Shown here: positions 1 through 64,000 of the stretch, in pieces
How the letters are laid out: each line of letters starts with the position of its first letter
How positions within the stretch are numbered: the stretch's first letter is position 1
NCBI RefSeq assembly: GCF_003932955.1
Contig: NZ_QOVY01000003.1
Coordinates: 62,001 to 126,000, forward strand
Origin: Chryseobacterium sp. SC28
GTDB taxonomy: Bacteria > Bacteroidota > Bacteroidia > Flavobacteriales > Weeksellaceae
DNA length: 64,000 nt
Direction of reading: 5' to 3'
Translations under genes and position numbers: made by a program
Notes under the pieces: generated by a model
Told to the model about the DNA's origin: nothing
Databases searched by the model: none
The model's input: the letters and a program-made list of their open reading frames with translations, nothing else

Positions 1-460
1 CAGTCGGGTTGTTTGGCGAGCAAATGAAAATGATTTTCAGATTTTCGTCGTTTAAATATGGTTTTAAAGTCTTCAAATCGATTTGAAAATCTGCATTCAA
101 ATCCAAATTGATAAGTTCTATATTGTTGATATTAGCCGAAACTTCATACATTCCGTAAGTTGGTGAGAATGTCAAAACCTTATCTATTCCCGGCTCGCAA
201 AAGATTCGGAAAGCCAAATCAATCACTTCATCGCTGCCGTTTCCGAGGAAAATATTTTCTGTAGAAATCCGATTAATGATGCTCAATTTTTCCTTAATTT
301 TTTTTTGATGAGGGTCTGGATAGCGATTCAATTCTCCAAAAGGATTTTCGTTGGCGTCCAAAAAAATGCCGTTCCCACCTTCAAACTCGTCTCTTGCGGA
401 AGAATACGGCTTGAGATTTAAAATGTTTTTTCTGACCAAATTTTGAATGTTAATTTTCAT
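1..460 (-). CDS. hisC: Histidinol-phosphate aminotransferase, N-terminal part (runs off the left edge)
   Basis: PLP-dependent fold type I aminotransferase that converts imidazole acetol phosphate to histidinol phosphate in histidine synthesis. Reading the minus strand from the ATG at 460 gives about 153 residues. They include the N-terminal motif DANENPFGELNRYPDP, the cofactor-binding loop GNGSDE and the SPNNPT motif, all typical of HisC. The PLP lysine lies beyond the window edge, so the gene is cut, not broken. The start overlaps the end of hisD by 11 nt, which indicates translational coupling inside the his operon. Regulation should come from the attenuator upstream of hisG. Confidence 0.93.
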   Translation of the reverse strand, partial: MKINIQNLVRKNILNLKPYSSARDEFEGGNGIFLDANENPFGELNRYPDPHQKKIKEKLSIINRISTENIFLGNGSDEVIDLAFRIFCEPGIDKVLTFSPTYGMYEVSANINNIELINLDLNADFQIDLKTLKPYLNDENLKIIFICSPNNPT

Positions 461-1745
461 TTTCCAAATATTTTAATCTGACGGAAACCGCATTTTTATG
501 AGCCATCAATTCTTCGGCTTCCGCCATCAATTCGATGGATTTTCCGATATTTTTAATACCATTCTTCGTGACATTTTGAAAAGTGATTTTCTTCACAAAA
601 CTATCCAAAGAAACGCCGCTGTAATTTTTCGCAAAACCGTTGGTTGGCAAAGTGTGATTGGTTCCCGAAGCATAATCGCCGGCACTTTCGGGGCTGTAAT
701 TTCCTAAGAAAACCGAGCCTGCATTGGTGATTTTATCAGCGAAATTCTCAGCGTTTTCTGTGGCCAAAATCAAGTGTTCGGGCGCATAAAAATTGGAAAA
801 GTCGATCGCTTCATTTATCGAATCGAACAAAATTGATTTGCTGTTTCGGAGTGCGATTTTTGCAATTTCTTTTCGTGGTAATTCCTCCATTTGCTTTTCG
901 ATTTCGGTTATAATTTCATTGATAACTATTTGAGAATCAGTTAATAAAATCACTTGAGAATCCGTTCCGTGTTCCGCTTGCGACAATAGATCCGACGCTA
1001 CGAATGCAGGAATCGAGGTTTCATCTGCAATCACCAAAACTTCACTTGGACCCGCCGGAATATCGATGGCGACGTTAAAATTAAGCGCCCACTGTTTCGC
1101 AAAGGTCACATATTGATTGCCGGGTCCGAAGATTTTATCCACTTTCGGAATGGTTTCTGTTCCAAAAGTTAAAGCCGCAATGGCTTGGCTACCACCTACT
1201 TTGAAAATATTTTTGATGCCAACCAAATCTGCAGTAAACAAAATTGCAGGATTTATTTTTCCGTTATGGTCGGGCGGCGAACAAAGCGCAATGTTCTTGC
1301 AACCAGCAATGTTTGCCGGAATTCCCAGCATCAAAACTGTGGAAAACAAAGGCGCTGTACCTCCAGGAATGTAGATTCCAATATTTTCAATCGCCCGACT
1401 TTCTCTCCAACAAAAAACACCATCGGAGGTTTCAATGATTTTTCTGTCTTCTTTTTGAGAACTGTGGAATTTTCTAATATTTTCCAAGGCTGTTTTTATG
1501 GCTGATTTTAATTTTTCAGAAACCAAATTTTTTGCTTCATCGATTTCATTTTCAGAAACTTTAAAGTAATTTAGAGCTACCCCATCAAACTTTTCTGTAA
1601 AGATTTTCAAAGCTCTGTCTCCGTTCTTTTTAACTTCACCGAAAACCAATTTCACTTGCTCCGAAAGGTTTTCTTGATTTTGCAAAGGCCTCTCGGAAAG
1701 TGCTTTCCATTCTGCAAAATTTGGATATTTATACTGCTTCATCAT
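450..1745 (-). CDS. hisD: Histidinol dehydrogenase
   Basis: Zinc-dependent NAD enzyme that oxidises L-histidinol to L-histidine, the last two steps of the pathway. The protein is 431 residues, the normal length. Signature stretches include IYIPGGTAPLFSTVLML near residue 125, GPGNQYVTFAKQ, DIPAGPSEVLVIAD, SQAEHGTDSQ (zinc and catalytic region), the YAPEHL motif and SAGDYASGTNHTLPT. Its first ATG overlaps the hisG stop codon in an ATGATG arrangement, and a second ATG follows immediately, so the start is uncertain by one codon. It lies second in hisG-hisD-hisC. Confidence 0.97.
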   Translation of the reverse strand: MMKQYKYPNFAEWKALSERPLQNQENLSEQVKLVFGEVKKNGDRALKIFTEKFDGVALNYFKVSENEIDEAKNLVSEKLKSAIKTALENIRKFHSSQKEDRKIIETSDGVFCWRESRAIENIGIYIPGGTAPLFSTVLMLGIPANIAGCKNIALCSPPDHNGKINPAILFTADLVGIKNIFKVGGSQAIAALTFGTETIPKVDKIFGPGNQYVTFAKQWALNFNVAIDIPAGPSEVLVIADETSIPAFVASDLLSQAEHGTDSQVILLTDSQIVINEIITEIEKQMEELPRKEIAKIALRNSKSILFDSINEAIDFSNFYAPEHLILATENAENFADKITNAGSVFLGNYSPESAGDYASGTNHTLPTNGFAKNYSGVSLDSFVKKITFQNVTKNGIKNIGKSIELMAEAEELMAHKNAVSVRLKYLENEN

Positions 1746-2599
1746 AATATCATTTTTTCGATTTCTAAGACTAAAATTCCCTGCGCACCTTCATTCTTCA
1801 ATTTTTCTATTACTTCCCAAAACTGATCTTCTTTGATAACCGAATGAATTGACGACCAGCCACTTTCTGCAAGTGGAATCACGGTTGGAGATTTCATTCC
1901 GGGTAGAATGTTGATGATTTTTTCTAAGTTTTCATTAGGCGCGTTCAGGAGAATATATTTGCTTTCGGAAGCTTCTTTTACAGCGTTGATCCGGAAGAGT
2001 AATTTTTCGAGAATGTCCCTTTTTTCAGGTGGCAAGTCATTGTTTGAAACCAAAACGGCTTCGCTGTCCAAAACTGTTTCTACTTCTTTCAACCCGTTGG
2101 TAAGCAGGGTAGAACCTGTACTGATGATATCGAAAATCGCATCCGAAAGCCCAATTCCAGGTGCAATCTCTACGCTTCCACCGATTTTTTCGATTTGGGC
2201 ATTGATGTTCTTTTCTTTAAAATAATTTGAAAGAATTTCGGGATAAGACGTCGCAATCTTTTTACCTTCGAAGTAGTGAACTCCGCGGTAACTTTCTTCC
2301 TTCGGGATAGCCAAAGACAATCGGCATTGCGCAAATCCTAATTTCTGAATGGTGTCGATTTGTTTTTTCTGCTCCAGCACTTCGTTTAGACCGAGGATTC
2401 CAATATCGGCAACGCCTTGCTCCACGTATTGCGGAATATCATCGTCGCGAAGAAAAAGGATTTCCAGCGGAAAATTGGAGGAAACGGCTTTCAGTTTTCT
2501 GGTGCCGTTGGAAATTTTGATGCCCGATTCTTCCAAGAGTTGCAGCGACTTTTCGCTCAGTCGTCCGCTTTTTTGTAGGGCTAATTTTAGTTTACTCAT
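1742..2599 (-). CDS. hisG: ATP phosphoribosyltransferase, long form
   Basis: First and rate-limiting enzyme of histidine synthesis, joining ATP and PRPP. At 285 residues it is the long (HisZ-independent) form: a catalytic region starting KLALQKSGRLSEKSLQLLEE, the PRPP-binding loop ISTGSTLLTNGLKE near residue 160, and a C-terminal ACT/PII-like regulatory domain (about 205-285) that in this family binds histidine for feedback inhibition. The stop overlaps the hisD start by 4 nt. It is the first structural gene of the operon, about 50 nt downstream of the attenuator terminator, so its transcription depends on read-through. Confidence 0.97.
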   Translation of the reverse strand: MSKLKLALQKSGRLSEKSLQLLEESGIKISNGTRKLKAVSSNFPLEILFLRDDDIPQYVEQGVADIGILGLNEVLEQKKQIDTIQKLGFAQCRLSLAIPKEESYRGVHYFEGKKIATSYPEILSNYFKEKNINAQIEKIGGSVEIAPGIGLSDAIFDIISTGSTLLTNGLKEVETVLDSEAVLVSNNDLPPEKRDILEKLLFRINAVKEASESKYILLNAPNENLEKIINILPGMKSPTVIPLAESGWSSIHSVIKEDQFWEVIEKLKNEGAQGILVLEIEKMIL

Positions 2600-2647
2600 T
2601 TTATATTTTAAATTAGTCTGAGTAAACGACAGGAGAATTTTTGGAAT

Positions 2648-2677
2648 AAAAAAAACCGACTGATTACTCAGACGGTT
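2648..2677 (-). terminator. his attenuator terminator hairpin
   Basis: On the minus strand a 10-bp stem with one T-T mismatch (AACCGTCTGA / TCAGTCGGTT, loop GTAA) is followed by a run of T, a classical intrinsic terminator. It lies between the leader peptide stop codon and hisG, where an attenuator should be. Its 5' arm contains CCGTCTG (2675-2669), the exact complement of CAGACGG at 2719-2713 inside the leader reading frame. The terminator and an antiterminator are therefore mutually exclusive. Confidence 0.85.
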
Positions 2678-2701
2678 TATATTTTTAGAAGTTATGACCT
2701 A

Positions 2702-2767
2702 TCACGACCTTCCCGTCTGCGCGAGGAAATGGTGATGATGATGCATAAATTGTGTGGTCATTTTCAT
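2702..2767 (-). CDS. hisL: his operon leader peptide (21 residues, five consecutive His codons)
   Basis: A 22-codon frame (ATG at 2767, TGA at 2704-2702) encodes a 21-residue peptide with the run MHHHHHF at residues 8-14. It starts about 13 nt downstream of a TAnnTTTG promoter box and ends 24 nt before a terminator hairpin. This is the layout of a histidine attenuator. A ribosome stalled at the His codons (2743-2729) leaves CAGACGG (2719-2713) free to pair with the terminator arm and allow read-through. A ribosome reaching the stop codon would cover it. The sequence features are seen directly; the mechanism follows the known enterobacterial his and trp attenuators. Confidence 0.85.
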   Translation of the reverse strand: MKMTTQFMHHHHHFLAQTGRS

Positions 2768-2779
2768 ATTTTGGTTTAG

Positions 2780-2787
2780 CAAATGTA
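2780..2787 (-). promoter_or_regulatory. his operon promoter, -7 element
   Basis: TACATTTG on the minus strand matches the Bacteroidota -7 consensus TAnnTTTG exactly. No clear TTG sits at the usual -33 distance. The expected start of transcription is about 7 nt before the leader peptide ATG. Confidence 0.6.
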
Positions 2788-2881
2788 TAAAACTTATTTT
2801 AATTAAAATCTATTTTTTTGTAAAAACTGGATCAACTTTTTTAATTTTCAGCCGTTTAACTGATTATTCACACCGTCTCAT

Positions 2882-4132
2882 TTATTTTTTGACCATCAGC
2901 GAAACGATGTCTTGCAAGACCTTCTGAGAAACGAAATTCATAAAATCTATCCTTTCCAGATGCGGAAGAAAAAGTTTGGAAGTCGTTTCTTCATTTCCAA
3001 TCCTGATCGTATAAAAAACCGTTCCAACGTCTTTGCCATCTTCTCCTTTTTCGGGTCCGGCTACGCCCGTGGTAGCAACGGAAATATCAGTTTTAAATAA
3101 TTCCTGACAGCCTTTCGCCATCTCGGAGGCCACTTGCTCGCTTACCACCGTGAATGTTTCGATGGTCTCGGAATCGACGTTCAAGATTTCTACTTTTTTT
3201 TCGGAAGCATACGTTACGATGCCGCCCAAAAAATAATGTGAACTGCCGGCCACCGACGTGATCAGATGTGCCAATTCGCCACCTGTACAACTTTCAGCCA
3301 CAGAGAGCGTCAATTTTCTTTCCATTAATAATTCTGCCAATATTTTTTCGATTCGGTCTTCGTGCGTTGCAATGATATTTTCGCTAATGATTGGAATTAA
3401 TTTTTGGATTTCCGTTTCCAATTCCTGCTCTAAAATTTCCCGAGAACTTCCCGAAGCGGTCAATCTCAATTTTACCCTGTTGCCGATTGGCAGGTAGGAA
3501 AGCCTGATGTGCTTTGGCAATGCCAACTCCCAATCTTCGATGGTTTCAGACAGAACGCTCTCCGGAACGTCCACCACAGACACAATTCTCGTCACGATGT
3601 GAGACAGAGACAGTTTTTCCTGCAAGAACGGGATAATTTGGTCTTTCACCAAGGGCTTCACCTCGTAAGGCACGCCCGGGAGGCTGAAACAAAATGTGCT
3701 ATTTTTTTCCAACACCATGCAAGGTGCCGTCCCAAAATAATTCAGAAAAACCTCAGATTTGGATAAGACCAGAGCCTGATCTCGGTTATGTTCCAAGAGC
3801 CAAAGGCGTTTTTGTTTTTCGAGATAAGTCCGAAGATGATCGTACACTTTTTCTGACAAAACCAATTCATCCCCAAAAAATTTAGCATAAGCTTTTTTGG
3901 TAATATCATCTTTCGTGGGACCTAGTCCGCCCGTCGTGACGACGACATCTGCCATTTCGAAAGCTTTTGTCAAAGTCGCAACAATGGCTTTTTCTTCATC
4001 AGGAATTGTAAAAATCCTCAGAACTTTGATGCCAATTTCTTTAAACTGCGTGGCAATGAAATTGGAATTGGTATCCACGGTATTTCCAGAGAGAATCTCG
4101 TCGCCGATGGTAATCAGAACAGCTGTTTTCAT
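2882..4132 (-). CDS. cinA: CinA family protein (MoaB-like domain plus PncC/NMN-deamidase-type domain)
   Basis: 416 residues, full length for CinA. The N-terminal MoCF/MoaB-like domain (about 1-170) starts MKTAVLITIGDEILSGNTVD and has the motif VVTTGGLGPTKDD. The C-terminal CinA domain (about 260-416) carries SVAESCTGGELAHLIT and TTGVAGPEKGEDGK, the region responsible for nicotinamide mononucleotide deamidase activity in characterised homologues. The family acts in pyridine-nucleotide salvage and ADP-ribose turnover; a competence role is not implied here. It is transcribed away from the DAACS transporter gene and ends about 95 nt upstream of the his promoter. Confidence 0.92.
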   Translation of the reverse strand: MKTAVLITIGDEILSGNTVDTNSNFIATQFKEIGIKVLRIFTIPDEEKAIVATLTKAFEMADVVVTTGGLGPTKDDITKKAYAKFFGDELVLSEKVYDHLRTYLEKQKRLWLLEHNRDQALVLSKSEVFLNYFGTAPCMVLEKNSTFCFSLPGVPYEVKPLVKDQIIPFLQEKLSLSHIVTRIVSVVDVPESVLSETIEDWELALPKHIRLSYLPIGNRVKLRLTASGSSREILEQELETEIQKLIPIISENIIATHEDRIEKILAELLMERKLTLSVAESCTGGELAHLITSVAGSSHYFLGGIVTYASEKKVEILNVDSETIETFTVVSEQVASEMAKGCQELFKTDISVATTGVAGPEKGEDGKDVGTVFYTIRIGNEETTSKLFLPHLERIDFMNFVSQKVLQDIVSLMVKK

Positions 4133-4201
4133 AAGACAAATTTCGGGAATAATTATCTTCTAAATTTAAAAATCATAAGGTTTTTATGGTTAAGAATTAT
4201 T

Positions 4202-4209
4202 TATCTTTG
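4202..4209 (+). promoter_or_regulatory. Promoter -7 element for the DAACS transporter gene
   Basis: TATCTTTG matches TAnnTTTG and lies 14 nt upstream of the ATG at 4224. No convincing TTG is present at the -33 distance. Confidence 0.5.
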
Positions 4210-4223
4210 ACCAAAATTGAGCA

Positions 4224-5438
4224 ATGAATCCGTCTTTTTGGAAGAATTACCACAACATTATTTTGCTTCTCGCGGGGATTTTCGCGGGAAGTATCGTTGG
4301 GATTTTTGCACCGGATTTTGTGATCTATTTGAAACCCATTGGCGATATTTTTCTCAATTTGCTTTTCGTGACGGTCATTCCGCTCGTTTTTTTTGCCATA
4401 GTTTCGGCCATTTCCGGCATCGAGCAGCAGAACCAACTGGGAAAGATGATCGGAATTATGGGCTTGACTTTCTTAAGTTTTATCCTGATTTCGGCCACAT
4501 TCTCCATCGCAATGGTCTACATTTTCCCAACGGAACCGCCCGCCAACATCCACCAAGCCATTTCGGAACATTTGCATTCGGACAGCAATCTCAATGATCA
4601 AATCGTTGGATTCTTCACCGTCAGCGAATTTTACCATCTGTTTTCTCGGCAAAATATGCTCGCCCTTTTGCTCTTTTCTTTTTTAATGGGAATTTCCATC
4701 AGAAAATCCGGCGAAAAGGGAGCTGCATTTCAAAATTTTGTGCTGGCCGGCAACGAGGTTATGAAGCAACTTTTATTACTAATCATGAAAGCGGCGCCAA
4801 TCGGGTTGGGCGCTTATTTTGCGTATCAAGTTGGCACCATCGGTCCGCAACTTTTCGGGTTTTATGCCAAGCCATTGGGACTTTATTACTTTGCCGGAAT
4901 CATTTATTTTATCCTATTTTTCAGTTTATACGCCTTCGTCTGGAAAGGCAGAAAAGGCGTAAAAGTATTCTGGAAATACAGTCTTTTGCCGACTGCAACT
5001 GCAATAAGTACTTGCAGCAGCTTGGCGACAATGCCCGTTGCCATCGAGGCTGCCAAGAAAATGGGCGTGCCGGCCTCTATCGCCAACCTCGTCATTCCCA
5101 TTGGTACCACCATTCACAAAAACGGCTCATCCATATCCTCCATCATCAAAATCTATGTTGCATTCCAGCTACTTGGCTGGGATTTCTTCGAGCCTCTGAA
5201 TCTCATAATGGCACTGGGAATCACGATTTTCGTAAGCGCAGTAGCCGGCGGAATCCCAAATGGCGGTTACATCGGCGAAATGCTGATGATTTCGATTTAC
5301 AAAATCCCGCCCGATGTGGTTCCGGCGGTCATTATCATTGGAACTTTGGTGGATCCTTTGGCCACGGTTCTCAATTCCGTCGGGAACATCCTCGCCAGTA
5401 TGGTGGTTTCCAAATTTGTAAAAATAGAAAACGCCTAA
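4224..5438 (+). CDS. DAACS-family (SDF) cation symporter, divergent in the substrate and ion site
   Basis: Polytopic inner-membrane transporter of 404 residues with the family's overall pattern: early TM helices, a serine-rich HP1 loop (STCSSLATMPV near residue 262), and TM7-HP2-TM8. Two key sites differ from the classical dicarboxylate/glutamate carriers. The NMDGT motif of TM7 is replaced by HKNGS (about 297-301). The TM8 motif DxxRTxxNVxGD reads DPLATVLNSVGN (about 377-388), so the substrate-binding Arg and the final Na-binding Asp are absent. The fold assignment is firm, but I would not call the substrate glutamate or C4-dicarboxylate. It stands alone, divergent from cinA. Confidence 0.85.
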   Translation: MNPSFWKNYHNIILLLAGIFAGSIVGIFAPDFVIYLKPIGDIFLNLLFVTVIPLVFFAIVSAISGIEQQNQLGKMIGIMGLTFLSFILISATFSIAMVYIFPTEPPANIHQAISEHLHSDSNLNDQIVGFFTVSEFYHLFSRQNMLALLLFSFLMGISIRKSGEKGAAFQNFVLAGNEVMKQLLLLIMKAAPIGLGAYFAYQVGTIGPQLFGFYAKPLGLYYFAGIIYFILFFSLYAFVWKGRKGVKVFWKYSLLPTATAISTCSSLATMPVAIEAAKKMGVPASIANLVIPIGTTIHKNGSSISSIIKIYVAFQLLGWDFFEPLNLIMALGITIFVSAVAGGIPNGGYIGEMLMISIYKIPPDVVPAVIIIGTLVDPLATVLNSVGNILASMVVSKFVKIENA

Positions 5439-5443
5439 TTTTT

Positions 5444-5551
5444 TAGGAGCTTAATCCCGCTATCCGTTGCAATCTTTTTTGCATCCCGTTTTGTCATCAA
5501 AAAGATCGGTAAGTCCACGCAAAAAAGGATTTCCACTACTATCGGGGCTAT
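5444..5551. repeat. Imperfect long inverted repeat in the intergenic region
   Basis: Left arm 5456-5482 (CCCGCTATCCGTT...CTTTTTTGC) and right arm 5519-5547 (GCAAAAAAGGAT...CTATCGGGG) are imperfect reverse complements separated by 36 nt. The strongest match is the run TCTTTTTTGC / GCAAAAAAGGA. It begins just after the transporter stop codon and could act as an RNA hairpin at the transcript end. The form resembles dispersed non-coding repeats I associate with flavobacterial genomes; copy number cannot be judged from one window. Confidence 0.5.
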
Positions 5552-5611
5552 GGGTTTGGTCATCCCAATCACGTTTTTAGATAATTTAACATTTAAAAAA
5601 AATGCAAAATT

Positions 5612-5665
5612 CCCCTCCTTTGGAGGGGTGGATTCCAAATTTAAAATTTGGAAGACGGGGTGGTC
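5612..5665. repeat. Double-hairpin repeat, copy 1
   Basis: A first stem CCCCTCC/GGAGGGG (loop TTT) is followed by GTGG, a second palindrome TTCCAAAT/ATTTGGAA, and the tail GACGGGGTGGTC. The same architecture recurs at 17142-17198 with compensatory base changes in both stems. Confidence 0.7.
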
Positions 5666-5890
5666 AATATGACAATCAAATTCTCAATCAAAATCAGCAA
5701 TTTCGAAGCGACCCCAAATCTTGGAATATGAAATCCTGATCATCGATCAAACTATTTCGACGCCCGGATTTTCGTCAAAAGACAAGACCAAAAATTTCCG
5801 GAAACAAATTCCCCAAATCCTTCTTAAACGTCAATGAAGTTCTGGAATCTAAACCCGAAAATCGGGGGGGCTATTTTGCAATTCTGCATT
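5666..5890. other. Intergenic remainder, no gene recognised
   Basis: No convincing reading frame, RNA gene or promoter is seen. Short frames on both strands have no recognisable protein features. It may be decayed sequence. A G-run (seven G) lies at about 5865-5871. Confidence 0.4.
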
Positions 5891-6280
5891 CTATTCACTC
5901 CGCTTCACAGGTTCCAGATTTTCCAGTTCTTCTGGTGTGAAAAGTCTGTAATGAACTTTGAAGGTTTTTCCTAATGGCGTTTCCAGAGAAAAGCCGCCTG
6001 GTCCCCAACCGTCCAGAACGTCTAATGTAAAGTGCGAATATTTCCAGTATTCAAACAGGTCGCGGTCGATCCAGAATTCGAAACCGTTGATGGTGCCAAT
6101 CATAGCGTCGTTCATTCTCGGAAAATATCCGCCTTTTTCGAAACACTGCGGCTGCGTGCCTTCGCAACAGCCACCCGCTTGGTAGAACATCAAGTCGCCG
6201 TGTTTCTTCTCGAGTTCCCAGATGACATCCATCGCGGCATCGGTCACGGAGAGTCTCGAGATTTTATCTTTTGTTTCCAT
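5891..6280 (-). CDS. DUF779 family protein
   Basis: 129 residues from the preferred ATG at 6280 (METKDKISR...); an upstream in-frame ATG at 6307 would add nine residues with a less typical start. Family hallmarks include FYQAGGCCEGTQPQCF with three cysteines (about 36-45) and the aromatic stretch FEYWKYSHFTLDVLDGWGPGG. DUF779 proteins are small and of unknown biochemistry. They are commonly encoded beside acetaldehyde/aldehyde dehydrogenases, as here: the ALDH gene lies 89 nt upstream on the same strand, suggesting one transcript. The cysteines hint at metal or redox chemistry, which is inference. Confidence 0.85.
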   Translation of the reverse strand: METKDKISRLSVTDAAMDVIWELEKKHGDLMFYQAGGCCEGTQPQCFEKGGYFPRMNDAMIGTINGFEFWIDRDLFEYWKYSHFTLDVLDGWGPGGFSLETPLGKTFKVHYRLFTPEELENLEPVKRSE

Positions 6281-6369
6281 CTGATTTTTTATTTTAAAGT
6301 TAAACAAAACCCGGCGAAAACTTCTGCCGGGTTCTGAATATTTATGGTTCTCTATTTTTAATAAAAAGA

Positions 6370-7899
6370 TTAGAAGAATCCCAGTCTGTTTTTGTTGTAA
6401 GAGATCAGCATATTCTTGGTTTGACGGTAGTGATCCAACATCATTTTGTGGTTCTCGCGACCGACTCCCGATTGTTTGTAGCCTCCGAAAGGTGCTCCTG
6501 CAGGATAAGCGTGGTATTGGTTGACCCAGACTCTGCCCGCTTCTATATGTCTCGGAATGGTGTACAGCTGATGTGCATCGCGTGTCCAGACGCCTGCGCC
6601 CAGACCATAGATGGTATCATTTGCAATGGCCAATGCTTCTGCTTCGTCTTTGAAAGTAGTAAAAGACAAGACAGGACCGAAGATTTCTTCTTGGAAGATT
6701 CTCATTCTGTTGTTTCCTTTGAAGATGGTTGGTTTGATGTAGTAGCCACCTTCCAATCCTTCGATGCTATTGGCTTCGCCTCCTGTAAGCACTTCAGCGC
6801 CTTCTTCTTTACCCAGTTTCAAGTATCCTAAAATCTTATCTTGCTGGATTTTCGAAGCTTGCGCTCCCATCATAACTGTTTTGTCCAATGGATTTCCCAC
6901 TTTGATAGCTTCTGTTCTAGCGATCACTCTCTCCATAAAAGCATCCGCGATATCTTCCTGAACCAGCAATCTTGACGGGCAAGTGCAAACCTCGCCTTGG
7001 TTGAGGGCAAACATCACGGCACCTTCCACCGCTTTGTCCAGAAATTCGTCATCGGCGTCCATCACAGAATTAAAGAAAATGTTTGGTGATTTGCCTCCCA
7101 ATTCCAAAGTTACGGGGATGATGTTTTCTGTTGCATATTGCATTACCAGCCGTCCGGTAACGGTAGAACCGGTGAATGCTGCTTTTTTCACTTTCGGGTT
7201 GGTCACGAGGGCTCTACCCAGTTCCGCTCCGAAACCATTGACGATGTTGACAACGCCGGCCGGAATCAAGTCGCCAATCAATTCCATCAAAACCATAATG
7301 GAAACAGGTGTGCTTTCTGCCGGTTTCAGAACGACGCAGTTGCCTGCTGCCAAAGCCGGAGCGAGTTTCCAAACAGCCATTAGAATTGGGAAATTCCAAG
7401 GAATAATCTGCGCAATCACGCCAAGTGGCTCGTGTACGATGAGGGAAACAGTGTCTTTGTCCAGCTCATTGTGAGAGCCTTCTTCTGCGCGGATGACTGC
7501 CGCAAAATATCGGAAATGGTCGATCGCCAAAGGAATATCTGCGGCCAAGGTTTCTCTGATGGCTTTACCATTGTCGATGGTTTCGACGGTTGCGATGTAT
7601 TCCAAGTTCTGTTCCATTCTGTCAGCAATCTTGTTGAGGATGATGCTTCGCTCTGTGGCGGAAGTGTCTTTCCAGGTTTTGAATGCTTCTTCTGCCGCAT
7701 TTACGGCGTTTTCCAAATCTTGTTTGTTGGAATGGGCCGCTTGCGTGAATACTTGCCCATTTATCGGTGAAATAACATCAAAATACTGTCCTCCGGCTGA
7801 AGGAACGAACTTTCCTCCGATGTAGTTGTCATATTTTGATTTGAATTCCGGCCAAGCCACAGTCGTGGAGTTTTGTTTTGGTTCTGCTGTTGTGCTCAT
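6370..7899 (-). CDS. NAD-dependent aldehyde dehydrogenase (AldB/ExaC type)
   Basis: 509-residue cytoplasmic enzyme that oxidises aldehydes, probably acetaldehyde or similar, to carboxylates. Visible motifs: Rossmann loop [11 protein letters not shown], catalytic-base region [11 protein letters not shown], and the nucleophile loop [11 protein letters not shown] with the catalytic Cys near residue 303. The doublet CTC is characteristic of the ExaC/AcoD branch. The C-terminal part has [20 protein letters not shown]. It is transcribed divergently from an AraC-type regulator (8108) and followed by a DUF779 gene. That conserved trio supports inducible aldehyde detoxification or alcohol oxidation. 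Substrate specificity cannot be read from the sequence. Confidence 0.93.
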
Positions 7900-7992
7900 A
7901 ATAAGATGTTGTTTTTTTATTTAAATTAAATTAATATTTCGTTTGTTCTAAGGTAGTAAGGATTCAGTTATAATCATAGCACAATCGTCTAA

Positions 7993-8015
7993 AAAAATAG
8001 TAAAATTCTATTTTT
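7993..8015. promoter_or_regulatory. Inverted repeat between the ALDH and AraC genes, possible operator
   Basis: AAAAATAG and CTATTTTT form a perfect 8-bp inverted repeat separated by 7 nt, about midway between the divergent starts (7899 and 8108). Position and symmetry suit a regulator site. AraC proteins more often bind direct repeats, and the arms are AT-rich, so chance is possible. Confidence 0.35.
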
Positions 8016-8070
8016 AGCATTTTTTATCATTCATTAACAAAAATTATGATGTTCGTTAATCCGAAATTAT

Positions 8071-8078
8071 TATATTTG
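8071..8078 (+). promoter_or_regulatory. Promoter -7 element for the AraC regulator gene
   Basis: TATATTTG matches TAnnTTTG exactly, 29 nt upstream of the ATG at 8108. No good -33 TTG is seen. Confidence 0.5.
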
Positions 8079-8107
8079 ATAAACAGGATGTTATCAATCT
8101 TGAAGCT

Positions 8108-9031
8108 ATGAATATCAACCACTTTCAACTCCATAAACCGCGACTGACACAAGAAAACAGACTGGACACCTTGGTGGAAAATCAGACCAAGTTCAGTTTA
8201 AATAATTGTGAACTAAGTATCTACGAAACGCATCAGGCGGCTTATAATGTGAAATTGCATTTTGAATATTTGACATTTACGGGAATGTTGCGTGGAAAAA
8301 AATGGATGAAGCTGGAGGACAAGAGCAACTACTTCGAATATCTGCCCGGAGAAAGCGTTTTGGTGGCACCGGGCGAGACGATGGTCATCGATTTTCCGGA
8401 GGCAGATGAGCAGCCCGCTCAATGTATTTCTCTGAGTTTGAAGCCCGAGTTCGTGCAGGAATCTCTGGATGATCTCAACCTCAGTGCCGCCAAAGTAGAT
8501 GATTCTTCGCAATGGAATATTTCTTTGGACGAATTCTATATGCTCAACAGCACATCTTTGGCCTCTGCAACCAATAATATTATGAGAATTGCGTTGGAAG
8601 AAAACTCGTATAAAGATGTGATGGCAGATTTTGCTGTGAAAGAATTATTGATAAGGCTGATGCAGACGCAAGCCAGAAATCTCATCGAAAAAAATACGTT
8701 GAAAAATCAATCGAGGATTGGTTTTGTTGCAGATTATATCAAGAAAAATCTGCATCAGAAATTATCCATCGATGCGATGGCAAAAATGGCTTGTGTAAGC
8801 AAGTCGAATTTCTTCAAAATGTTCAAAGAGGAATTGGGAATTTCGCCCAACGAATTTATTATCCGCGAGCGCATCAAGAAAGCGAAGGAATTACTGAATC
8901 AGCACAGCTCGGTGAGCGAAGTGGCTTATAATACGGGCTTTTCCGATACGAATTATTTCATTCGTGTGTTCAAACATATCCAAGGAGAGACGCCGAAGGC
9001 TTTTCAAAACAAAAAATTAGTTAGTAGTTAG
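8108..9031 (+). CDS. AraC family transcriptional regulator
   Basis: 307 residues. The N-terminal half (about 25-190) resembles the AraC-type ligand-binding cupin-like domain, with ESVLVAPGETMVIDFPEA. The C-terminal half (about 205-300) has two helix-turn-helix motifs: LSIDAMAKMACVSKSNFFKM and SVSEVAYNTGFSDTNYFIRV, followed by the family signature FKHIQGETPKAF. It is divergent from the aldehyde dehydrogenase gene, so it probably activates that gene in response to an aldehyde or alcohol. The last residues (KKLVSS) are encoded by a repeat-like TTAGTTAGTAGTTAGTTA tract. Confidence 0.9.
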   Translation: MNINHFQLHKPRLTQENRLDTLVENQTKFSLNNCELSIYETHQAAYNVKLHFEYLTFTGMLRGKKWMKLEDKSNYFEYLPGESVLVAPGETMVIDFPEADEQPAQCISLSLKPEFVQESLDDLNLSAAKVDDSSQWNISLDEFYMLNSTSLASATNNIMRIALEENSYKDVMADFAVKELLIRLMQTQARNLIEKNTLKNQSRIGFVADYIKKNLHQKLSIDAMAKMACVSKSNFFKMFKEELGISPNEFIIRERIKKAKELLNQHSSVSEVAYNTGFSDTNYFIRVFKHIQGETPKAFQNKKLVSS

Positions 9032-9051
9032 TTAATAGATCTTTTCAGAAG

Positions 9052-9079
9052 AGAACGAGCAGAAATGTCTGCTCGTTCT
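9052..9079. terminator. Bidirectional 12-bp hairpin between convergent genes
   Basis: AGAACGAGCAGA (9052-9063), loop AATG, TCTGCTCGTTCT (9068-9079) is a perfect 12-bp inverted repeat between the stops of the AraC gene (9031) and the class IV aminotransferase-like gene (9084). No strong T-run follows on either strand, so termination may be weak or the hairpin may protect both 3' ends. Confidence 0.6.
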
Positions 9080-9083
9080 TGAT

Positions 9084-9899
9084 TTATACGGGAAGATCAA
9101 AAGCTTGGCGCCACCGCACCAGCATCTCGGAAAAACCGGTATTTTCAAAGGTCTTGTTTCGGATTTTAGAAACCGAATGGATGCCTTTTTCGTCGGATAT
9201 TCGTAGGATTTCATCAGCTTTTTGAGATTCGAAAGCGATGATTTCGGCTTCTTCTATCTCTGCCAGTTTGTTTTTGTGAACGAAAGTGACGAAGTTTTCC
9301 ATCAGTGGCGAGATGTATGCGCCGTCCGTTTGCTTCGGAATTTTGACGACGTTGCCCTGCAAAAACAAGAGATTTCCAAAGATGCTTCGGGCGATTTTTT
9401 TATTTGGATTGAGGAGAATCACATCGTCCAAATCATTTTCCTCCGCATAGATCTGGGCGAAGATGTTTTCCGGAGAATGCACCCGGATATTGCTTAGCAG
9501 ATTAGCATTGACATTGATTTCCTTAATCAAATCCAGTTCTATATTTCCTTGGATCTTCAAAATATCTTGCTTTTCATCCACTTCAAAGAAAAAGGAGGTT
9601 TCTGATCTGGGCAAGGGCTTGCCGTCTTGTTTTCTATAAACCATCAGCTGAATGATGGCGTTTTGGATTCCCTTGGATAAAACTTCGTTCTGAAAAAGTG
9701 CCTGAAAAAATTCTAATGTGTAAGTCAAAGGGATTGTGAGCCTCATTTTCCGCATCGAGGCCATCAGGAAGAAATAAGATTCTTCTCCCATTATGATCTG
9801 GCCATTTCTGATAAAAAAAGAAACCCACACCGCATCTCCATAAAGAAAGGAACGATTGAGTAACTGCAAGTGATCCAAGGTATAAATTATCTTCTGCAT
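9084..9899 (-). CDS. Class IV aminotransferase-fold protein, apparently lacking the PLP lysine
   Basis: 271 residues matching the class IV (PabC/branched-chain) fold: RSFLYGDAVWVSFFIRNGQI near residue 16, ENDLDDVILLNPNKKIARSI (about 154-173) and the C-terminal ADEILRISDEKGIHSVSKI. In active members the lysine that holds PLP precedes the segment aligned with NIRVHSPENIFAQ (137-149), and an E-[GC]-x-x-NIF motif follows the LLN turn. Here the lysine position appears to be Ile or Arg139, and the Glu is missing (IARSIFGNLLF). This is my visual alignment to PabC. The protein may have lost aminotransferase or lyase activity. A START-like gene lies 50 nt upstream on the same strand. Confidence 0.75.
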   Translation of the reverse strand: MQKIIYTLDHLQLLNRSFLYGDAVWVSFFIRNGQIIMGEESYFFLMASMRKMRLTIPLTYTLEFFQALFQNEVLSKGIQNAIIQLMVYRKQDGKPLPRSETSFFFEVDEKQDILKIQGNIELDLIKEINVNANLLSNIRVHSPENIFAQIYAEENDLDDVILLNPNKKIARSIFGNLLFLQGNVVKIPKQTDGAYISPLMENFVTFVHKNKLAEIEEAEIIAFESQKADEILRISDEKGIHSVSKIRNKTFENTGFSEMLVRWRQAFDLPV

Positions 9900-9949
9900 T
9901 GTAGGATTTGAAAAAAAATAACGAACGATAAATCATCCATCCATTATTT

Positions 9950-10336
9950 TTAAGAAGCGCCTAATTTTAATTGAAGATTTTCTATCAGATTGTCCCAATA
10001 GAGCTTATTTTCTTCTTCATCGCCAGGTTCGCAAAAATCGGTAATGTTGAGCGAAAGGTCTTCAGTAATCTCGTCTATCACAATAGAAAGTTCGAAGTAA
10101 TATTTGGTGCCTTCGTCTTCTTCCCAACGGAAACGGACGAAACTCTCCGGCTTGTAACGGATCAACGTCGCCTTCTCGGCGGGACCGCCTCCCCAACTGA
10201 AGAAAAAATCATCGCCCCGCTCTACCACATCGTCTGCAAACCACTCTGATAACCCTTCTGCAGTTGCCAAATACTCATACAAAATCTCGGAAAGACAATG
10301 CATATTGTATTCGTACTGGACTTTCGTTTTCGTCAT
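9950..10336 (-). CDS. START-like domain protein (SRPBCC superfamily)
   Basis: 128 residues with the helix-grip layout of the AHSA1/START group: an early helix LSEILYEYLATAEGLSEWFADDVV, then a beta-rich stretch with FFFSWGGGPAEKATL and FVRFRWEE, and a C-terminal helix NKLYWDNLIENLQLKLG. These proteins bind hydrophobic ligands or act as co-chaperones; the role of this one is unknown. Upstream on the minus strand a weak promoter is visible: TTG, 19 nt, TATATTGC, with the -7 part at 10357-10364. The class IV aminotransferase-like gene follows and may be co-transcribed. Confidence 0.8.
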   Translation of the reverse strand: MTKTKVQYEYNMHCLSEILYEYLATAEGLSEWFADDVVERGDDFFFSWGGGPAEKATLIRYKPESFVRFRWEEDEGTKYYFELSIVIDEITEDLSLNITDFCEPGDEEENKLYWDNLIENLQLKLGAS

Positions 10337-10364
10337 ATTGAAATTCTAATTGTGGCGCAATATA

Positions 10365-10702
10365 TAAATTAATTTTTTATTTGCAAATCAAAAGGTCTAT
10401 GGAAATTCAAAAATTTTAGAGAAATAAAAATAGCATTTATCTGCTCTCTAAAAAACGTTCATAACTTAATATATCATATTATTTCGGCAGCTTTTTGACT
10501 TTAAATTTTTCTTGTCAGAAAAATATTCAACGTAACCCATCTTTTGGATCGATATTTTTCTTTGAGAAGTTTGCATTCGATAAATTGTGCAGCCGAAACT
10601 CTATTAACGAGCTTCAAAATATGCAACCTTTTTTTAAACAAAAATTTTGGCATTTTCAAATCAACATTTTGGCGTTTTTGCAATTAAAATTGAACTTAGT
10701 AT
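10365..10702. other. AT-rich intergenic region, no gene recognised
   Basis: Between the START-like gene and sdaA. Short frames exist on both strands (about 60-74 codons), but their composition (Lys/Phe/Asn rich, no motif) and overlap with each other argue against coding. Nothing else is recognised apart from the flanking promoters. Confidence 0.4.
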
Positions 10703-10733
10703 TTGAAAGGAATCTATAAATCCATTACATTTA
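10703..10733 (+). promoter_or_regulatory. Probable sdaA promoter
   Basis: TTG at 10703-10705, a 20-nt spacer, then TACATTTA (10726-10733), one mismatch from TAnnTTTG. The ATG follows 19 nt later. Confidence 0.5.
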
Positions 10734-10752
10734 CCATCATCAATTTTTCAAA

Positions 10753-12171
10753 ATGGAATCGATCAGCGTTTTCGACATTATCAAGATCGGCATCGGCCCC
10801 TCCTCTTCGCATACGATGGGACCTTGGAATGCCGCTCAAATGTTTCTGGATTTGGTAAAGCGAACGCATTCTTTGCAAGATGTGGCGGAAGTTTTTGTAG
10901 AATTCTTCGGCTCGCTCGCAAAAACAGGCATCGGCCACGGAACCGATATCGCAGCCATGCTTGGACTGAGCGGAGAAAACTTCCGGACTATTGATACGAA
11001 TAAGATTGAAGAAAAAATCGATAAAATAAAATCGGAACAAAAGATTCATTTAGGCGGAGAGATCTGGGTGCCGTTTATTTACGGTCATCATTTGATTCTG
11101 AACAAGGAAAAATCCCTCGACTTTCATCCGAACGGGATGATTTTCAGAATGGTTTTCAAGAATGGAGAAGAATTTAGTCAAGATTATTACTCGGTGGGTG
11201 GCGGTTTTGTTGCCACCCGAGAAGACAACTCGATGGAAGACCGCTGTGTGAGAACCTTGTATCCTTGCCACCACGGCAGCGACATCCTCAAATATTGCGA
11301 GCAACTTCATCTCGACAGAATCTCGGACCTGGTTTACCTCAACGAAGAATCTTGGCGAACGGAGGAGGAAACCCGCAGAAAAGCGCTGGAGATTTGGGAC
11401 AACATCAAAGATTGCGTGTACAAAAGTATCAACAAAAAAGGCGTTCTGCCCGGCGGACTCCACGTAACAAGACGCGCTTCGGAAATGAACGAAAAACTGC
11501 TCGGAACGCAGATTTACAAAAATAAAAACGAGTGGTTCGAGATGGTAAAAAATGATCCGAAAACCTTCAGCTCTGTTACCAAATGGGTTTCCTGCTTCGC
11601 TTTGGCCGTCAATGAAGAAAATGCATCCTTTGGGAGAATCATTACCGCTCCCACCAATGGCGCAAGCGGCGTGATCCCGGCAGTATTGATGTACGCCCAG
11701 GTTTTCACAGAATTTAATTCAGAAGAAGATATTGTCAGATTCCTGCTCGTTGCTGGCGAAATAGGAACATTGTTCAAAAAAAATGCAACTATCTCAGCCG
11801 CAATGGGCGGTTGCCAGGCAGAAGTGGGTGTCTCCTCTGCAATGGCCGCTGCGGGACTTACCGAGATTTCCGGGGGAACGCCTGCTCAGGTTTTGATGGC
11901 CGCAGAAATTGCGATGGAACATCACCTCGGTTTGACTTGCGACCCGATTGGCGGCCTTGTCCAGATCCCGTGCATCGAGCGCAATTCTATGGGTGCGATG
12001 AAGGCGATAACCGCTTCTTCTTTGGCTTTGGATGGCGATCCTGCGAAAGCAAAAGTGTCATTGGACAGTGTTATTAAATCGATGTGGGAAACGGCACTGG
12101 ATATGAATTCCAAATACAAAGAAACCTCCGAAGGCGGGCTGGCTATTGCCGTAAATGTGGCGGAATGTTAA
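10753..12171 (+). CDS. sdaA: L-serine ammonia-lyase (iron-sulfur, single chain)
   Basis: Deaminates L-serine to pyruvate with a 4Fe-4S cluster. The 472-residue chain fuses the beta domain (about 1-150, with GIGPSSSHTMGPWNAAQ) and the alpha domain (about 190-472). Cluster-binding and active-site stretches include TAPTNGASGVIPAVL, AAMGGCQAEVGVSSAMAAAGL and LTCDPIGGLVQIPCIERNSMG, which hold the expected cysteines. The fused form is normal for this enzyme in E. coli and Bacteroidota. It is monocistronic as far as visible, and 135 nt separate it from the helicase gene, which has its own promoter. Confidence 0.95.
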   Translation: MESISVFDIIKIGIGPSSSHTMGPWNAAQMFLDLVKRTHSLQDVAEVFVEFFGSLAKTGIGHGTDIAAMLGLSGENFRTIDTNKIEEKIDKIKSEQKIHLGGEIWVPFIYGHHLILNKEKSLDFHPNGMIFRMVFKNGEEFSQDYYSVGGGFVATREDNSMEDRCVRTLYPCHHGSDILKYCEQLHLDRISDLVYLNEESWRTEEETRRKALEIWDNIKDCVYKSINKKGVLPGGLHVTRRASEMNEKLLGTQIYKNKNEWFEMVKNDPKTFSSVTKWVSCFALAVNEENASFGRIITAPTNGASGVIPAVLMYAQVFTEFNSEEDIVRFLLVAGEIGTLFKKNATISAAMGGCQAEVGVSSAMAAAGLTEISGGTPAQVLMAAEIAMEHHLGLTCDPIGGLVQIPCIERNSMGAMKAITASSLALDGDPAKAKVSLDSVIKSMWETALDMNSKYKETSEGGLAIAVNVAEC

Positions 12172-12253
12172 GTTCTTATCCTTTTGGTCTACGGCATTTA
12201 ACGGCCAATATTAAATTATCCTTAATAATTAATTCCTTAAAAATACAGTCTGT

Positions 12254-12282
12254 TTGTTATCAAAAATAAAATCGTATCTTTG
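12254..12282 (+). promoter_or_regulatory. Promoter of the DbpA-like helicase gene
   Basis: TTG (12254-12256), 18-nt spacer, TATCTTTG (12275-12282): a full Bacteroidota consensus promoter, 24 nt upstream of the ATG at 12307. Confidence 0.75.
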
Positions 12283-12306
12283 CACAAATTATTAGACGAT
12301 CTTTAA

Positions 12307-14034
12307 ATGAATTTATTCACGGAATCCAATCTTAGCGCTGAAGTTCTTCAGGCGGTTGGCGACCTCGGCTTCGTAGAGCCGACAGATATCCAAAAACAGA
12401 CTATTCCTTTTATCTCTACAGATACTCGCGATCTTATCGCACTTGCGGCAACAGGAACAGGCAAAACAGCAGCATTTTCGCTTCCGATTTTGGATATGAT
12501 AGACGACAATAGTCGTAAAATCCAATTTTTGGTCCTTTGCCCCACTAGAGAACTTTGCCTCCAGATTACCAAAGACATCAAAAACTATTCTAAATACCTG
12601 AAAAACATCAAAACGGTAGCCGTTTATGGTGGTAGCAGTATTACGGACCAGATCAAATCTCTCCGAGAAAAACCACAAATCATCGTGGGAACGCCGGGGC
12701 GCGTGATCGATATGATCAACCGGAAAGCCTTAGACTTTTCCGAAGTACAATGGTTGGTATTAGACGAGGCGGACGAAATGCTTTCTATGGGTTTCAAAGA
12801 TGATTTGGAAACCATATTGAGAGAAACGCCCGATACAAAACAGACCTTTCTATTCTCTGCCACAATGAGCAAAGAAGTAGAACGCATCTCGAAAAATTAT
12901 CTCACCACGCCTCACAGGATCACGATCGGTTCTGTAAACGAGGTGAAGAAAAACATCTTGCACGAATTTTATGTCGTAGGATACAGACAAAAAAAAGAAG
13001 CCCTAAGACGACTGATAGATGCCAACCCAAACCAGTATTCTATCATTTTCTGCAGAACAAGAATGGAAACTCAGGAGGTTGCAGACTTCTTGATGCAAAA
13101 TGGCTATGCCGCAGATGCGCTGCACGGCGATCTTTCGCAGGCTCAAAGAGACACAGTGATGAAGAAATTCAGACTGAAAAATATCGACATTCTGGTAGCA
13201 ACAGACGTGGCCGCCCGAGGATTGGATGTAGATTCTCTCACGCACGTGATCCATTTCTCTTTGCCCGATGATCCGGAAGTTTTTGTTCACCGAAGCGGAA
13301 GAACGGGGCGCGCCGGCAAAAACGGAATCTCGATGACGCTGGCAAAACCGGAAGAAAGCAGGAAAATGAAGCAGATAAAGGCAGAAACCAAAATCGAAAT
13401 CGTCGAGAAAAAAATCCCAACAGGAAAGGAAATTATCAAAGCTCAGGTGGCCGGTGTTTTCGAAAAATTATTGACAGAACACGTGGATGTATTCGATTTT
13501 GACGAAAGCCTAATTCCCGATCTTTCTGCCTTCACCAAAGAGCAATTGGTAAGCCAGCTGTTGCAATTCCAATTAAAAGAAATGGCTACTTATTACCAAA
13601 ATAGCGATGATCTTGTAGATCAGAAATTTGGTGCGAGCCGAGATGACAAATTTGGAAGAAGAGAGCGGGACGGCAGAGACCGAGATAGCAGAGGATCGCG
13701 AGATGGCGGCTCTTTCCGAGACAGAGATAGCAGAGGAGACCGCGGCGGCGAGAGAAATGGCGGCAGAGACCGAAAGCCAAAACGAAGCAACGAGGATATG
13801 GTACGGTTCTTCTTCAATCTTGGGAAAAGAGACCAGCTGAAAAAAGTCGATATGTTGGAAATTATCAACAAAGCAACTTCCAAATCCAAGAAAAGAGCAG
13901 ATATTGGCGAGATAGAAATCCTCGACAAATTTAGTTTTTTCGAAATCGAAAAGTCTTACAAAAATGAAGTGATAGATGGCTTGACCACTATGAAATTTCG
14001 GGGGAAAGAAATGAGAGCAGAAGTGGCCAATTAA
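12307..14034 (+). CDS. DEAD-box RNA helicase with DbpA-type RNA-binding domain
   Basis: 575 residues. The two RecA-like helicase domains show motif I AATGTGKTAAF, Ia PTRELCLQI, GG/TPGR, II VLDEADEML, III FSATM, and V/VI TDVAARGLD and HRSGRTGRAG. A charged linker rich in Arg, Asp and Gly (about 445-500, repeats such as DRDSRGSRD) precedes a C-terminal DbpA RNA-binding domain (about 500-575). The domain order fits CsdA/DbpA-like helicases that act on rRNA in ribosome assembly. The linker makes the gene locally repetitive (about 13650-13790). It has its own consensus promoter and a terminator, so it is a single-gene unit. Confidence 0.93.
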   Translation: MNLFTESNLSAEVLQAVGDLGFVEPTDIQKQTIPFISTDTRDLIALAATGTGKTAAFSLPILDMIDDNSRKIQFLVLCPTRELCLQITKDIKNYSKYLKNIKTVAVYGGSSITDQIKSLREKPQIIVGTPGRVIDMINRKALDFSEVQWLVLDEADEMLSMGFKDDLETILRETPDTKQTFLFSATMSKEVERISKNYLTTPHRITIGSVNEVKKNILHEFYVVGYRQKKEALRRLIDANPNQYSIIFCRTRMETQEVADFLMQNGYAADALHGDLSQAQRDTVMKKFRLKNIDILVATDVAARGLDVDSLTHVIHFSLPDDPEVFVHRSGRTGRAGKNGISMTLAKPEESRKMKQIKAETKIEIVEKKIPTGKEIIKAQVAGVFEKLLTEHVDVFDFDESLIPDLSAFTKEQLVSQLLQFQLKEMATYYQNSDDLVDQKFGASRDDKFGRRERDGRDRDSRGSRDGGSFRDRDSRGDRGGERNGGRDRKPKRSNEDMVRFFFNLGKRDQLKKVDMLEIINKATSKSKKRADIGEIEILDKFSFFEIEKSYKNEVIDGLTTMKFRGKEMRAEVAN

Positions 14035-14071
14035 TCACAAAATTGCGAAAATAGACTACAATATTATATGT

Positions 14072-14098
14072 AAAAACCTGCCAATCAGCAGGTTTTTA
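14072..14098 (+). terminator. Intrinsic terminator after the helicase gene
   Basis: AAAAACCTGC / GCAGGTTTTT with loop CAATCA, the 3' arm ending in the T-run, located 38 nt after the stop codon. Confidence 0.8.
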
Positions 14099-14136
14099 TG
14101 CTTTTCAATATTAATGAAAAATTAACATTAAAGTTT

Positions 14137-14165
14137 TTGCATCCGTTTTTTTTGTATCATATTTG
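14137..14165 (+). promoter_or_regulatory. Promoter of the PhoU-like/PiT operon
   Basis: TTG (14137-14139), 18-nt spacer and CATATTTG (14158-14165), one mismatch from TAnnTTTG, followed 17 nt later by the ATG. Confidence 0.6.
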
Positions 14166-14182
14166 CACAAATTAAGCAAATA

Positions 14183-14821
14183 ATGGGGATAGGCAATATT
14201 TTCCGAGCATTTCAGCCAAAAGATAAAATCTTTTTCGATCTGTTTCTTCAGGTGGCAGACAACTTGGTAGAGATGTCCAAAACATTTCACGATGGCTTGC
14301 TGGAGTTTGACATCAATGATGAAACCTTGCTGAATCAAATGAGCGATTACGAACACAAGCTGGATGATCTCACCCACGAGATATTTGTACAATTGGGAGA
14401 AAACTTCATCACCCCATTTGACAGAGAAGACATCAATTATCTGGCCTCCGGATTAGACGATATTGCAGATTATATCTACGCCTCCGCAAAATATATTTAC
14501 CTTTACAAAAGCCCCGAAAACAAATATTACTCGGAGTTTTCTCTTTTGATTCATAAATGTTGCTTCGAAATCAAAAAGGCTTTGGAAAATCTGAAAGACT
14601 TCAAAAATCCCGGCGAAGTAAGAGAATCTTGCATCAAGATTAATTCTTATGAGAATATTGCGGATGACGTCCTCAGCCAAGCTATCGAAAAATTGTTTGA
14701 AACCAATGATGCCGTCTTGATCATTAAGCAAAAATCTATTCTGGACTATTTGGAAATCGTTACCGATAAAGCGGAAGATGTTGCCAACACAATGGAGAGC
14801 ATAGTGATCAAATACGCTTAA
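14183..14821 (+). CDS. DUF47/PhoU-like phosphate transport accessory protein
   Basis: 212-residue, almost wholly helical protein of the DUF47 (TIGR00153) family. Seen are the opening MGIGNIFRAFQPKDKIFFDLF and the acidic metal-binding PhoU-like helices with EHKLDDLTHEIFVQL and DREDINYLASGLDDIADYI. Members accompany PiT phosphate transporters and are thought to control them; the PiT gene begins 24 nt downstream. The acidic ExxxD patterns resemble the metal clusters of PhoU. No Pho-box-like site is recognised. Cytoplasmic, probably membrane-associated through its partner. Confidence 0.9.
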   Translation: MGIGNIFRAFQPKDKIFFDLFLQVADNLVEMSKTFHDGLLEFDINDETLLNQMSDYEHKLDDLTHEIFVQLGENFITPFDREDINYLASGLDDIADYIYASAKYIYLYKSPENKYYSEFSLLIHKCCFEIKKALENLKDFKNPGEVRESCIKINSYENIADDVLSQAIEKLFETNDAVLIIKQKSILDYLEIVTDKAEDVANTMESIVIKYA

Positions 14822-14845
14822 AAGGCTGCATCTAAAAATAAACGA

Positions 14846-15988
14846 ATGGACTTTCCGATTCTACTAATTGTCATCATCGCTCTCGCGCTCATATTCGATT
14901 ATATCAATGGTTTTCACGATGCGGCCAACTCCATCGCAACCATCGTTTCTACAAAAGTACTCACGCCTTTCCAAGCTGTTCTTTGGGCAGCATTTTGGAA
15001 TTTTGCCGCGTTTTTCATCGCCGCATATATCGTTGGCGAATTCAAAATCGGAAATACGATTGCCAAAACGGTAGACGAAAATTTCATTACCTTAGAAGTC
15101 ATCTTTTCCGGACTTATCGCCGCCATCGCTTGGAATCTTTTGACTTGGTGGTTCGGTATTCCGTCCTCATCGTCCCACACTTTGATCGGTGGCTTTATCG
15201 GCGCAGCATTGATGCACGCTTTGTTGGGAGACTATCATTTGCTAGCCGTTGCACATCCGGAATATTCTTTTTTCGAAAATGTTTATTTGGCGTTTAAACA
15301 GCTTTTCACGCAGAATGTGGTGAAATATAAAGTCGTCATTCCTATTTTCCTGTTTATTTTTATGGCTCCATTGATTGGGATGTTCATTTCCGTTATTATT
15401 ACGCTGATCATCGTCAATATTTGCAAAAAATCAAAACCGCATAAGGCAGAACGTGTTTTCAAAAGATTGCAGTTGGTTTCTTCTGCCTTGTTCAGCCTCG
15501 GCCACGGAACCAATGACGCGCAGAAAGTGATGGGGATTATTGGCGCTGCAATGATCTATTTTCACGTCAATATGATGCAAGATCCATTATACTTAAATAT
15601 TCCTGAGGCAGGACGGTTCAACTTTTTTGCCGAGCATTACCTGTGGGTGCCGCTGATTTCGTTCTTAGCCATCGCATTGGGAACGATGAGTGGCGGCTGG
15701 AAGATTATCAAAACAATGGGAACCAAAATCACCAAAGTGACGCCACTCGAAGGAGTAGCGGCAGAAACGGCGGGGGCAATCACGCTTTTCATTACCGAGC
15801 AATTGAGAATTCCGGTTTCCACAACGCATACCATCACAGGATCCATCATCGGCGTGGGGCTTACGAAAAGAGTATCAGCCGTGCGGTGGGGCATTACCGT
15901 CAGCCTGCTCTGGGCTTGGATTCTTACGATCCCCATCAGCGCCATCGTTGCAGGAATAACTTATCTGCTTGTCGCTTTGATTTTCTAA
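14846..15988 (+). CDS. Low-affinity inorganic phosphate transporter, PiT family
   Basis: 380 residues with about ten membrane segments. Both PiT signature repeats are present: DYINGFHDAANSIATIVSTKVL near residue 13 and FSLGHGTNDAQKVMGII near residue 217, plus PVSTTHTITGSIIG and PSSSSHTLIGGFIGAAL. The family moves phosphate, as metal-phosphate in E. coli, with protons or sodium. It forms a two-gene operon with the preceding DUF47 gene and ends at a terminator 25 nt downstream. Confidence 0.95.
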   Translation: MDFPILLIVIIALALIFDYINGFHDAANSIATIVSTKVLTPFQAVLWAAFWNFAAFFIAAYIVGEFKIGNTIAKTVDENFITLEVIFSGLIAAIAWNLLTWWFGIPSSSSHTLIGGFIGAALMHALLGDYHLLAVAHPEYSFFENVYLAFKQLFTQNVVKYKVVIPIFLFIFMAPLIGMFISVIITLIIVNICKKSKPHKAERVFKRLQLVSSALFSLGHGTNDAQKVMGIIGAAMIYFHVNMMQDPLYLNIPEAGRFNFFAEHYLWVPLISFLAIALGTMSGGWKIIKTMGTKITKVTPLEGVAAETAGAITLFITEQLRIPVSTTHTITGSIIGVGLTKRVSAVRWGITVSLLWAWILTIPISAIVAGITYLLVALIF

Positions 15989-16012
15989 AATTTAATTCAA
16001 GAAATAAATGAC

Positions 16013-16039
16013 AGCTTTCCGGTTTAGGGAAGCTTTTTT
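16013..16039 (+). terminator. Intrinsic terminator after the PiT gene
   Basis: AGCTTTCC / GGGAAGCT (8 bp with one G-U pair, loop GGTTTA) followed by TTTTT. Confidence 0.75.
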
Positions 16040-16084
16040 ACTTTACAAATCTGCCACCGCAACCAAAAACAAGACCCGAAATCT

Positions 16085-16115
16085 TTGAAAAACATTTTTA
16101 AAAATCGTAATTTTG
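16085..16115 (+). promoter_or_regulatory. Promoter of the polyprenyl synthetase gene
   Basis: TTG (16085-16087), 20-nt spacer, TAATTTTG (16108-16115), matching the Bacteroidota consensus, 17 nt before the ATG. Confidence 0.7.
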
Positions 16116-16132
16116 CCTCAAACAAATTTTAA

Positions 16133-17104
16133 ATGGAATTCTTAGATCAGTATCAAAAAATTGTCGCAGACGCTATCGAAAAATATACGTTTACCAATAA
16201 GCCCGACGAGCTGTACCAACCGATGAATTACATAATCTCTCACGGCGGCAAGAGGCTCCGCCCAATTATGGTGCTGATGGCGTGTGATCTTTTCAACGGG
16301 GATTTGGATAAAGCATTAAAACCCGCTTTGGCAATAGAATTCTTCCACAATTTTACTCTGATCCACGACGATATAATGGACGAAGCACCAATTAGGAGAA
16401 ATAAACCCACGATTCACACGCTGCACGGCATCAACGTGGGGATTCTTTCCGGCGATGCGCTTTTGATCAAAGCTTATCAATTCTTCGAAGATCTGGAACC
16501 CGTCTTGTTTAAGAAATGTATCCACATATTCTCAGAAACGGGAGCCCTCCTTTGCGAAGGTCAGCAATGGGACATTAATTTCGAGAATATGACAAACGTG
16601 AGTTACGACGATTATATCCAGATGATTACCTTCAAAACCGGTTCGCTGAGCGCATCGTCTTTCCAAATCGGAGCCTTGATCGCAGGCGCTTCCGAAGAAG
16701 ATGCCGAAGCGATGTACAACTTCGGAAAGCACATCGGGATCGCCTTCCAGATTATGGATGACTACTTGGATGTTTTTGGAAATCAGGAACAATTCGGAAA
16801 AAAACACGCCGGCGATATCTACGAAAACAAAAAAACCATTCTTTATCTTTTGGCCTTGCAATACGCCAATCCGGAAGAAGTCTATGAACTCAATTATTGG
16901 TATTCCAAAAAGACGGATAATATCGATAAAGTTTATAGCGTTGAAAAAATATTTCGCAAAACCAAAGTGGACGACAAAGTTCTGCGACTGATCCAAAAAC
17001 ATAATGAAATAGGACAATCTTATCTCGACAAAATCAACCTTCCGGATGAGAAAAAACTGCCTTTCCGAGAACTGGCCAACTATCTTTTGAGAAGAGAGAG
17101 CTAA
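16133..17104 (+). CDS. Polyprenyl diphosphate synthase (trans-isoprenyl family)
   Basis: 323 residues. It condenses isopentenyl diphosphate onto allylic diphosphates to make farnesyl or longer chains. Motifs: GGKRLRPIMVLMA (about 38-50), first aspartate-rich motif HDDIMDEA (DDxxD at 79-83), FKTGSLSASSF, and second aspartate-rich motif IMDDYLDVFG (about 206-215) followed by KKHAGDIYENKKT. Product length cannot be fixed: the residue five before the first DDxxD is Phe, and large residues near this site often limit chain length. It stands alone behind its own promoter. Confidence 0.9.
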   Translation: MEFLDQYQKIVADAIEKYTFTNKPDELYQPMNYIISHGGKRLRPIMVLMACDLFNGDLDKALKPALAIEFFHNFTLIHDDIMDEAPIRRNKPTIHTLHGINVGILSGDALLIKAYQFFEDLEPVLFKKCIHIFSETGALLCEGQQWDINFENMTNVSYDDYIQMITFKTGSLSASSFQIGALIAGASEEDAEAMYNFGKHIGIAFQIMDDYLDVFGNQEQFGKKHAGDIYENKKTILYLLALQYANPEEVYELNYWYSKKTDNIDKVYSVEKIFRKTKVDDKVLRLIQKHNEIGQSYLDKINLPDEKKLPFRELANYLLRRES

Positions 17105-17141
17105 GAAAAAAAGAGTCAAGTACAAAAGAAACAAGTTAAAA

Positions 17142-17198
17142 TCCCCCTTCTCTGAAGGGGTGGCAAAATTTTCCTCGGAAAATTTTGACGGGGTAGTC
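17142..17198. repeat. Double-hairpin repeat, copy 2
   Basis: CCCCTTC/GAAGGGG (loop TCT), then GTGG, a second palindrome CAAAATTTTCC / GAAAATTTTG and the tail GACGGGGTAGTC. Compared with copy 1 (5612-5665), the stem changes from CCCCTCC/GGAGGGG to CCCCTTC/GAAGGGG, a compensated pair change, and the inner palindrome has a different sequence but the same position. Confidence 0.7.
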
Positions 17199-17248
17199 GA
17201 TAAGAACAATGCTTTTTCATTACCCATAATTAAAACATAAGCGCAAAA

Positions 17249-18199
17249 ATGAAATTCAGGACAGAAGTAGATCTTAATGCGAGCGAGAGAAAAATTGGAC
17301 TGCAAGACTGCATCTTTACCATCGGATCTTGCTTTGCGACGGAAATGCACGACAAATTTTCGCAAGGTCAACTGCAATCTCTCAACAATCCTTTTGGGAC
17401 AATTTTCAATCCATATTCCATTTATAATGCCATTCAACAAATTTATGACGCGAAGGAATATCACGAACGCGACTTGATTTTGGTCAATGAAAACTACATC
17501 AGTTTGGATCATCATTCGGCTTTCGATTCCAGATTTGCGCATCAATCTTTGGAAAAAATCAATCAAAATATAGAAGACGCCAATCAGTTTTTGCAGAACA
17601 CAAGTTTTGTAATTATCACATTCGGAACATCTTACGTTTACGAATTTTTGCCAAAGAAAAAATTGGTGGCCAACTGTCACAAGATCCCGCAGAAGTTCTT
17701 CAAAAAAAGATTTTTATCCCATCAGGAATTAACCGAATCTATCGATAAAAGCATAGAAATTCTGAAAGACATCTGCAAAACCGATGTTCAAATTCTGTTC
17801 ACCGTCTCGCCCGTTCGCCACACCAAAGACGGAATGGTTCAAAACCAATTGAGCAAATCTAAATTGATTAATGCCCTCCACGAGGCGATTTCCGGAAAAG
17901 AAAACTGCCATTATCTTCCGATTTACGAATTGATGATGGACGATCTTCGGGATTACAGATTTTACAAAGAAGATATGATTCACCCGAATTCCCAAGCGAT
18001 TCAGTACATTTGGGAAAAGTTTGGCAACGCTTATTTTGCCGACGAAACCAAGATTTTTATTAATGAAAATAATAAAATCCTATCGGCGCTGAGCCATAGA
18101 CCCAATGATGCCAAAAATCCAAAATATCAGGAGTTTTTGGAAAAAATCAATCAAAAAATTCGGGAGCAGCAAAAGAAAGTGAAGCACAAAATATTTTAA
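17249..18199 (+). CDS. GSCFA domain protein
   Basis: 316 residues opening with the family signature: FTIGSCFATEMHDKF (about 25-39) and LNNPFGTIFNPYSIYNAIQ. Later conserved stretches are FVIITFGTSYVYEF, TVSPVRHTKDGMVQNQLSKS and YRFYKEDMIHPNSQAIQYIWEKF, an SGNH-hydrolase-like arrangement (Ser in GSCF, Asp/His in DMIHPN). GSCFA proteins are mainly bacterial, of unproven function, and related to esterases of the SGNH/GDSL fold. No signal peptide is seen, so it is cytoplasmic. It lies between the prenyl synthase and tatD with spacers that hold repeats on both sides. Confidence 0.9.
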   Translation: MKFRTEVDLNASERKIGLQDCIFTIGSCFATEMHDKFSQGQLQSLNNPFGTIFNPYSIYNAIQQIYDAKEYHERDLILVNENYISLDHHSAFDSRFAHQSLEKINQNIEDANQFLQNTSFVIITFGTSYVYEFLPKKKLVANCHKIPQKFFKKRFLSHQELTESIDKSIEILKDICKTDVQILFTVSPVRHTKDGMVQNQLSKSKLINALHEAISGKENCHYLPIYELMMDDLRDYRFYKEDMIHPNSQAIQYIWEKFGNAYFADETKIFINENNKILSALSHRPNDAKNPKYQEFLEKINQKIREQQKKVKHKIF

Positions 18200-18208
18200 T
18201 AATTTAGC

Positions 18209-18279
18209 AATTATGAATGATGAATTATAAATTTTTGCACATTTAATTTTTCATTTGTAACGAATCATTCGTCATTAAT
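18209..18279. repeat. Inverted pair of heptad (7-nt period) arrays before tatD
   Basis: Left arm 18209-18236 reads AATTATG AATGATG AATTATA AATTTTT. Right arm 18252-18279 reads CATTTGT AACGAAT CATTCGT CATTAAT, whose reverse complement is again heptads ending in ATG. The second arm abuts the tatD start codon, leaving no ordinary 5' leader. Confidence 0.65.
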
Positions 18280-19044
18280 ATGATAGACACACATACCCAT
18301 TTATATTCCGATCAATTCGATGAAGACCGTACAGAGATGATCCAACGGGCTTTGGAAAAAGGCGTGGAGAAATTCTTCCTGCCCGCCATCGATTCCGAAA
18401 CGCATCAGAAAATGCTCCTTTTGGAAACCGAATATCCCGGGAAAATATTCTCAATGATGGGATTGCATCCTTGCTCTGTGCAGCCGGAAAGTTGGGAAAA
18501 CGAGTTGAATCTCGTTCAGAATTATCTAAATCAGAGAGATTTTGTAGCGATTGGCGAAATCGGGATTGATTTATATTGGGACAAATCAACTTTAGATATT
18601 CAAATTAAAGCTTTTGAACAGCAGATCGATTGGGCGATTGAAAAAGATTGGCCCATTGTCATTCATTCCAGAGAGAGTTTTGACGAAACTTTTGAAGTTT
18701 TGGAAAGAAAAAAGCATCCGAAATTGCGCGGAATTTTCCATTGTTTCTCAGGAAATCTGGAACAGGCGCAGCACGCGATTGATCTTAATTTTATGTTGGG
18801 AATCGGCGGTATCGTGACGTTCAAAAATGGAAAAATTGATCAGCTTTTGAATCAAATTCCGCTTGACAAAATCGTTTTGGAAACAGATTCTCCTTATCTC
18901 GCTCCGGTTCCTTATAGAGGAAAACGAAATGAAAGTTCCTATTTAGAATTGATTGCCGGAAAGTTGGTGGATATTTACGGAAAAGACTTTTCTGAAATTG
19001 ATAGAACTACGACTGAAAATGCTTTGAAGATCTTTAAAATCTAA
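18280..19044 (+). CDS. tatD: TatD family metal-dependent hydrolase
   Basis: 254 residues, typical length for TatD DNases (YcfH/YjjV group). Metal ligands are visible in order: DTHTHLY at 3-9, GEIGIDLYWDKST near residue 91 (Glu), VIHSRES near 126 (His), HCFSGN near 152 (His) and LETDSPYLAP near 205 (Asp). The family has 3'-5' exonuclease and quality-control activities; it is not part of Tat export despite the name. The start codon directly follows a heptad repeat array. Confidence 0.92.
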   Translation: MIDTHTHLYSDQFDEDRTEMIQRALEKGVEKFFLPAIDSETHQKMLLLETEYPGKIFSMMGLHPCSVQPESWENELNLVQNYLNQRDFVAIGEIGIDLYWDKSTLDIQIKAFEQQIDWAIEKDWPIVIHSRESFDETFEVLERKKHPKLRGIFHCFSGNLEQAQHAIDLNFMLGIGGIVTFKNGKIDQLLNQIPLDKIVLETDSPYLAPVPYRGKRNESSYLELIAGKLVDIYGKDFSEIDRTTTENALKIFKI

Positions 19045-19064
19045 AAAAAGCCAATAAAAACAAA

Positions 19065-19102
19065 CCCCTTCAAAGTTCAAAACTCTGAAGGGGCTTTTTT
19101 TT
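19065..19102 (+). terminator. Intrinsic terminator after tatD
   Basis: CCCCTTCA / TGAAGGGG with an inner AGTT/AACT pair in the loop, followed by C and eight T. It lies between the convergent tatD and rhlE-like genes. Confidence 0.8.
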
Positions 19103-19123
19103 CGCAATATTCATACTGCAGAT

Positions 19124-20377
19124 TTATTTTTTTCTAAAAAAATTACCTTTATTCTTGGGTTTTTCTGTGCGTTGGTCAGTTCCTCCGGTTCTTGGCCTTG
19201 GATTGAAAGGCTTGTTGTTGCTGTCTCTTTTTTGTTCCACCAAGTTATCCGTGTGAAATGGATGATCCGTCACAACCGGGATTTTCTTCCCGATCAATTT
19301 TTCTGTATTTCTAAGATTCGCAAGATCCAACGCATCTACGAATGAGAAAGAAGTGCCTTCTGATCCTGCTCTTCCAGTTCTTCCGATTCTGTGAACGTAG
19401 GTTTCGGAAACGTCGGAAAGTTCGTAATTCACAACGTATTTCAATTCGTCAATATCAATTCCTCGCGCAGCGATATCGGTCGCCACCAGGATTCTTGTTC
19501 TTTTTGATTTGAAGTTGGAAAGTGCATTCTGCCTTGCGTTCTGAGATTTGTTGCCGTGGATGGCCTCGGCAGAAATGTGCGACTGGTGCAGTTTTTTTAC
19601 GATTTTGTCGGCACCGTGTTTGGTTCTCGAGAACACCAAAACCTGATCCAATTTGGGATCTTTCAAAAGATGAATCAAAAGGTCGGTCTTGTTGTTGTTC
19701 TCCACAAAAAAGATGCTTTGTTGGATGGTCTCTGCGGTGGAAGAAACGGGCGCCACTTCTACTTTTACTGGATTTACCAATATTTCCGATGCCAGATTTG
19801 CAATTTCTTTGGGCATCGTGGCAGAGAAGAAGAGGTTTTGCCTTTTGACAGGAATTAGTTTCACGATTTTTTTCACATCGTGGACGAATCCCATATCCAA
19901 CATTCTATCGGCTTCATCCAGCACGAAGATTTCGAGATGATGCAGTTTTATAATGCCTTGGGAAATGAAATCCAATAATCTTCCCGGTGTCGCGATCAAA
20001 ATATCCACGCCTCGCCTGAGTTGTTGCTCCTGCGCGTGCTGTTTTACGCCACCGAAAACCACCAAGGATTTCAGTTTGAGATTCTTTCCGTAATCTTGGA
20101 AATTCTCTTCGATTTGGATAGCCAGTTCGCGCGTGGGCGTCAGGATCAAGGCTTTGATTTGATTCCGGTGTGGTTCTTTGGCCGTCGATAGATTTTGTAA
20201 AATAGGGATGGCAAATGCCGCTGTTTTTCCTGTTCCTGTCTGTGCACTTCCCAAAAGATCTCTGCCTTGCAGGATAGATGGGATGGCTTTGTCTTGTATT
20301 GGTGTCGGTTGTTCGTAGCCTTGTGCTTTCAGGGCATCTAATATGGGCTTGATTAAGCCTAAGTCGTCAAAATTCAA
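19124..20377 (-). CDS. rhlE: DEAD-box RNA helicase, RhlE-like
   Basis: 417 residues: both helicase domains with a Q motif (GYEQPTPIQDKAIP), motif I AQTGTGKTAAF, Ia PTRELAIQI, II VLDEADRMLDMGF, III FSATMP, and V/VI ATDIAARGIDI and HRIGRTGRAG. A short basic, Asn/Arg/Lys-rich tail (about 375-417) ends GNFFRKK and is typical of the RhlE branch. RhlE helicases act in ribosome maturation and cold adaptation. The gene has a TACCTTTG promoter box (20451-20444) and an unusual hairpin right at the predicted 5' end of the mRNA. Confidence 0.9.
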   Translation of the reverse strand: MNFDDLGLIKPILDALKAQGYEQPTPIQDKAIPSILQGRDLLGSAQTGTGKTAAFAIPILQNLSTAKEPHRNQIKALILTPTRELAIQIEENFQDYGKNLKLKSLVVFGGVKQHAQEQQLRRGVDILIATPGRLLDFISQGIIKLHHLEIFVLDEADRMLDMGFVHDVKKIVKLIPVKRQNLFFSATMPKEIANLASEILVNPVKVEVAPVSSTAETIQQSIFFVENNNKTDLLIHLLKDPKLDQVLVFSRTKHGADKIVKKLHQSHISAEAIHGNKSQNARQNALSNFKSKRTRILVATDIAARGIDIDELKYVVNYELSDVSETYVHRIGRTGRAGSEGTSFSFVDALDLANLRNTEKLIGKKIPVVTDHPFHTDNLVEQKRDSNNKPFNPRPRTGGTDQRTEKPKNKGNFFRKK

Positions 20378-20407
20378 ATGAAATATTTTTTTAATTTAAA
20401 AAACTAA

Positions 20408-20451
20408 AAATTCCTCCGTACATCAGAAGGAATTTATATGGTGCAAAGGTA
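20408..20451 (-). promoter_or_regulatory. rhlE promoter with a 5'-terminal hairpin leader
   Basis: The -7 element TACCTTTG lies at 20451-20444. The transcript should start near 20438. Immediately after comes a stem AAATTCCTTC / GGAGGAATTT (20435-20426 with 20417-20408, one G-U pair, loop of 8 nt) followed by TTTAGTTTTTT, which looks like a terminator. The ATG is 30 nt further on. It could be an attenuator or a stabilising 5' hairpin; the helicase itself might act on it. Confidence 0.5.
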
Positions 20452-20480
20452 ATCTATTTAAAATAAAGTTGGTATTAAGT

Positions 20481-20966
20481 TTATTTTACTTTTTCCCACT
20501 GTATTTTCTGCTTCACTTCATCGATGTAATTGGTGAGTTCGGCAAGTGGTGTGGGTTTTTCGCCAGCCGACATTTTGATTTCTTTTTTGCTGCCGTCGGG
20601 GAATGTGATGCGGAGCGTCGTTTTGGAGGCATCCATTATTCTTTTGTCTATATAGCTGTCATTCAGCTCTTTTATTGCTGCAGCGTCGGTGATTGCAACG
20701 AGTTGCTTGTAATCTTCTACACTTACTGTCGCTTTGAAAGTGCCTTCTCTCGGTTTGCTCATATCATCTTTTGATCCGCCATTGGTGAAATTAAAATGTT
20801 CCGCTTCCAGAATGGCATTTCGTTGAGAATCAATAGTAATTTTATAAGTTGGACAAAATCCGAAGCAAGGACCCACTTCGTATTCAATTTTGGAATATTT
20901 TGAAACTTGTGAAGTGGTGCAGGATATTAATCCTAAAACAGCCATAAGGCTGAATAAATACTTCAT
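20481..20966 (-). CDS. Lipoprotein with DUF6438-type domain
   Basis: 161 residues from the second of two tandem ATGs. A lipoprotein signal is clear: hydrophobic FSLMAVLGLISC with the lipobox Cys near residue 16, then a Ser/Thr-rich linker. The mature part has YEVGPCFGFCPTYKITIDSQ, the conserved CFGxCPxY element of DUF6438, and KTTLRITFPDGSKKEIKM. Function is unknown; it probably faces the periplasm or outer membrane. It follows the outer-membrane barrel gene on the same strand with a 43-nt spacer, so the two could form one transcript. Confidence 0.75.
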   Translation of the reverse strand: MKYLFSLMAVLGLISCTTSQVSKYSKIEYEVGPCFGFCPTYKITIDSQRNAILEAEHFNFTNGGSKDDMSKPREGTFKATVSVEDYKQLVAITDAAAIKELNDSYIDKRIMDASKTTLRITFPDGSKKEIKMSAGEKPTPLAELTNYIDEVKQKIQWEKVK

Positions 20967-21012
20967 CATAATTTTTAGTTTTAAGCGGTCAATAAGTACT
21001 TCGCAACATAAA

Positions 21013-21639
21013 TTATTTAATACGATAACCTAAACCAATCTGGAAAATTCCAATTTTTGTAGAAAGACCTTCTTGATTAATATCAAAGAAATTGAAATTA
21101 TATCGAGCATCAACAAAGAATTTTTTTGTAAAATGAAATTCTGTTCCTAAAAAAGGGAAAATATTGACGGTTTTTATGTTGTTCTGATCGACATCAGCCG
21201 GATTGAAAAAATCATAGTATTTGAATTTCACATTAGGATCAAGGTTAATTCCGAAATTAAGGCCTCCTAAAAAAGCTAACTTTTTAATAGGATAATATTT
21301 TGCGGAAAGAGGAATCTGAAGTTGGGGATAGTGAAAATTAACTTCGTTCATTCCCTGCGTAACGATTTGATTTCCAACGATATCTGTCATTTCAACGTAG
21401 GTTTTCCCGCCCAACTCGGTATAGTTCAGTTCGCCTTGTAAAGCAAATTTTTCCGAGATGTTATGCTCTACAAATGCGCCAACGTAAAAATAGGACTTAG
21501 CATCAAGTTTTTCCTTTCCATATTGTTGCCAATCGAAAGTCATATTGGAAAGACTATATCCTGTTCTTACCCCGAAATGAGTTTGTGCAAAAGATAGAAT
21601 AGAAGCAACGCTGAATAATAATTGACAGATTTTTTTCAT
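21013..21639 (-). CDS. Outer membrane beta-barrel protein
   Basis: 208 residues. A signal peptide (MKKICQLLFSVASILSFAQ, cleavage after the AQ pair) is followed by alternating hydrophobic/polar strands: HFGVRTGYSLSNMTFD, KFALQGELNYTELGGKTY, HYPQLQIPLSAKYYPIKK and a C-terminal strand IGIFQIGLGYRIK ending in a basic residue after an aromatic. This pattern fits the small eight-stranded OmpA/PorT-like barrels abundant in Bacteroidota. The specific role is unknown. It lies between obgE and a lipoprotein gene, all on the minus strand. Confidence 0.8.
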   Translation of the reverse strand: MKKICQLLFSVASILSFAQTHFGVRTGYSLSNMTFDWQQYGKEKLDAKSYFYVGAFVEHNISEKFALQGELNYTELGGKTYVEMTDIVGNQIVTQGMNEVNFHYPQLQIPLSAKYYPIKKLAFLGGLNFGINLDPNVKFKYYDFFNPADVDQNNIKTVNIFPFLGTEFHFTKKFFVDARYNFNFFDINQEGLSTKIGIFQIGLGYRIK

Positions 21640-21660
21640 GGTTATAGTAGTTTTAAAAAA

Positions 21661-22644
21661 TTATCCGTGGAGCTTCTTCCAGATGGCATCTTTCAGTTCA
21701 ACGAGTCCTTCGCCGGTAACGCCCGAGAAGAATAAAGGTTGCCTGTTTTCCGGGAATTCTAAAGCGATTTCTTTTCTCAGTTCATCATCCAAAAGGTCTG
21801 ATTTTGAAATGGATAAGAGGAAATCTTTGTCCAGAAGCTCCGGATTATATTCTCTAAGTTCATTTTCCAGAATTTTGAATTCCTGATAATGGTCTTCCGA
21901 ATCTGCAGGAATCAAGAATAGCAAGATCGAGTTTCTTTCGATATGTCGTAAGAATCTGTGTCCCAGACCTTTGCCTTCCGCTGCACCTTCGATGATGCCC
22001 GGAATATCGGCCATCACAAAGGATTTGTAATTCCGCCATTCTACGATGCCGAGATTGGGTTGCAAAGTCGTGAAAGCATAGTCCGCAATCTTTGGTCTTG
22101 CGGCTGAGACGGACGACAACAGCGTCGATTTGCCGGCATTCGGAAATCCTACCAAGCCTACATCCGCCAGAAGTTTGAGTTCAAAAGTGATGTAACCTTC
22201 CTGTCCCTCCATTCCGGGTTGCGCAAATCTCGGGGTCTGGTTGGTAGAGGATTTGAAATGTTCATTCCCTTTTCCGCCTTTTCCGCCCTCCATCAAGATG
22301 ATTTCTTGCCCGTCTTCTAAAATTTCTCCGATGATTTCTCCTGCTTCATTTCTGGCAATGGTTCCGAGCGGTACGTCGATATAAGCATCCTCGCCAAAGG
22401 CGCCCGTCAACTGGTTTTTTTGACCGTTGTGACCCCGCTCCGCTTTGATGTGGCGCGTGTATCTCAAGGGCAAAAGTGTCCATTCGTGCGCATTGCCGCG
22501 CATAATGACGTGACCACCGCGACCGCCGTCGCCACCATCCGGGCCTCCTTTTGGGATATATTTTTCCCGCCGAAGATGGGCAGAGCCGGCACCGCCGTGA
22601 CCGCTTTTGCAATGGATTTTGACGTAATCTACAAAGTTCGACAT
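21661..22644 (-). CDS. obgE: Obg family GTPase
   Basis: 327 residues from the ATG at 22644 ([15 protein letters not shown]); the frame stays open upstream, but that part lies in a repeat-bearing spacer. The glycine-rich Obg domain (about 1-157) includes [15 protein letters not shown]. The G domain follows: G1 [11 protein letters not shown], switch region TTLQPNLG, G3 [12 protein letters not shown], and a G4 motif reading SKSD instead of NKxD, G5 near FFSGVTGEG. The Obg GTPase acts in 50S ribosome assembly and stress control. There is no C-terminal OCT extension. It is downstream of adk on the same strand. Confidence 0.95.
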
Positions 22645-22654
22645 AAGTTTTTGT

Positions 22655-22682
22655 TGGATGCTGGATGCTGGAGGATAGATGT
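22655..22682. repeat. Heptad array between obgE and adk
   Basis: Four consecutive 7-nt units: TGGATGC TGGATGC TGGAGGA TAGATGT. They lie in the short obgE-adk spacer; a partial inverted counterpart (GGCATCCTGC) follows at about 22711. Confidence 0.6.
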
Positions 22683-22722
22683 TAAAATTGACGTAGCGCA
22701 TCGCTCTTGTGGCATCCTGCTT

Positions 22723-23301
22723 CTATTTAATTTTTTCTACTTCAGCAAATAGTTTTTCTGAGATTTCGGAGATGTCGCCAACGCCGTTTACTTCTACATA
22801 TTTACCCTGTTTTTTGTACAATTCTGCCACTTCTGCGGTTTTTGCATAATATTCTTTGATTCTGTTTCGGATGATTTCTACATCAGAATCGTCTGTCCGG
22901 CCGCTGGTTTCGCCTCTTTTTATTAGTCTCTGTACCAGTATCTCGTCGTCTACGACTAATGAAAGACAAATGCTGATTTCAGAATTTAATTCTTGCCGCA
23001 CGATTTTTTCCAAAGCCTCGGTTTGAGCGACTGTTCGGGGGAATCCGTCGAAGATAAATCCGTTGGTATTGCTTGGTTTTCTCAGCTCGTCGGTCAGCAT
23101 ATCGATGGTTACTTGGTCGGGAACCAATTCTCCTTTGTCGATAAACGATTTCGCCAGTTTTCCCAATTCTGTTTCATTTTTGATGTTGTACCGAAAAAGA
23201 TCTCCTGTGGAAATCTGTTTTAGATTAAATTTCTCGCTCAGATGCTGAGCTTGCGTTCCTTTTCCACTTCCCGGAGGGCCAAATAAGACAATATTGATCA
23301 T
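22723..23301 (-). CDS. adk: Adenylate kinase (short-lid form)
   Basis: 192 residues; interconverts ATP + AMP and 2 ADP. P-loop FGPPGSGKGTQ at 6-16, the AMP-binding region with STGDLFR and GFIFDGFPRTVAQTEAL, and a short lid (RLIKRGETSGRTDDSD) without the zinc-binding cysteines of long-lid enzymes. Length and lid fit the short form usual in Bacteroidota. It sits between hpt and obgE on the minus strand, a common arrangement, and probably shares their transcript. Confidence 0.96.
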   Translation of the reverse strand: MINIVLFGPPGSGKGTQAQHLSEKFNLKQISTGDLFRYNIKNETELGKLAKSFIDKGELVPDQVTIDMLTDELRKPSNTNGFIFDGFPRTVAQTEALEKIVRQELNSEISICLSLVVDDEILVQRLIKRGETSGRTDDSDVEIIRNRIKEYYAKTAEVAELYKKQGKYVEVNGVGDISEISEKLFAEVEKIK

Positions 23302-23351
23302 TTTTTATTAGATTTTTTAAAACGGATGAAAGTCTAAATTATATAAAAATT

Positions 23352-23906
23352 TTACTCGTTGATGGATCCTTCTTGCAGTTGGTACAGATCTTTGAGGTTT
23401 CTGCCCAATTCATCATAATCCAATCCATAACCCAAAACAAATTTATTCGGAATCTCTTTACCGACGAAGTTGATCTCAAATTCTTTTTTGTAAACATCCG
23501 GTTTCAGAAGAAGCGAGGCTATTTTCAGAGATTTTGGACCTTGCGTTTCCTTGAAAAATGTGCAGAGATTTTCGATCGTATTTCCTGTATCCACAATGTC
23601 TTCCAAAAGAACAATGTGGCGATCCTTGATGTCCTTCGTCAGTTCCATTTCTTTATAAACGATTCCTGTAGATTGTGTCCCCACATAAGAACTCATTTTG
23701 ATGAAGCCGATTTCGCAGGTGCCGGGATAGGCCTTCAGGAAATCCGAAAAAAACATGATAACGCCGCTGAGAACACCTATGAAAACAGGAACTTCGTCCT
23801 TATATTCGTCATAAACTTCCAGTGCAACCCGCCGGGTTATTTCCAAAATCTCTTCGTGTTTCAGGTAGGGGACAAAGGTTTTGTCGTGGACTTTGATGCT
23901 TTCCAT
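23352..23906 (-). CDS. hpt: Hypoxanthine phosphoribosyltransferase
   Basis: 184 residues from the ATG at 23906 (MESIKVHDKTF); the alternative ATG at 23927 overlaps the promoter's -7 box, so the shorter start is preferred. The enzyme salvages hypoxanthine (and usually guanine) with PRPP. The PRPP-binding motif VLLEDIVDTGNT lies near residue 98, and the flexible-loop region SSYVGTQSTG near 75. The C-terminal NKFVLGYGLDYDELGRNL is typical of the family. First gene of the hpt-adk-obgE cluster. Confidence 0.95.
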   Translation of the reverse strand: MESIKVHDKTFVPYLKHEEILEITRRVALEVYDEYKDEVPVFIGVLSGVIMFFSDFLKAYPGTCEIGFIKMSSYVGTQSTGIVYKEMELTKDIKDRHIVLLEDIVDTGNTIENLCTFFKETQGPKSLKIASLLLKPDVYKKEFEINFVGKEIPNKFVLGYGLDYDELGRNLKDLYQLQEGSINE

Positions 23907-23924
23907 AAAAATGTTTTCAAAGTG

Positions 23925-23932
23925 CAAAATTA
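23925..23932 (-). promoter_or_regulatory. hpt promoter -7 element
   Basis: TAATTTTG on the minus strand, 18 nt upstream of the ATG at 23906. A TTG lies upstream with a 13-nt spacer, shorter than usual. Confidence 0.5.
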
Positions 23933-23991
23933 AGGTTTTTTAAACCAATGTCCCATTTTCTTTTTTACAGGTTTTTAGCATAGGCCGCCAA

Positions 23992-24020
23992 TTGGAATAC
24001 AATTTAATTATCTATATTTG
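23992..24020 (+). promoter_or_regulatory. Promoter of the PASTA-rluD unit
   Basis: TTG (23992-23994), 18-nt spacer and TATATTTG (24013-24020), a good consensus promoter 25 nt before the ATG. Confidence 0.7.
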
Positions 24021-24045
24021 CGTTACCTTTTTGAAATAAATTATT

Positions 24046-25095
24046 ATGCTCAAATCGCTTTTCCATTGGAAAGTACTACTTAATCTCGTTTTGGCGATGG
24101 CGGTATTCGTCGGTTTGGTGTGGCTCACTTTCCGTTGGCTGGAGTTCCATACGCATCACGGCGATGAAATTCCGGTTCCGAATGTCATGAACATGAAAGT
24201 ACACGATGCCATCAAAATTCTGGATGATTCCGGGCTGGAATACGAAGTAGACAGCTTCAAATACGATCCCAAGTTTCGACCTTTTCAGGTTTTGGCAGTT
24301 TTTCCGGCGCCCGGATCCAGCGTGAAAAGCGGAAGATCTATTGTTCTGAAAGTGAATCCGAGAACTTGGGCCAAAGTGGCTGTACCCGACATCATAGACC
24401 GATACAAAGGCTTGGCTTTTAATCAATTAAATTTGGTGGGTCTCAAGGTGGGCGACACCTTGTACGAGCCGAGCATTCAGCGGGATGCCGTTCTCCGGAT
24501 TTTGTACAACGGATCCAGCATCAAGCCGGGTACTTTGTTGCCCAAATTTTCCAGCGTCGATTTGGTAATCGGGTCAGGACCTTTAAGGAACGTTTCTGTT
24601 CCCAATCTGGTGGGAAGAACCGTGCAGGAGGCAAAACAAATTGTCGCTCAAGCCTTATTTGAAGTCGGAATCGTAGATTATGAAGATGGCGGTAGAGATG
24701 ATTCTGATATTGTTTATTATCAAGATCCGGAAGCGGGCGCATTAAGAGATCAAGGCATGCAGATCGATCTCTGGGCCAGCAAAAAAACGCCTGCAGAAAT
24801 GCAAAATAAAATTCAAGAACTGGATGAGATATATCGCCCAAAAATTGACACGACCTTGGCGCCAATACAGTATAATGAAGTACCATTACCACCGGTAGAT
24901 CAAATCCCCGAAACGCCCAAGCCTACGCTTGCTAACCCGGCCGGCGCAACGGCCACACAGCCTTCTGCCGCTAAAGCCAAAACATCCGCACCAGCGACTA
25001 CTGCGGGCAATAGCACTGCAAAACCCAAAACCACAGCGGCACCATCTGCAAAACCAATGGATAAGCCAAAGGCGAAGAAGGTAGTGGTCGAATAA
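24046..25095 (+). CDS. Membrane-anchored PASTA domain protein
   Basis: 349 residues: a short cytoplasmic N-terminus, one TM helix (VLLNLVLAMAVFVGLVWLTF, about 10-29), three successive PASTA-like modules (about 40-105, 112-180, 185-252), and a low-complexity Pro/Ala/Thr/Lys tail (about 265-349). PASTA modules bind peptidoglycan or beta-lactam-like ligands in penicillin-binding proteins and Ser/Thr kinases. Here there is no kinase or transpeptidase domain, so it is a stand-alone envelope protein with modules outside the inner membrane. It lies 53 nt upstream of rluD, a pairing I recall from other flavobacteria. Confidence 0.88.
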   Translation: MLKSLFHWKVLLNLVLAMAVFVGLVWLTFRWLEFHTHHGDEIPVPNVMNMKVHDAIKILDDSGLEYEVDSFKYDPKFRPFQVLAVFPAPGSSVKSGRSIVLKVNPRTWAKVAVPDIIDRYKGLAFNQLNLVGLKVGDTLYEPSIQRDAVLRILYNGSSIKPGTLLPKFSSVDLVIGSGPLRNVSVPNLVGRTVQEAKQIVAQALFEVGIVDYEDGGRDDSDIVYYQDPEAGALRDQGMQIDLWASKKTPAEMQNKIQELDEIYRPKIDTTLAPIQYNEVPLPPVDQIPETPKPTLANPAGATATQPSAAKAKTSAPATTAGNSTAKPKTTAAPSAKPMDKPKAKKVVVE

Positions 25096-25148
25096 ATTAC
25101 CAAATCGAGGCTTCCACATCTGTTGAAGCCCTTCTTAGAATTATAATT

Positions 25149-26216
25149 ATGCTAGACGAGACGGAGGATTTCTTAGAAGATGAACTTATCAATGAGGATC
25201 ATGCTGCGGATGAAGAAAACAGCGGCTTGTACGAGCACGTCAGTATCACCGTCGATAAAAAACAGGAACCACTCCGGATAGACAAATTTTTATTGATTTT
25301 TCGTCAGAATTCGTCGCGGAACAAAATTGCTCAAACCTGCAAAGCGGGCAACGTGATCGTAAACGGGAAACCCGTGAAACAGAATTACAGAGTAAAACCC
25401 GGCGATGAGATTAGCGTTCTCCTAGCCCATCCGCCCAGAGAAAATGTCATTGTCCCACAAGATATTCCTATCAATATCGTTTACGAAGATGATGATCTTG
25501 TGGTCGTAGATAAGGATCCGGGGATGGTGGTTCATCCCGGTTTCGGAAACTGGGACGGCACCTTGGTCAATGCGCTTGCTTACCATTTCGCAAAAGATCC
25601 AAATTACAATTCAGATCTGGATAGAGTAGGATTGGTACACCGAATCGATAAAGATACTTCGGGATTGCTCGTGATCGCCAAGAATGAATACGCATTGAGC
25701 TATCTGGCAAAACAATTTTTTGAACGGACCACCAAGCGGCTCTACTGGGCATTCGTCTGGGGTAATGTCAAAGATGATGAAGGCACGGTGACCGGACACA
25801 TCGGCAGACATCCGAAAAACAGAATGCAGATGTACACCTACGAAGACGGAAGCCACGGCAAACACGCCGTGACGCATTACAAGGTTTTGGAACGCTTCCG
25901 CTACATGACCTGGATCGAATGCAAATTAGAAACGGGACGCACGCACCAGATCCGCGCTCACCTCAAGCATATTGGTCACACCTTGTTCAACGATGCCCGT
26001 TATGAAGGAAATATCGTCATGAGAGGTGTGGAATTGCCAAAGTACCGGAAATTTGTTCAAAATGTGTTTGAAATTTTGCCCCGACACGCTTTGCACGCAC
26101 ACACATTGGGTTTTATCCACCCAACAACGAAAAAAGAAATGTATTTCGAAAGCCCGATGCCAAAAGATATGCAGGAAGCTGCAGACAGGTGGAGGAAATA
26201 TCTCGATAGTAATTAG
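25149..26216 (+). CDS. rluD: 23S rRNA pseudouridine synthase, RluD-like
   Basis: 355 residues. An S4 RNA-binding domain (about 35-100, with LRIDKFLLIFRQNSSRNKIA) precedes the catalytic domain with HRIDKDTSGLLVIAKNE (catalytic Asp near 163), GRTHQIRAHLKHIGH and the family C-terminus. An acidic N-terminal extension of about 30 residues is normal for Bacteroidota. RluD modifies helix 69 of 23S rRNA. The stop is only 7 nt before the promoter box of the next gene. Confidence 0.94.
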   Translation: MLDETEDFLEDELINEDHAADEENSGLYEHVSITVDKKQEPLRIDKFLLIFRQNSSRNKIAQTCKAGNVIVNGKPVKQNYRVKPGDEISVLLAHPPRENVIVPQDIPINIVYEDDDLVVVDKDPGMVVHPGFGNWDGTLVNALAYHFAKDPNYNSDLDRVGLVHRIDKDTSGLLVIAKNEYALSYLAKQFFERTTKRLYWAFVWGNVKDDEGTVTGHIGRHPKNRMQMYTYEDGSHGKHAVTHYKVLERFRYMTWIECKLETGRTHQIRAHLKHIGHTLFNDARYEGNIVMRGVELPKYRKFVQNVFEILPRHALHAHTLGFIHPTTKKEMYFESPMPKDMQEAADRWRKYLDSN

Positions 26217-26223
26217 TGTTTTA

Positions 26224-26231
26224 TATATTTG
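26224..26231 (+). promoter_or_regulatory. Promoter -7 element for the PorP/SprF gene
   Basis: TATATTTG, only 4 nt before the GTG start at 26236. Transcription should begin at or next to the start codon, implying a leaderless mRNA. Confidence 0.55.
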
Positions 26232-26235
26232 CAGC

Positions 26236-27204
26236 GTGAAGAGAAATTGTATTTTCTATAAGTTTTTTGTCCTCTTTGTCGCGGTTTTTTTTAGCGAATC
26301 AAAAGCTCAGGAAACCTTGCCATTCTACCAGCAGTATTTGGTTGACGGCGACTTTCTGTTCAATCCGGCATTACTGGGTAAGACGGACGACGTGGTGCTG
26401 AATCTCAATTATCAAAAGCAATTTTCGCAACTGAGTGAATCTCCAAATGTGCAGTCTATCGGTCTTCACGCCAATGTCTTCGACCGTGTGGGTGCAGGGG
26501 TTTCATTTTTCCGAGACGAGAATGGTCCTATCTCTTCCAATGGTTTGATGATCGGAGCTTCTTATTTTGTGCCTCTCAGTGACGAGGAAGACCGCCAAGA
26601 TCAGTTCTCATTTGGGATTGGGACAAATTTGTACAATATGAATATCGACTATTCCAAAGTCTTCCCCGAGCAATCGGGAGATCAGCTTTTGGGAGAAAAT
26701 ACCAATGATATTTTTTTGGCTTATGTCAATTTGGGCGCTGCCGTCAAGTATCACCATTTTTTCGCAGGTGCTTCGGTGGTTGATATTCCGGTGAGCAATG
26801 ATGTCCCGATCGTAAACGGAATAGAGCCTTCGCCTACCAAATTTTATCTGAACGCCGGCTACGACTGGCATTTTACCGACGGTGTTTTCGTCACGCCTTC
26901 TTTGATGATGAATCTCAATACCAATTCTGCAAGAATTTTTGATTATAATTTGATGGCCACCGTCTTTGGAGAGAAAAACGATATTTCGGCGGGCATCAGT
27001 TTCCGAAGTGCCAAGACTGCCGTGGGAAGCCAGAATTTGGGAATGTCGCCCATCATCAAAGGTCGGGTAGGAGGCATCACATTTGGTGCAGTTTACAACT
27101 TTGGCGTTTCGGAGCTGACGGATAATTTTGGGAACAGTTTTATGCTGTCGCTTGGATTTAATATAGACAATTTTATCAACTCAAGAGGTTTCCGATATCG
27201 ATAA
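26236..27204 (+). CDS. PorP/SprF family type IX secretion-associated outer membrane protein
   Basis: 322 residues using GTG at 26236 as start (VKRNCIFYKFFVLFVAVFF..., a good signal peptide ending in SKAQ). Starting earlier in the same frame would overlap rluD and precede the promoter. The mature protein begins ETLPFYQQYLVDGDFLFNPALLG, the hallmark of PorP/SprF, followed by beta-barrel strands such as DVVLNLNYQKQF and FSFGIGTNLYNMNIDYS, and ends with a strand. The family inserts or anchors surface proteins exported by type IX secretion. No partner adhesin gene lies next to it, so the cargo is unknown. Confidence 0.88.
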   Translation: MKRNCIFYKFFVLFVAVFFSESKAQETLPFYQQYLVDGDFLFNPALLGKTDDVVLNLNYQKQFSQLSESPNVQSIGLHANVFDRVGAGVSFFRDENGPISSNGLMIGASYFVPLSDEEDRQDQFSFGIGTNLYNMNIDYSKVFPEQSGDQLLGENTNDIFLAYVNLGAAVKYHHFFAGASVVDIPVSNDVPIVNGIEPSPTKFYLNAGYDWHFTDGVFVTPSLMMNLNTNSARIFDYNLMATVFGEKNDISAGISFRSAKTAVGSQNLGMSPIIKGRVGGITFGAVYNFGVSELTDNFGNSFMLSLGFNIDNFINSRGFRYR

Positions 27205-27208
27205 TTTA

Positions 27209-27280
27209 CAATTATCAATGTTTAATTGTTAATGATTCTTGGCGCGATTTAACATTTAACAATTAACAATTAATCATTAA
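27209..27280. repeat. Two heptad arrays before hemW
   Basis: Left array 27209-27236: CAATTAT CAATGTT TAATTGT TAATGAT. Right array 27247-27274: ATTTAAC ATTTAAC AATTAAC AATTAAT. The two are roughly inverted relative to each other. They fill the spacer between the PorP/SprF stop and the TTG start of hemW. Confidence 0.65.
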
Positions 27281-27286
27281 AAAAAA

Positions 27287-28411
27287 TTGATCTACATCCA
27301 CATCCCCTTTTGCAAACAGAAATGCAGCTATTGCAATTTTCATTTTTCAACTTCTTTTAGTCTGAAGGATGAGATGATGTTGGCGATTAAAAACGAAATT
27401 AAGTTGCGGAAAAATGAACTTAATCATAAAACCATCCGATCGCTTTATTTCGGCGGAGGAACGCCTTCGATTCTCACTGTTGATGAAATAAAGTCGGTAA
27501 TGGACGAAATTCAAAAATATTTTAGTTTTGATGAGGCTATTGAAATCACATTAGAATCCAATCCGGACGATTTAAGCAAAAATTTCCTCAAAGAATTATC
27601 CCAAACCGACGTCAACCGATTATCCATCGGAACCCAAAGTTTTTTTGATGAAGATCTGAAATTAATGAATCGCGCGCACAACGCTTCCGAAGCAGAAAGT
27701 TCCATCAAGCGAGCTCAGGATTTTGGATTGGAAAATATCAGCATCGATTTGATTTACGGCTCGCCCACTTCCAACTTCGAAATCTGGAAAGAAAATCTTA
27801 ACAAAACAATTGAGTTACAAGTGCCTCACGTTTCGTCTTACGCTTTGACGGTCGAACCAAAAACGGCTCTGAAAAATTGGATTGAGAACGGAAAAGTAAC
27901 TGCTCCCGCAGAAGCCGAGCAAAATCGGGAATTTTATTATATGTCTGATTTTCTGAAAGATAACGGCTACGATCACTATGAGATTTCAAATTTCGGGAAG
28001 CCTGGTTTTCACTCCAAACATAATTCGGCCTATTGGAAATCCGAAGCGTATTTGGGAATCGGTCCGTCTGCGCATTCTTACGACGGGAACTCCGAGAGAA
28101 GCTGGAATGTCACCAATAATTCAATTTACATCCAAAATATCAATCAAAATATTCTTCCGAAAGAAACCGAAATCCTCTCGGAAAAAGACCGTTTCAACGA
28201 AATGTTGATGATCGGACTCCGAACCAGTTGGGGCGTTGATCTGGATAAAATCAGGCAAAATTTCTCTTCGGAAATCATCGACTATCTTAATAAAGAAATA
28301 AAAAATAAGATTGAGTCCGGAATTTTGAAAATTGAAAATAATCGTCTTTTAATTCCCGAAAAACATTGGTTTTTGGCAGACGGAATTGCAAGTGACTTAT
28401 TTATGGTTTGA
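27287..28411 (+). CDS. hemW: Radical SAM heme chaperone HemW-like
   Basis: 374 residues. The radical SAM cysteine motif CKQKCSYC (CxxxCxxC at 9-16) is followed by GGGTPS near 55, and the C-terminal HemW region (SAYWKSEAYLGIGPSAHS, ERFNEMLMIGLRT-like segment) is complete. HemW was long annotated as oxygen-independent coproporphyrinogen oxidase and is now seen as a heme chaperone. The start is TTG at 27287: an in-frame stop lies three codons upstream, and the very next residues (IYIHIPFC) are the conserved family start. The start directly follows a heptad repeat array. Confidence 0.9.
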   Translation: MIYIHIPFCKQKCSYCNFHFSTSFSLKDEMMLAIKNEIKLRKNELNHKTIRSLYFGGGTPSILTVDEIKSVMDEIQKYFSFDEAIEITLESNPDDLSKNFLKELSQTDVNRLSIGTQSFFDEDLKLMNRAHNASEAESSIKRAQDFGLENISIDLIYGSPTSNFEIWKENLNKTIELQVPHVSSYALTVEPKTALKNWIENGKVTAPAEAEQNREFYYMSDFLKDNGYDHYEISNFGKPGFHSKHNSAYWKSEAYLGIGPSAHSYDGNSERSWNVTNNSIYIQNINQNILPKETEILSEKDRFNEMLMIGLRTSWGVDLDKIRQNFSSEIIDYLNKEIKNKIESGILKIENNRLLIPEKHWFLADGIASDLFMV

Positions 28412-28639
28412 AATTTTTACTTTCAAGTAAAAACAATTTTGTCATTGCTGAAGAGGATAAACGCCGAGATTCTTCGAAATGTAGTATTCCACAAAGTCAA
28501 TGGCAAAACTTCTAATAAAATTTCTATTTTTGTGAAGACAAATCTTTGCTGAGTTTTACGCCTTTGCGAAAGTAAAATATCGTCAATAAGATAAAAAACT
28601 TTGCGAAATTTGCGTTCAAAATTTCATAAATAATAAATC
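28412..28639. repeat. Intergenic region with 9-nt-period repeats before murI
   Basis: Three consecutive nonamers TTTGCTGAG TTTTACGCC TTTGCGAAA (28545-28571) and a further pair TTTGCGAAA TTTGCGTTC (28600-28617). A possible promoter box TATTTTTG lies at 28525-28532. The arrays end 22 nt before the murI start. Confidence 0.5.
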
Positions 28640-29470
28640 TTGAAAAAGAAAAAAGCCGACTATTCTCATCTTTCCGCCAGCCAGCCCATCGGGATTTTTG
28701 ACTCCGGAGTTGGTGGTTTGACGGTGGCCAAAGAAATCAAAAGACTTTTGCCAAACGAAGATCTCATTTATTTTGGCGACACCAAACACTTGCCTTATGG
28801 CGAAAAATCCAGAGAAGCCATCGTGGGTTATTCGACTAAAATCACGCAATTTTTGCTGGACAAAAACTGTAAAGCGATCGTCGTAGCTTGCAATTCTGCA
28901 ACAGCCAACGCGTTGCACGAAGTTCAGGATTTGGTTGCAGAACGCGTTCCCGTGATCGATGTCATCAATCCGGTTGCCGAAAAAGTGGCTTACGAAATCC
29001 ACAACAATGTGGGTGTAATTGCGACCAAAGCAACGGTCAATTCGGGACTTTACAAAAAGTCCATCCGAAAGCATAACAAATTCATCAAAGTGGATGAGCT
29101 GGCAACACCGCTGCTGGTTCCGGCCATCGAAGAAGGTTTCAAAAACCATCCGATTACGCATTCTATAATTTATAATTATCTGAGCAACAATAAATTAAAA
29201 AATATCGAAACCTTGATTCTCGGTTGCACCCATTATCCGCTTTTGATAGATGAGATCAAGCAATATTACGGAAATCGCGTGCGCGTGATCGATTCTCCAA
29301 ATATCGTTGCCCATCAATTGAAAATGATTTTGGACAAGCATCATTTGCTGAACGAAGAACCGCACCAGCCAACTTATCATTTTTATCTTTCGGACATTAC
29401 CAAAAACTTCGAAAAAACTTCGAAAAAATTCTTCGGAAAAGCGATCGATTTGGAGCTAAAAGTGCTGTAA
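28640..29470 (+). CDS. murI: Glutamate racemase
   Basis: 276 residues; makes D-glutamate for peptidoglycan. GIFDSGVGGLTVAKEI near residue 18, the first catalytic Cys in VVACNSATANAL and the second in LGCTHYPLL, with the paired acidic/His residues of the family around them. The start is TTG at 28640: an in-frame stop lies two codons upstream and no ATG occurs before the conserved region. The gene is convergent with rsmD, with only 4 nt between stops. Confidence 0.93.
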   Translation: MKKKKADYSHLSASQPIGIFDSGVGGLTVAKEIKRLLPNEDLIYFGDTKHLPYGEKSREAIVGYSTKITQFLLDKNCKAIVVACNSATANALHEVQDLVAERVPVIDVINPVAEKVAYEIHNNVGVIATKATVNSGLYKKSIRKHNKFIKVDELATPLLVPAIEEGFKNHPITHSIIYNYLSNNKLKNIETLILGCTHYPLLIDEIKQYYGNRVRVIDSPNIVAHQLKMILDKHHLLNEEPHQPTYHFYLSDITKNFEKTSKKFFGKAIDLELKVL

Positions 29471-29474
29471 ATTC

Positions 29475-30041
29475 CTATTCATAAATGGCTTTGGCTTCGA
29501 AAAACGAAAAATTAATGTTGCCATACTTTCTGCTGTCTTTCAAGTTCGGATGTGCATATTTTTGCCGGCTTTGATGCTCCAAAATAAACAGTCCGTTTGG
29601 TTTCAGTAAATCATTAGATAAAACCAAATCAATCAGCTCGTTATATTTATTTTCGTCGGTTTCGAAAGGTGCATCAGCAAAGATAATATCGTATTTTTTC
29701 TCATGATTTTTCTTTCTTTTCAGCCAATCGAAAACATCAAAACGCTGCGTGTTCACCTGCAATCCCATTCCCAATTCCTGAGCCGTCGCATTGATGAAAC
29801 CGGCGTGTTTGGGATTCAATTCGACAGCCGTGATGTCTTGGCAATCTCGGGAAGCAAATTCTAAAGTGATGGAACCGATGCCTGCAAAAAGATCCAAAAC
29901 CGAGCAGAATTCCAAGTCGAACCGATGCTCGATAATGCTGAACAGCGCTTCCTTTGCAAAGTCTGTCGTTGGGCGCACGTCGGAGTTTTTTGGGGCTGCA
30001 ATTTTCTTGGCCTTCCATTTTCCGGAGATTATTCTGTACAT
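29475..30041 (-). CDS. rsmD: 16S rRNA (guanine966-N2)-methyltransferase
   Basis: 188 residues. RsmD opening MYRIISGKWKAKKIAAP and RPTTDFAKEALFSII, SAM-binding motif VLDLFAGIGSITLEFASR (about 49-66) and TAVELNPKHAGFI. Motif IV, usually (D/N)PP(Y/F) in N-methyltransferases, reads ADAPFE here (about 124-129), so the first proline is replaced by alanine. The fold and other motifs are intact, so activity is likely but the change is worth noting. It lies downstream of DUF3822 on the same strand, separated by a repeat-filled spacer. Confidence 0.9.
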   Translation of the reverse strand: MYRIISGKWKAKKIAAPKNSDVRPTTDFAKEALFSIIEHRFDLEFCSVLDLFAGIGSITLEFASRDCQDITAVELNPKHAGFINATAQELGMGLQVNTQRFDVFDWLKRKKNHEKKYDIIFADAPFETDENKYNELIDLVLSNDLLKPNGLFILEHQSRQKYAHPNLKDSRKYGNINFSFFEAKAIYE

Positions 30042-30051
30042 AATTGACTAG

Positions 30052-30093
30052 TTGATGATTGATAGTTGATAATTGATAGTTGATGATTGATAA
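30052..30093. repeat. Heptad array TTGATRR x6 upstream of rsmD
   Basis: Six perfect consecutive heptads: TTGATGA TTGATAG TTGATAA TTGATAG TTGATGA TTGATAA (30052-30093), preceded by TTGACTA at 30044-30050 one base out of phase. It is the most regular of the arrays in the window and sits 10 nt upstream of the rsmD start codon. Confidence 0.75.
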
Positions 30094-30108
30094 TTCAAAA
30101 TGATGTGC

Positions 30109-30245
30109 TTAACCACAAAAGGCACAAAAGTTTTTCGGGATTTTAGGTTTTTCTAAAGTCCAAAAAAGCGTGGTTTAAATTATTCCTTTTTTGAACTTTC
30201 CGGTTTTTGATTTTTAAATCTTCTTTTGTGACTTTTGTAGTTTAA
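30109..30245. repeat. Region bounded by inverted copies of a 9-nt-period repeat
   Basis: Left end 30109-30130 contains AACCACAAAAGGCACAAAAG; right end 30223-30245 contains CTTTTGTGACTTTTGTAG, an imperfect reverse complement. The left copy recurs exactly, inverted, at 63704-63725. The 90 nt between show no recognised gene. Confidence 0.55.
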
Positions 30246-30250
30246 AAAAA

Positions 30251-30967
30251 TTAAGCAAGCACAAAATTCTTCTTGTGCAAGTTGTCGAAAACGATTTTCA
30301 GATTGGGGACAAATTTCTGCATTTCCGAGATGAAGGTTTCGTTTTCCGAAGTTTCACCATAAATGTAAAAGTAAGTTTCGGAGAGTCCAAAATCGATTTT
30401 GCTCAAGCTAAACATAATGAAATAAAGGAAATCAACCTCCGAAGTCGCATCGAGATTGTTATAAAGAATGACTTTTTTGTCTTCAATTGCAAAAAATTCC
30501 GCTTGCTGATGATAGAGATTGACGTGGATTTCCTTTCTGTTTTTGACGTTTATAGAATTTAGAAATTTCTCACCGGAAAAATTAAAAAGAACCGGAACAT
30601 CCAACGCCTTGATTTTCTGATAATAATCTTTCGGAAAACTGTAGTAGAACTGAACTCCAAATTTCTTATTGACAGCCAGCATCAACTCCTCCGAATCTTT
30701 GTTCACATCGGCATTGTAGGCAATCAGATCGTAACCCAAATCGTGCCGGTCAAAACCTTCTTCTACCAAAGAAAAATGGTTTATAGCCGAGATGACGGCA
30801 ATTTCGGCAAACTTTTCGGAAGCCAAAACCTCGTGCAGTTTTTCCGCCACCAGATTCGCCGGCGTTTCCTCATCCTGCAACCAGATTTTTTCTTCCAAAA
30901 CCTTTCTGGACTTAGAAATCTGCCATTGCAAGCCATCTTTCGTAAAAAGTAAGGACAATTTCCTCAT
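30251..30967 (-). CDS. DUF3822 family protein
   Basis: 238 residues, cytoplasmic (no signal or TM). Recognisable features are the opening LSLLFTKDGLQWQI, the middle FYYSFPKDYYQKIKALDVPVLFNFSG, and NRKEIHVNLYHQQAEFFAIEDKKVILYNN, a paired-strand pattern reminiscent of actin-like folds, which is inference. DUF3822 genes accompany rsmD in Bacteroidota; no function is known. The start codon overlaps the stop of a possible 31-codon upstream frame (ATGA), and the promoter lies about 105 nt upstream, in front of that frame. Confidence 0.8.
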   Translation of the reverse strand: MRKLSLLFTKDGLQWQISKSRKVLEEKIWLQDEETPANLVAEKLHEVLASEKFAEIAVISAINHFSLVEEGFDRHDLGYDLIAYNADVNKDSEELMLAVNKKFGVQFYYSFPKDYYQKIKALDVPVLFNFSGEKFLNSINVKNRKEIHVNLYHQQAEFFAIEDKKVILYNNLDATSEVDFLYFIMFSLSKIDFGLSETYFYIYGETSENETFISEMQKFVPNLKIVFDNLHKKNFVLA

Positions 30968-31059
30968 ATCTTAATATCAATAAAATTAATTTTTTGCACC
31001 GCTTTTTCGTCTTCCGTTTTGAATTCTTCACTCAGAGATTTTGATGAGTCTGCCCGCAC
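30964..31059 (-). CDS. Possible small upstream gene coupled to DUF3822 (31 residues)
   Basis: A GTG-started frame begins MRADSSKSLSEEFKTEDEKA and ends INFIDIKI, with its TGA overlapping the DUF3822 ATG by 3 nt. Its GTG lies about 8 nt downstream of the transcription start expected from the TAACTTTG box at 31080-31073, the short leader length seen at other genes here. Charged, helical composition; no family recognised. It could be a leader peptide or simply part of a 5' leader. Confidence 0.35.
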   Translation of the reverse strand: MRADSSKSLSEEFKTEDEKAVQKINFIDIKI

Positions 31060-31072
31060 CGGATATGCTTTG

Positions 31073-31080
31073 CAAAGTTA
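31073..31080 (-). promoter_or_regulatory. Promoter -7 element for the DUF3822-rsmD unit
   Basis: TAACTTTG on the minus strand, with a TTG upstream at a 22-nt spacer. It is 105 nt before the DUF3822 ATG. Confidence 0.55.
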
Positions 31081-31163
31081 AAAAATTAAAACTTTAGGTT
31101 TCCAAACGCGGTCAATTCTTGCAGAATTGGTTATCTTCGCAAGATAATTTGATTTAATTTCCG

Positions 31164-32333
31164 ATGCTAAGATTATCACTTTTCTTTTTAATATTCGCCA
31201 TTCAGCTTGGTTTTGCGCAGACGAATATCAAGTTCGAAGATACCGATTTCAACGCGATTCTTGCCAAAGCCAAAAGCGAAAAAAAACTTATTTTCCTCGA
31301 TGCTTATGCTGCGTGGTGTGGCCCTTGTAAGCTGATGGAACGCAACGTTTTCACCGATGCAAATGTAGCAGATTATTACAACAAAAATTTCATCAATGCC
31401 CATTTTGATATGGAAAAAGGCGAGGGTCCAAATCTTGCCGCGAAATATGGCATCAGAAGTTATCCAACTTTATTATTCCTAAATGCAGAAGGCGAAGTGG
31501 TTGGCAAAGAATTGGGCTATTTGAATGCCGAAGATTTTTTGGCTTTGGGGAAGAAGAATAACAACCCGAACCTCGTGAATACCAATTTGAAAGAAGCCTT
31601 TCTGAAAGGGCATTTGGATCAGAAGACTTTGCTTAGCTTTATCAATCTTTATGCGGGCAAAGACCCCTTTTTGGCAAAGCAAGCCTCCGAAAAATATTTT
31701 GCGAACAAGAAGGACAAATCTTTTTCCGGAGAAGAAATCAATGCGCTCCTGAATTTTACTCAATCTGTGGATGATGCCAATTACAAAGTTTTTGTGGACA
31801 ATAAGGCCGCAATCGTAGAGTTATTGACCGAGAAAAATTATACCCAGTTCGATAATTATCTCAAGTTGATGAAACTCGTAACCGCTGCCACAGACGATAA
31901 AACGAAAACCATCGACGATGCCAAAGTTCTGAAAGAAGGCGAAGGCCTGCTCCCAAAAGACGATCTTGTCAAAAGCCTGAATATTTACAAACTCAATTAT
32001 TACATCGCGCACGAGAATTATCCTGCTTACGAAAAAACCGCTTTGGAATATTACAAAAATCCGGACGATTTCAACAACTCAGAATTATTGGCTGCTGCAA
32101 GCGTATTTGCGGAACATGTTTCCAATCCGCAATCGCTCCAAAGCGCTGCAAGATGGGCGGAGAAAGTGGTGATGACTCAGGAAAATTATGATTCGGTAAG
32201 TGTGCTCGCGATTTTGTATGATAAATTGGGAAAAAAAGACGAAGCCAAAATGTTCGCGGGAATGGCAGCTAACTTCGCTAAAGAAGAAAACAGAGAGGCC
32301 ACCAAAATGAACGAAATCCTGAATAAAAAATGA
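31164..32333 (+). CDS. Secreted thioredoxin-fold protein
   Basis: 389 residues. A signal peptide (LSLFFLIFAIQLGFAQ, cleavage near residue 18) leads to a thioredoxin domain (about 20-135) with the active site AAWCGPCKLMERNVF and the cis-Pro region YGIRSYPTLLFL. The remaining 250 residues are helical and TPR-like in character (repeated Tyr/Ala/Leu pattern), with no recognised family. Predicted to be periplasmic and to act in thiol reduction or oxidative folding. The stop overlaps the next gene's start by 4 nt (ATGA), indicating coupling with the DUF3575 protein. Confidence 0.87.
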   Translation: MLRLSLFFLIFAIQLGFAQTNIKFEDTDFNAILAKAKSEKKLIFLDAYAAWCGPCKLMERNVFTDANVADYYNKNFINAHFDMEKGEGPNLAAKYGIRSYPTLLFLNAEGEVVGKELGYLNAEDFLALGKKNNNPNLVNTNLKEAFLKGHLDQKTLLSFINLYAGKDPFLAKQASEKYFANKKDKSFSGEEINALLNFTQSVDDANYKVFVDNKAAIVELLTEKNYTQFDNYLKLMKLVTAATDDKTKTIDDAKVLKEGEGLLPKDDLVKSLNIYKLNYYIAHENYPAYEKTALEYYKNPDDFNNSELLAAASVFAEHVSNPQSLQSAARWAEKVVMTQENYDSVSVLAILYDKLGKKDEAKMFAGMAANFAKEENREATKMNEILNKK

Positions 32334-32953
32334 CGATGAAAAAACCGGTAACCCTTATTTTAATCGCTGTTTCAACGCTTGGCTTTTCTCAAAAAAACGA
32401 AACCTATGTCAAAGGAAATGCATTGTTTCTGACGATCGGGATGCTGAATGTGGGTGTAGAACGCCGCTTTTCAGAGCATTTTACCGGCCAGGCCGACATC
32501 TTCGTTTCGCCTTGGAAATCCTTTGATGGGCGTCGGGCTCTGTTTGCGATTGGAACTGTGGAAGGTAGATATTATTTCGATGAGGCCTTCAAACATTGGT
32601 ATGTTGGCGCCAGCATCGGTTTTGGCGTTTTCAATGTTCAAAAATGGAATTATTGGGGCAATGAACTTTACACGGATAAAGAAGGAAATCTGACACCCTA
32701 CCGAAAAAATCAACTTTATCAGAAGGGTTTTTCTTATATGATGGGTGTCACGGGCGGCTATCAGTTCCGGCTTGCCGACCGATGGAATATGGACATATTC
32801 CTGGGCGTGGGCAATCAGCAGGGCTTTTACAAAGGTTATGTAGAAGGCTTGCCCGAAACCCCGGAAAACCGATATGACGATGTGGAACACTGGGACAAAA
32901 GCGGCGAGATCATTCCTTTCAAAGCAGGTGTTATGATATCCTATAAACTATAA
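32330..32953 (+). CDS. DUF3575-like outer membrane barrel protein
   Basis: 207 residues with a signal peptide (VTLILIAVSTLGFSQ). The mature part matches the DUF3575 pattern: GNALFLTIGMLNVGVERRFSE, then VSPWKSFDGRRAL, a long segment with aromatic strands, and GFSYMMGVTGGYQFRLADRWNMD. It ends in a strand, PFKAGVMISYKL. DUF3575 proteins are outer-membrane barrels of unknown role, often near fimbrial genes in Bacteroides, which is not the case here. Coupled by a 4-nt overlap to the preceding thioredoxin-fold gene, and followed 3 nt later by a small membrane protein. Confidence 0.7.
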   Translation: MTMKKPVTLILIAVSTLGFSQKNETYVKGNALFLTIGMLNVGVERRFSEHFTGQADIFVSPWKSFDGRRALFAIGTVEGRYYFDEAFKHWYVGASIGFGVFNVQKWNYWGNELYTDKEGNLTPYRKNQLYQKGFSYMMGVTGGYQFRLADRWNMDIFLGVGNQQGFYKGYVEGLPETPENRYDDVEHWDKSGEIIPFKAGVMISYKL

Positions 32954-32956
32954 AGT

Positions 32957-33160
32957 ATGAACAAGAATCTTTCAAAATATGCACTGATTCTCCTCCTCAC
33001 TTTTGTCCTTGTTTTTCTGATGAATTACATCGGGAACGATGCTCGGGACAGATTATCAAGAGCGTTGCTCACAGGTTTCGCCGCAGTAGTTGGCCTTGGA
33101 ATAGGATTGTGGATTTACAGCAGAAGAGATCGGGAAGACGACCGAAATAATTTTGATTAA
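32957..33160 (+). CDS. Small two-helix membrane protein
   Basis: 67 residues, hypothetical. Two TM helices are evident (ALILLLTFVLVFLMNYI, about 8-24, and LLTGFAAVVGLGIGLWIY, about 37-54), with a charged loop NDARDRLSR and a basic/acidic tail SRRDREDDRNNFD. It starts 3 nt after the DUF3575 stop and ends 20 nt before the lpxH-like gene, so it is part of the same run of genes. Function unknown. Confidence 0.75.
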   Translation: MNKNLSKYALILLLTFVLVFLMNYIGNDARDRLSRALLTGFAAVVGLGIGLWIYSRRDREDDRNNFD

Positions 33161-33180
33161 TTTTTCTCTTATTTTCAGAT

Positions 33181-33942
33181 ATGACGATTGATCTCGACCC
33201 CAAAAAAAAGATATACTTCGCTTCCGATCAGCATTTCGGCGTCCCCAATGCGAAAGAGAGCAAAATTAGGGAGGAGAAGTTTATCCGTTGGCTGGATAGC
33301 ATCAAGAACGATGCTCAGGTTCTCTTTTTGATGGGCGATCTTTTCGATTTTTGGCACGAGTGGAAATATGTGGTACCCAAAGGCTACATCCGCGTTTTGG
33401 GCAAGATTGCCGAGTTAAAAGATTCCGGGATCGCGATCTTTTTTTTCGTGGGAAATCACGATTTGTGGATGAAAAATTACTTTGAAGAAGAATTGGGTAT
33501 TCCTGTTTATTTCGACAAAAGATACTATGAGATTTGTGGCAAAAACTTTTTGCTGGCTCACGGCGACGGCCTCGGACCCGGCGACAAAGGCTACAAAAGG
33601 ATGAAGAGAATTTTCACCAATCCCGTTGCGCAATGGCTTTTCCGATGGCTTCATCCCGATATCGCGATGAGGATTGCCAACTATATGTCTCAGAAAAATA
33701 AACTGATCTCGGGAGAGGAAGACAAGGCTTTTCTGGGCGAAGACAAAGAATTTCTGATCCAGTATTCCAAAGAGAAACTCAAAACCGAGAATATCGATTT
33801 TTTCGTCTTTGGACATCGCCATTTGCCGCTGGTTGTTGACTTGGAAAAAGGCGCAAAATATATCAATCTTGGCGATTGGATCGTCTATTTTACCTACGGC
33901 GTTTTCGACGGAGTATCTTTTGAATTGAAAACATTCGAATGA
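33181..33942 (+). CDS. lpxH: UDP-2,3-diacylglucosamine diphosphatase
   Basis: 253 residues of the calcineurin-like metallophosphoesterase fold. It hydrolyses UDP-2,3-diacylglucosamine to lipid X in lipid A synthesis. Metal motifs: SDQHFG at about 15-20, GDLFDFWHEW, GNHDLWM, LLAHGDGLGPGDKGY and GHRHLPL. The opening DxH and the DGLGPGDKGYK stretch fit the LpxH group used in Bacteroidota. It is a peripheral inner-membrane enzyme on the cytoplasmic side. Flanked closely by the small membrane protein and the LuxE-like gene. Confidence 0.88.
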   Translation: MTIDLDPKKKIYFASDQHFGVPNAKESKIREEKFIRWLDSIKNDAQVLFLMGDLFDFWHEWKYVVPKGYIRVLGKIAELKDSGIAIFFFVGNHDLWMKNYFEEELGIPVYFDKRYYEICGKNFLLAHGDGLGPGDKGYKRMKRIFTNPVAQWLFRWLHPDIAMRIANYMSQKNKLISGEEDKAFLGEDKEFLIQYSKEKLKTENIDFFVFGHRHLPLVVDLEKGAKYINLGDWIVYFTYGVFDGVSFELKTFE

Positions 33943-33969
33943 CAATATTCAAAATTTGATTGGAACATA

Positions 33970-34953
33970 ATGAAGCAGTCTATTTTCGACATAAAAACAG
34001 AATCCGATTTTCAGGAGGCTTGTCTCGAAACTTTCCGTTATCAATATGAAAATGTAGCAGTCTATCAAAAGTTTGTTGATTATCTAAAGATAGATTCCAG
34101 CCAAATAAAGCAAGTCCTCGATATTCCGTTTTTGCCCATCGAAATGTTCAAAAACCACTTGGTTTTGGACAAAAATTGCACGGCAGAACATTATTTTGAA
34201 AGCTCGGGAACCACTCAGATGAACCGTTCCAAACATTATATTGCCGATTTTTCGCTTTACGAAGCAAGCATTTATAAAAGTTTCGCAGCATTTATTGGGA
34301 AGCCTGAAGACTATATTTTCCTCGGTTTGCTTCCTAATTATTCAGAAAATCCGCACTCTTCTTTGATTTATATGATTGATTTTCTGATGAAAAAATCAGG
34401 AAAATCCGAAAATGGCTATTTCCTCTACAACCATCAGCAATTGTTCGATTTAATTAAAACTTTGAAAGACAAAAAAGTCATTCTTTTCGGCGTTTCTTTT
34501 GCGTTGCTGGATTTTTTGGATTTTTGCAACGCCAATTCTTTGAAGCTAAACAACACGGATATGCTAACCATAATCGAAACCGGTGGAATGAAGGGTAGAA
34601 AAGAGGAAATGACCAAAGATGAGCTTCTAAACATTTTTAAAAACGGCTTCCAGACCGAGAGGATTTTTTCCGAATATTCGATGACCGAATTGCTCTCGCA
34701 GGCTTATTCTTTGGGAGGAAATTGGTACAGAAATCCCGACTGGATGCGCATTCTCATCAGAAATACCGAAGATCCTTTCTCTTACGTTGAAGATGGGAAA
34801 ACAGGCGCCATCAATATCATAGATTTGGCCAACCGGCATTCTTGCTCGTTCATCGCAACGCAGGATTTGGGCCGTCAAGAAAATGGGAGTTTTCAGGTTT
34901 TGGGAAGGATAGATCATTCGGATATCCGCGGTTGCAGTCTTTTGGTTTCGTGA
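33970..34953 (+). CDS. LuxE-like acyl-protein synthetase/acyltransferase
   Basis: 327 residues of the LuxE/PaaK adenylating group: IPFLPIEMFKNHLVL near 54, the nucleotide-binding stretch FESSGTTQMNRSKH near 77, then LNNTDMLTIIETGGMKGRKEE and RIFSEYSMTELLSQAY. LuxE activates fatty acids in the bioluminescence reductase complex; stand-alone homologues in non-luminous Bacteroidota have unknown substrates. No luxC or luxD is nearby, though an LLM-type flavin oxidoreductase (distantly LuxA-like) lies about 1.3 kb downstream. Confidence 0.82.
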   Translation: MKQSIFDIKTESDFQEACLETFRYQYENVAVYQKFVDYLKIDSSQIKQVLDIPFLPIEMFKNHLVLDKNCTAEHYFESSGTTQMNRSKHYIADFSLYEASIYKSFAAFIGKPEDYIFLGLLPNYSENPHSSLIYMIDFLMKKSGKSENGYFLYNHQQLFDLIKTLKDKKVILFGVSFALLDFLDFCNANSLKLNNTDMLTIIETGGMKGRKEEMTKDELLNIFKNGFQTERIFSEYSMTELLSQAYSLGGNWYRNPDWMRILIRNTEDPFSYVEDGKTGAINIIDLANRHSCSFIATQDLGRQENGSFQVLGRIDHSDIRGCSLLVS

Positions 34954-34977
34954 ATTTTTTATATTAATTAGTTGTTA

Positions 34978-35571
34978 ATGAGATCTTTACTTTTAATTTT
35001 TCTTTTGAGTTTCAGTTTTTTCAAATCTCAAAAATGCTATGACCTCAAAGAAGTTCTGAAAGTACAACCTACCAATCTTTACAAGCCTCATTTATTGGCT
35101 GCTCAAAATTTTGGCATCAAGATTCTCGAAGATTCCAAATCTGTGGATCGTTATATTGCCAAAGGAAAATTTGTGAAAGTGAAAAAGAAATCGCGTGGTT
35201 ATCGCTTGCAGACTTTAGAGTACAGCCGGCCTTATTTGGTGAAAAAAGCAAGAGCCACTCTGGAAAATATGGCTAATAAATTTGCAACAGAAACCAAGAG
35301 CTTTTTCGTGGTATCATCGGTCACCAGAACTATGGAAGACCAATGCAACCTGCGAAAAGTCAATAGCAATGCATCGTTGGGAATTAGTTCGCATAACTAC
35401 GGCGCCGCTTTCGATATTTCGTATGTTCGGTTTAATCATCTTTTAAAAGTCGATCCCAAGCTGGAAAATAAGTTGGAAAAATTGCTGGAAGAATACAAAA
35501 ATATGGGTCGCATTTTTTACATCAAGGAAAAACAGCAAAGTTGCTATCACGTGACCGTTCGCCGATATTAA
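34978..35571 (+). CDS. DUF5715 family secreted protein (M15/VanY-like pattern)
   Basis: 197 residues from the ATG at 34978. N-terminal signal peptide (SLLLIFLLSFSFFKSQ). A VanY/M15-like zinc pattern appears: FVVSSVTRTMEDQCNLRKVN, then GISSHNYGAAFDISYVRF (SxHxxGxAxD with the His and Asp ligands), and a later His in SCYHVTVRRY. By analogy it could be a peptidoglycan carboxypeptidase or amidase in the periplasm; activity is inference. The next gene starts 5 nt later. Confidence 0.75.
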   Translation: MRSLLLIFLLSFSFFKSQKCYDLKEVLKVQPTNLYKPHLLAAQNFGIKILEDSKSVDRYIAKGKFVKVKKKSRGYRLQTLEYSRPYLVKKARATLENMANKFATETKSFFVVSSVTRTMEDQCNLRKVNSNASLGISSHNYGAAFDISYVRFNHLLKVDPKLENKLEKLLEEYKNMGRIFYIKEKQQSCYHVTVRRY

Positions 35572-35576
35572 TTGAA

Positions 35577-36137
35577 ATGATGATGCTCAAAATAGAAGAA
35601 CTCGTCCACAGTTTTGTCAATACCCAATGCGATTTTGACAAAGAAATCGTTTTGACCAATTTTTTCCATTCCGATTGGGAAGCGGATATTCTCACCATCA
35701 ACGGCGAAGGTTTCAGTCACGAAATAGAAATTAAATTATCAAAAGCCGATTTCAAAAATGATTTTAAAAAACAATATACCAATCAGAAAACCGGCGAGAA
35801 GTTTCTGAAGCACGACAAGATTGCTTGCGGCGATTATCTCTGCAATGCCTTCAGCTTTCTCCTGCCGATGGGGATGATAGATCATCAGACGATTCCGGAG
35901 CATTGTGGCATCATCGAGTTTTATCACAACGAGGATTATTGGGAAACTACTTTCTACAAAATCCGTCATCCGAAAAAAATTCACGAGGATTCTTACTGGA
36001 AGCTGTGCGACAAAGATTATTTTATTCGGAATATGGCTCGAAATCTCCTCATCAAAAAATTTGAACTTAAAGGAAAACACGAAGAATTCATCTTCAAAAA
36101 GCCTTTTGAAAGTAAAATTAAATCGCGGAAACACTGA
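35577..36137 (+). CDS. MmcB-like PD-(D/E)XK nuclease-fold protein
   Basis: 186 residues from the first of three tandem ATGs at 35577. The nuclease core is suggested by EADILTIN (Asp), HEIEIKLSKADFKND (ExK motif with the E-I-K-x-S-x-x-D-F pattern of the MmcB/DUF1052 group), followed by a YLCNAFSFLLPMGMI segment and IPEHCGIIEF, matching the order in MmcB proteins. MmcB homologues act in DNA repair in alphaproteobacteria. The assignment is from motif order only and moderate. A basic C-terminus (SKIKSRKH) would suit nucleic-acid binding. Confidence 0.6.
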   Translation: MMMLKIEELVHSFVNTQCDFDKEIVLTNFFHSDWEADILTINGEGFSHEIEIKLSKADFKNDFKKQYTNQKTGEKFLKHDKIACGDYLCNAFSFLLPMGMIDHQTIPEHCGIIEFYHNEDYWETTFYKIRHPKKIHEDSYWKLCDKDYFIRNMARNLLIKKFELKGKHEEFIFKKPFESKIKSRKH

Positions 36138-36213
36138 CAAAATTTCTGATATTTAATTCTTTTCGTTGATGGTTTGCTTTTTGAATCAAAGAGTTGTACA
36201 AAGACGATTCATT

Positions 36214-37206
36214 ATGGCAATCAAATATTCAATTCTGGATTTAGCGACCATCATTAAAGGTGACGACATCCACACCACCTTTCAGAAATCCGTAAAATCT
36301 GCGCAAAATGCAGAAAAACTGGGGTTTACAAGATATTGGTTTTCCGAACATCACAATTTTCCGAACGTTGCCAGCGCCGCAACCGCCATTTTGATTGCGC
36401 ACGTTGCCGGCAAAACAGAAACTATACGAGTAGGTTCGGGCGGCATTATGCTTCCGAATCATTCTACGCTGTCTGTTGCAGAACAATTTGGGACACTGGA
36501 CGCACTATTTCCCGGCAGAATAGATCTCGGATTAGGAAGAGCACCCGGAACCGATATGCTCACGGCGAGTGCCTTGCGAGGTAACAATTTCACACCCAAC
36601 TATAATTTTGAATTTCACATCAAAGAACTGCAAAAATATATGTCGGCGAAGAATGCAGATTCCAAAGTGAGAGCCATTCCCGGAGAAGGGGCAGATGTGC
36701 CACTTTTTATCTTGGGAAGTTCCACAGATTCGGCTTTTTTGGCAGCTAAATTGGGTCTGCCTTATGCATTTGCCGCACATTTTGCACCATCGCAGTTGGA
36801 CGTAGCTTTGGAGATTTACAGATCGCGCTTCCAGCCTTCCGAGTTTTTGGACGAGCCTTATGTGTTGGTTTGTGTTAATATTATTGCTGGCGATTCGGTA
36901 GAGGAAGCACAGTATCTGTCAACCTCTCATTTTCAGGCGTTTGTAAGTATTTTGACCGATCAGCGTCAACCGCTTTTGCCTCCGGAAGAAACAGATTTGG
37001 AACATATTTCCGATGAGGTGGCACTTCATCTCAACAGAATGGCGGCCAAAACTTTCGTAGGAGACCGAGAAACTTTGACGGAAAAATTGACAAGGTTTGC
37101 AAAAGATTACAAACCCGATGAAATCATAGTTTCCGGAAATATTTATGATTTCGATGCCAAACAAAAATCATACGAAATCACGGCAGACATCATCAAATCC
37201 TTATAA
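36214..37206 (+). CDS. LLM class flavin-dependent oxidoreductase
   Basis: 330 residues from MAIKYSILDLA at 36214; the upstream in-frame extension lacks family similarity. A TIM-barrel luciferase-like monooxygenase of the type with GFTRYWFSEHHNFP (about 38-51), GSGGIMLPNHSTLSVAEQFG, the LFPGRIDLGLGRAPGTD signature, and a C-terminal region ending YEITADIIKSL. It uses FMN or F420; here FMN is more likely for Bacteroidota. Substrate unknown. Followed by a strong hairpin terminator and convergent with the CocE-type hydrolase. Confidence 0.9.
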   Translation: MAIKYSILDLATIIKGDDIHTTFQKSVKSAQNAEKLGFTRYWFSEHHNFPNVASAATAILIAHVAGKTETIRVGSGGIMLPNHSTLSVAEQFGTLDALFPGRIDLGLGRAPGTDMLTASALRGNNFTPNYNFEFHIKELQKYMSAKNADSKVRAIPGEGADVPLFILGSSTDSAFLAAKLGLPYAFAAHFAPSQLDVALEIYRSRFQPSEFLDEPYVLVCVNIIAGDSVEEAQYLSTSHFQAFVSILTDQRQPLLPPEETDLEHISDEVALHLNRMAAKTFVGDRETLTEKLTRFAKDYKPDEIIVSGNIYDFDAKQKSYEITADIIKSL

Positions 37207-37210
37207 GACA

Positions 37211-37246
37211 AAAGCACAAATTGTAGGTTTGTGCTTTCTGTTTTTA
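37211..37246 (+). terminator. Terminator after the LLM oxidoreductase gene
   Basis: AAAGCACAAA / TTTGTGCTTT (10-bp perfect stem, loop TTGTAGG), followed by CTGTTTTT. It probably works in both directions between two convergent genes. Confidence 0.75.
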
Positions 37247-37258
37247 TTTCAATTATCT

Positions 37259-39112
37259 TTATTTCAAAACATCAAATTCTATGGTGCTTGCGCTGAAAAT
37301 TCGGATTTCGGCTTTTTCGTAATCAGCTTTGGTCGCTAAATAAGGATTTTCTAAAAACTTCTGCGGATTGAGCGCCATCAGTGGAAACCAAGTGCTCTGC
37401 ACCTGAATTTGGATTTTGTGTCCCTTTTTAAAAGTGTGGAAAACGTCTTGCAATTTCACGTTCACCGCAGTGTTTTTGTTGGGAATGAGAGGTTCTGGTT
37501 TTTCAAAACTATTGCGGAATCTCGCGGGCATTATTTCGCTCCGTACCATTTGGTGATAATTGGCAAAGACCACGTTCGGTTTGTCGGGATTTGATTTTTC
37601 ATCGGCGGGATAGACATCGATTAATTTCACGATGAAATCTGCATCGGTGGAGGAAGAAGTGACCATCAATTTGGTTAAAATCTCTCCAGCCAAAGTCAAA
37701 TCATTTTCCAAAACCTCGGTGGTGAAGGTGGCAACATCGGGTCTGTAGCTTGCAAAACGCTGATCTTCACTCATATAATTTCTCGGTGTAAAGCCGTTCA
37801 TATCTCGGTAATTTTCGCTGCTAAGAACAGGCTTTGCAGGATCGGAAATATAAAACGAAAAAGTTTTTGGGTTTTCCCGCGTTGCAGCAAGCGTTCCCGA
37901 ACTGTTGAGATAGAAAGTTTGTTTTTGAGCTTGTTTTGGAGGCCAATTTTCGAAAGTTGCCCATTCTTTTTTTCCGGTATCGAACATATAGGCTTCCGGC
38001 AGTTTAGCAGCGATTTTGGAATCTTCTTTCAAATAATGATGAAAGAACGGTTGCTCTATATTTTTCTGATAAAATGTGGCAATGCTGTCTCCGAAGTAGA
38101 TATCGTTGTGATAATGCTTTCCGGAGTCGTAGTTCCAGCCGCCGTGAGAAAATGGCCCCATTACAATCGTGTTTTTCGCTTTCGGACTAGTCTTTTCGAT
38201 GGTTTTATAGATTTCCAAAGGACCTCTCAGATCCTCAGCATCAAACCAACCGCCAACCGTCATCACGGCTTGATTGATGTTTTTAAGATGCGGAATGAGG
38301 TTTCTTTTTTGCCAGTAGTCGTCGTAATTGGGGTGATTTACTACTTCCTGCATAAAGAAATTGTCTTTGTAATATTGATCGACCCCGTCTTTCAAAGTTC
38401 CCATATTTTTATAAAAAAGATAGCCATCTTCTGAAGCGGGTTTTATCATTTTGTCGGCAAACCAAGCGTTTTTTTCGGGCTTAGTTTTAGCAACGCCAAA
38501 GACCGGAAAAGTTTTGAAATAGCTCATCAAAAAAGCGCCATTGTGGTGGAAATCATCATACCAAAAGTCAGAAATTGGGGCTTGCGGCGATGAAGCCACC
38601 AAAGCAGGATGAGTGGACAAAGTGCCGACTGCGGTGTAAAATCCGGGATATGAAGTTCCGTATTGCCCTACTTTTCCGTTGTTGAATGTTATATTTTTCA
38701 CCAGCCAATCCACGGTGTCGTACGTATCTGTACTTTCATCGACATCTTTTTTGGTTTTGTGATCCACTTGCGGTGTCATATTCGTGAAAGTGCCTTCGCT
38801 CATATATCTGCCGCGCACGTCTTGGAAGACGAAGATATATTTTTCTTTTTCAATGAATTTGTTGGGGTTCAGTCTTTTTTTGAAATTCGTTTCGCCGTAC
38901 GGTGCAATGCTGTAGCAGGTTCTGTTCAGGATGATGGGATATTTATTGGTTTTCGAAATATCCTTTGGAGTATAGATGATGGTAAACAGTTTGGTGCCGT
39001 CTCGCATTGGGATATAGACCTCTTTTTTGGTGTAGTTATCTTGAACGGCATTGGTCTGCGAAACCCCGAAAGTTACGGTAATCAAACAGAAAAATAATAA
39101 TAATCGCTTCAT
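37259..39112 (-). CDS. Secreted CocE/NonD-type serine hydrolase (X-Pro dipeptidyl-peptidase family)
   Basis: 617 residues from the ATG at 39112, which opens a signal peptide (RLLLFFCLITVTFGVSQ). The alpha/beta-hydrolase core has VYIPMRDGTKLFTIIYTPKD, FVFQDVRGRYMSEGTF, and the nucleophile GQYGTSYPGFYTAVG (GxSYxG). Catalytic Asp and His regions follow (GGWFDAEDLRG, GPFSHGGWNY), then the X-Pro peptidase C-terminal jelly-roll domain (about 380-617) with IQVQSTWFPL. Homologues include cocaine esterase and glutaryl-7-ACA acylase; substrate here is unknown, an ester or peptide in the periplasm. Confidence 0.9.
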   Translation of the reverse strand: MKRLLLFFCLITVTFGVSQTNAVQDNYTKKEVYIPMRDGTKLFTIIYTPKDISKTNKYPIILNRTCYSIAPYGETNFKKRLNPNKFIEKEKYIFVFQDVRGRYMSEGTFTNMTPQVDHKTKKDVDESTDTYDTVDWLVKNITFNNGKVGQYGTSYPGFYTAVGTLSTHPALVASSPQAPISDFWYDDFHHNGAFLMSYFKTFPVFGVAKTKPEKNAWFADKMIKPASEDGYLFYKNMGTLKDGVDQYYKDNFFMQEVVNHPNYDDYWQKRNLIPHLKNINQAVMTVGGWFDAEDLRGPLEIYKTIEKTSPKAKNTIVMGPFSHGGWNYDSGKHYHNDIYFGDSIATFYQKNIEQPFFHHYLKEDSKIAAKLPEAYMFDTGKKEWATFENWPPKQAQKQTFYLNSSGTLAATRENPKTFSFYISDPAKPVLSSENYRDMNGFTPRNYMSEDQRFASYRPDVATFTTEVLENDLTLAGEILTKLMVTSSSTDADFIVKLIDVYPADEKSNPDKPNVVFANYHQMVRSEIMPARFRNSFEKPEPLIPNKNTAVNVKLQDVFHTFKKGHKIQIQVQSTWFPLMALNPQKFLENPYLATKADYEKAEIRIFSASTIEFDVLK

Positions 39113-39267
39113 TGGTAAAATATTTGGCAATAAAAATAGGGATTTTTGATGGAATTGAAAGGGGAAAAATTTATGTGTTGGTTAGAAGTTGAATTTTAAG
39201 TTAATTTATTTGACTATAAAATATAGAAAAATTGGCATTACGTCATAATCTGCAGAAAAATTGTCAT

Positions 39268-39300
39268 CAAAAAAAGCTCCGAGTCAAAAACCCGGAGCTT
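39268..39300 (-). terminator. Terminator of the nuo operon
   Basis: On the minus strand AAGCTCCG / CGGAGCTT with a hairpin loop of 11 nt is followed by seven T, 24 nt after the nuoN stop. Confidence 0.8.
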
Positions 39301-39324
39301 GATATTTTTTGTAATATCAATTCC

Positions 39325-40707
39325 TTAAAGTCCGAAAAGCTTCGCAAAAAGATCCGGTACAATGCCCATCGAAACCAATGCCAAGACGATGAGGACAGAA
39401 ATTATATTGTACGTGGCAGTGGCTCTTTCGGTATTTTGGAAGTTGTCTTCTTTGTAGAAAAACATCGCGATAATCAATCTCAAATAGTATGCAATGCTGA
39501 GCGCTGAACCCAAGATGGCAATCAACACCAAAAACTCGTAATGGCCGCCAATAGCCTGATTGAAGATGCCTAATTTCCCGATGAAACCGGCCGTCAAAGG
39601 AATACCAGCCATCGATAACATAGAAACTGTGGAAACGACGGCCAAAAATGGTTCTCTCTTTCCAAGCCCGTTAAATGCCGCAAAAGAGGTCTCTTTTTTC
39701 ACCTTCTCTACCCATAGCAAACTGATGAAAACGCCCACTGTGGCTAACGAATAGGCAAACAGATAATATCCTAAAATGTAAGTTGACAAGTTATTGATTC
39801 CGAAAAATATCAAAGCAATATAGCCCGCGTGCGAAACGGACGAATACGCGAGCATTCTTTTCGCATTGGTCTGAACCAGCCCCATCACGTTGGCCAAGAG
39901 CAAGGTGATGATAATGAAGACTCCCAAGATATTGAGCCAGTCGCCGGCAAGTCCGCCGAAAGCGATGGTCATCAATTTGAATAGTGCAAAGAAACCAGAA
40001 ACCTTGACCACCGACGCCATAAAAGCAGTAATCAAAGAGGGTGAACCTTGGTAAACATCGGGGCTCCACATATGAAAAGGTGCTAAAGAAACTTTAAACG
40101 CCAAAGCACAAAGCATCAAAATAGCGCCCATTATCAACATCAAATTTTTGGAATTATTGATGGCAAAATCGTGAATTGTGTAAAGATCAAAACTGCCTGA
40201 GCTGCCATAAACCAACGCGACCCCAAACAAAAGGAAGCCTGTGGCAAAGGCACCCATCAAAAAGTATTTCATAGAGGCTTCCGTAGAACGAAGATCGGTT
40301 TTATTGGCTCCGGCCATTACGTACAGTGGAATGGAGAGAATTTCTATTCCCAAGAACAAGGTCACAAGATTTTGGAAGCCAAATAAGACGATTCCTCCGC
40401 ATAGCGCGAACAGCATCAAGGCGTAGAGTTCCGACTGGTGGCTCCTATGGTTGCTGAATGCGAAGCCGCCCAAAAAGAACAAAAGCAAAGTCACCAGCAC
40501 CGAGATCTTGGTGAAGAGCGCCGCATTGCTTCCATACTCATACATCGATCTGTATTGTGCAAAAAATTCGCATTCGGGAAGAAAACTGACATATAAACCG
40601 ATAATCAATCCTGCGATGCCAATATATCTGGCGTACTTTCCCTTTTCGAAAACGCCTGAAAATAATGCAAGAACTGCCGTAAGGAATAAAACTATTAAAA
40701 CACCCAT
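39325..40707 (-). CDS. nuoN: NADH-quinone oxidoreductase subunit N
   Basis: 460 residues with about 13-14 TM helices; antiporter-like proton-pumping subunit of complex I. Seen: the conserved lysine-bearing helix region FKVSLAPFHMWSPDVYQGSPSLITAFM (about 211-236) and the following MLAYSSVSHAGYIAL. Last gene of the nuo operon. A spacer of 92 nt containing a heptad array separates it from nuoM. Confidence 0.95.
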   Translation of the reverse strand: MGVLIVLFLTAVLALFSGVFEKGKYARYIGIAGLIIGLYVSFLPECEFFAQYRSMYEYGSNAALFTKISVLVTLLLFFLGGFAFSNHRSHQSELYALMLFALCGGIVLFGFQNLVTLFLGIEILSIPLYVMAGANKTDLRSTEASMKYFLMGAFATGFLLFGVALVYGSSGSFDLYTIHDFAINNSKNLMLIMGAILMLCALAFKVSLAPFHMWSPDVYQGSPSLITAFMASVVKVSGFFALFKLMTIAFGGLAGDWLNILGVFIIITLLLANVMGLVQTNAKRMLAYSSVSHAGYIALIFFGINNLSTYILGYYLFAYSLATVGVFISLLWVEKVKKETSFAAFNGLGKREPFLAVVSTVSMLSMAGIPLTAGFIGKLGIFNQAIGGHYEFLVLIAILGSALSIAYYLRLIIAMFFYKEDNFQNTERATATYNIISVLIVLALVSMGIVPDLFAKLFGL

Positions 40708-40729
40708 TTCTTTATTTGTTTCTTATAAA

Positions 40730-40757
40730 TCAGAAGCCCGAGGTGGGAAGTCTGAAG
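40730..40757. repeat. Heptad array in the nuoM-nuoN spacer
   Basis: TCAGAAG CCCGAGG TGGGAAG TCTGAAG (40730-40757); on the transcribed minus strand the units read CTTCAGA CTTCCCA CCTCGGG CTTCTGA. Here the unit is GC-richer than in the other arrays. Confidence 0.6.
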
Positions 40758-40799
40758 CCTATAATTTAGATTTTCTTAATTTATTTAAAAGCCCGTCGA

Positions 40800-42293
40800 T
40801 TAATTGATCATTGATGAATAAATGAAGCTCACTGAGCTCGTCACCATTTCTATAACAGGTTGTGGATAAATGCCCAAAACAATTACAAAAACGGATAAAC
40901 TGGCCAATACCGTAAACTCGACACTGCTGATGTCTTTTGTGGTTGCCAGAACTGCATCGTCGCCCTGCCCGAACATTGTTTTTCCGTAAAATCGAAGCAT
41001 ATAGGCAGCGCCGAGGATGATCGTCAAACCAGCCATTACAGACATTATCAAATTATAATCATAAACCGACTTTAGCAAGATGAATTCTCCAATGAAGCCA
41101 TTTGTCAATGGCACTGCGGTGGCGCCCAGCAGAATAATCATAAACAAAACGGCAAATTTAGGTGCCACTTTTGCCAAACCGCCCATTTTTCTGATGTCTC
41201 TTGTTTTGAATTTTTTATAAAGAATATCGGCGCAGTAGAACAATCCTACGACGTTGATACCGTGAGCAAAACTCTGAATCATCGCACCTTGTCCGCCTTC
41301 GAAAGTCAATCCTGTTCGCATCGTGACAACCGCACTGGAAAAAATCCCAGCGACAATCAGTCCCACGTGGGAAAGCGATGAGAAGGCTATCAGCCGCTTG
41401 CTGTCTGTGGAAATCATAGCGATCAATGCGCCATAAATAACGCCAATGACGGCAAGGATAATGACAATCTCGCCGGAAATTCCGCCAATTGCTAATGGTG
41501 TGATTGGTAACAAATATCTTAATACGCCATAAACGGCCATCTTCAACATAATACCGGACAGTAGCATCGAGCCTTGTGTAGGCGCGTAAGTATAAGTATC
41601 GGGCTGCCAAGTGTGGAACGGGAAAATTGGTAATTTGACGGCAAATGCAAAGAAGATGAACCAGAAAATTACCGTCTGCTGATTGATATTGAGGTCGGCG
41701 TTATAGAGATCTGTCAAAGCAAAAGAGGCCGATTGGTTGTAAACATAAATGAGTCCGATGAGCATAAACAGCGATCCCACGAAAGTGTAAACGAAGAACT
41801 TGGTCGTGACTTTGATGCGCTTGTCTTCTTGACCCCAGATCCCGGCGATCAACCAGATTGGGATCAAAGAAACTTCCCAGAAGATGTAAAACAACAAGCC
41901 GTCTAAAGACGTGAAAACCCCCAACAATCCGAACTGCATCAACAAAATAAGGGCGTAGAAAGAAGCGGGATAGCCTTTGGTTTCGTTGTAAGATGACAAA
42001 ACAATCAGGGGAACCAAAATATTGGTCAGCAGCACCATTAGCATGCTCATCCCATCGATCCCAAAATTGAAGTTGCTCTTGATGTAGCTGGACCAGGGAT
42101 AGGTGATTTCGTACTGCAAAGGCGCATCAACGGTTGGATTAAAATCGAAATTCCCAAGCATATACAAGGCTAAGATCATCTCCGCGATTGCAAAAACCAA
42201 AGCGACATGTTTGCCGGAAGCATTGTTCCAGAAAAAGAGCAAAACCGAACCTACGAGCGGTAAGAGTAATAATGTTAAAAGTAAATAAGACAT
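40800..42293 (-). CDS. nuoM: NADH-quinone oxidoreductase subunit M
   Basis: 497 residues, about 14 TM helices. Antiporter-like subunit with the helix-5 Glu region FYIFWEVSLIPIWLIAGIWG and the FAFAVKLPIFPFHTWQPDTYTYAP motif, then AFSSLSHVGLIVAGIF. It pumps protons in complex I. The gene starts 8 nt after nuoL ends. Confidence 0.96.
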   Translation of the reverse strand: MSYLLLTLLLLPLVGSVLLFFWNNASGKHVALVFAIAEMILALYMLGNFDFNPTVDAPLQYEITYPWSSYIKSNFNFGIDGMSMLMVLLTNILVPLIVLSSYNETKGYPASFYALILLMQFGLLGVFTSLDGLLFYIFWEVSLIPIWLIAGIWGQEDKRIKVTTKFFVYTFVGSLFMLIGLIYVYNQSASFALTDLYNADLNINQQTVIFWFIFFAFAVKLPIFPFHTWQPDTYTYAPTQGSMLLSGIMLKMAVYGVLRYLLPITPLAIGGISGEIVIILAVIGVIYGALIAMISTDSKRLIAFSSLSHVGLIVAGIFSSAVVTMRTGLTFEGGQGAMIQSFAHGINVVGLFYCADILYKKFKTRDIRKMGGLAKVAPKFAVLFMIILLGATAVPLTNGFIGEFILLKSVYDYNLIMSVMAGLTIILGAAYMLRFYGKTMFGQGDDAVLATTKDISSVEFTVLASLSVFVIVLGIYPQPVIEMVTSSVSFIYSSMIN

Positions 42294-42301
42294 TATTTAT
42301 T

Positions 42302-44215
42302 TTATTTCAAAAAAAAGTTAACAATCAGTACAATACCTACAGCCAATGACATAATCAGCACATAGTTTTCCACATTCCCGTTTTGCAGTCGTTTTGCTGC
42401 TCTGCCAGAATCTTGGGCGCCCAATCCGATGAAATTAACAATAGGATCGAGAACGGCCTTATCGAACATCAACGCAGCCTTGCCGGCTTCCTCGAAAGGC
42501 TTCACGATGCATGCGTTATAGATTTCATCTACGAATAATTTTCTAGCCGATAGTTTTTCCCAGCCCCTATATTGCTCTTCGGGAAGTGCTCTTTTCTGCT
42601 TTTTCACATAGGTATTTCGGACAAAAATCCAGACGGCGAAGAACATCAAAACGGTGGCGCCGGCAAGCATCATTTCTGTATTGAAACTGACGCCGGAAAG
42701 CGTATTTTCCATCTGTTTGAAACTTTCTTCCGTCAGCACCGGTTTTAGCCATTGCATTAGTTTGGCGTACTGACCTTCGCCGACATAATGCGGAAGATTA
42801 ATAAAACCTCCGACTACAGAAAGGATAGCCAAAACAATTAGTGGGAAAGTCATATTTGCAGGGCTCTCGTGCAGATGCTGTTTCTGATCTTCGCTCCCCC
42901 GGAACTCGCCGTGGAAAGTCAGATAGTAGAGCCGGAACATATATGTTGCCGTGATGGCTGCCAAAACGAAAAGCATCACCCAATAAATGGGACTTTTGGC
43001 ATAAGCCGCGACTAGAATTTCGTCTTTGGAAATCATCCCGGAAAACAATGGAAATCCTGAGATGGCCAAGGTCCCTATCAGGAAAGTGATGTGGGTAATC
43101 GGGATGTATTTTTTCAGACCGCCCATAAAACGCATATCCTGCTCGTTGCTCATCGCATGGATCACCGAACCGGCGCCTAAGAAAAGCAAAGCTTTGAAGA
43201 AAGCGTGCGTCATCACATGAAACATCGCTGTTGAATAAGCGCCTAAGCCTAAAGCAATGAACATAAATCCAAGTTGAGAAACTGTGGAGTAGGCCAGCAC
43301 TTTTTTGATATCGTTTTGACGAAGCGCATAGAAGCCCGCCAATGCCGCGGTTAAAAATCCAATAAAGAGAATGCCATCTTGCACCGTTGGCGCCAGAACG
43401 AATAAGAAATTGGATCGTACCACGAGATAGACACCGGCAGTAACCATCGTAGCGGCGTGGATCAATGCAGAGACCGGCGTGGGGCCTGCCATCGCATCCG
43501 GTAACCAAGTGTAGAGCGGAAACTGGGCAGATTTACCCGTTGCTCCGATCAACAAACTGGCTGTGATAAATATGATAGGCGTTCCGTCCAATTCGAAAAT
43601 TGAAGCGTTTTGTGCGACGGAAAGGTAATCTACTGCGTTGATCTGTGCTGCAATGGCGAAAATTCCGATTAGCAATCCGAGGTCGCCGATACGGTTCATT
43701 ATGAAGGCTTTTCTTGCGGCTTTTCCGTATTCTTCATTGGTGTACCAAAATCCGATTAACAGATAAGAACAAAGTCCGACGCCTTCCCAACCGATAAACA
43801 AAATGAGATAATTGCTTCCTAAAACCAAAATCAACATCGAAAAAATGAAGAGATTGAGGTAGGAGAAGAATTTGTAAAATCCTTTGTCGTGGCTCATATA
43901 GCCGATAGAGTAGAGATGAATGAGCGACCCAACGCCGGTGACGATCATCACCATCATTAAGGACAAGTGATCGATCTGAAAGCCGAAATTAACCTGAATG
44001 CCATTCACTGTGAACCATTCAAAAGCTTTGATGATAACAGGCGCACTGTCTTCATTAAAATTTAAAAATATCGTGGTCGTGATAACAAACGATGCGAAAA
44101 CTACCAATGTTGCCAAACTGCCCACAAGCATCTTAGGAAGTCTTTTCCCAAAAAGACCGTTGATCAGAAATCCGGCTAAAGGTAAAAGTACGATTGCGTA
44201 AACTAAATTTTCCAT
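42302..44215 (-). CDS. nuoL: NADH-quinone oxidoreductase subunit L
   Basis: 637 residues, about 16 TM helices including the long lateral helix at the C-terminal end. Distal proton-pumping subunit. Motifs: LFIGWEGVGLCSYLLIGFWY, GKSAQFPLYTWLPDAMAGPTPVSALIHAATMVTAGVYL, LAYSTVSQLGFMF. Length matches typical NuoL. Spacer of 8 nt to nuoK upstream. Confidence 0.97.
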   Translation of the reverse strand: MENLVYAIVLLPLAGFLINGLFGKRLPKMLVGSLATLVVFASFVITTTIFLNFNEDSAPVIIKAFEWFTVNGIQVNFGFQIDHLSLMMVMIVTGVGSLIHLYSIGYMSHDKGFYKFFSYLNLFIFSMLILVLGSNYLILFIGWEGVGLCSYLLIGFWYTNEEYGKAARKAFIMNRIGDLGLLIGIFAIAAQINAVDYLSVAQNASIFELDGTPIIFITASLLIGATGKSAQFPLYTWLPDAMAGPTPVSALIHAATMVTAGVYLVVRSNFLFVLAPTVQDGILFIGFLTAALAGFYALRQNDIKKVLAYSTVSQLGFMFIALGLGAYSTAMFHVMTHAFFKALLFLGAGSVIHAMSNEQDMRFMGGLKKYIPITHITFLIGTLAISGFPLFSGMISKDEILVAAYAKSPIYWVMLFVLAAITATYMFRLYYLTFHGEFRGSEDQKQHLHESPANMTFPLIVLAILSVVGGFINLPHYVGEGQYAKLMQWLKPVLTEESFKQMENTLSGVSFNTEMMLAGATVLMFFAVWIFVRNTYVKKQKRALPEEQYRGWEKLSARKLFVDEIYNACIVKPFEEAGKAALMFDKAVLDPIVNFIGLGAQDSGRAAKRLQNGNVENYVLIMSLAVGIVLIVNFFLK

Positions 44216-44223
44216 TCCTTTTA

Positions 44224-44553
44224 TTATCCTCTTAATTTATTAAAAATACTGACGTCCACCGATTTGCTGTTTCTGTACATCATTGCGATAATTGCCAGTC
44301 CCACCGCTACTTCGGCTGCTGCAACCACCATAATGAAGAACACCAAAAGCTGGCCGTTGCCATCGCCACTGTAAGCAGAAAATGCCGCCAAAAGAAGATT
44401 GACGGAATTGAGCATCAATTCTACACAACCCAATATCACAATGGCATTTTTGCGAAGCAAAACGCCCAATACGCCGAGGCAGAACAAAACGGTGCTGAGA
44501 ATGATGAAATATTCCAAAGGTACTTGCTGTATAAATGTATTAACGTCTTCCAT
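44224..44553 (-). CDS. nuoK: NADH-quinone oxidoreductase subunit K
   Basis: 109 residues from the ATG at 44553 (MEDVNTFIQQVPLEYF). An upstream in-frame ATG at 44577 would overlap nuoJ by 20 nt and is less likely. Three TM helices with the conserved acidic GCVELMLNSVNLLL and AAAEVAVGLAI (membrane Glu residues of the proton path). Confidence 0.95.
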   Translation of the reverse strand: MEDVNTFIQQVPLEYFIILSTVLFCLGVLGVLLRKNAIVILGCVELMLNSVNLLLAAFSAYSGDGNGQLLVFFIMVVAAAEVAVGLAIIAMMYRNSKSVDVSIFNKLRG

Positions 44554-44557
44554 AATT

Positions 44558-45055
44558 TTATAAATCTTTTTTACCAATCAAAACAGCGCCCACGATTCCT
44601 GCTAAGATAAGGATTGAAGCCAATTCAAAGGGCAGCACGTATTCGTTAAATAATAAGCGTCCGAGATTTTTCGTCAGACCGATAGAATAATCGATGTTGT
44701 CCGCTGCCATTGTTTTGCCGCTAAGACCTTTGTAGGCGCCCAACATTCCGACAAAAAGTATACAAACTGAGAAAATCCCGATAAACTTCGGCAGATTCTC
44801 CTTTTTGCTTTCGTCTTCTTTGTTGAGGTTGAGCATCATCAAAATGTAAAGGAACAAAACCATAATGGCACCGGTATAAACGATAATCTGAACGATTCCT
44901 AGAAATTGTGCGTTGAGCAGAATGTACATTCCCGCAATGGAGAACATCGTGACGATGAGGGAAAGGATTGCATGCAGAGGATTCCTGGCAAAAACGAAGT
45001 AAACTGCACTTGCAATGGCCAAAAACGCAACGATAAAAAATAAAATCTGATCCAT
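44558..45055 (-). CDS. nuoJ: NADH-quinone oxidoreductase subunit J
   Basis: 165 residues, five TM helices. Opening IAVAFLAIASAVYFVFARNPLHAILSLI-like region (ARNPLHAILSL seen) and the pi-bulge helix VQIIVYTGAIMVLFLYILMML typical of NuoJ. Its ATG overlaps the nuoI stop by 1 nt (TAATG), indicating coupled translation. Confidence 0.95.
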   Translation of the reverse strand: MDQILFFIVAFLAIASAVYFVFARNPLHAILSLIVTMFSIAGMYILLNAQFLGIVQIIVYTGAIMVLFLYILMMLNLNKEDESKKENLPKFIGIFSVCILFVGMLGAYKGLSGKTMAADNIDYSIGLTKNLGRLLFNEYVLPFELASILILAGIVGAVLIGKKDL

Positions 45056-45612
45056 TATTTTACAGCTTTTTTTTGTTTCTCGGACTGCCTTTCGGTGATA
45101 TCGATCCGTGCATCGATTTTCTCTACCAATTTGTCTTTGCCGTAGATGAAGGAATTTCTGTTCTGTTCCACATCTACGAGCCGATCTGTAAGATAAATCG
45201 CCGACTTGGGACAGGCTTCCTCACACATTCCGCAGAAGATGCATCTCAGCATATTGATCTCGTAGGTTATTGCATATTTTTCTTCTCGGTAAAGATGTGT
45301 TTCTTCTTTGGTGCGTTCCCCTGCCGTCATTGTGATGGCTTCTGCAGGGCAGGCCACGGCACAAAGGCCGCAAGCCGTACATCGTTCTCGGCCTTCTTCG
45401 TCAAGTTTCAGAACGTGCAAGCCGCGCCATACTTTAGCTCTCGGTTTTTGAACCTCGGGATAGGAATATACCGCAGGCGCACCTTTCATCACCGTTCGTA
45501 CAGCGTGCTTGAAAGTGATTCCCATCCCTTTGAAAATCGCAGGAAGGTAGATCTTTTCTGCCAAGGTCATTTCTTTGTTCGAAACAACTTTTGATCTGTT
45601 AGTGAGTTTCAT
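45055..45612 (-). CDS. nuoI: NADH-quinone oxidoreductase subunit I
   Basis: 185 residues; peripheral-arm ferredoxin-like subunit carrying clusters N6a and N6b. Two 4Fe-4S motifs: CTACGLCAVACPAEAI and CIFCGMCEEACPKSAI. Preceded by the LHVLKLDEEGRERC segment. A 73-nt spacer with a heptad array separates it from nuoH. Confidence 0.97.
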   Translation of the reverse strand: MKLTNRSKVVSNKEMTLAEKIYLPAIFKGMGITFKHAVRTVMKGAPAVYSYPEVQKPRAKVWRGLHVLKLDEEGRERCTACGLCAVACPAEAITMTAGERTKEETHLYREEKYAITYEINMLRCIFCGMCEEACPKSAIYLTDRLVDVEQNRNSFIYGKDKLVEKIDARIDITERQSEKQKKAVK

Positions 45613-45620
45613 TTAATTAA

Positions 45621-45655
45621 AGATGTTAGATGTTAGACATTAGATCTCAGACCAT
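45621..45655. repeat. Heptad array in the nuoH-nuoI spacer
   Basis: Five consecutive units: AGATGTT AGATGTT AGACATT AGATCTC AGACCAT (45621-45655). Confidence 0.65.
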
Positions 45656-45685
45656 TCTTGTCTTATATCTTTTTATTATTCAATT

Positions 45686-46750
45686 TTAATTTCCTGATGC
45701 TAAGATGACGACACCTGTCACAACTAAATTGATGAGTGCCAGCGGAATCAGAGTCTTCCATCCCAAGTGCATCAATTGGTCATATCTGAATCTCGGAAGC
45801 GTCCACCGGATCCACATAAAGATCAAGATTCCGATGATTGTTTTTAATAAAAATGCGAGAATGCTTAATATTCCGGCAGCGTTTTCTCCCCAGTTTTGAG
45901 TGACCCAGTCGATTCCCGGATAGTTGTATCCTCCGAAGAACAGCACGACCATAAAGGCATTGGAAATGAAGACATTGACATATTCTCCAAACATATACAT
46001 TCCCAATTTCATAGAAGAATATTCGGTAGAATAGCCGGTGACCAGTTCTGATTCGCATTCCGGCAGGTCGAATGGGCTGCGATTGGTCTCTGCCAAAGCT
46101 GCAATAAAAAATATTAAAAAGGCCAAGGGCTGGTAAAGGATATTCCAGTTGATTCCGGAAATAGCAGGAATGAATCCCCAGATCTTCCCGTGGGTTTGTG
46201 CTTCGGAAATAACTTTGAGATCAAGACTTCCCGACATCATAATGATGGAAAGCAGCGCCAATCCCATTGCCAATTCATAGGAAATCATCTGCGAAGAAGC
46301 TCGGATTGCGCCTATTAAGGAATATTTATTGTTGGAGGCCCAGCCGCCGATCATAATCCCGTACACGCCGATGGAGGCCATTCCGATGATGAACAAAACG
46401 CCAACATCAATATTGGCCACCTGCAGATCGTAGGAAACGCCCCCAATATTCAGTGATTTACCCCACGGAATAACGGCTCCGGTAATCAGGGAAATAAACA
46501 TTACCAAGGAGGGTCCCACGATAAAAAGAAATTTCTCTGCGTTGGCCGGAGTAAAATCTTCTTTGAAGAAAAATTTGCCGCCATCTGCCAAAGGTTGCAG
46601 CAATCCAAAAGGTCCGGATCTATTGGGGCCGATTCTGTCTTGCATCACAGCTGCTACTTTTCTCTCTGCCCACGTAGAATAGGCAGCGATGGTAAGGGAC
46701 AAAAGAAACAAAGCAACTACCAGTATGATTTTAAAAGTCAGTAATTCCAT
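45686..46750 (-). CDS. nuoH: NADH-quinone oxidoreductase subunit H
   Basis: 354 residues, eight or so TM helices. Quinone-site subunit with AERKVAAVMQDRIGPNRSGPFGLLQPLADG, the E-rich loop ALAETNRSPFDLPECESELVTGYSTEYSSMKLG region (split motifs PFDLPE and ELVTGYSTEY seen) and RWTLPRFRYDQLM. Complete and of normal length. Confidence 0.97.
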   Translation of the reverse strand: MELLTFKIILVVALFLLSLTIAAYSTWAERKVAAVMQDRIGPNRSGPFGLLQPLADGGKFFFKEDFTPANAEKFLFIVGPSLVMFISLITGAVIPWGKSLNIGGVSYDLQVANIDVGVLFIIGMASIGVYGIMIGGWASNNKYSLIGAIRASSQMISYELAMGLALLSIIMMSGSLDLKVISEAQTHGKIWGFIPAISGINWNILYQPLAFLIFFIAALAETNRSPFDLPECESELVTGYSTEYSSMKLGMYMFGEYVNVFISNAFMVVLFFGGYNYPGIDWVTQNWGENAAGILSILAFLLKTIIGILIFMWIRWTLPRFRYDQLMHLGWKTLIPLALINLVVTGVVILASGN

Positions 46751-46789
46751 ATCGATTTATTGGATTTGATGTTGAAGCATTCCACAATA

Positions 46790-47818
46790 TCAAATGATTT
46801 CATTGTCTAATTTTTTGATTTGTTGTTCGTCTGCCACGCCAATCTCTTTGGCGTCGGGGTTATCCAGCACATTATAGCTGTCGGTATTTTTCTCGTAATG
46901 GTTGAGAGAAATGACCGAATGTCTATCGATATGTCTTGGTCCTTCGATATTCCATAGTGCCGGGTTTTTTTTCTCGAACCGGCATTCGTTACAGATCCAG
47001 TCTTCGACCTCGTCGTATTGATTTTTTCTTGCTGTAACTCTAATTACTTCGTCGCCTTTCATCCAGAGGACGGCTTTTCCGCTGCATTTGGTACAAGAAC
47101 AAGTGGCATTGTACGGTTTGGTGAACCACACACGGCTGGCAAATCGGGCGGTTCTGTCTGTAAGAGCGCCAACCGGGCAAACATCGATAACGTTTCCGAT
47201 GAAATCGTTGTCCAAGGCTTTGTTCAGCATCGTAGAGATTTCGGCGTGATCTCCTCTGTACAAGATGCCGTGTTCTCTTTTTTCGGTCAGCTGATTGGCT
47301 AGCAAGACGCACCTTGCACACAGGATGCAGCGGTTCATATTCAATTTGATATAAGGTCCGATGTCATCTGCATCGAAAGTGCGTCTATCGAACTCATATC
47401 GGGTTTCCGGATTTCCATGCTCATAACCCAGATCCTGAAGGTGACATTCCCCCGCCTGATCGCAAATAGGGCAGTCCAGAGGGTGATTGATCAGAAGAAA
47501 TTCGGTAACGGCTTTTCTGCCTTCCTGTGCTTTTTCGGATGTTAAGTTTTTGACTTCCATGCCGTCCATCACGCTTGTTCTGCAACTCGCGACTAATTTG
47601 GGCATCGGTCTTGGGTCTGCTTCGGAACCTTTGGATACTTCCACAAGACACGTTCTGCATCTTCCTCCGCTGCTTTCCAACTTGCTGTAATAGCACATTG
47701 CCGGTGGTACAGATTTGCCTCCGATCTGTCTTGCCGCTTCCAAAATAGAAGTGCCTGGCAAGACTTCCGTTGTCTGTCCGTCTATGGTAACTTTAAATTT
47801 TTTGACTTCTTCGCTCAT
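46790..47818 (-). CDS. nuoG: NADH-quinone oxidoreductase subunit G, short form
   Basis: 342 residues, about half to a third of canonical NuoG. It has the 2Fe-2S ferredoxin domain (CYYSKLESSGGRCRTCLVEV), the His/Cys N5 motif HPLDCPICDQAGECHLQDLG, and the N4 cluster CILCARC...VCPVGAL. It also keeps a further Cys group (CSCTKC and WICNEC), remnants of the N7 and molybdopterin region. The molybdopterin-like domain is missing, as is usual for Bacteroidota, and nothing downstream looks like a lost 3' part. It is preceded by an inserted outer-membrane-type gene rather than directly by nuoF. Confidence 0.92.
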   Translation of the reverse strand: MSEEVKKFKVTIDGQTTEVLPGTSILEAARQIGGKSVPPAMCYYSKLESSGGRCRTCLVEVSKGSEADPRPMPKLVASCRTSVMDGMEVKNLTSEKAQEGRKAVTEFLLINHPLDCPICDQAGECHLQDLGYEHGNPETRYEFDRRTFDADDIGPYIKLNMNRCILCARCVLLANQLTEKREHGILYRGDHAEISTMLNKALDNDFIGNVIDVCPVGALTDRTARFASRVWFTKPYNATCSCTKCSGKAVLWMKGDEVIRVTARKNQYDEVEDWICNECRFEKKNPALWNIEGPRHIDRHSVISLNHYEKNTDSYNVLDNPDAKEIGVADEQQIKKLDNEII

Positions 47819-47854
47819 ATTGTATGCTTTTGGCTATATGCGTCAGCAATAGTC

Positions 47855-48685
47855 TTAATTGTAATTATGTTTCTTTCCTGTATTAAAAGTATATCCAATA
47901 CCGAATACCAGTTCATAAGTATTGAAATCCTGTATGGCTTTATCTACTTTTACATTTTCCTGTGTAGTTCTTACGCTTGGCAAATTGATATAGGCATATT
48001 TGAATTCTGCTTTGGCAACAAAATGATTCCATAAGACCAAGTTTACGCTGGTTCTGGCATCCAGTCCAAATCCTGCTAAGTGAAAATGATCACTTTCCTC
48101 TTTTTCCATGAGGATTACATCAGTTTTTGGAACTAGCACACCGGCTCCAAAGCCGGCACCCCAAAAGATATCAAAATTCTTTTTGTTCAATAGTTGCCTA
48201 AATTTCTGAATTCCCAGATTAAGATAATTCAAACCATTGGTATGCTCGTACTGCAGAAATTCTCCATTGGTAAGATCCACTTGTCCATTTTGAATCATCG
48301 CGGCATAATGCGGATCAGCAATGTAGCCTGTTATCTTCACAGTTTGATCCTGATCCATCACATATTTCATATGATCTATTCCAAAAGTAATTCCCAAGTT
48401 ATCATTAATAAAATAAGTGACGTTATAATTAACTTGGGGGATAGACATTTTGGTAGGATCGATATAATGGTCAAACTCGCTGACAGGCGTCGGTCGGTCG
48501 TGCGCCGATACATTATGCAAAGTGAAATTATAATCCTTCCCATAAAAATGGATGTCCGAATTTGAATACCAAGCTCTGTTCCAACCCCAAAAAATCATTA
48601 CTGATCCTTTTTTGAATGCTTCGCTTTGCGCTCTCATACCTTCTACACTTGTGATTGCTAATAATAACAATAAGATTTTCTTCAT
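47855..48685 (-). CDS. OmpW/OmpA-like outer membrane barrel protein inserted in the nuo operon
   Basis: 276 residues from the ATG at 48685, where a signal peptide (MKKILLLLLAITSVEGMRAQ) begins; earlier in-frame codons overlap the end of nuoF. The mature part has beta-barrel strands: SVMIFWGWNRAWYSNSDIHF, VNYNVTYFINDNLGITFGID, NFDIFWGAGFGAGVLVPK, HFVAKAEFKYAYINLP, and a terminal YELVFGIGYTFNTGKKHNYN. The KHN-rich end and lack of a nuo-family motif show it is not a complex I subunit. Function unknown. It lies in the same orientation, 40 nt after nuoF and 36 nt before nuoG. Confidence 0.75.
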   Translation of the reverse strand: MKKILLLLLAITSVEGMRAQSEAFKKGSVMIFWGWNRAWYSNSDIHFYGKDYNFTLHNVSAHDRPTPVSEFDHYIDPTKMSIPQVNYNVTYFINDNLGITFGIDHMKYVMDQDQTVKITGYIADPHYAAMIQNGQVDLTNGEFLQYEHTNGLNYLNLGIQKFRQLLNKKNFDIFWGAGFGAGVLVPKTDVILMEKEESDHFHLAGFGLDARTSVNLVLWNHFVAKAEFKYAYINLPSVRTTQENVKVDKAIQDFNTYELVFGIGYTFNTGKKHNYN

Positions 48686-48725
48686 TATATTTTTCTTTCT
48701 TCTGCTTTTACCTTCACTCATGATG

Positions 48726-50078
48726 CTAATTGGCTGCTGCCGGGATTGGGTCGGCATAATTTCCTAAACCATAATTTTGAATTTTACAAAGTTCCGGATT
48801 GTTAATGTGCCACTCAAACTCATCTCTGAAATGTCTGATAGCGGCGGCAACCGGCCACGCCGCAGCATCTCCCAAAGGACAAATCGTATTGCCTTCGATT
48901 TTTCTTTGGATGTCCCAAAGCAAATCGATGTCTTCCATTTTGCCTTCGCCGTTATCTATTTTTTTCAATATTTTGTACATCCAGCCGGTGCCTTCTCGGC
49001 AAGGCGTGCATTGTCCGCAACTTTCGTGGTTGTAGAATCTTGCGATGGTCATCGTATGATTGACGATGCATTGATCTTCGTCCAAGACGATGAAACCACC
49101 GGAACCCATCATCGTTCCGGTCGAGAAGCCGCCGTCGGCAAGCGACTCGTAGTTCATATATCGTGGTTCGCCATTGATGGTTTTCAATAATAAATTGGCC
49201 GGGACAATCGGGACAGAGCTGCCTCCGGGAATACATGCTTTCAGCCTTTTCCCGTTGGGGATGCCGCCACAATATTCGTCGGAATATATAAATTCTTCTA
49301 CGGTGATGGTCATATCAATTTCGTAAACGCCGGGTTTGTTGATGTTGCCACAGGCAGAAATTAATTTGGTACCCGTCGATTTGCCGACGCCTATCTTAGC
49401 ATATTCTGCGCCCGAAATATCAATAATCGGGACGATAGCAGCGATGGACTCTACGTTGTTTACCACGGTTGGCCGTTCCCAAAGCCCTTTTACGGCCGGA
49501 AAAGGCGGTTTCAGTCTCGGGTTTCCTCTTTTTCCTTCCAAAGATTCCAGTAGAGCCGTTTCTTCGCCACAGATGTAGGCTCCGGCACCTCTGTGAACGT
49601 AGATTTCGCAATCGAAACCAGATCCTAAAATGTTTTTTCCCAGAAATCCGGCAGCTTTGGCTTCTTCGATGGCTTGTTCCAAAATATCGGGAATCCATGC
49701 GTATTCTCCGCGGATGTAGATGTAGGAAACATTGGAACCCAGCGCGTACGAAGAAATCAGCATCCCCTCAATCAGAAGGTGAGGAAGAAACTCCATCAGA
49801 TATCGGTCTTTGAAGGTTCCCGGTTCGGATTCGTCGGCATTGACGACTAAATGTCTTGGCACGCCTTCTGGTTTTGCGAGGAAGCTCCATTTCAAGCCCG
49901 TCGGGAAACCTGCGCCGCCTCTTCCTCTTAGTCCGGATGCTTTTACTTCTTCCAAGATTTCTTCCGGCTTCATTTTAAAAGCTTTTTCTGCTACTTGGTA
50001 GCCGCCGTTTTGGCGATAGGTTTCGAAGTAGCGGATGCCTTCGATGTGTGCGTTTTTAAGTAAAAGTTTTTTACTCAT
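48726..50078 (-). CDS. nuoF: NADH-quinone oxidoreductase subunit F
   Basis: 450 residues from the ATG at 50078 (MSKKLLLKNAH). NADH and FMN-binding subunit. GLRGRGGAGFPTGLKW (NADH/FMN loop), NADESEPGTFKDR, YIRGEYAWI and the N3 4Fe-4S motif ESCGQCTPCREG with the later Cys in ICPLGDAAAWP. Complete; the C-terminus is IPAAAN. Confidence 0.97.
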   Translation of the reverse strand: MSKKLLLKNAHIEGIRYFETYRQNGGYQVAEKAFKMKPEEILEEVKASGLRGRGGAGFPTGLKWSFLAKPEGVPRHLVVNADESEPGTFKDRYLMEFLPHLLIEGMLISSYALGSNVSYIYIRGEYAWIPDILEQAIEEAKAAGFLGKNILGSGFDCEIYVHRGAGAYICGEETALLESLEGKRGNPRLKPPFPAVKGLWERPTVVNNVESIAAIVPIIDISGAEYAKIGVGKSTGTKLISACGNINKPGVYEIDMTITVEEFIYSDEYCGGIPNGKRLKACIPGGSSVPIVPANLLLKTINGEPRYMNYESLADGGFSTGTMMGSGGFIVLDEDQCIVNHTMTIARFYNHESCGQCTPCREGTGWMYKILKKIDNGEGKMEDIDLLWDIQRKIEGNTICPLGDAAAWPVAAAIRHFRDEFEWHINNPELCKIQNYGLGNYADPIPAAAN

Positions 50079-50105
50079 TTTTTTAAGCTTATAGCAATGG
50101 GCTTG

Positions 50106-50129
50106 CACACTTCGACGGTCTCGGTGTGA
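50106..50129. repeat. Short hairpin in the nuoE-nuoF spacer
   Basis: Stem CACAC/GTGTG with an inner TCG/CGA pair around GACGGTC-like loop bases (50106-50129). Its look (…TTCGACGGTCTC…) recalls short dispersed hairpin repeats, but only one copy is seen in this window. Confidence 0.4.
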
Positions 50130-50163
50130 CAGCTTTTGCTTAATTATTTTTTTTCAATTAATC

Positions 50164-50673
50164 TTAATCCAAATCAATCGCGCCTTGTCTGCAAAGATCA
50201 AGGATTTCATCTACTTTTTCGATGGTCAGATGTTCGTGGAAGAATTTACCCAACTGCATCATTGGTGCATAGCCGCAAGCGCCAAGACACTCTGCTGGCT
50301 TCAGCGTGAACAATCCATCTTCGGAAGTTTCGCCATCTTTGATGTTCAGTTTTGTTCTGATATGATCGAGAATTTTGTCACTTCCGTTCAGCGTGCAGGG
50401 TCCGGTTCTGCATACTTCCAAAACGTATTTTCCCACCGGCTTCATATTGAACATCGTGTAGAATGTTGCGACTTCGTATACCTCAATCGGCACGATGCCG
50501 AGTAGCTCTGCAACATAATCCATGACCGGCACGTCCAGCCAACCGCCAAATTCTTTCTGGGCAAGATGCAGGACAGGAATCAAAGCAGATTTTTGCCTTC
50601 CTTCCGGATATCTTGCGATTATTTTATGAACCTGTGCTAAGCTTTCAGGTTTAAAAGCAATTGTTTCGTTCAT
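50164..50673 (-). CDS. nuoE: NADH-quinone oxidoreductase subunit E
   Basis: 169 residues; thioredoxin-like 2Fe-2S subunit carrying N1a. Cluster ligands in CRTGPCTLNGSD and CLGACGYAPMM. The N-terminal helix bundle includes RYPEGRQKSALIPVLHLAQKEFGGWL. Normal length for the family. Confidence 0.96.
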   Translation of the reverse strand: MNETIAFKPESLAQVHKIIARYPEGRQKSALIPVLHLAQKEFGGWLDVPVMDYVAELLGIVPIEVYEVATFYTMFNMKPVGKYVLEVCRTGPCTLNGSDKILDHIRTKLNIKDGETSEDGLFTLKPAECLGACGYAPMMQLGKFFHEHLTIEKVDEILDLCRQGAIDLD

Positions 50674-50691
50674 CTTTATTTTGTTGTAAAA

Positions 50692-50712
50692 TGTACAGTG
50701 TACAGTGTACTT
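50692..50712. repeat. Heptad array in the nuoD-nuoE spacer
   Basis: TGTACAG TGTACAG TGTACTT (50692-50712). An inverted partial partner GTACGCCGT lies at about 50742, just before nuoD ends. Confidence 0.55.
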
Positions 50713-50755
50713 CTATTTTTAATCTTCATCCATTTCACTTTGTACGCCGTAAAAA

Positions 50756-51979
50756 TTATGCATCTAATTCGCCGGCAATAATGTTGATACTAGACATCGT
50801 CACGATGGCATCCGATATGACGGATCCAGTGATCATCTCCGGATAAGCTTGGTAGTAAATAAAGCACGGTCTCCTGAAGTGAAGTCTGTACGGCGTTCTT
50901 CCGCCATCGCTTACCAAGTAAAACCCTAATTCTCCGTTCCCGCCTTCGACAGCGTGATAGACTTCGCCTTTCGGAACATCCGTTTCACCCATAACGATTT
51001 TGAAATGGTAGATCAAGGCTTCCATTTTTTGATAAACATCGGCTTTTTCCGGAAGATAGAAATCCGGTACATCGGCATGGAATGGTCCTTCCGGCAGATT
51101 TTCATAAGCTTGTTTGATGATTTTGACCGATTCCCAAACCTCGTGCTGACGCACCATAAAACGATCGTAGGTGTCGCCGGCTGTTCCTACGGGAATGTTG
51201 AAATCGAAATCGTCATAAGAAGAATAAGGCTGCGCGACCCGCACATCGTAATCTACGCCTGTGGCGCGAAGGTTGGGACCCGTGAAGCTGTAATTCAAGG
51301 CACGTTCTGCGGAGATTGCGCCAGCACCGATGGTTCTGTCCATAAAGATTCGGTTTCGTTCTAATAATTGACCGAATTCTGCAAACCTATCGGGGAAAGT
51401 TTTGAGGAAATCCTGAATCAATTCGTGGAACTTAGGACTGAAGTCTCTTTCAAATCCGCCGATTCTTCCCATATTGGTCGTCATCCTCGCCCCGCATATT
51501 TCCTCATACAAATTATAGATGCGTTCTCTTTCTATGAACATATAAGTCAATCCCGTAATGGCGCCGGTATCCATTCCGGTGACCCCGTTGCAAATCAGGT
51601 GGTCCGCTATTCTTGCCAGTTCCATCATAATCACCCGCATGTAATCGACACGTTTTGGAACTTTGACTCCGATCAATTTTTCAACGGTCATATGCCAACC
51701 AAGATTGTTGATAGGCGAAGAACAGTAATTCATTCTGTCGGTAAGTGTCGTGATCTGAGCAAAATTTCTTCTTTCGGAGATTTTTTCAAAGGCTCTGTGG
51801 ATATAGCCCACCGTTTGCTCAGCGTGCAAAATTCTTTCGCCGTCCATCGTTAGGACATTTTGGAAAATGCCGTGCGTAGCAGGATGTGTAGGTCCCAGAT
51901 TGAGGGTGTATAGTTGCCCATCGATCTGTTCTTTGCTTTCGTGTTGGCTGAGTATATTGGATAATGAGTTATCTTTCAT
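50756..51979 (-). CDS. nuoD: NADH-quinone oxidoreductase subunit D
   Basis: 407 residues, 49-kDa-type quinone-site subunit related to hydrogenase large subunits. LNLGPTHPATHGIFQNVL near 27, TVGYIHRAFEKISERRNF, GRIGGFERDFSPKF, PYSSYDDFDFNIPVGTAGDTYDR and the C-terminal PYRLHFRRPCFIYYQAY, GSVISDAIVTMSSINIIAGELDA (parts thereof). nuoC and nuoD are separate genes here, not fused. Confidence 0.97.
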   Translation of the reverse strand: MKDNSLSNILSQHESKEQIDGQLYTLNLGPTHPATHGIFQNVLTMDGERILHAEQTVGYIHRAFEKISERRNFAQITTLTDRMNYCSSPINNLGWHMTVEKLIGVKVPKRVDYMRVIMMELARIADHLICNGVTGMDTGAITGLTYMFIERERIYNLYEEICGARMTTNMGRIGGFERDFSPKFHELIQDFLKTFPDRFAEFGQLLERNRIFMDRTIGAGAISAERALNYSFTGPNLRATGVDYDVRVAQPYSSYDDFDFNIPVGTAGDTYDRFMVRQHEVWESVKIIKQAYENLPEGPFHADVPDFYLPEKADVYQKMEALIYHFKIVMGETDVPKGEVYHAVEGGNGELGFYLVSDGGRTPYRLHFRRPCFIYYQAYPEMITGSVISDAIVTMSSINIIAGELDA

Positions 51980-51989
51980 AATTTTTAAA

Positions 51990-52052
51990 ATTGATAATTG
52001 ATCGCCGATGATTGATAATCATTTACTTGTCATCATTTATCATTGATTTGTA
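51990..52052. repeat. Nine-unit heptad array in the nuoC-nuoD spacer
   Basis: ATTGATA ATTGATC GCCGATG ATTGATA (51990-52017), then, in inverted sense, ATCATTT ACTTGTC ATCATTT ATCATTG ATTTGTA (52018-52052). It fills the whole spacer between the two genes and forms two opposed arms. Confidence 0.7.
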
Positions 52053-52054
52053 AT

Positions 52055-52549
52055 CTATCTTCCAAACATGCTGTCGTCCTTATCTGTTCGTGTTCCGTCC
52101 TCGAGACGATATTCTTTCAGCATTGGGTGGTAGCCCAGGTCTTCCATATTAAGGATGACCCTCAGGTCGGGATGCCCTCTGAATTTGATTCCGTAAAAAT
52201 CGTAAGTTTCTCTTTCCATCCAGTTGGCACCGGAATATAAGTCTGTAAGAGAATCGACTTCGATGTCTTCTCTGGTCATAAAAACTTTAAGACGAAGTCT
52301 GAAATTGGTCATCATATTATGAAGGTGATAGATGACGCCTAATTCTTTTGCAGGTGTTTCAGGATAATGAATGCCACAGATGTCGGTCAAAAAATTGATT
52401 TCTAATGTCGAATCCTTAAGATAGTGAATGATTTTCTTGATGTCTTCTTTTTTGACTTCTATCGTCAGCATTCCGTAGGGTTCTGAACTGGAAATTACGG
52501 AATCGGGAAATTCTCTCGTGATGGCTTCTAATACAAATTCGTTCGTCAT
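52055..52549 (-). CDS. nuoC: NADH-quinone oxidoreductase subunit C
   Basis: 164 residues; 30-kDa-type subunit. ADICGIHYPE-like region seen as TDICGIHYPETPAKELGVIY, then LRLKVFMTREDIEVDSLTDLYSGANWMERETYDFYGIKFRGH in parts (YSGANWMERETYDFYGIKF and HPDLRVIL are the family signature). Starts 6 nt after nuoB. Confidence 0.95.
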   Translation of the reverse strand: MTNEFVLEAITREFPDSVISSSEPYGMLTIEVKKEDIKKIIHYLKDSTLEINFLTDICGIHYPETPAKELGVIYHLHNMMTNFRLRLKVFMTREDIEVDSLTDLYSGANWMERETYDFYGIKFRGHPDLRVILNMEDLGYHPMLKEYRLEDGTRTDKDDSMFGR

Positions 52550-52555
52550 CTCCTC

Positions 52556-53116
52556 TTAATTATTGATATTGTAAGAATCCAACAAATGCTGATATTCCGG
52601 CATATCTCTTCTTCTGACGCTTTCGCTTTCGGCCAGTGCTTGCACCTGCATTACGCCTTCTATGATCTGCTCCGGTCTTGGAGGACAACCCGGAACATAT
52701 ACATCTACGGGAATAATTTTGTCGATTCCCTGAAGAACAGAATAGGTGTCGAAAATACCGCCACTGGAAGCGCACGCCCCAACGGCAACTACCCATTTTG
52801 GCTCGGCCATTTGGGTATAGACGTCTTTTAAGACAGGAGCCAATTTCTTGGCAATCGTTCCGCAGACCATCAGCATATCGGCCTGCCGTGGCGAGAAAGA
52901 GTTTCTTTCCATTCCGAATCTCGAGGCGTCGAAAGTAGGGTTCAGTGTGGCCATATATTCGATACCGCAGCAGGATGTTGCAAACGGCAAGGGCCAAAGT
53001 GAATATTTTCTTGCTAAGCCTACCACACTGCTCAGCTGTGTGGCAAAGAAGCCTTCTCCTTCAAATCCCGGAGGAGCGGCTGCATCTGTTATGATTTCTG
53101 GTTTATTGTTTGACAT
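52556..53116 (-). CDS. nuoB: NADH-quinone oxidoreductase subunit B
   Basis: 186 residues; N2 cluster subunit. Cys ligands in SCCGIEYMA (tandem Cys), GACASSGGIF and YVPGCPPRPEQIIEG, and motif SPRQADMLMVCGTIAKKLAP. Complete, with a short variable N-terminus typical of Bacteroidota. Confidence 0.96.
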   Translation of the reverse strand: MSNNKPEIITDAAAPPGFEGEGFFATQLSSVVGLARKYSLWPLPFATSCCGIEYMATLNPTFDASRFGMERNSFSPRQADMLMVCGTIAKKLAPVLKDVYTQMAEPKWVVAVGACASSGGIFDTYSVLQGIDKIIPVDVYVPGCPPRPEQIIEGVMQVQALAESESVRRRDMPEYQHLLDSYNINN

Positions 53117-53227
53117 TTTTTTTAGATTTTGATTTTGAATTTTTGATTTTGAGATTAAAAATCTTATTGAATTTTAAACCTGCAATCAGCCATCCAAAAT
53201 TTATAATAGTTATAATTTAAAATAATC

Positions 53228-53599
53228 TTACTTGTCCCAATCTAATGCGCCTCTCTTCCAAACGTAGAAAAAAGCAACAAAGAAAATGGCAACAAATGCA
53301 AGTACGGCAAGGAAACCCTCCATCCCATACTCTCTAAAATTAACTGCGTAAGGATAGAAGAAAACAATCTCAATATCGAATAAAACAAATAAAACAGCAG
53401 TTAAGAAATATCTGATTGAAAACGGCGTTCTCGCGTTGCCTTCCACAGGCACACCGCACTCCCAGCTGGAGTTTTTTACGGAGTCGCCTTCTTTCTGCTG
53501 AGGTCCCAAATAGTGAGCTCCAAGCAAGGAAATAGCGACAAATCCCAGACCAACCGCGGCCTGAATAAGTATGGGGATATAATTGGCAGGTAAATTCAT
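53228..53599 (-). CDS. nuoA: NADH-quinone oxidoreductase subunit A
   Basis: 123 residues, three TM helices (about 8-30, 65-85 and 95-115). ECGVPVEGNARTPFSIRYFL and FDIEIVFFYPYAV are the NuoA signature. First gene of the nuo operon; the promoter lies just upstream. The 111-nt spacer to nuoB holds TTTTGA-rich quasi-repeats with mixed 6 and 8-nt spacing. Confidence 0.96.
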   Translation of the reverse strand: MNLPANYIPILIQAAVGLGFVAISLLGAHYLGPQQKEGDSVKNSSWECGVPVEGNARTPFSIRYFLTAVLFVLFDIEIVFFYPYAVNFREYGMEGFLAVLAFVAIFFVAFFYVWKRGALDWDK

Positions 53600-53619
53600 T
53601 TAGGATTAAATTAACTATG

Positions 53620-53627
53620 CAAAATTA
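53620..53627 (-). promoter_or_regulatory. nuo operon promoter, -7 element
   Basis: TAATTTTG on the minus strand, 20 nt before the nuoA ATG. No TTG is found at the usual -33 spacing. Confidence 0.55.
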
Positions 53628-53724
53628 CTAAATAAAGATTTAATATAGATATAAATTGGCGCTTATTATAAAGAAGAAAAAATCTATTTACAAAATTTAG
53701 AATTCGTATAAATAGAATTGCTTT

Positions 53725-53904
53725 CTATTTTTTGCCCATTCTCTTCAGAACGAGATAAGCAATATAAGCGATGTAAAGAAACAAAATGCTGGCAAATAGA
53801 ATATTGATGCCGGTGTCGATCCGTGCATCCTCAATAGGCTTGTAGAAATTATAAGCTACAAACAAAATAATCAAGCCGGCATAGATATAGAGTTGCTTTT
53901 TCAC
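53725..53904 (-). CDS. Small two-helix membrane protein, GTG start
   Basis: 59 residues (GTG at 53904-53902, TAG at 53727-53725). It opens MKKQLYIYAGLIILFVAYNF, has the loop YKPIEDARIDT, a second helix ILFASILFLYIAYIAYLV and a basic end KRMGKK. Two clear TM helices of normal length and a coherent positive-inside end argue that it is real. Function unknown. It lies 80 nt after the GNAT gene on the same strand, and about 105 nt upstream of the nuo promoter. No strong promoter of its own is evident. Confidence 0.65.
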   Translation of the reverse strand: MKKQLYIYAGLIILFVAYNFYKPIEDARIDTGINILFASILFLYIAYIAYLVLKRMGKK

Positions 53905-53984
53905 GATTAATATTTTGTAATAGGTTGCGTTTTGTTAGTGGTCTATTCTTTTAAATCTTGATGTGAAATAATAGGCGTTTCTTC

Positions 53985-55112
53985 TTATTGAATTTCCAAA
54001 GAGTAGGTTCTTCTTCTTTTGTGGTTCACAGGATGATATTCCTGCCACAGCAATTGTACGCTTTTATTTTCTTCCAATTCGGGATTAGTCTCCAGATATT
54101 TGATTCCTTTCGTTTTCAAATTTTGTTGGATGGCTTTGAAAATCATAGAGGTAACGCCGCGTCTCTGGTATTCCGGATGGATTCCTATTAAATAGAAATT
54201 AGCACGGTCATTCTTCTTTGTTGCCTGCAAAAAATACCACCATCCGAGGGGGAACAGTTTTCCTTTGGATTTCTGCAAAGCTTTGGAATAGGAAGGCATC
54301 GTAATGGCAAAAGCCACCAGTGCATTATGCTCGTCCGCCACACAAGTGATGTAATCTTTATCGATGAATCCGAAATATTTTTCTTTATAAGTTTTGATTT
54401 GTTCGTCGGAGATGGGTGTGTACGTAGAAAGATCTTTGTAAGTATCGTCTAATAATTTGAACATCGATTCTACATACGGCAGGATTTCTTTTTTGTTATG
54501 GAATTTCAAAGTCCTCAATTTATATTTCTGGGCAATCAAAGCGCTGAATTTCTCCACTTTTTCCGGCAAAATTTCGGGAAACTGCAGCTGAAATTCTACC
54601 CATTCTTTCTCTTTGTGCAAGCCCAGATCTTCCATATGCTTCGGATAATACGCCTCATTATAAAGACCGATCATTGTGGCCAGTTTATCGAACCCGAAAG
54701 TCAGCATTCCGGCCTTGTCCAGATTGGTAAAGCCCATTGGACCTTCGATTTTGGAAATATGATTTTCTTTTGCAAATTTTATAGCTTCATCCAGCAAAGC
54801 TTTGGAAACCTCGGCATCATCAATAAAATCCAACCAGCCAAATCTCACTTTCCGGATACCCAGCTCTTCTTCCTCTTTTCCATTGATTATCACAGCAATT
54901 CTGCCAACGATTTTTTTATCTTTAAACGCAAGAAATTGTTTTGCCTGAGAATATTTGAGCGCAGGATTATGTTCTTTTTTCCAGATTTTTTTTTCTTCAC
55001 TGATTAATGGGGGAACATAATTCGGATTGTTCTTATAAAGTTCCATTGGGAATTTGATAAAATCCAACTGCTCTTTCTCTGTAATCACTTGCTTTACATG
55101 AATGTTTGCCAT
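53985..55112 (-). CDS. GNAT-fold acyltransferase-like protein
   Basis: 375 residues from the ATG at 55112 (MANIHVKQVITEKEQ); an ATG at 55136 lies within the promoter box, so it is excluded. The N-terminal part includes NPNYVPPLISEEKKIWKKEHNP and LAFKDKKIVGRIAVIIN. The C-terminal GNAT motif A reads LIGIHPEYQRRGVTSMIFKAI (about 316-336). Cytosolic acetyltransferase of the YghO-like type with unknown substrate. It has a strong promoter with 19-nt spacing and is divergent from the zinc peptidase gene. Confidence 0.8.
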   Translation of the reverse strand: MANIHVKQVITEKEQLDFIKFPMELYKNNPNYVPPLISEEKKIWKKEHNPALKYSQAKQFLAFKDKKIVGRIAVIINGKEEEELGIRKVRFGWLDFIDDAEVSKALLDEAIKFAKENHISKIEGPMGFTNLDKAGMLTFGFDKLATMIGLYNEAYYPKHMEDLGLHKEKEWVEFQLQFPEILPEKVEKFSALIAQKYKLRTLKFHNKKEILPYVESMFKLLDDTYKDLSTYTPISDEQIKTYKEKYFGFIDKDYITCVADEHNALVAFAITMPSYSKALQKSKGKLFPLGWWYFLQATKKNDRANFYLIGIHPEYQRRGVTSMIFKAIQQNLKTKGIKYLETNPELEENKSVQLLWQEYHPVNHKRRRTYSLEIQ

Positions 55113-55133
55113 ATCCTTTTTTAATAGAGAGGA

Positions 55134-55163
55134 CAAAGATAGTTTTTAAGGAAAAAACGGCAA
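55134..55163 (-). promoter_or_regulatory. Promoter of the GNAT gene
   Basis: On the minus strand, TTG (55163-55161), 19-nt spacer, TATCTTTG (55141-55134), a full match to the Bacteroidota consensus. The start codon is 21 nt further on. Confidence 0.75.
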
Positions 55164-55222
55164 TGCTTTGGCATAATTTTTACTTCAAACGAAATAACTT
55201 TTAAAAGTAAAGCGAAAATAAT

Positions 55223-55933
55223 ATGAGTGGTTACTATTTAATCATAGGGATTTCTATGTTGCTGAGCTGGATTGTTTCTGCAAGGCTCAAATCCAAATTC
55301 GAATACTATTCCAAAGTTCATCTCAGGAACGGACTTTCCGGCAAAGAAATCGCCGAAAAAATGCTCCGGGACCATGGGATTACAGATGTTCAAGTAGTTT
55401 CCATTCCCGGGCAATTGACGGATCACTACAATCCGGAAACCAAAACGGTCAATCTTTCCGAAGGGGTTTATATGCAAAGAAATGCCGCTGCGGCTGCCGT
55501 GGCAGCGCACGAATGTGGTCATGCCGTGCAGCATGCCATCGGCTATTCTATGCTGCAGTTAAGATCCAAAATGGTTCCCATCGTCAACATCAGTTCCCAC
55601 CTTTTGCAATATGTCTTGCTGGCAGGCATTGTCATAATGGCATCCACGAGTACCATCGAAGATCCCAACGGAAACACCTCGGTACTGGCGATTGGGGTTG
55701 GTCTGTTCGCAATTACTACTTTATTTGCATTTGTAACATTACCGGTAGAATACGATGCCAGCAATCGGGCTCTTAAATGGCTGGAATCTACAGGCACCGT
55801 GTCTCGGGAGGAATATGCCGGCGCAGCAGATTCGCTCAAATGGGCAGCGAGAACTTACGTGGTGGCGGCTCTCGGCTCGCTGGCACAACTGCTTTATTTT
55901 GCCTCGATGCTTTTTGGGAATAGAAGGGATTAA
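55223..55933 (+). CDS. Membrane zinc metallopeptidase (YugP/Zn_peptidase_2 type)
   Basis: 236 residues. N-terminal TM helix (YYLIIGISMLLSWIVSARL), the zinc motif AAHECGHAVQHAIGY (HECGH, about 95-99), with two or more further TM helices (HLLQYVLLAGIVIMAST and VLAIGVGLFAITTLFAF) and a downstream ETHxx-like ASNRALKWLE region containing the third ligand zone. Family DUF/peptidase M-type YugP; substrate unknown. It stands divergent from the GNAT gene and convergent with yigZ, with 2 nt between stops. Confidence 0.9.
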   Translation: MSGYYLIIGISMLLSWIVSARLKSKFEYYSKVHLRNGLSGKEIAEKMLRDHGITDVQVVSIPGQLTDHYNPETKTVNLSEGVYMQRNAAAAAVAAHECGHAVQHAIGYSMLQLRSKMVPIVNISSHLLQYVLLAGIVIMASTSTIEDPNGNTSVLAIGVGLFAITTLFAFVTLPVEYDASNRALKWLESTGTVSREEYAGAADSLKWAARTYVVAALGSLAQLLYFASMLFGNRRD

Positions 55934-55935
55934 AG

Positions 55936-56532
55936 TTATGAAATATTAAATTCCAAAAGCATTTCGGACAATTCGTCTGAGATGCTTTCTTTTTGTGAAG
56001 TGCGCACGGAGGCCACGATTTGGCAAATGTCTGCCGCTTCGAAAGAAATGATTTTTGCCTTGTATCTATTCAACAGACCAAAAATCACATTTTGCTGAGA
56101 GAATTTGAACTTCAATTCAATTCTCGATTCCAATTCTTTGGTTACGATTTTCGTGTGTTCCAAGGTCGATTTCGCAGTTTCTTTATAAGCTTTTACCAAT
56201 CCGCTCACGCCAAGTTTAGTCCCGCCGTAGTAACGGATAACGACGAGCAATACATTGGTGAGGTGATGAGCTAGCAATTGGTTGTAGATGGGCAATCCGG
56301 CACTGCCGGAGGGTTCACCATCGTCATTCGCACGGTAATTTTCTCCCTGGACTCCCAGCCGATAAGCATAGCAATGATGTGTTGCTTTGGGATGCAGGTT
56401 ACGAAGATTTTGAAGTTTATTTTTGATTTCAGCTTCGGACATCACCGGATATGCAAAACCAATGAACCGGCTGCCTTTTTCTTTCAGAAGAACATCTTCG
56501 GTTTCGTGCTCGATCGTCTGGAACTCAAACAT
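55936..56532 (-). CDS. yigZ: YigZ/IMPACT family protein
   Basis: 198 residues. N-terminal UPF0029/IMPACT domain (about 1-120) with GSRFIGFAYPV, HPKATHHCYAYRLG and the DGEPSGSAGLPIYNQLLAHHLTNVLLVVIRYYGGTKLG stretch (parts thereof), and a C-terminal DUF1949 domain. Function unproven; linked to translation-stress binding in eukaryotic IMPACT. The start codon lies only 4 nt downstream of a perfect promoter -7 box, so a leaderless mRNA is predicted. Confidence 0.92.
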   Translation of the reverse strand: MFEFQTIEHETEDVLLKEKGSRFIGFAYPVMSEAEIKNKLQNLRNLHPKATHHCYAYRLGVQGENYRANDDGEPSGSAGLPIYNQLLAHHLTNVLLVVIRYYGGTKLGVSGLVKAYKETAKSTLEHTKIVTKELESRIELKFKFSQQNVIFGLLNRYKAKIISFEAADICQIVASVRTSQKESISDELSEMLLEFNIS

Positions 56533-56536
56533 TCTT

Positions 56537-56566
56537 CAAAAGTAGAGATTATACCCATAAATTCAA
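56537..56566 (-). promoter_or_regulatory. yigZ promoter (leaderless layout)
   Basis: TTG (56566-56564), 19-nt spacer and TACTTTTG (56544-56537), a full consensus, with the ATG (56532) only 4 nt after the -7 box. Confidence 0.75.
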
Positions 56567-56677
56567 AACAATCTGAAAAGAATGGATAGAGATGCATTAT
56601 GTATTTGACAGACTGCATTTTAAGTAGTGTGGTCTTAAAAATTTACCCATATAAAATTAGGACAATTAATTTTTACG

Positions 56678-56685
56678 TAATTTTG
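56678..56685 (+). promoter_or_regulatory. Promoter -7 element for the KAS III-like gene
   Basis: TAATTTTG, 23 nt upstream of the ATG at 56709. No TTG at the -33 spacing. Confidence 0.5.
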
Positions 56686-56708
56686 CCTATTAAAATTTAA
56701 GATTAGCA

Positions 56709-57788
56709 ATGCCTAATACAGTGATCGTTGGCTCCGGAAGTTACATTCCGGAAAATATAATAGAAGGTTCGCATTTTAAGGATTCTGTTTTCTATGATGA
56801 TAATAACGTGCTCATAGAGAAGCCAACAGAAGAGATTATCAACAAATTTGTAGATATTACCGAGATACAGACAAGGAGATATTTGAATCCCGAGGATTTT
56901 AATTCCGATCTTGGTCTGCGTGCTTCTGTGGAGGCTATTGAAGATGCCGGCATTGATAAGGAACAAATTGATTACATTATCTACGCCACCAATTTTGGCG
57001 AGGTCGACGTGAACGGGATTCCCAATTTTATGCCCTCTCTTTCTGCGAGACTCAAAGGGAAATTGCAGATCAAAAGAAGAGATTGCGTCAACTACGATAT
57101 GATCTTCGGCTGTCCCGGCTGGGTAGAGTCTCTGATTCTTGCCGATACTTTAATAAAAGCTCATAAAGCCAAAACCATTTTGGTAGTCGGCGGAGAAACC
57201 CTCAGCAGAGTTACAGACCCTTTTGACAGGAATAAAATGATCTTTGCAGATGGTGCCGGCGCCGTGGTAGTGCAAGCAACAGAGGACACCACCGTCGGGC
57301 TGATTGCCGACAAAACTCTGTGCGATAACGGAGAAGAACTCTGCTATTTGGAAAATGCACCTTCTCTTAATCTGGACGCCGATCAAAGCAAAATGTACAT
57401 CCGAATGCGAGGCAGAAAAATCTACGAATATGCGCTCAAAAACGTACCCGACGCGATAAAAGAAACCATAGAAAAAGCCCACCTCGACATCTCGGATATT
57501 AGCAAAATCCTAATCCACCAGGCCAACGCAAAAATGGACTATGCCATGATTGGCAGGCTGTTCAAACTATATGGCCAGAAAGACTACGATCACGACATTT
57601 CTCCGATGACAATTCAGGCGTTGGGAAATTCATCGGTGGCCACTGTTCCCACTTTGTTTGATTTGATTCGGAAAGGGAAAATCGAAGGTCAGGCATTCAC
57701 GCCCGGTTCGCACATTATTTTTACATCGGTGGGCGCAGGGATGAACATCAACTGCGCGATCTACAAATTTCCGGAAGGAAAAATTTAA
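56709..57788 (+). CDS. 3-oxoacyl-ACP synthase III-like condensing enzyme
   Basis: 359 residues of the FabH/thiolase fold, using acyl-CoA or acyl-ACP. Catalytic triad visible: Cys135 in IFGCPGW, His near 269 in ILIHQANAKMD, and Asn near 306 in ALGNSSVATVP. The N-terminus VGSGSYIPE and the FADGAGAVVVQA motif are typical. It is longer than FabH (about 320) and carries an extra segment near 25-45, suggesting a paralogue rather than the fatty-acid initiation enzyme. Single gene with a promoter and terminator. Confidence 0.88.
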   Translation: MPNTVIVGSGSYIPENIIEGSHFKDSVFYDDNNVLIEKPTEEIINKFVDITEIQTRRYLNPEDFNSDLGLRASVEAIEDAGIDKEQIDYIIYATNFGEVDVNGIPNFMPSLSARLKGKLQIKRRDCVNYDMIFGCPGWVESLILADTLIKAHKAKTILVVGGETLSRVTDPFDRNKMIFADGAGAVVVQATEDTTVGLIADKTLCDNGEELCYLENAPSLNLDADQSKMYIRMRGRKIYEYALKNVPDAIKETIEKAHLDISDISKILIHQANAKMDYAMIGRLFKLYGQKDYDHDISPMTIQALGNSSVATVPTLFDLIRKGKIEGQAFTPGSHIIFTSVGAGMNINCAIYKFPEGKI

Positions 57789-57821
57789 AGTAAAATCGGA
57801 ATTTAATCGTTTATTTACAAG

Positions 57822-57852
57822 AGGAATAAAATTTTTTATTCCTTTATTTTTT
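57822..57852 (+). terminator. Terminator after the KAS III-like gene
   Basis: AGGAATAA / TTATTCCT stem followed by TTATTTTTT. It ends just before the ATG of the metallophosphoesterase gene (57856), so that gene must be transcribed by read-through or from an unseen promoter. Confidence 0.65.
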
Positions 57853-57855
57853 AGT

Positions 57856-59061
57856 ATGCAAAAAAGTATTTTATTTATTCTGGGCATTTTCTTGCTGTTG
57901 GAAGTCTATGTTTATCAAGCTTTTAAAACAGTTTACACGCATCATAATGCAAAATTCATTTACTGGGTTCCCACCATTCTCATCTATGGATTGTTGGCCT
58001 ACTCCGTCTTCACATTCAACCGGGCTTCGCACGACTATCAAAGGCTGCAGATCGTTTTTTCTGTATTTTTAATCTTTGTTTTGCCAAAGATTTTGGCGGT
58101 GGTTTTTTTATTGGTAGAAGATCTATTTAGACTGCTGAATTTTGGTTATAACTATGTGGCGACAGATCATCACAACTATCCTTCCAGACGAAAATTTGTT
58201 AGCCTACTCGGTCTTGGATCTGCCGGCTTGTTGGCGGCTGTGGTTTTAGATGGAATTGTCTTCGGGAAGCATCGTCACAGAGCAAGAATAGTGAGACTCA
58301 AACTGAAAAATCTTCCGGAGAGTTTCAGGGGCTACAAAATCGTTCAGATTTCGGATGTGCATAGCGGAAGTTTCCATAATCCAAAGCACCTGCAGCACGC
58401 TATCGATTTGATTAATAAGCAAAATGCAGATCTGGTACTTTTTACCGGCGATATGGTGAATAATTATGCGGACGAGTTCATTCCTTTTATTGATCTTTTT
58501 GCTCAGATCAAAAGTAAAGACGGCAAATTTGCAATTCTCGGCAATCATGATTATGGCGATTATGGCGACTTTAAAAGCAAAGAAGAAAAAGCTAAAAATA
58601 TTCCACAACTTATTGATTACGAGAAGAAAGCGGGATTCGAAATGCTGCGAAATGAGCACTGCATCATCGAGAGAAATGGCGAAAAGCTGTATATTCTCGG
58701 TGTCGAAAATTGGGGACTTCCGCCTTTTCCGCAATATGGCGATCTTGACAAAGCCAGCCGAAATGTCCCTGCCGACGCTGCAAAAATACTTATGTCCCAC
58801 GATCCTTCACATTTTGACGCCGTGGTGAAACATCATCCCAAAAATATCCAATTGACACTGTCCGGCCACACGCACGGCATGCAATTCGGCATCGATCTCA
58901 AGAACTTCCGATGGTCGCCCGTGAAGTACAGGTATCCTAAATGGGCAGATCTCTACCAAAGCGAAGGCAAATATCTCTATGTCAATCGTGGTTTTGGGGT
59001 CATCGGTTATCCCGGTAGAGTAGGAGTGTTGCCGGAGATTACCGTTTTTGAACTCCGTTAA
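57856..59061 (+). CDS. Membrane-bound metallophosphoesterase
   Basis: 401 residues. Four N-terminal TM helices (about 5-18, 36-52, 66-87 and 115-135), then a calcineurin-like phosphoesterase domain (about 150-395): VQISDVHSGSFH, LFTGDMVNN, LGNHDYGDYGDF, and SGHTHGMQFGIDL. The layout (TM anchor, catalytic part in the cytoplasm or periplasm) is that of YkuE/YaeI-like phosphoesterases. Substrate unknown. It follows a terminator hairpin by only 4 nt. Confidence 0.88.
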   Translation: MQKSILFILGIFLLLEVYVYQAFKTVYTHHNAKFIYWVPTILIYGLLAYSVFTFNRASHDYQRLQIVFSVFLIFVLPKILAVVFLLVEDLFRLLNFGYNYVATDHHNYPSRRKFVSLLGLGSAGLLAAVVLDGIVFGKHRHRARIVRLKLKNLPESFRGYKIVQISDVHSGSFHNPKHLQHAIDLINKQNADLVLFTGDMVNNYADEFIPFIDLFAQIKSKDGKFAILGNHDYGDYGDFKSKEEKAKNIPQLIDYEKKAGFEMLRNEHCIIERNGEKLYILGVENWGLPPFPQYGDLDKASRNVPADAAKILMSHDPSHFDAVVKHHPKNIQLTLSGHTHGMQFGIDLKNFRWSPVKYRYPKWADLYQSEGKYLYVNRGFGVIGYPGRVGVLPEITVFELR

Positions 59062-59128
59062 AAAAAACAGTAAAACCGAATCGTACTTAAGATATTGATT
59101 GATAGAATGATAGCTTTTTATGCTTGGC

Positions 59129-59881
59129 CTAAAAGAGATAATCTTTCATTCTGGAAACCGCAATTTCGTGGTCGTCCAGAAACTGAAAGATGTCTTCCAG
59201 CCGATCTTCAAAAGCTCGGCCCAGATTGATCTTTTTGAAAAAAGGTAATGAGAACGGCAACTCTTTTTTGCTGAAAAGCTGCCAGGCATTGGCATAGATC
59301 ATCACATAATCGTTGGATCTCACACTCTCCAGCAGCATATTTTCGTAGTATTTCAAGGGGATCACCTGCAGCACATAGTCGTTGAAAGGCAATTGCGAAT
59401 AGGGAGACTGACTTTCCGGAACGACGGTCAACTCATTTTCCGTATAGATGTTGGTCTTCTCGGTTAGCTTTCTCCACAGAAAATTGATCTTCGATTCTTC
59501 GATATTCGAAACGTAGGCAAAGCCCAATTCTTTGATTTGAGAACTGTCGATGCGGTGAATCTTTTGTCGCAATCCGCGGATCGGTTTTCCGATAATTTGC
59601 TCTAAGTTTTGTTTTGTTTTTGAGACCGCTTCAGCATCGGAATTGACGTTGTAAAGTGCAATCTCGTGGCCGCTGACCGACAAACTTTTCAGGAGTTTTT
59701 GAAAGGCTTCTGCAATGGAAATTTCCACGAAAAAAGTGGCTTTATAGCCATGCGATTCTAATAATAAAGAAATTATTCTGGTTTTATTTTCGATAGACAA
59801 AAGCAATTCTGGCTGTGAAAAATTTTGATTAATTTCTCTTATTTTTTCCGCCAAAGATATATTAAACGTTAATAAAACCAC
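59129..59881 (-). CDS. Degenerate polysaccharide deacetylase-fold protein
   Basis: 250 residues. The NodB-like layout is recognisable: MVLLTFNIS at the start (active enzymes read TFDD/TFDVE), KATFFVEISIAEAFQKLL (about 47-64), the SVSGHEIALYNVNSDAE element (GHEI), GKPIRGLRQKIHRID (the RxP-type segment), and ELGFAYVSN. The catalytic Asp and usual metal ligands in TFD and GHE(I/V)(G)xHx are replaced, so enzyme activity is doubtful. It may bind sugars or be a pseudoenzyme. An AT-rich gap (59882-59967) separates it from tdh on the same strand. Confidence 0.65.
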   Translation of the reverse strand: MVLLTFNISLAEKIREINQNFSQPELLLSIENKTRIISLLLESHGYKATFFVEISIAEAFQKLLKSLSVSGHEIALYNVNSDAEAVSKTKQNLEQIIGKPIRGLRQKIHRIDSSQIKELGFAYVSNIEESKINFLWRKLTEKTNIYTENELTVVPESQSPYSQLPFNDYVLQVIPLKYYENMLLESVRSNDYVMIYANAWQLFSKKELPFSLPFFKKINLGRAFEDRLEDIFQFLDDHEIAVSRMKDYLF

Positions 59882-59967
59882 TTAAATAAAAATTTATATA
59901 ATTATTGTAAATTATTTAAAATCAAATGTTAAAAAGCTATCGAATTAAAGTAATTAACGAGGCAATC

Positions 59968-60930
59968 CTATTTTCCCAATTTTTTCTTTAGATTATTAAT
60001 CATATCTATTGACATCGATGTAATATCGAATTTATAATCCAATCCCCAGTCTCTTTTGGCGGCAGAATCATCGATGCTTGCCGGCCAGGATTCTGCAATC
60101 GCTTGGCGAAAATCCGGCTCATATTTTATCTCAAAATCCGGGATTATTTTTTTGATTTCGTTTGCCAATTCTTTGGGCGTAAAACTCATCCCGCCAAGAT
60201 TGTAGGAATATCGGATTTTGACCTGTTCTTTCGGTGCAGTCATCAATTTAATTGTTGCCTCAATGGCATCGTCCATATAGAGCATTGGCATCGCTGTATC
60301 TTCTTTGATAAAGCTGGTGTATTTACCATTTTCGACGGCTTCGTAAAAGATTTCCACAGCGTAATCTGTGGTTCCGCCGCCAGCCGGTGCTTTCCAAGAA
60401 ATCAGTCCGGGATAACGGATGCTTCTGATGTCGACATCATATTTTTCGAAATAATACTCGCACCATTTCTCGCCTGCCATTTTGGATATGCCATACACTG
60501 TTGTAGGATTCAGAACCACTTCTTGCCCCACATTTTCTTTCGGAATTCCTTTCCCGAAAACGGCGATAGAACTGGGCCAGAAGATTTTTTTGAGCAGTCC
60601 TTCTTTTGCCAATTCGCAGAGGTGTATCAAGGGTTCCAAGTTGAGTTTCCAAGCAAAAAGGGGCTGTTTTTCCGATGTTCCCGAGAGCAGCGATGCCAAA
60701 TGATAAACCGTTGTGATCTTATGCTCTTTAATGACATCGGTAACGGCCTGAAAATTAGTTACATCCAATCTTTCGTAGTAGCCGGCTTCCGTAATGCCTT
60801 CTTTCCATTTGTCTAAGCCCGATGCTACGACCTTCTCTCTCCCATAAATTTCTGATAATCTGGCCGTTAGCTCTGTCCCAATCTGCCCAAGAGCGCCTGT
60901 AATTAGGATTTTTTCTTGTGATGCCTCCAT
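59968..60930 (-). CDS. tdh: L-threonine 3-dehydrogenase, epimerase (short-chain) type
   Basis: 320 residues. NAD-dependent extended SDR related to UDP-galactose epimerase. GALGQIGTELTARL (Rossmann GxxGxxG near 12-25), catalytic Tyr-Lys in TTVYGISKMAGEKW, the WPSSIAVFG strand, and PGLISWKAPAGGGTTDYAVEIF, a signature of the TDH group. The enzyme oxidises L-threonine to 2-amino-3-oxobutyrate. The minus-strand promoter box TAGATTTG (60957-60950) is overlapped by a perfect palindrome. Confidence 0.9.
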   Translation of the reverse strand: MEASQEKILITGALGQIGTELTARLSEIYGREKVVASGLDKWKEGITEAGYYERLDVTNFQAVTDVIKEHKITTVYHLASLLSGTSEKQPLFAWKLNLEPLIHLCELAKEGLLKKIFWPSSIAVFGKGIPKENVGQEVVLNPTTVYGISKMAGEKWCEYYFEKYDVDIRSIRYPGLISWKAPAGGGTTDYAVEIFYEAVENGKYTSFIKEDTAMPMLYMDDAIEATIKLMTAPKEQVKIRYSYNLGGMSFTPKELANEIKKIIPDFEIKYEPDFRQAIAESWPASIDDSAAKRDWGLDYKFDITSMSIDMINNLKKKLGK

Positions 60931-60940
60931 TTTTACTTTT

Positions 60941-60958
60941 TTAGATTCGCAAATCTAA
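60941..60958 (-). promoter_or_regulatory. Palindrome over the tdh promoter
   Basis: TTAGATTCGCAAATCTAA: 7-bp arms TTAGATT/AATCTAA around CGCA (60941-60958). On the minus strand it includes the -7 element TAGATTTG (60957-60950), 20 nt upstream of the ATG. Position suits a repressor operator. Confidence 0.45.
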
Positions 60959-61393
60959 TTAATTTAATATTTGTTTGATATTTTTTTAAGAACCAACTTA
61001 AGTTACTTATGGATAAAATCTGCAATTGAGGAAACAAACAATTTCCAATGTTTTATTTTTCATCTTTTTATTTTGCGGCCTCCATCGTTTCCAAAAGTTC
61101 GCTGTATTTGTATCACTTTGTTCTGCATTTGATTTACAATTTTAGTTCCAAATCTTTTGACATAGTTGATATGAAAACGACTCCGAAAATCAGTATTAAA
61201 GAGCTTTTAACATTTCTAATCTATCTGAATCTCATCATTTTTTTTGTCGTTGAATACAGCTTAATAAAAAGAAAATGATTTTCCACAACCATTTTTCAAT
61301 GAAAAGTATGAAGGAATGATAACTAAGAAAGCCAGCTTATTGACTGACCTTCAACTAATTAAAACCTAATTAAGCGTTATTGCATTAACAATC
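60959..61393. other. Intergenic region with one possible small membrane-peptide gene
   Basis: A short frame at 61171-61278 on the plus strand would encode 35 residues (MKTTPKISIKELLTFLIY...) with a single TM-like stretch LLTFLIYLNLIIFFVVEYSL. A longer frame upstream is unconvincing. No good promoter or neighbour supports it; the rest of the stretch is AT-rich with nothing recognised. Confidence 0.3.
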
Positions 61394-62935
61394 CTAATTC
61401 ATCTTTTTCAAATCCAAATCCTCAAAATCGAAACTGAAATCGGTCACATCAGAGATCGGTTTCATTTTTGCAGAAACGGCTTTTCCATTTTCATCAAAAT
61501 TCAAAATGAAGAAGGCATCGGCATCGTAGCTGCGGTCGTCCCATTTCACCACAAATGCATTGGCAGAATAGGGTAACAATTCTCCTTTCAGTTTTGGAGA
61601 AGATTTGCAGCTTAATCTGTACGACTTGCCGGCTTTGGTAATTTCGACAATCCCAAACCAATTATCCTTGTACCAGCCGATAAACTGCTCGTCTTTCAAA
61701 TCTGATTCGAATTTGGAAGTTTTCGCAAATACTTCTTTCTTCTGCTTGGCAAAGAGCGCTTCATTTTTTCTGGCTTTATCACCATTGATTTTCAGCCAAT
61801 TGCGATCGTTGATGCCGAGATAAGAATCCTTCACGGTGTTGGTAATCGTAGAAAGCACCGCACCGGCTTGCTGATTGGTCAGGACTACAATTCCCAATTT
61901 CAAATCCGGAATCAGGGTAAAATGCGTTACCGTTCCTATCAGTCCGCCGCTGTGCTGAACCTGCAAATGCCCTTTGACATCGCTCAAAAACCAGCCTAAA
62001 CCATACCCATAAAAATGAGTGTCGTAAGGAGAATTCGCACCAACTTTATCGGGAATTTGAAGACTCCAAAGTTCGTGGGCGTTTTTCTCAGAAACCAATC
62101 GTTTGCCGTCTTTGGTAACGAATCCGTTCATAAGAAACGCTGCCCAAGTCGTCATATCCTTAATGTTGCTCAGGATTCCGCCTGCCGCATTTGCCGTCTC
62201 ATTCCAATCGTGAGAAACGGCGACCGCTTTTCCGTCAACCGGAGCGTGCGCATCAATGATATTTTGAGAATTTGCAGAGATGGCGTTTTTATAACTTCCA
62301 AAACTTGAAGTCATCCCGACCGGTTTCAAAATGCGCTGTTCCACGAAATCTGCCCATTGCAAGCCGGAAACTCTGTGAATCACCTCGCCGGCAACGATGA
62401 ACAGAATGTTGTTGTAGTCCAAAGTCGTTCGGAAAGGATTTTCAGGTTTCAAATAACGAACATTGTGAACAATATCACTTACCGTAAGGCTGCCACCTTC
62501 CGGGAAAAACATCAGATCGCCCTGTCCCAAACCAAGCCCCGCGCGATGCGTCACCAAGTCCCTAATGGTCACATTCTGAGAAACGTACGGATCTGCCATT
62601 TGGAATTCGGGAATATATTTGCTCACTTTATCATCCCATTTCAGTTTGCCTTCATCGGCCAAAATGGCGAGAGCGGTGCAAGTAAAACCTTTGCTGTTGG
62701 ACGCGATTCCCACCAAGGTATTCTCGTCCATCGGCTGCTTGTTTTTGAGAGAACGAACGCCGAAACCTTTGGCGTAGATTAACTTGCCGTCTTTTACGAT
62801 CCCAACGGAAATCCCCGGCACATCGAAGGTTGACAAGGAGTTTTGAATCAGTTCATCGAGTTTCTTTTCGTCGAGCTGCGCATCGAATAAGACAAAAGAG
62901 AAAAGCAAAAAGAAAAAAGAAAAGGATTTGTACAT
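61394..62935 (-). CDS. Serine hydrolase, class C beta-lactamase/CubicO type
   Basis: 513 residues with a signal peptide (FSFFFLLFSFVLFDAQ). The penicillin-binding/beta-lactamase fold shows the SxxK nucleophile SNSK (Ser79, Lys82) in GIASNSKGFT, the Tyr-x-Asn element LDYNNILFI, and the third box QHSGGLIG (HxG in place of KTG). A C-terminal domain of about 100 residues (DUF3471-like) follows with GWYKDNWFGIVEI. Such proteins are usually esterases or D-peptidases in the periplasm; true beta-lactamase activity cannot be inferred. Single gene on the minus strand. Confidence 0.88.
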   Translation of the reverse strand: MYKSFSFFFLLFSFVLFDAQLDEKKLDELIQNSLSTFDVPGISVGIVKDGKLIYAKGFGVRSLKNKQPMDENTLVGIASNSKGFTCTALAILADEGKLKWDDKVSKYIPEFQMADPYVSQNVTIRDLVTHRAGLGLGQGDLMFFPEGGSLTVSDIVHNVRYLKPENPFRTTLDYNNILFIVAGEVIHRVSGLQWADFVEQRILKPVGMTSSFGSYKNAISANSQNIIDAHAPVDGKAVAVSHDWNETANAAGGILSNIKDMTTWAAFLMNGFVTKDGKRLVSEKNAHELWSLQIPDKVGANSPYDTHFYGYGLGWFLSDVKGHLQVQHSGGLIGTVTHFTLIPDLKLGIVVLTNQQAGAVLSTITNTVKDSYLGINDRNWLKINGDKARKNEALFAKQKKEVFAKTSKFESDLKDEQFIGWYKDNWFGIVEITKAGKSYRLSCKSSPKLKGELLPYSANAFVVKWDDRSYDADAFFILNFDENGKAVSAKMKPISDVTDFSFDFEDLDLKKMN

Positions 62936-62999
62936 ATTTAAAAAAGCTTTTGGACGAAGATAAGAAATTGTCTATAATGATTAATTGTCTCAGCTTGAT

Positions 63000-63007
63000 T
63001 ATCTTTG
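63000..63007 (+). promoter_or_regulatory. tag promoter -7 element
   Basis: TATCTTTG, 27 nt before the ATG at 63035; no TTG at standard spacing. It makes an upstream in-frame start at 63005 unlikely. Confidence 0.5.
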
Positions 63008-63034
63008 CGTGGTTCAGTTAACAAGAAAAAATAT

Positions 63035-63586
63035 ATGTCCTATTGCGCCTCAATCGAAACAATGCAACCGGAAGAAAGGAGAGCATTGCACCAAAATTAC
63101 CACGATAATCATTACGGTTTTCCGATTCACGATGATGATGAACTTTTCGGAAGGTTGATTATGGAAATCAACCAAGCCGGACTCAGCTGGGAAACCATTC
63201 TGAAAAAAGAAAATGCTTTCCGAAAAGCATACAGCAACTTTAGCATCGAAAAAATTGCGAATTACACAGAAAAAGACAGAGAAAGATTGCTTTCTGACCC
63301 AGGAATTATCAGAAATAAATTGAAAATAAATGCTGCGATAGAAAATGCTAAAACCATCCTGGAACTGAAAAAAGAATTTGGCTCTTTCGAAAAATGGCTG
63401 GAGCATCATCATCCCAAAACTAAAGAAGAATGGGTAAAACTCTTCAAGAAAACTTTTAAATTCACGGGCGGCGAAATCGTTGGCGAATTTCTGATGAGCA
63501 TCGGCTATCTCAAGGGAGCGCACTCGGAAAATTGCTGGATTAACGAAAAAATATCATTGACGAATCCGAAGTGGAAACAGGAATAA
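63035..63586 (+). CDS. tag: DNA-3-methyladenine glycosylase I
   Basis: 183 residues from MSYCASIETM at 63035. Base-excision repair enzyme removing 3-methyladenine. The zinc ligands of Tag are present: Cys4 in MSYCA, His in HDNHYGFPIHDD (near 21), and His/Cys in GAHSENCW near the C-terminus. The active-site Glu lies in MEINQAGLSWETIL. Normal length. The start is supported by the promoter position and by Cys4. Confidence 0.93.
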   Translation: MSYCASIETMQPEERRALHQNYHDNHYGFPIHDDDELFGRLIMEINQAGLSWETILKKENAFRKAYSNFSIEKIANYTEKDRERLLSDPGIIRNKLKINAAIENAKTILELKKEFGSFEKWLEHHHPKTKEEWVKLFKKTFKFTGGEIVGEFLMSIGYLKGAHSENCWINEKISLTNPKWKQE

Positions 63587-63703
63587 ACCAGAAAGCATCA
63601 TAAAAATCCCATAAAAGATTTCGGAAGTCAAAGGTTTGCCAATGTGGAACGTGGCTGGTGATATTATTTAAATAGCAAGTGACTTAAGTGTTTTTTGAAT
63701 AAT

Positions 63704-63725
63704 CTTTTGTGCCTTTTGTGGTTAA
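63704..63725. repeat. 9-nt-period repeat, inverted copy of 30109-30130
   Basis: Reads CTTTTGTGCCTTTTGTGG followed by TTAA: the exact reverse complement of the sequence at 30109-30130 (22 nt identical). Two nonamer-like units (TTTTGTGCC, TTTTGTGGT) make it up. It overlaps the pyrE promoter. Confidence 0.65.
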
Positions 63726-63744
63726 AAAAATAGCCTTAAATTTG
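63716..63744 (+). promoter_or_regulatory. pyrE promoter
   Basis: TTG (63716-63718, inside the repeat), 18-nt spacer, TAAATTTG (63737-63744), a full Bacteroidota consensus, 20 nt before the ATG. Confidence 0.7.
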
Positions 63745-63764
63745 TTGAAATCTAAGAAAAGCTA

Positions 63765-64000
63765 ATGGAAAGCAAAAAAGAATTCTTCCTGGAGTGCTAC
63801 AAACTCGGGATCATCAAGTTTGGCCGTTTCACGCTGAAAAGCGGCATCGAAAGTCCGTTTTACGTAGATCTTCGGCCGCTCGCTTCTGACCCAAAAATCC
63901 TGAAAAAACTCGCCAACTATCTTTTGGAAATGCTTCCATTGGACAATTTTGATATTATTTGTGGCGTTCCTTACGCGGCGCTTCCGATGGCGACGGCGAT
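63765..64000 (+). CDS. pyrE: Orotate phosphoribosyltransferase, N-terminal part (runs off the right edge)
   Basis: The ATG at 63765 opens 78 visible codons: MESKKEFFLECYKLGIIKFG, TLKSGIESPFYVDLRPLASD and IICGVPYAALPMATA. The pattern (LKSGxxSPFYxDLR and the GVPYAALP segment) is that of PyrE, which converts orotate and PRPP to OMP in pyrimidine synthesis. The PRPP motif lies outside the window. The gene has its own full-consensus promoter. Confidence 0.9.
   Translation, partial: MESKKEFFLECYKLGIIKFGRFTLKSGIESPFYVDLRPLASDPKILKKLANYLLEMLPLDNFDIICGVPYAALPMATA

Follow-up and report, generated by a model that had tools for sequence, protein, structure and literature searches.

In the 64,000-nucleotide stretch of DNA analysed here (the window), the control region of the his operon is best explained as a ribosome-mediated transcription attenuator supplemented by a second layer, in which a downstream segment, designated arm 5, can pair either with the terminator or with the start of hisG; we place the probability of this explanation as a whole at about 0.72.

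All elements of the attenuator listed in the earlier note, i.e. the -7 box, a 21-residue frame with five His codons, the CAGACGG and CCGTCTG arms and an intrinsic terminator, were read in the window at correct coordinates (Table 1). Arms 2 and 3 are exactly complementary, with a duplex strength that was matched by about 0.5-2% of shuffled sequences, and the terminator stem is broken by one U-U mismatch. Downstream, hisG and hisD, both identified by NCBIfam equivalog matches, overlap, and past the left edge of the window (L196) are six more ORFs, whose initial residues led us to name them hisC, hisB, hisH, hisA, hisF and hisIE.

Table 1. Features of the his control region in the window
Feature	Position	Strand	Sequence or basis
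Sigma-A-type -7 box	2787-2780	minus	TACATTTG; sequence; predicted transcription start 2775
First, non-conserved leader frame (ATG AAA ATG ... TGA)	2767-2702	minus	MKMTTQFMHHHHHFLAQTGRS, 21 residues
His leader peptide gene from conserved ATG 2761	2761-2702	minus	MTTQFMHHHHHFLAQTGRS; stop codon 2704-2702
Five consecutive His codons (CAT CAT CAT CAC CAT)	2743-2729	minus	Sequence
Protector hairpin, His codons with segment past leader end	2748-2692	minus	Predicted fold
Arm 2 (CAGACGG), antiterminator 5' arm, within leader frame	2719-2713	minus	Sequence and covariation
Arm 3 (CCGTCTG), terminator 5' arm and antiterminator 3' arm	2675-2669	minus	Sequence and covariation
Arm 3 plus terminator loop	2673-2664	minus	GTCTGAGTAA
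Intrinsic terminator hairpin (arm 3 with arm 4)	2677-2654	minus	AACCGTCTGA-GTAA-TCAGTCGGTT; -12.5 kcal/mol; covariation
Terminator U-run	2655-2648	minus	Sequence
Arm 5	2627-2616	minus	GTTTACTCAGAC; pairs with arm 3 and loop, or alternatively with hisG start
hisG start, complement of arm 5	2599-2590	minus	ATGAGTAAAC; predicted hairpin -9.5 kcal/mol
hisG, ATP phosphoribosyltransferase	2599-1742	minus	TIGR00070 and TIGR03455 above cut-off
hisD, histidinol dehydrogenase	1745-450	minus	TIGR00069

Transcripts of F. johnsoniae begin 4-5 nt past a -7 box with the consensus TAHHTTTG, the G of which is located at -5 (PMC6847099), and the position reported for the F. psychrophilum box, -12 to -5, agrees with this spacing (PMC9723704). 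The box in the window fits the consensus, and transcription is predicted to start at 2775, with 4 nt between box and start, the spacing found in F. johnsoniae. Relative to this predicted 5' end, the ATG at 2767 is located at 8 nt and the ATG at 2761, six bases further on, at 14 nt. The former is private to the window and loci L008 and L047, i.e. to two lineages, and in an alignment of 14 close relatives, in which it is present only in the window and L008, the ATG at 2761 was shown to be invariant and preceded by AAA. Furthermore, a box could be recognised in 62 members of the window's family, and in these the distance from the box to the first start codon was 12-23 nt, mostly 18-19 nt. Since the conserved ATG lies 14 nt in and the start codons of the family mostly 18-19 nt past the box, the leader 5' UTR is short yet, judging from these sequences, the mRNA is not leaderless. 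The description of this leader as near-leaderless in the earlier note was thus based on the first ATG rather than on the conserved second one, and the class of leaderless mRNAs, in which the start codon is situated within a few nucleotides of the 5' end, was rejected on the same grounds. The conserved start is preceded by an A-rich 5' UTR of 14 nt, with an A at -3; as the absence of a Shine-Dalgarno sequence and an A-rich start context are the norm across the phylum (PMC6847099), the claim that initiation must work differently is not supported as a feature of this particular leader. Start codons closer to the box were observed in two other families: in family f4 (L076-L086 and L160), the ATG of the His leader is mostly located 4-10 nt after the -7 box and is nearly leaderless, unlike in the window's family, while in family f24 (L186-L192 and L197-L209, probably Bacteroidaceae), which is represented by leader frames with dispersed His codons, a GTG or ATG is found 3-5 nt after the box, i.e. 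at the predicted 5' end (leaderless), in 16 of 17 leaders.

For a comparison across Bacteroidota, DNA upstream of hisG was collected from named genomes, 100 further Bacteroidota genomes and search loci, and a leader was defined as a frame in which four or more codons within a span of six encode His. His-rich leaders were identified in 158 of 196 upstream regions, compared with 0.75 expected from shuffles and one on the reverse strand, and in 143 of 181 following removal of identical sequences (where chance would give about 1). Of these 143 unique leaders, 124 were accompanied by a terminator of at most -8 kcal/mol and 107 by an antiterminator at shuffle p <= 0.05, while arm 2 was correctly spaced from the His codons and the stop codon in 121 of 122 cases. 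With a looser threshold of three His, all 71 upstream regions of the window's family (71/71) contained a leader, so that the His run is retained in relatives, as are the complementary arms, which covary (see below).

Several leaders in this sample exhibited a different architecture. No strong intrinsic terminator was found in family f24, in which the stretch preceding hisG is C-rich and G-poor (0.24 versus 0.09) and could suit Rho. The leaders of family f3 (L177-L180, L182, L184, L211 and L212) contain a hairpin that encloses the stop codon (e.g. ATCGCC...GGCGAT) and no clear terminator. Those of family f8 (L072, L074, L075 and L079) end in HHFHHSS; here, too, the stop codon lies in a hairpin, and the structured, G+C-rich sequence that follows contains no terminator and was without an Rfam match. 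In a Pyrinomonadaceae MAG labelled Acidobacteriota (L026), a Bacteroidota-like hisG (63% identity) is preceded by the His-rich frame MKTTNFTLQTLHHHWHDSHHAD, indicative of either transfer or misbinning. Two loci labelled Chryseobacterium gleum and Candidatus Kuenenia (L018 and L020) possess the same leader, terminator and arms as a Flavobacteriales MAG (L021) and are probably misbinned.

The earlier note had proposed a search for covariation in the two alternative stems, and both were shown to covary. In an alignment of 53 non-redundant Flavobacteriales-type sequences (A2), the terminator was 93.6% paired, with 60 double-change cells compared with 22.7 after shuffling, and the antiterminator was 77.6% paired, with 19 double-change cells compared with 8.6; when one or the other stem was displaced by 1-3 columns, pairing fell below 50%. 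In a tree-aware test, branches of the hisG tree with a change on both sides of a stem were compared with expectation. For the terminator, 17.0 such co-changing branches were observed against 2.2 expected (17.0 pair to pair), and for the antiterminator 8.1 against 1.6 (5.1 pair to pair).

Folding was modelled with assumed ribosome footprints on RNA made up to arm 3. For the window, stalling of the ribosome at His codons 1-4 gave a modelled antiterminator probability of 0.99 and stalling at His codon 5 one of 0.84, whereas a ribosome positioned on the stop codon reduced it to 0. Without a ribosome it was 0.12, because in the predicted fold the His codons pair past the leader end and thereby hide arm 2. 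Values above 0.5 in the stalled state and below 0.1 at the stop codon were obtained in the model for 120 of 124 unique leaders, compared with 31 of 124 shuffled controls. Once arm 4 is present, the terminator was always favoured at equilibrium in the model, and the decision would therefore be kinetic, as in known attenuators. Under histidine scarcity, the leader ribosome would halt on the His codons, allowing arm 2 to pair with arm 3, which would block the terminator and let RNA polymerase enter hisG. With ample histidine, the ribosome would proceed to the leader stop codon and mask arm 2, upon which arms 3 and 4 would form the terminator. In the absence of a ribosome, the His codons would pair downstream and likewise mask arm 2, making termination the default.

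The region thus combines a His-rich frame preceding hisG-hisD, mutually exclusive covarying stems and a footprint geometry that operates in the model, and on this basis it is almost certainly a ribosome-mediated transcription attenuator. The leader frame is short, and it might be untranslated and fortuitously His-rich, lying upstream of a merely constitutive or Rho-type terminator; this is extremely improbable given that such frames occur in 143 of 181 upstream regions against about one by chance, that the spacing between the -7 box and the conserved leader start is constant, and that arm 2 is positioned correctly relative to the His codons and stop codon in all but one of the 122 cases.

The ribosome-stalling his attenuator of the earlier note accordingly stands with respect to its arms, His run and terminator, which are conserved and covarying with a working geometry; the account ended at the terminator, however, and arm 5 was missed. 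Arm 5, separated from hisG by 16 nt, reads as the reverse complement of the terminator 5' arm and loop. A significant duplex between arms 3 and 5 was detected in 77 of 90 Flavobacteriales-type loci (67 of these at p <= 0.01), compared with 2 of 34 others, with a median distance of 16 nt from the end of arm 5 to hisG. No convincing arm 5 was found in some Flavobacteriales loci (e.g. L104, L106, L158, L161, L166 and L175). Native partners paired with -12.2 kcal/mol, as opposed to -8.3 kcal/mol for foreign partners, and none of 5000 permutations reached as low a value (0/5000). In an alignment of 66 sequences built blind to structure (A3), arms 3 and 5 were 94.0% paired, with 51 double-change cells compared with 16.4 after shuffling, and on the hisG tree 16.9 co-changing branches were observed against 2.3 expected (14.5 pair to pair), a covariation as strong as that of the terminator itself. 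Bases of the terminator loop, which are dispensable for the hairpin, also join the pairing with arm 5, the variants GAGUAA, GAACAA, GAGUACA, GAGACAA and GAAUAAA each being accompanied by their own arm 5.

The repeats involved (GTCTGAGTAA, TTACTCAG and ATGAGTAAAC) are short, occur in inverted orientation and are situated towards the promoter-proximal end of the operon, as might be expected of DNA operator half-sites for a regulator. Such an operator would hold one sequence, whereas the copies change jointly and in a complementary manner between clades, including in the terminator loop; moreover, the spacing of the half-sites is variable, as is the gap between terminator and hisG. The operator interpretation was therefore discarded on the basis of covariation and is considered very unlikely. 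The pairing of arm 3 with arm 5 is, from these comparisons, very probably real and under selection; the pairing is well supported, and we infer its function.

The same genome carries a second attenuator upstream of trpE (L216, minus strand), consisting of a Trp leader frame, MKSMNTNNWWWLSYSLSGLKGLSVF, a terminator of -11.7 kcal/mol and a U-run, in which no segment resembling arm 5 was seen by eye. When a further attenuator was sought at ilvD, this gene was found to be absent from the genome (99.98% complete), which suggests a branched-chain amino-acid auxotrophy.

Arm 5 may have a further partner at the beginning of hisG. In this pairing, GUUUACUCA is complementary to UGAGUAAAC in the window, forming the hairpin listed in Table 1, and the segment is able to pair with the start codon of the first gene, with modest tree support. 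The pairing was significant in 53 of 90 Flavobacteriales-type loci compared with none of 20 outside this group, and was 87.3% paired, with 40 double-change cells compared with 16.0 after shuffling. The excess on the hisG tree was modest (9.2 co-changing branches against 4.4 expected), and because this tree-aware excess is smaller, the pairing between arm 5 and the hisG start is graded as likely, not proven.

In the model, arms 3 and 5 paired with a probability of 0.99 when hisG was not yet made and arm 4 was kinetically excluded. With hisG present, the pairing of arm 5 with the start was favoured at equilibrium in every modelled state (0.96-0.98), and the ON state would therefore have to be kinetic. 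In antiterminated RNA, free arm 3 would capture arm 5 before hisG emerges, leaving the hisG start open, while in RNA slipping past a formed terminator, in which arm 3 is locked, arm 5 would be free to hide the start. This co-transcriptional order, with arm 5 captured first in antiterminated RNA, would fit the fold numbers. We infer the kinetics and the direction of the translational effect in this scheme, as well as the transcription start and the ribosome positions. A translational lock of this kind, in which the hisG start would be concealed by arm 5 except where arm 3 has captured this segment, is proposed here and has roughly even chances of being correct.

It is also possible, if somewhat doubtful, that the region is a plain classical his attenuator in which arm 5 only hinders refolding of the terminator or shapes and stabilises the read-through mRNA, the match to hisG being a by-product. 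The tree signal, which is stronger for arms 3 and 5 (16.9/2.3) than for arm 5 and the hisG start (9.2/4.4), would be in line with this. Conversely, a match between the hisG start and arm 5 is restricted to the same clades (53/90 versus 0/20) and tracks the changes between clades, GAGUAA occurring with AUGAGUAAA, GAACAA with AUGAACAAA and GAGUACA with AUGAGUACA. In addition, the first base of arm 5 (G or A), which is not part of the arm 3 core, varies in step with the first base of a hisG Leu codon (CUN/UUA), a mostly synonymous site (16 G-C and 27 A-U combinations). For the two-layer reading in its full form, in which the terminator 5' arm and loop have three alternative partners and mimic the hisG start, constituting a two-level attenuator in Flavobacteriales, arguments for and against are about equally weighted.

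The element in the window shares with enterobacterial hisL (RF00514, His_leader) a short leader peptide with a His run before hisG, an alternative antiterminator and terminator, and a protector pairing that favours termination if the leader is untranslated; unlike hisL, it is devoid of a Shine-Dalgarno sequence and is preceded by a sigma-A -7 box. To our knowledge, arm 5 and the link to the hisG start are absent from the enterobacterial hisL model. No match to RF00514 was obtained in the window at the gathering or a relaxed threshold (up to E = 5), other relaxed matches being judged to be due to chance, and five relatives scored 28-34 bits compared with the gathering score of 49; the element works like a his leader, yet falls outside the Rfam RF00514 model. 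The leader peptide was without a match in Pfam. Elsewhere in the window (5449-5553, minus strand), a Flavo-1 RNA (RF01705, 74.5 bits), a motif without an assigned function, was detected.

Two layers on one leader are also found in the Bacillus subtilis trp leader (TRAP), which combines transcription attenuation with a hairpin hiding the translation start of the first gene; in that leader, however, sensing is carried out by a protein, and the terminator arm itself is not known to be a competitor for the anti-start segment. The his attenuators of the Bacillus cereus group, Eubacteriales and Erysipelotrichales are Shine-Dalgarno based. In Bacteroidetes/Chlorobi, attenuators were reportedly predicted by Vitreschak et al. 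in 2004. The predicted his attenuators of the former three groups, which belong to another phylum, precede his operons and encompass leader peptides with three to five consecutive His codons and alternative hairpins, with no arm from terminator to hisG start described in the parts of that report covered here (PMC9413887). In F. psychrophilum, structure and transcription maps provided strong clues to leader-peptide attenuators preceding amino-acid biosynthesis operons, representing the same kind of operon control in the same phylum, with neither his details nor a further arm in the main text (PMC9723704). Because leader-peptide attenuation of amino-acid operons has been reported in that species, the attenuator layer is already known in kind. 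No description of an arm joining the terminator and the hisG start was found in the openly accessible main texts searched.

The analysis provides a detailed account of a his attenuator that extends across a phylum devoid of Shine-Dalgarno initiation, which implies coupling between transcription and leader translation in these organisms, and a conserved arm probably ties its terminator to the start codon of the first gene. Since the structure and context surrounding the start modulate translation in this phylum (PMC6847099), arm 5 would be an economical second lock. If this holds, a single ribosome-stalling decision would determine both whether transcription terminates and whether the hisG start is accessible, with no protein or ligand involved, and two-level attenuation in Bacteroidota becomes testable.
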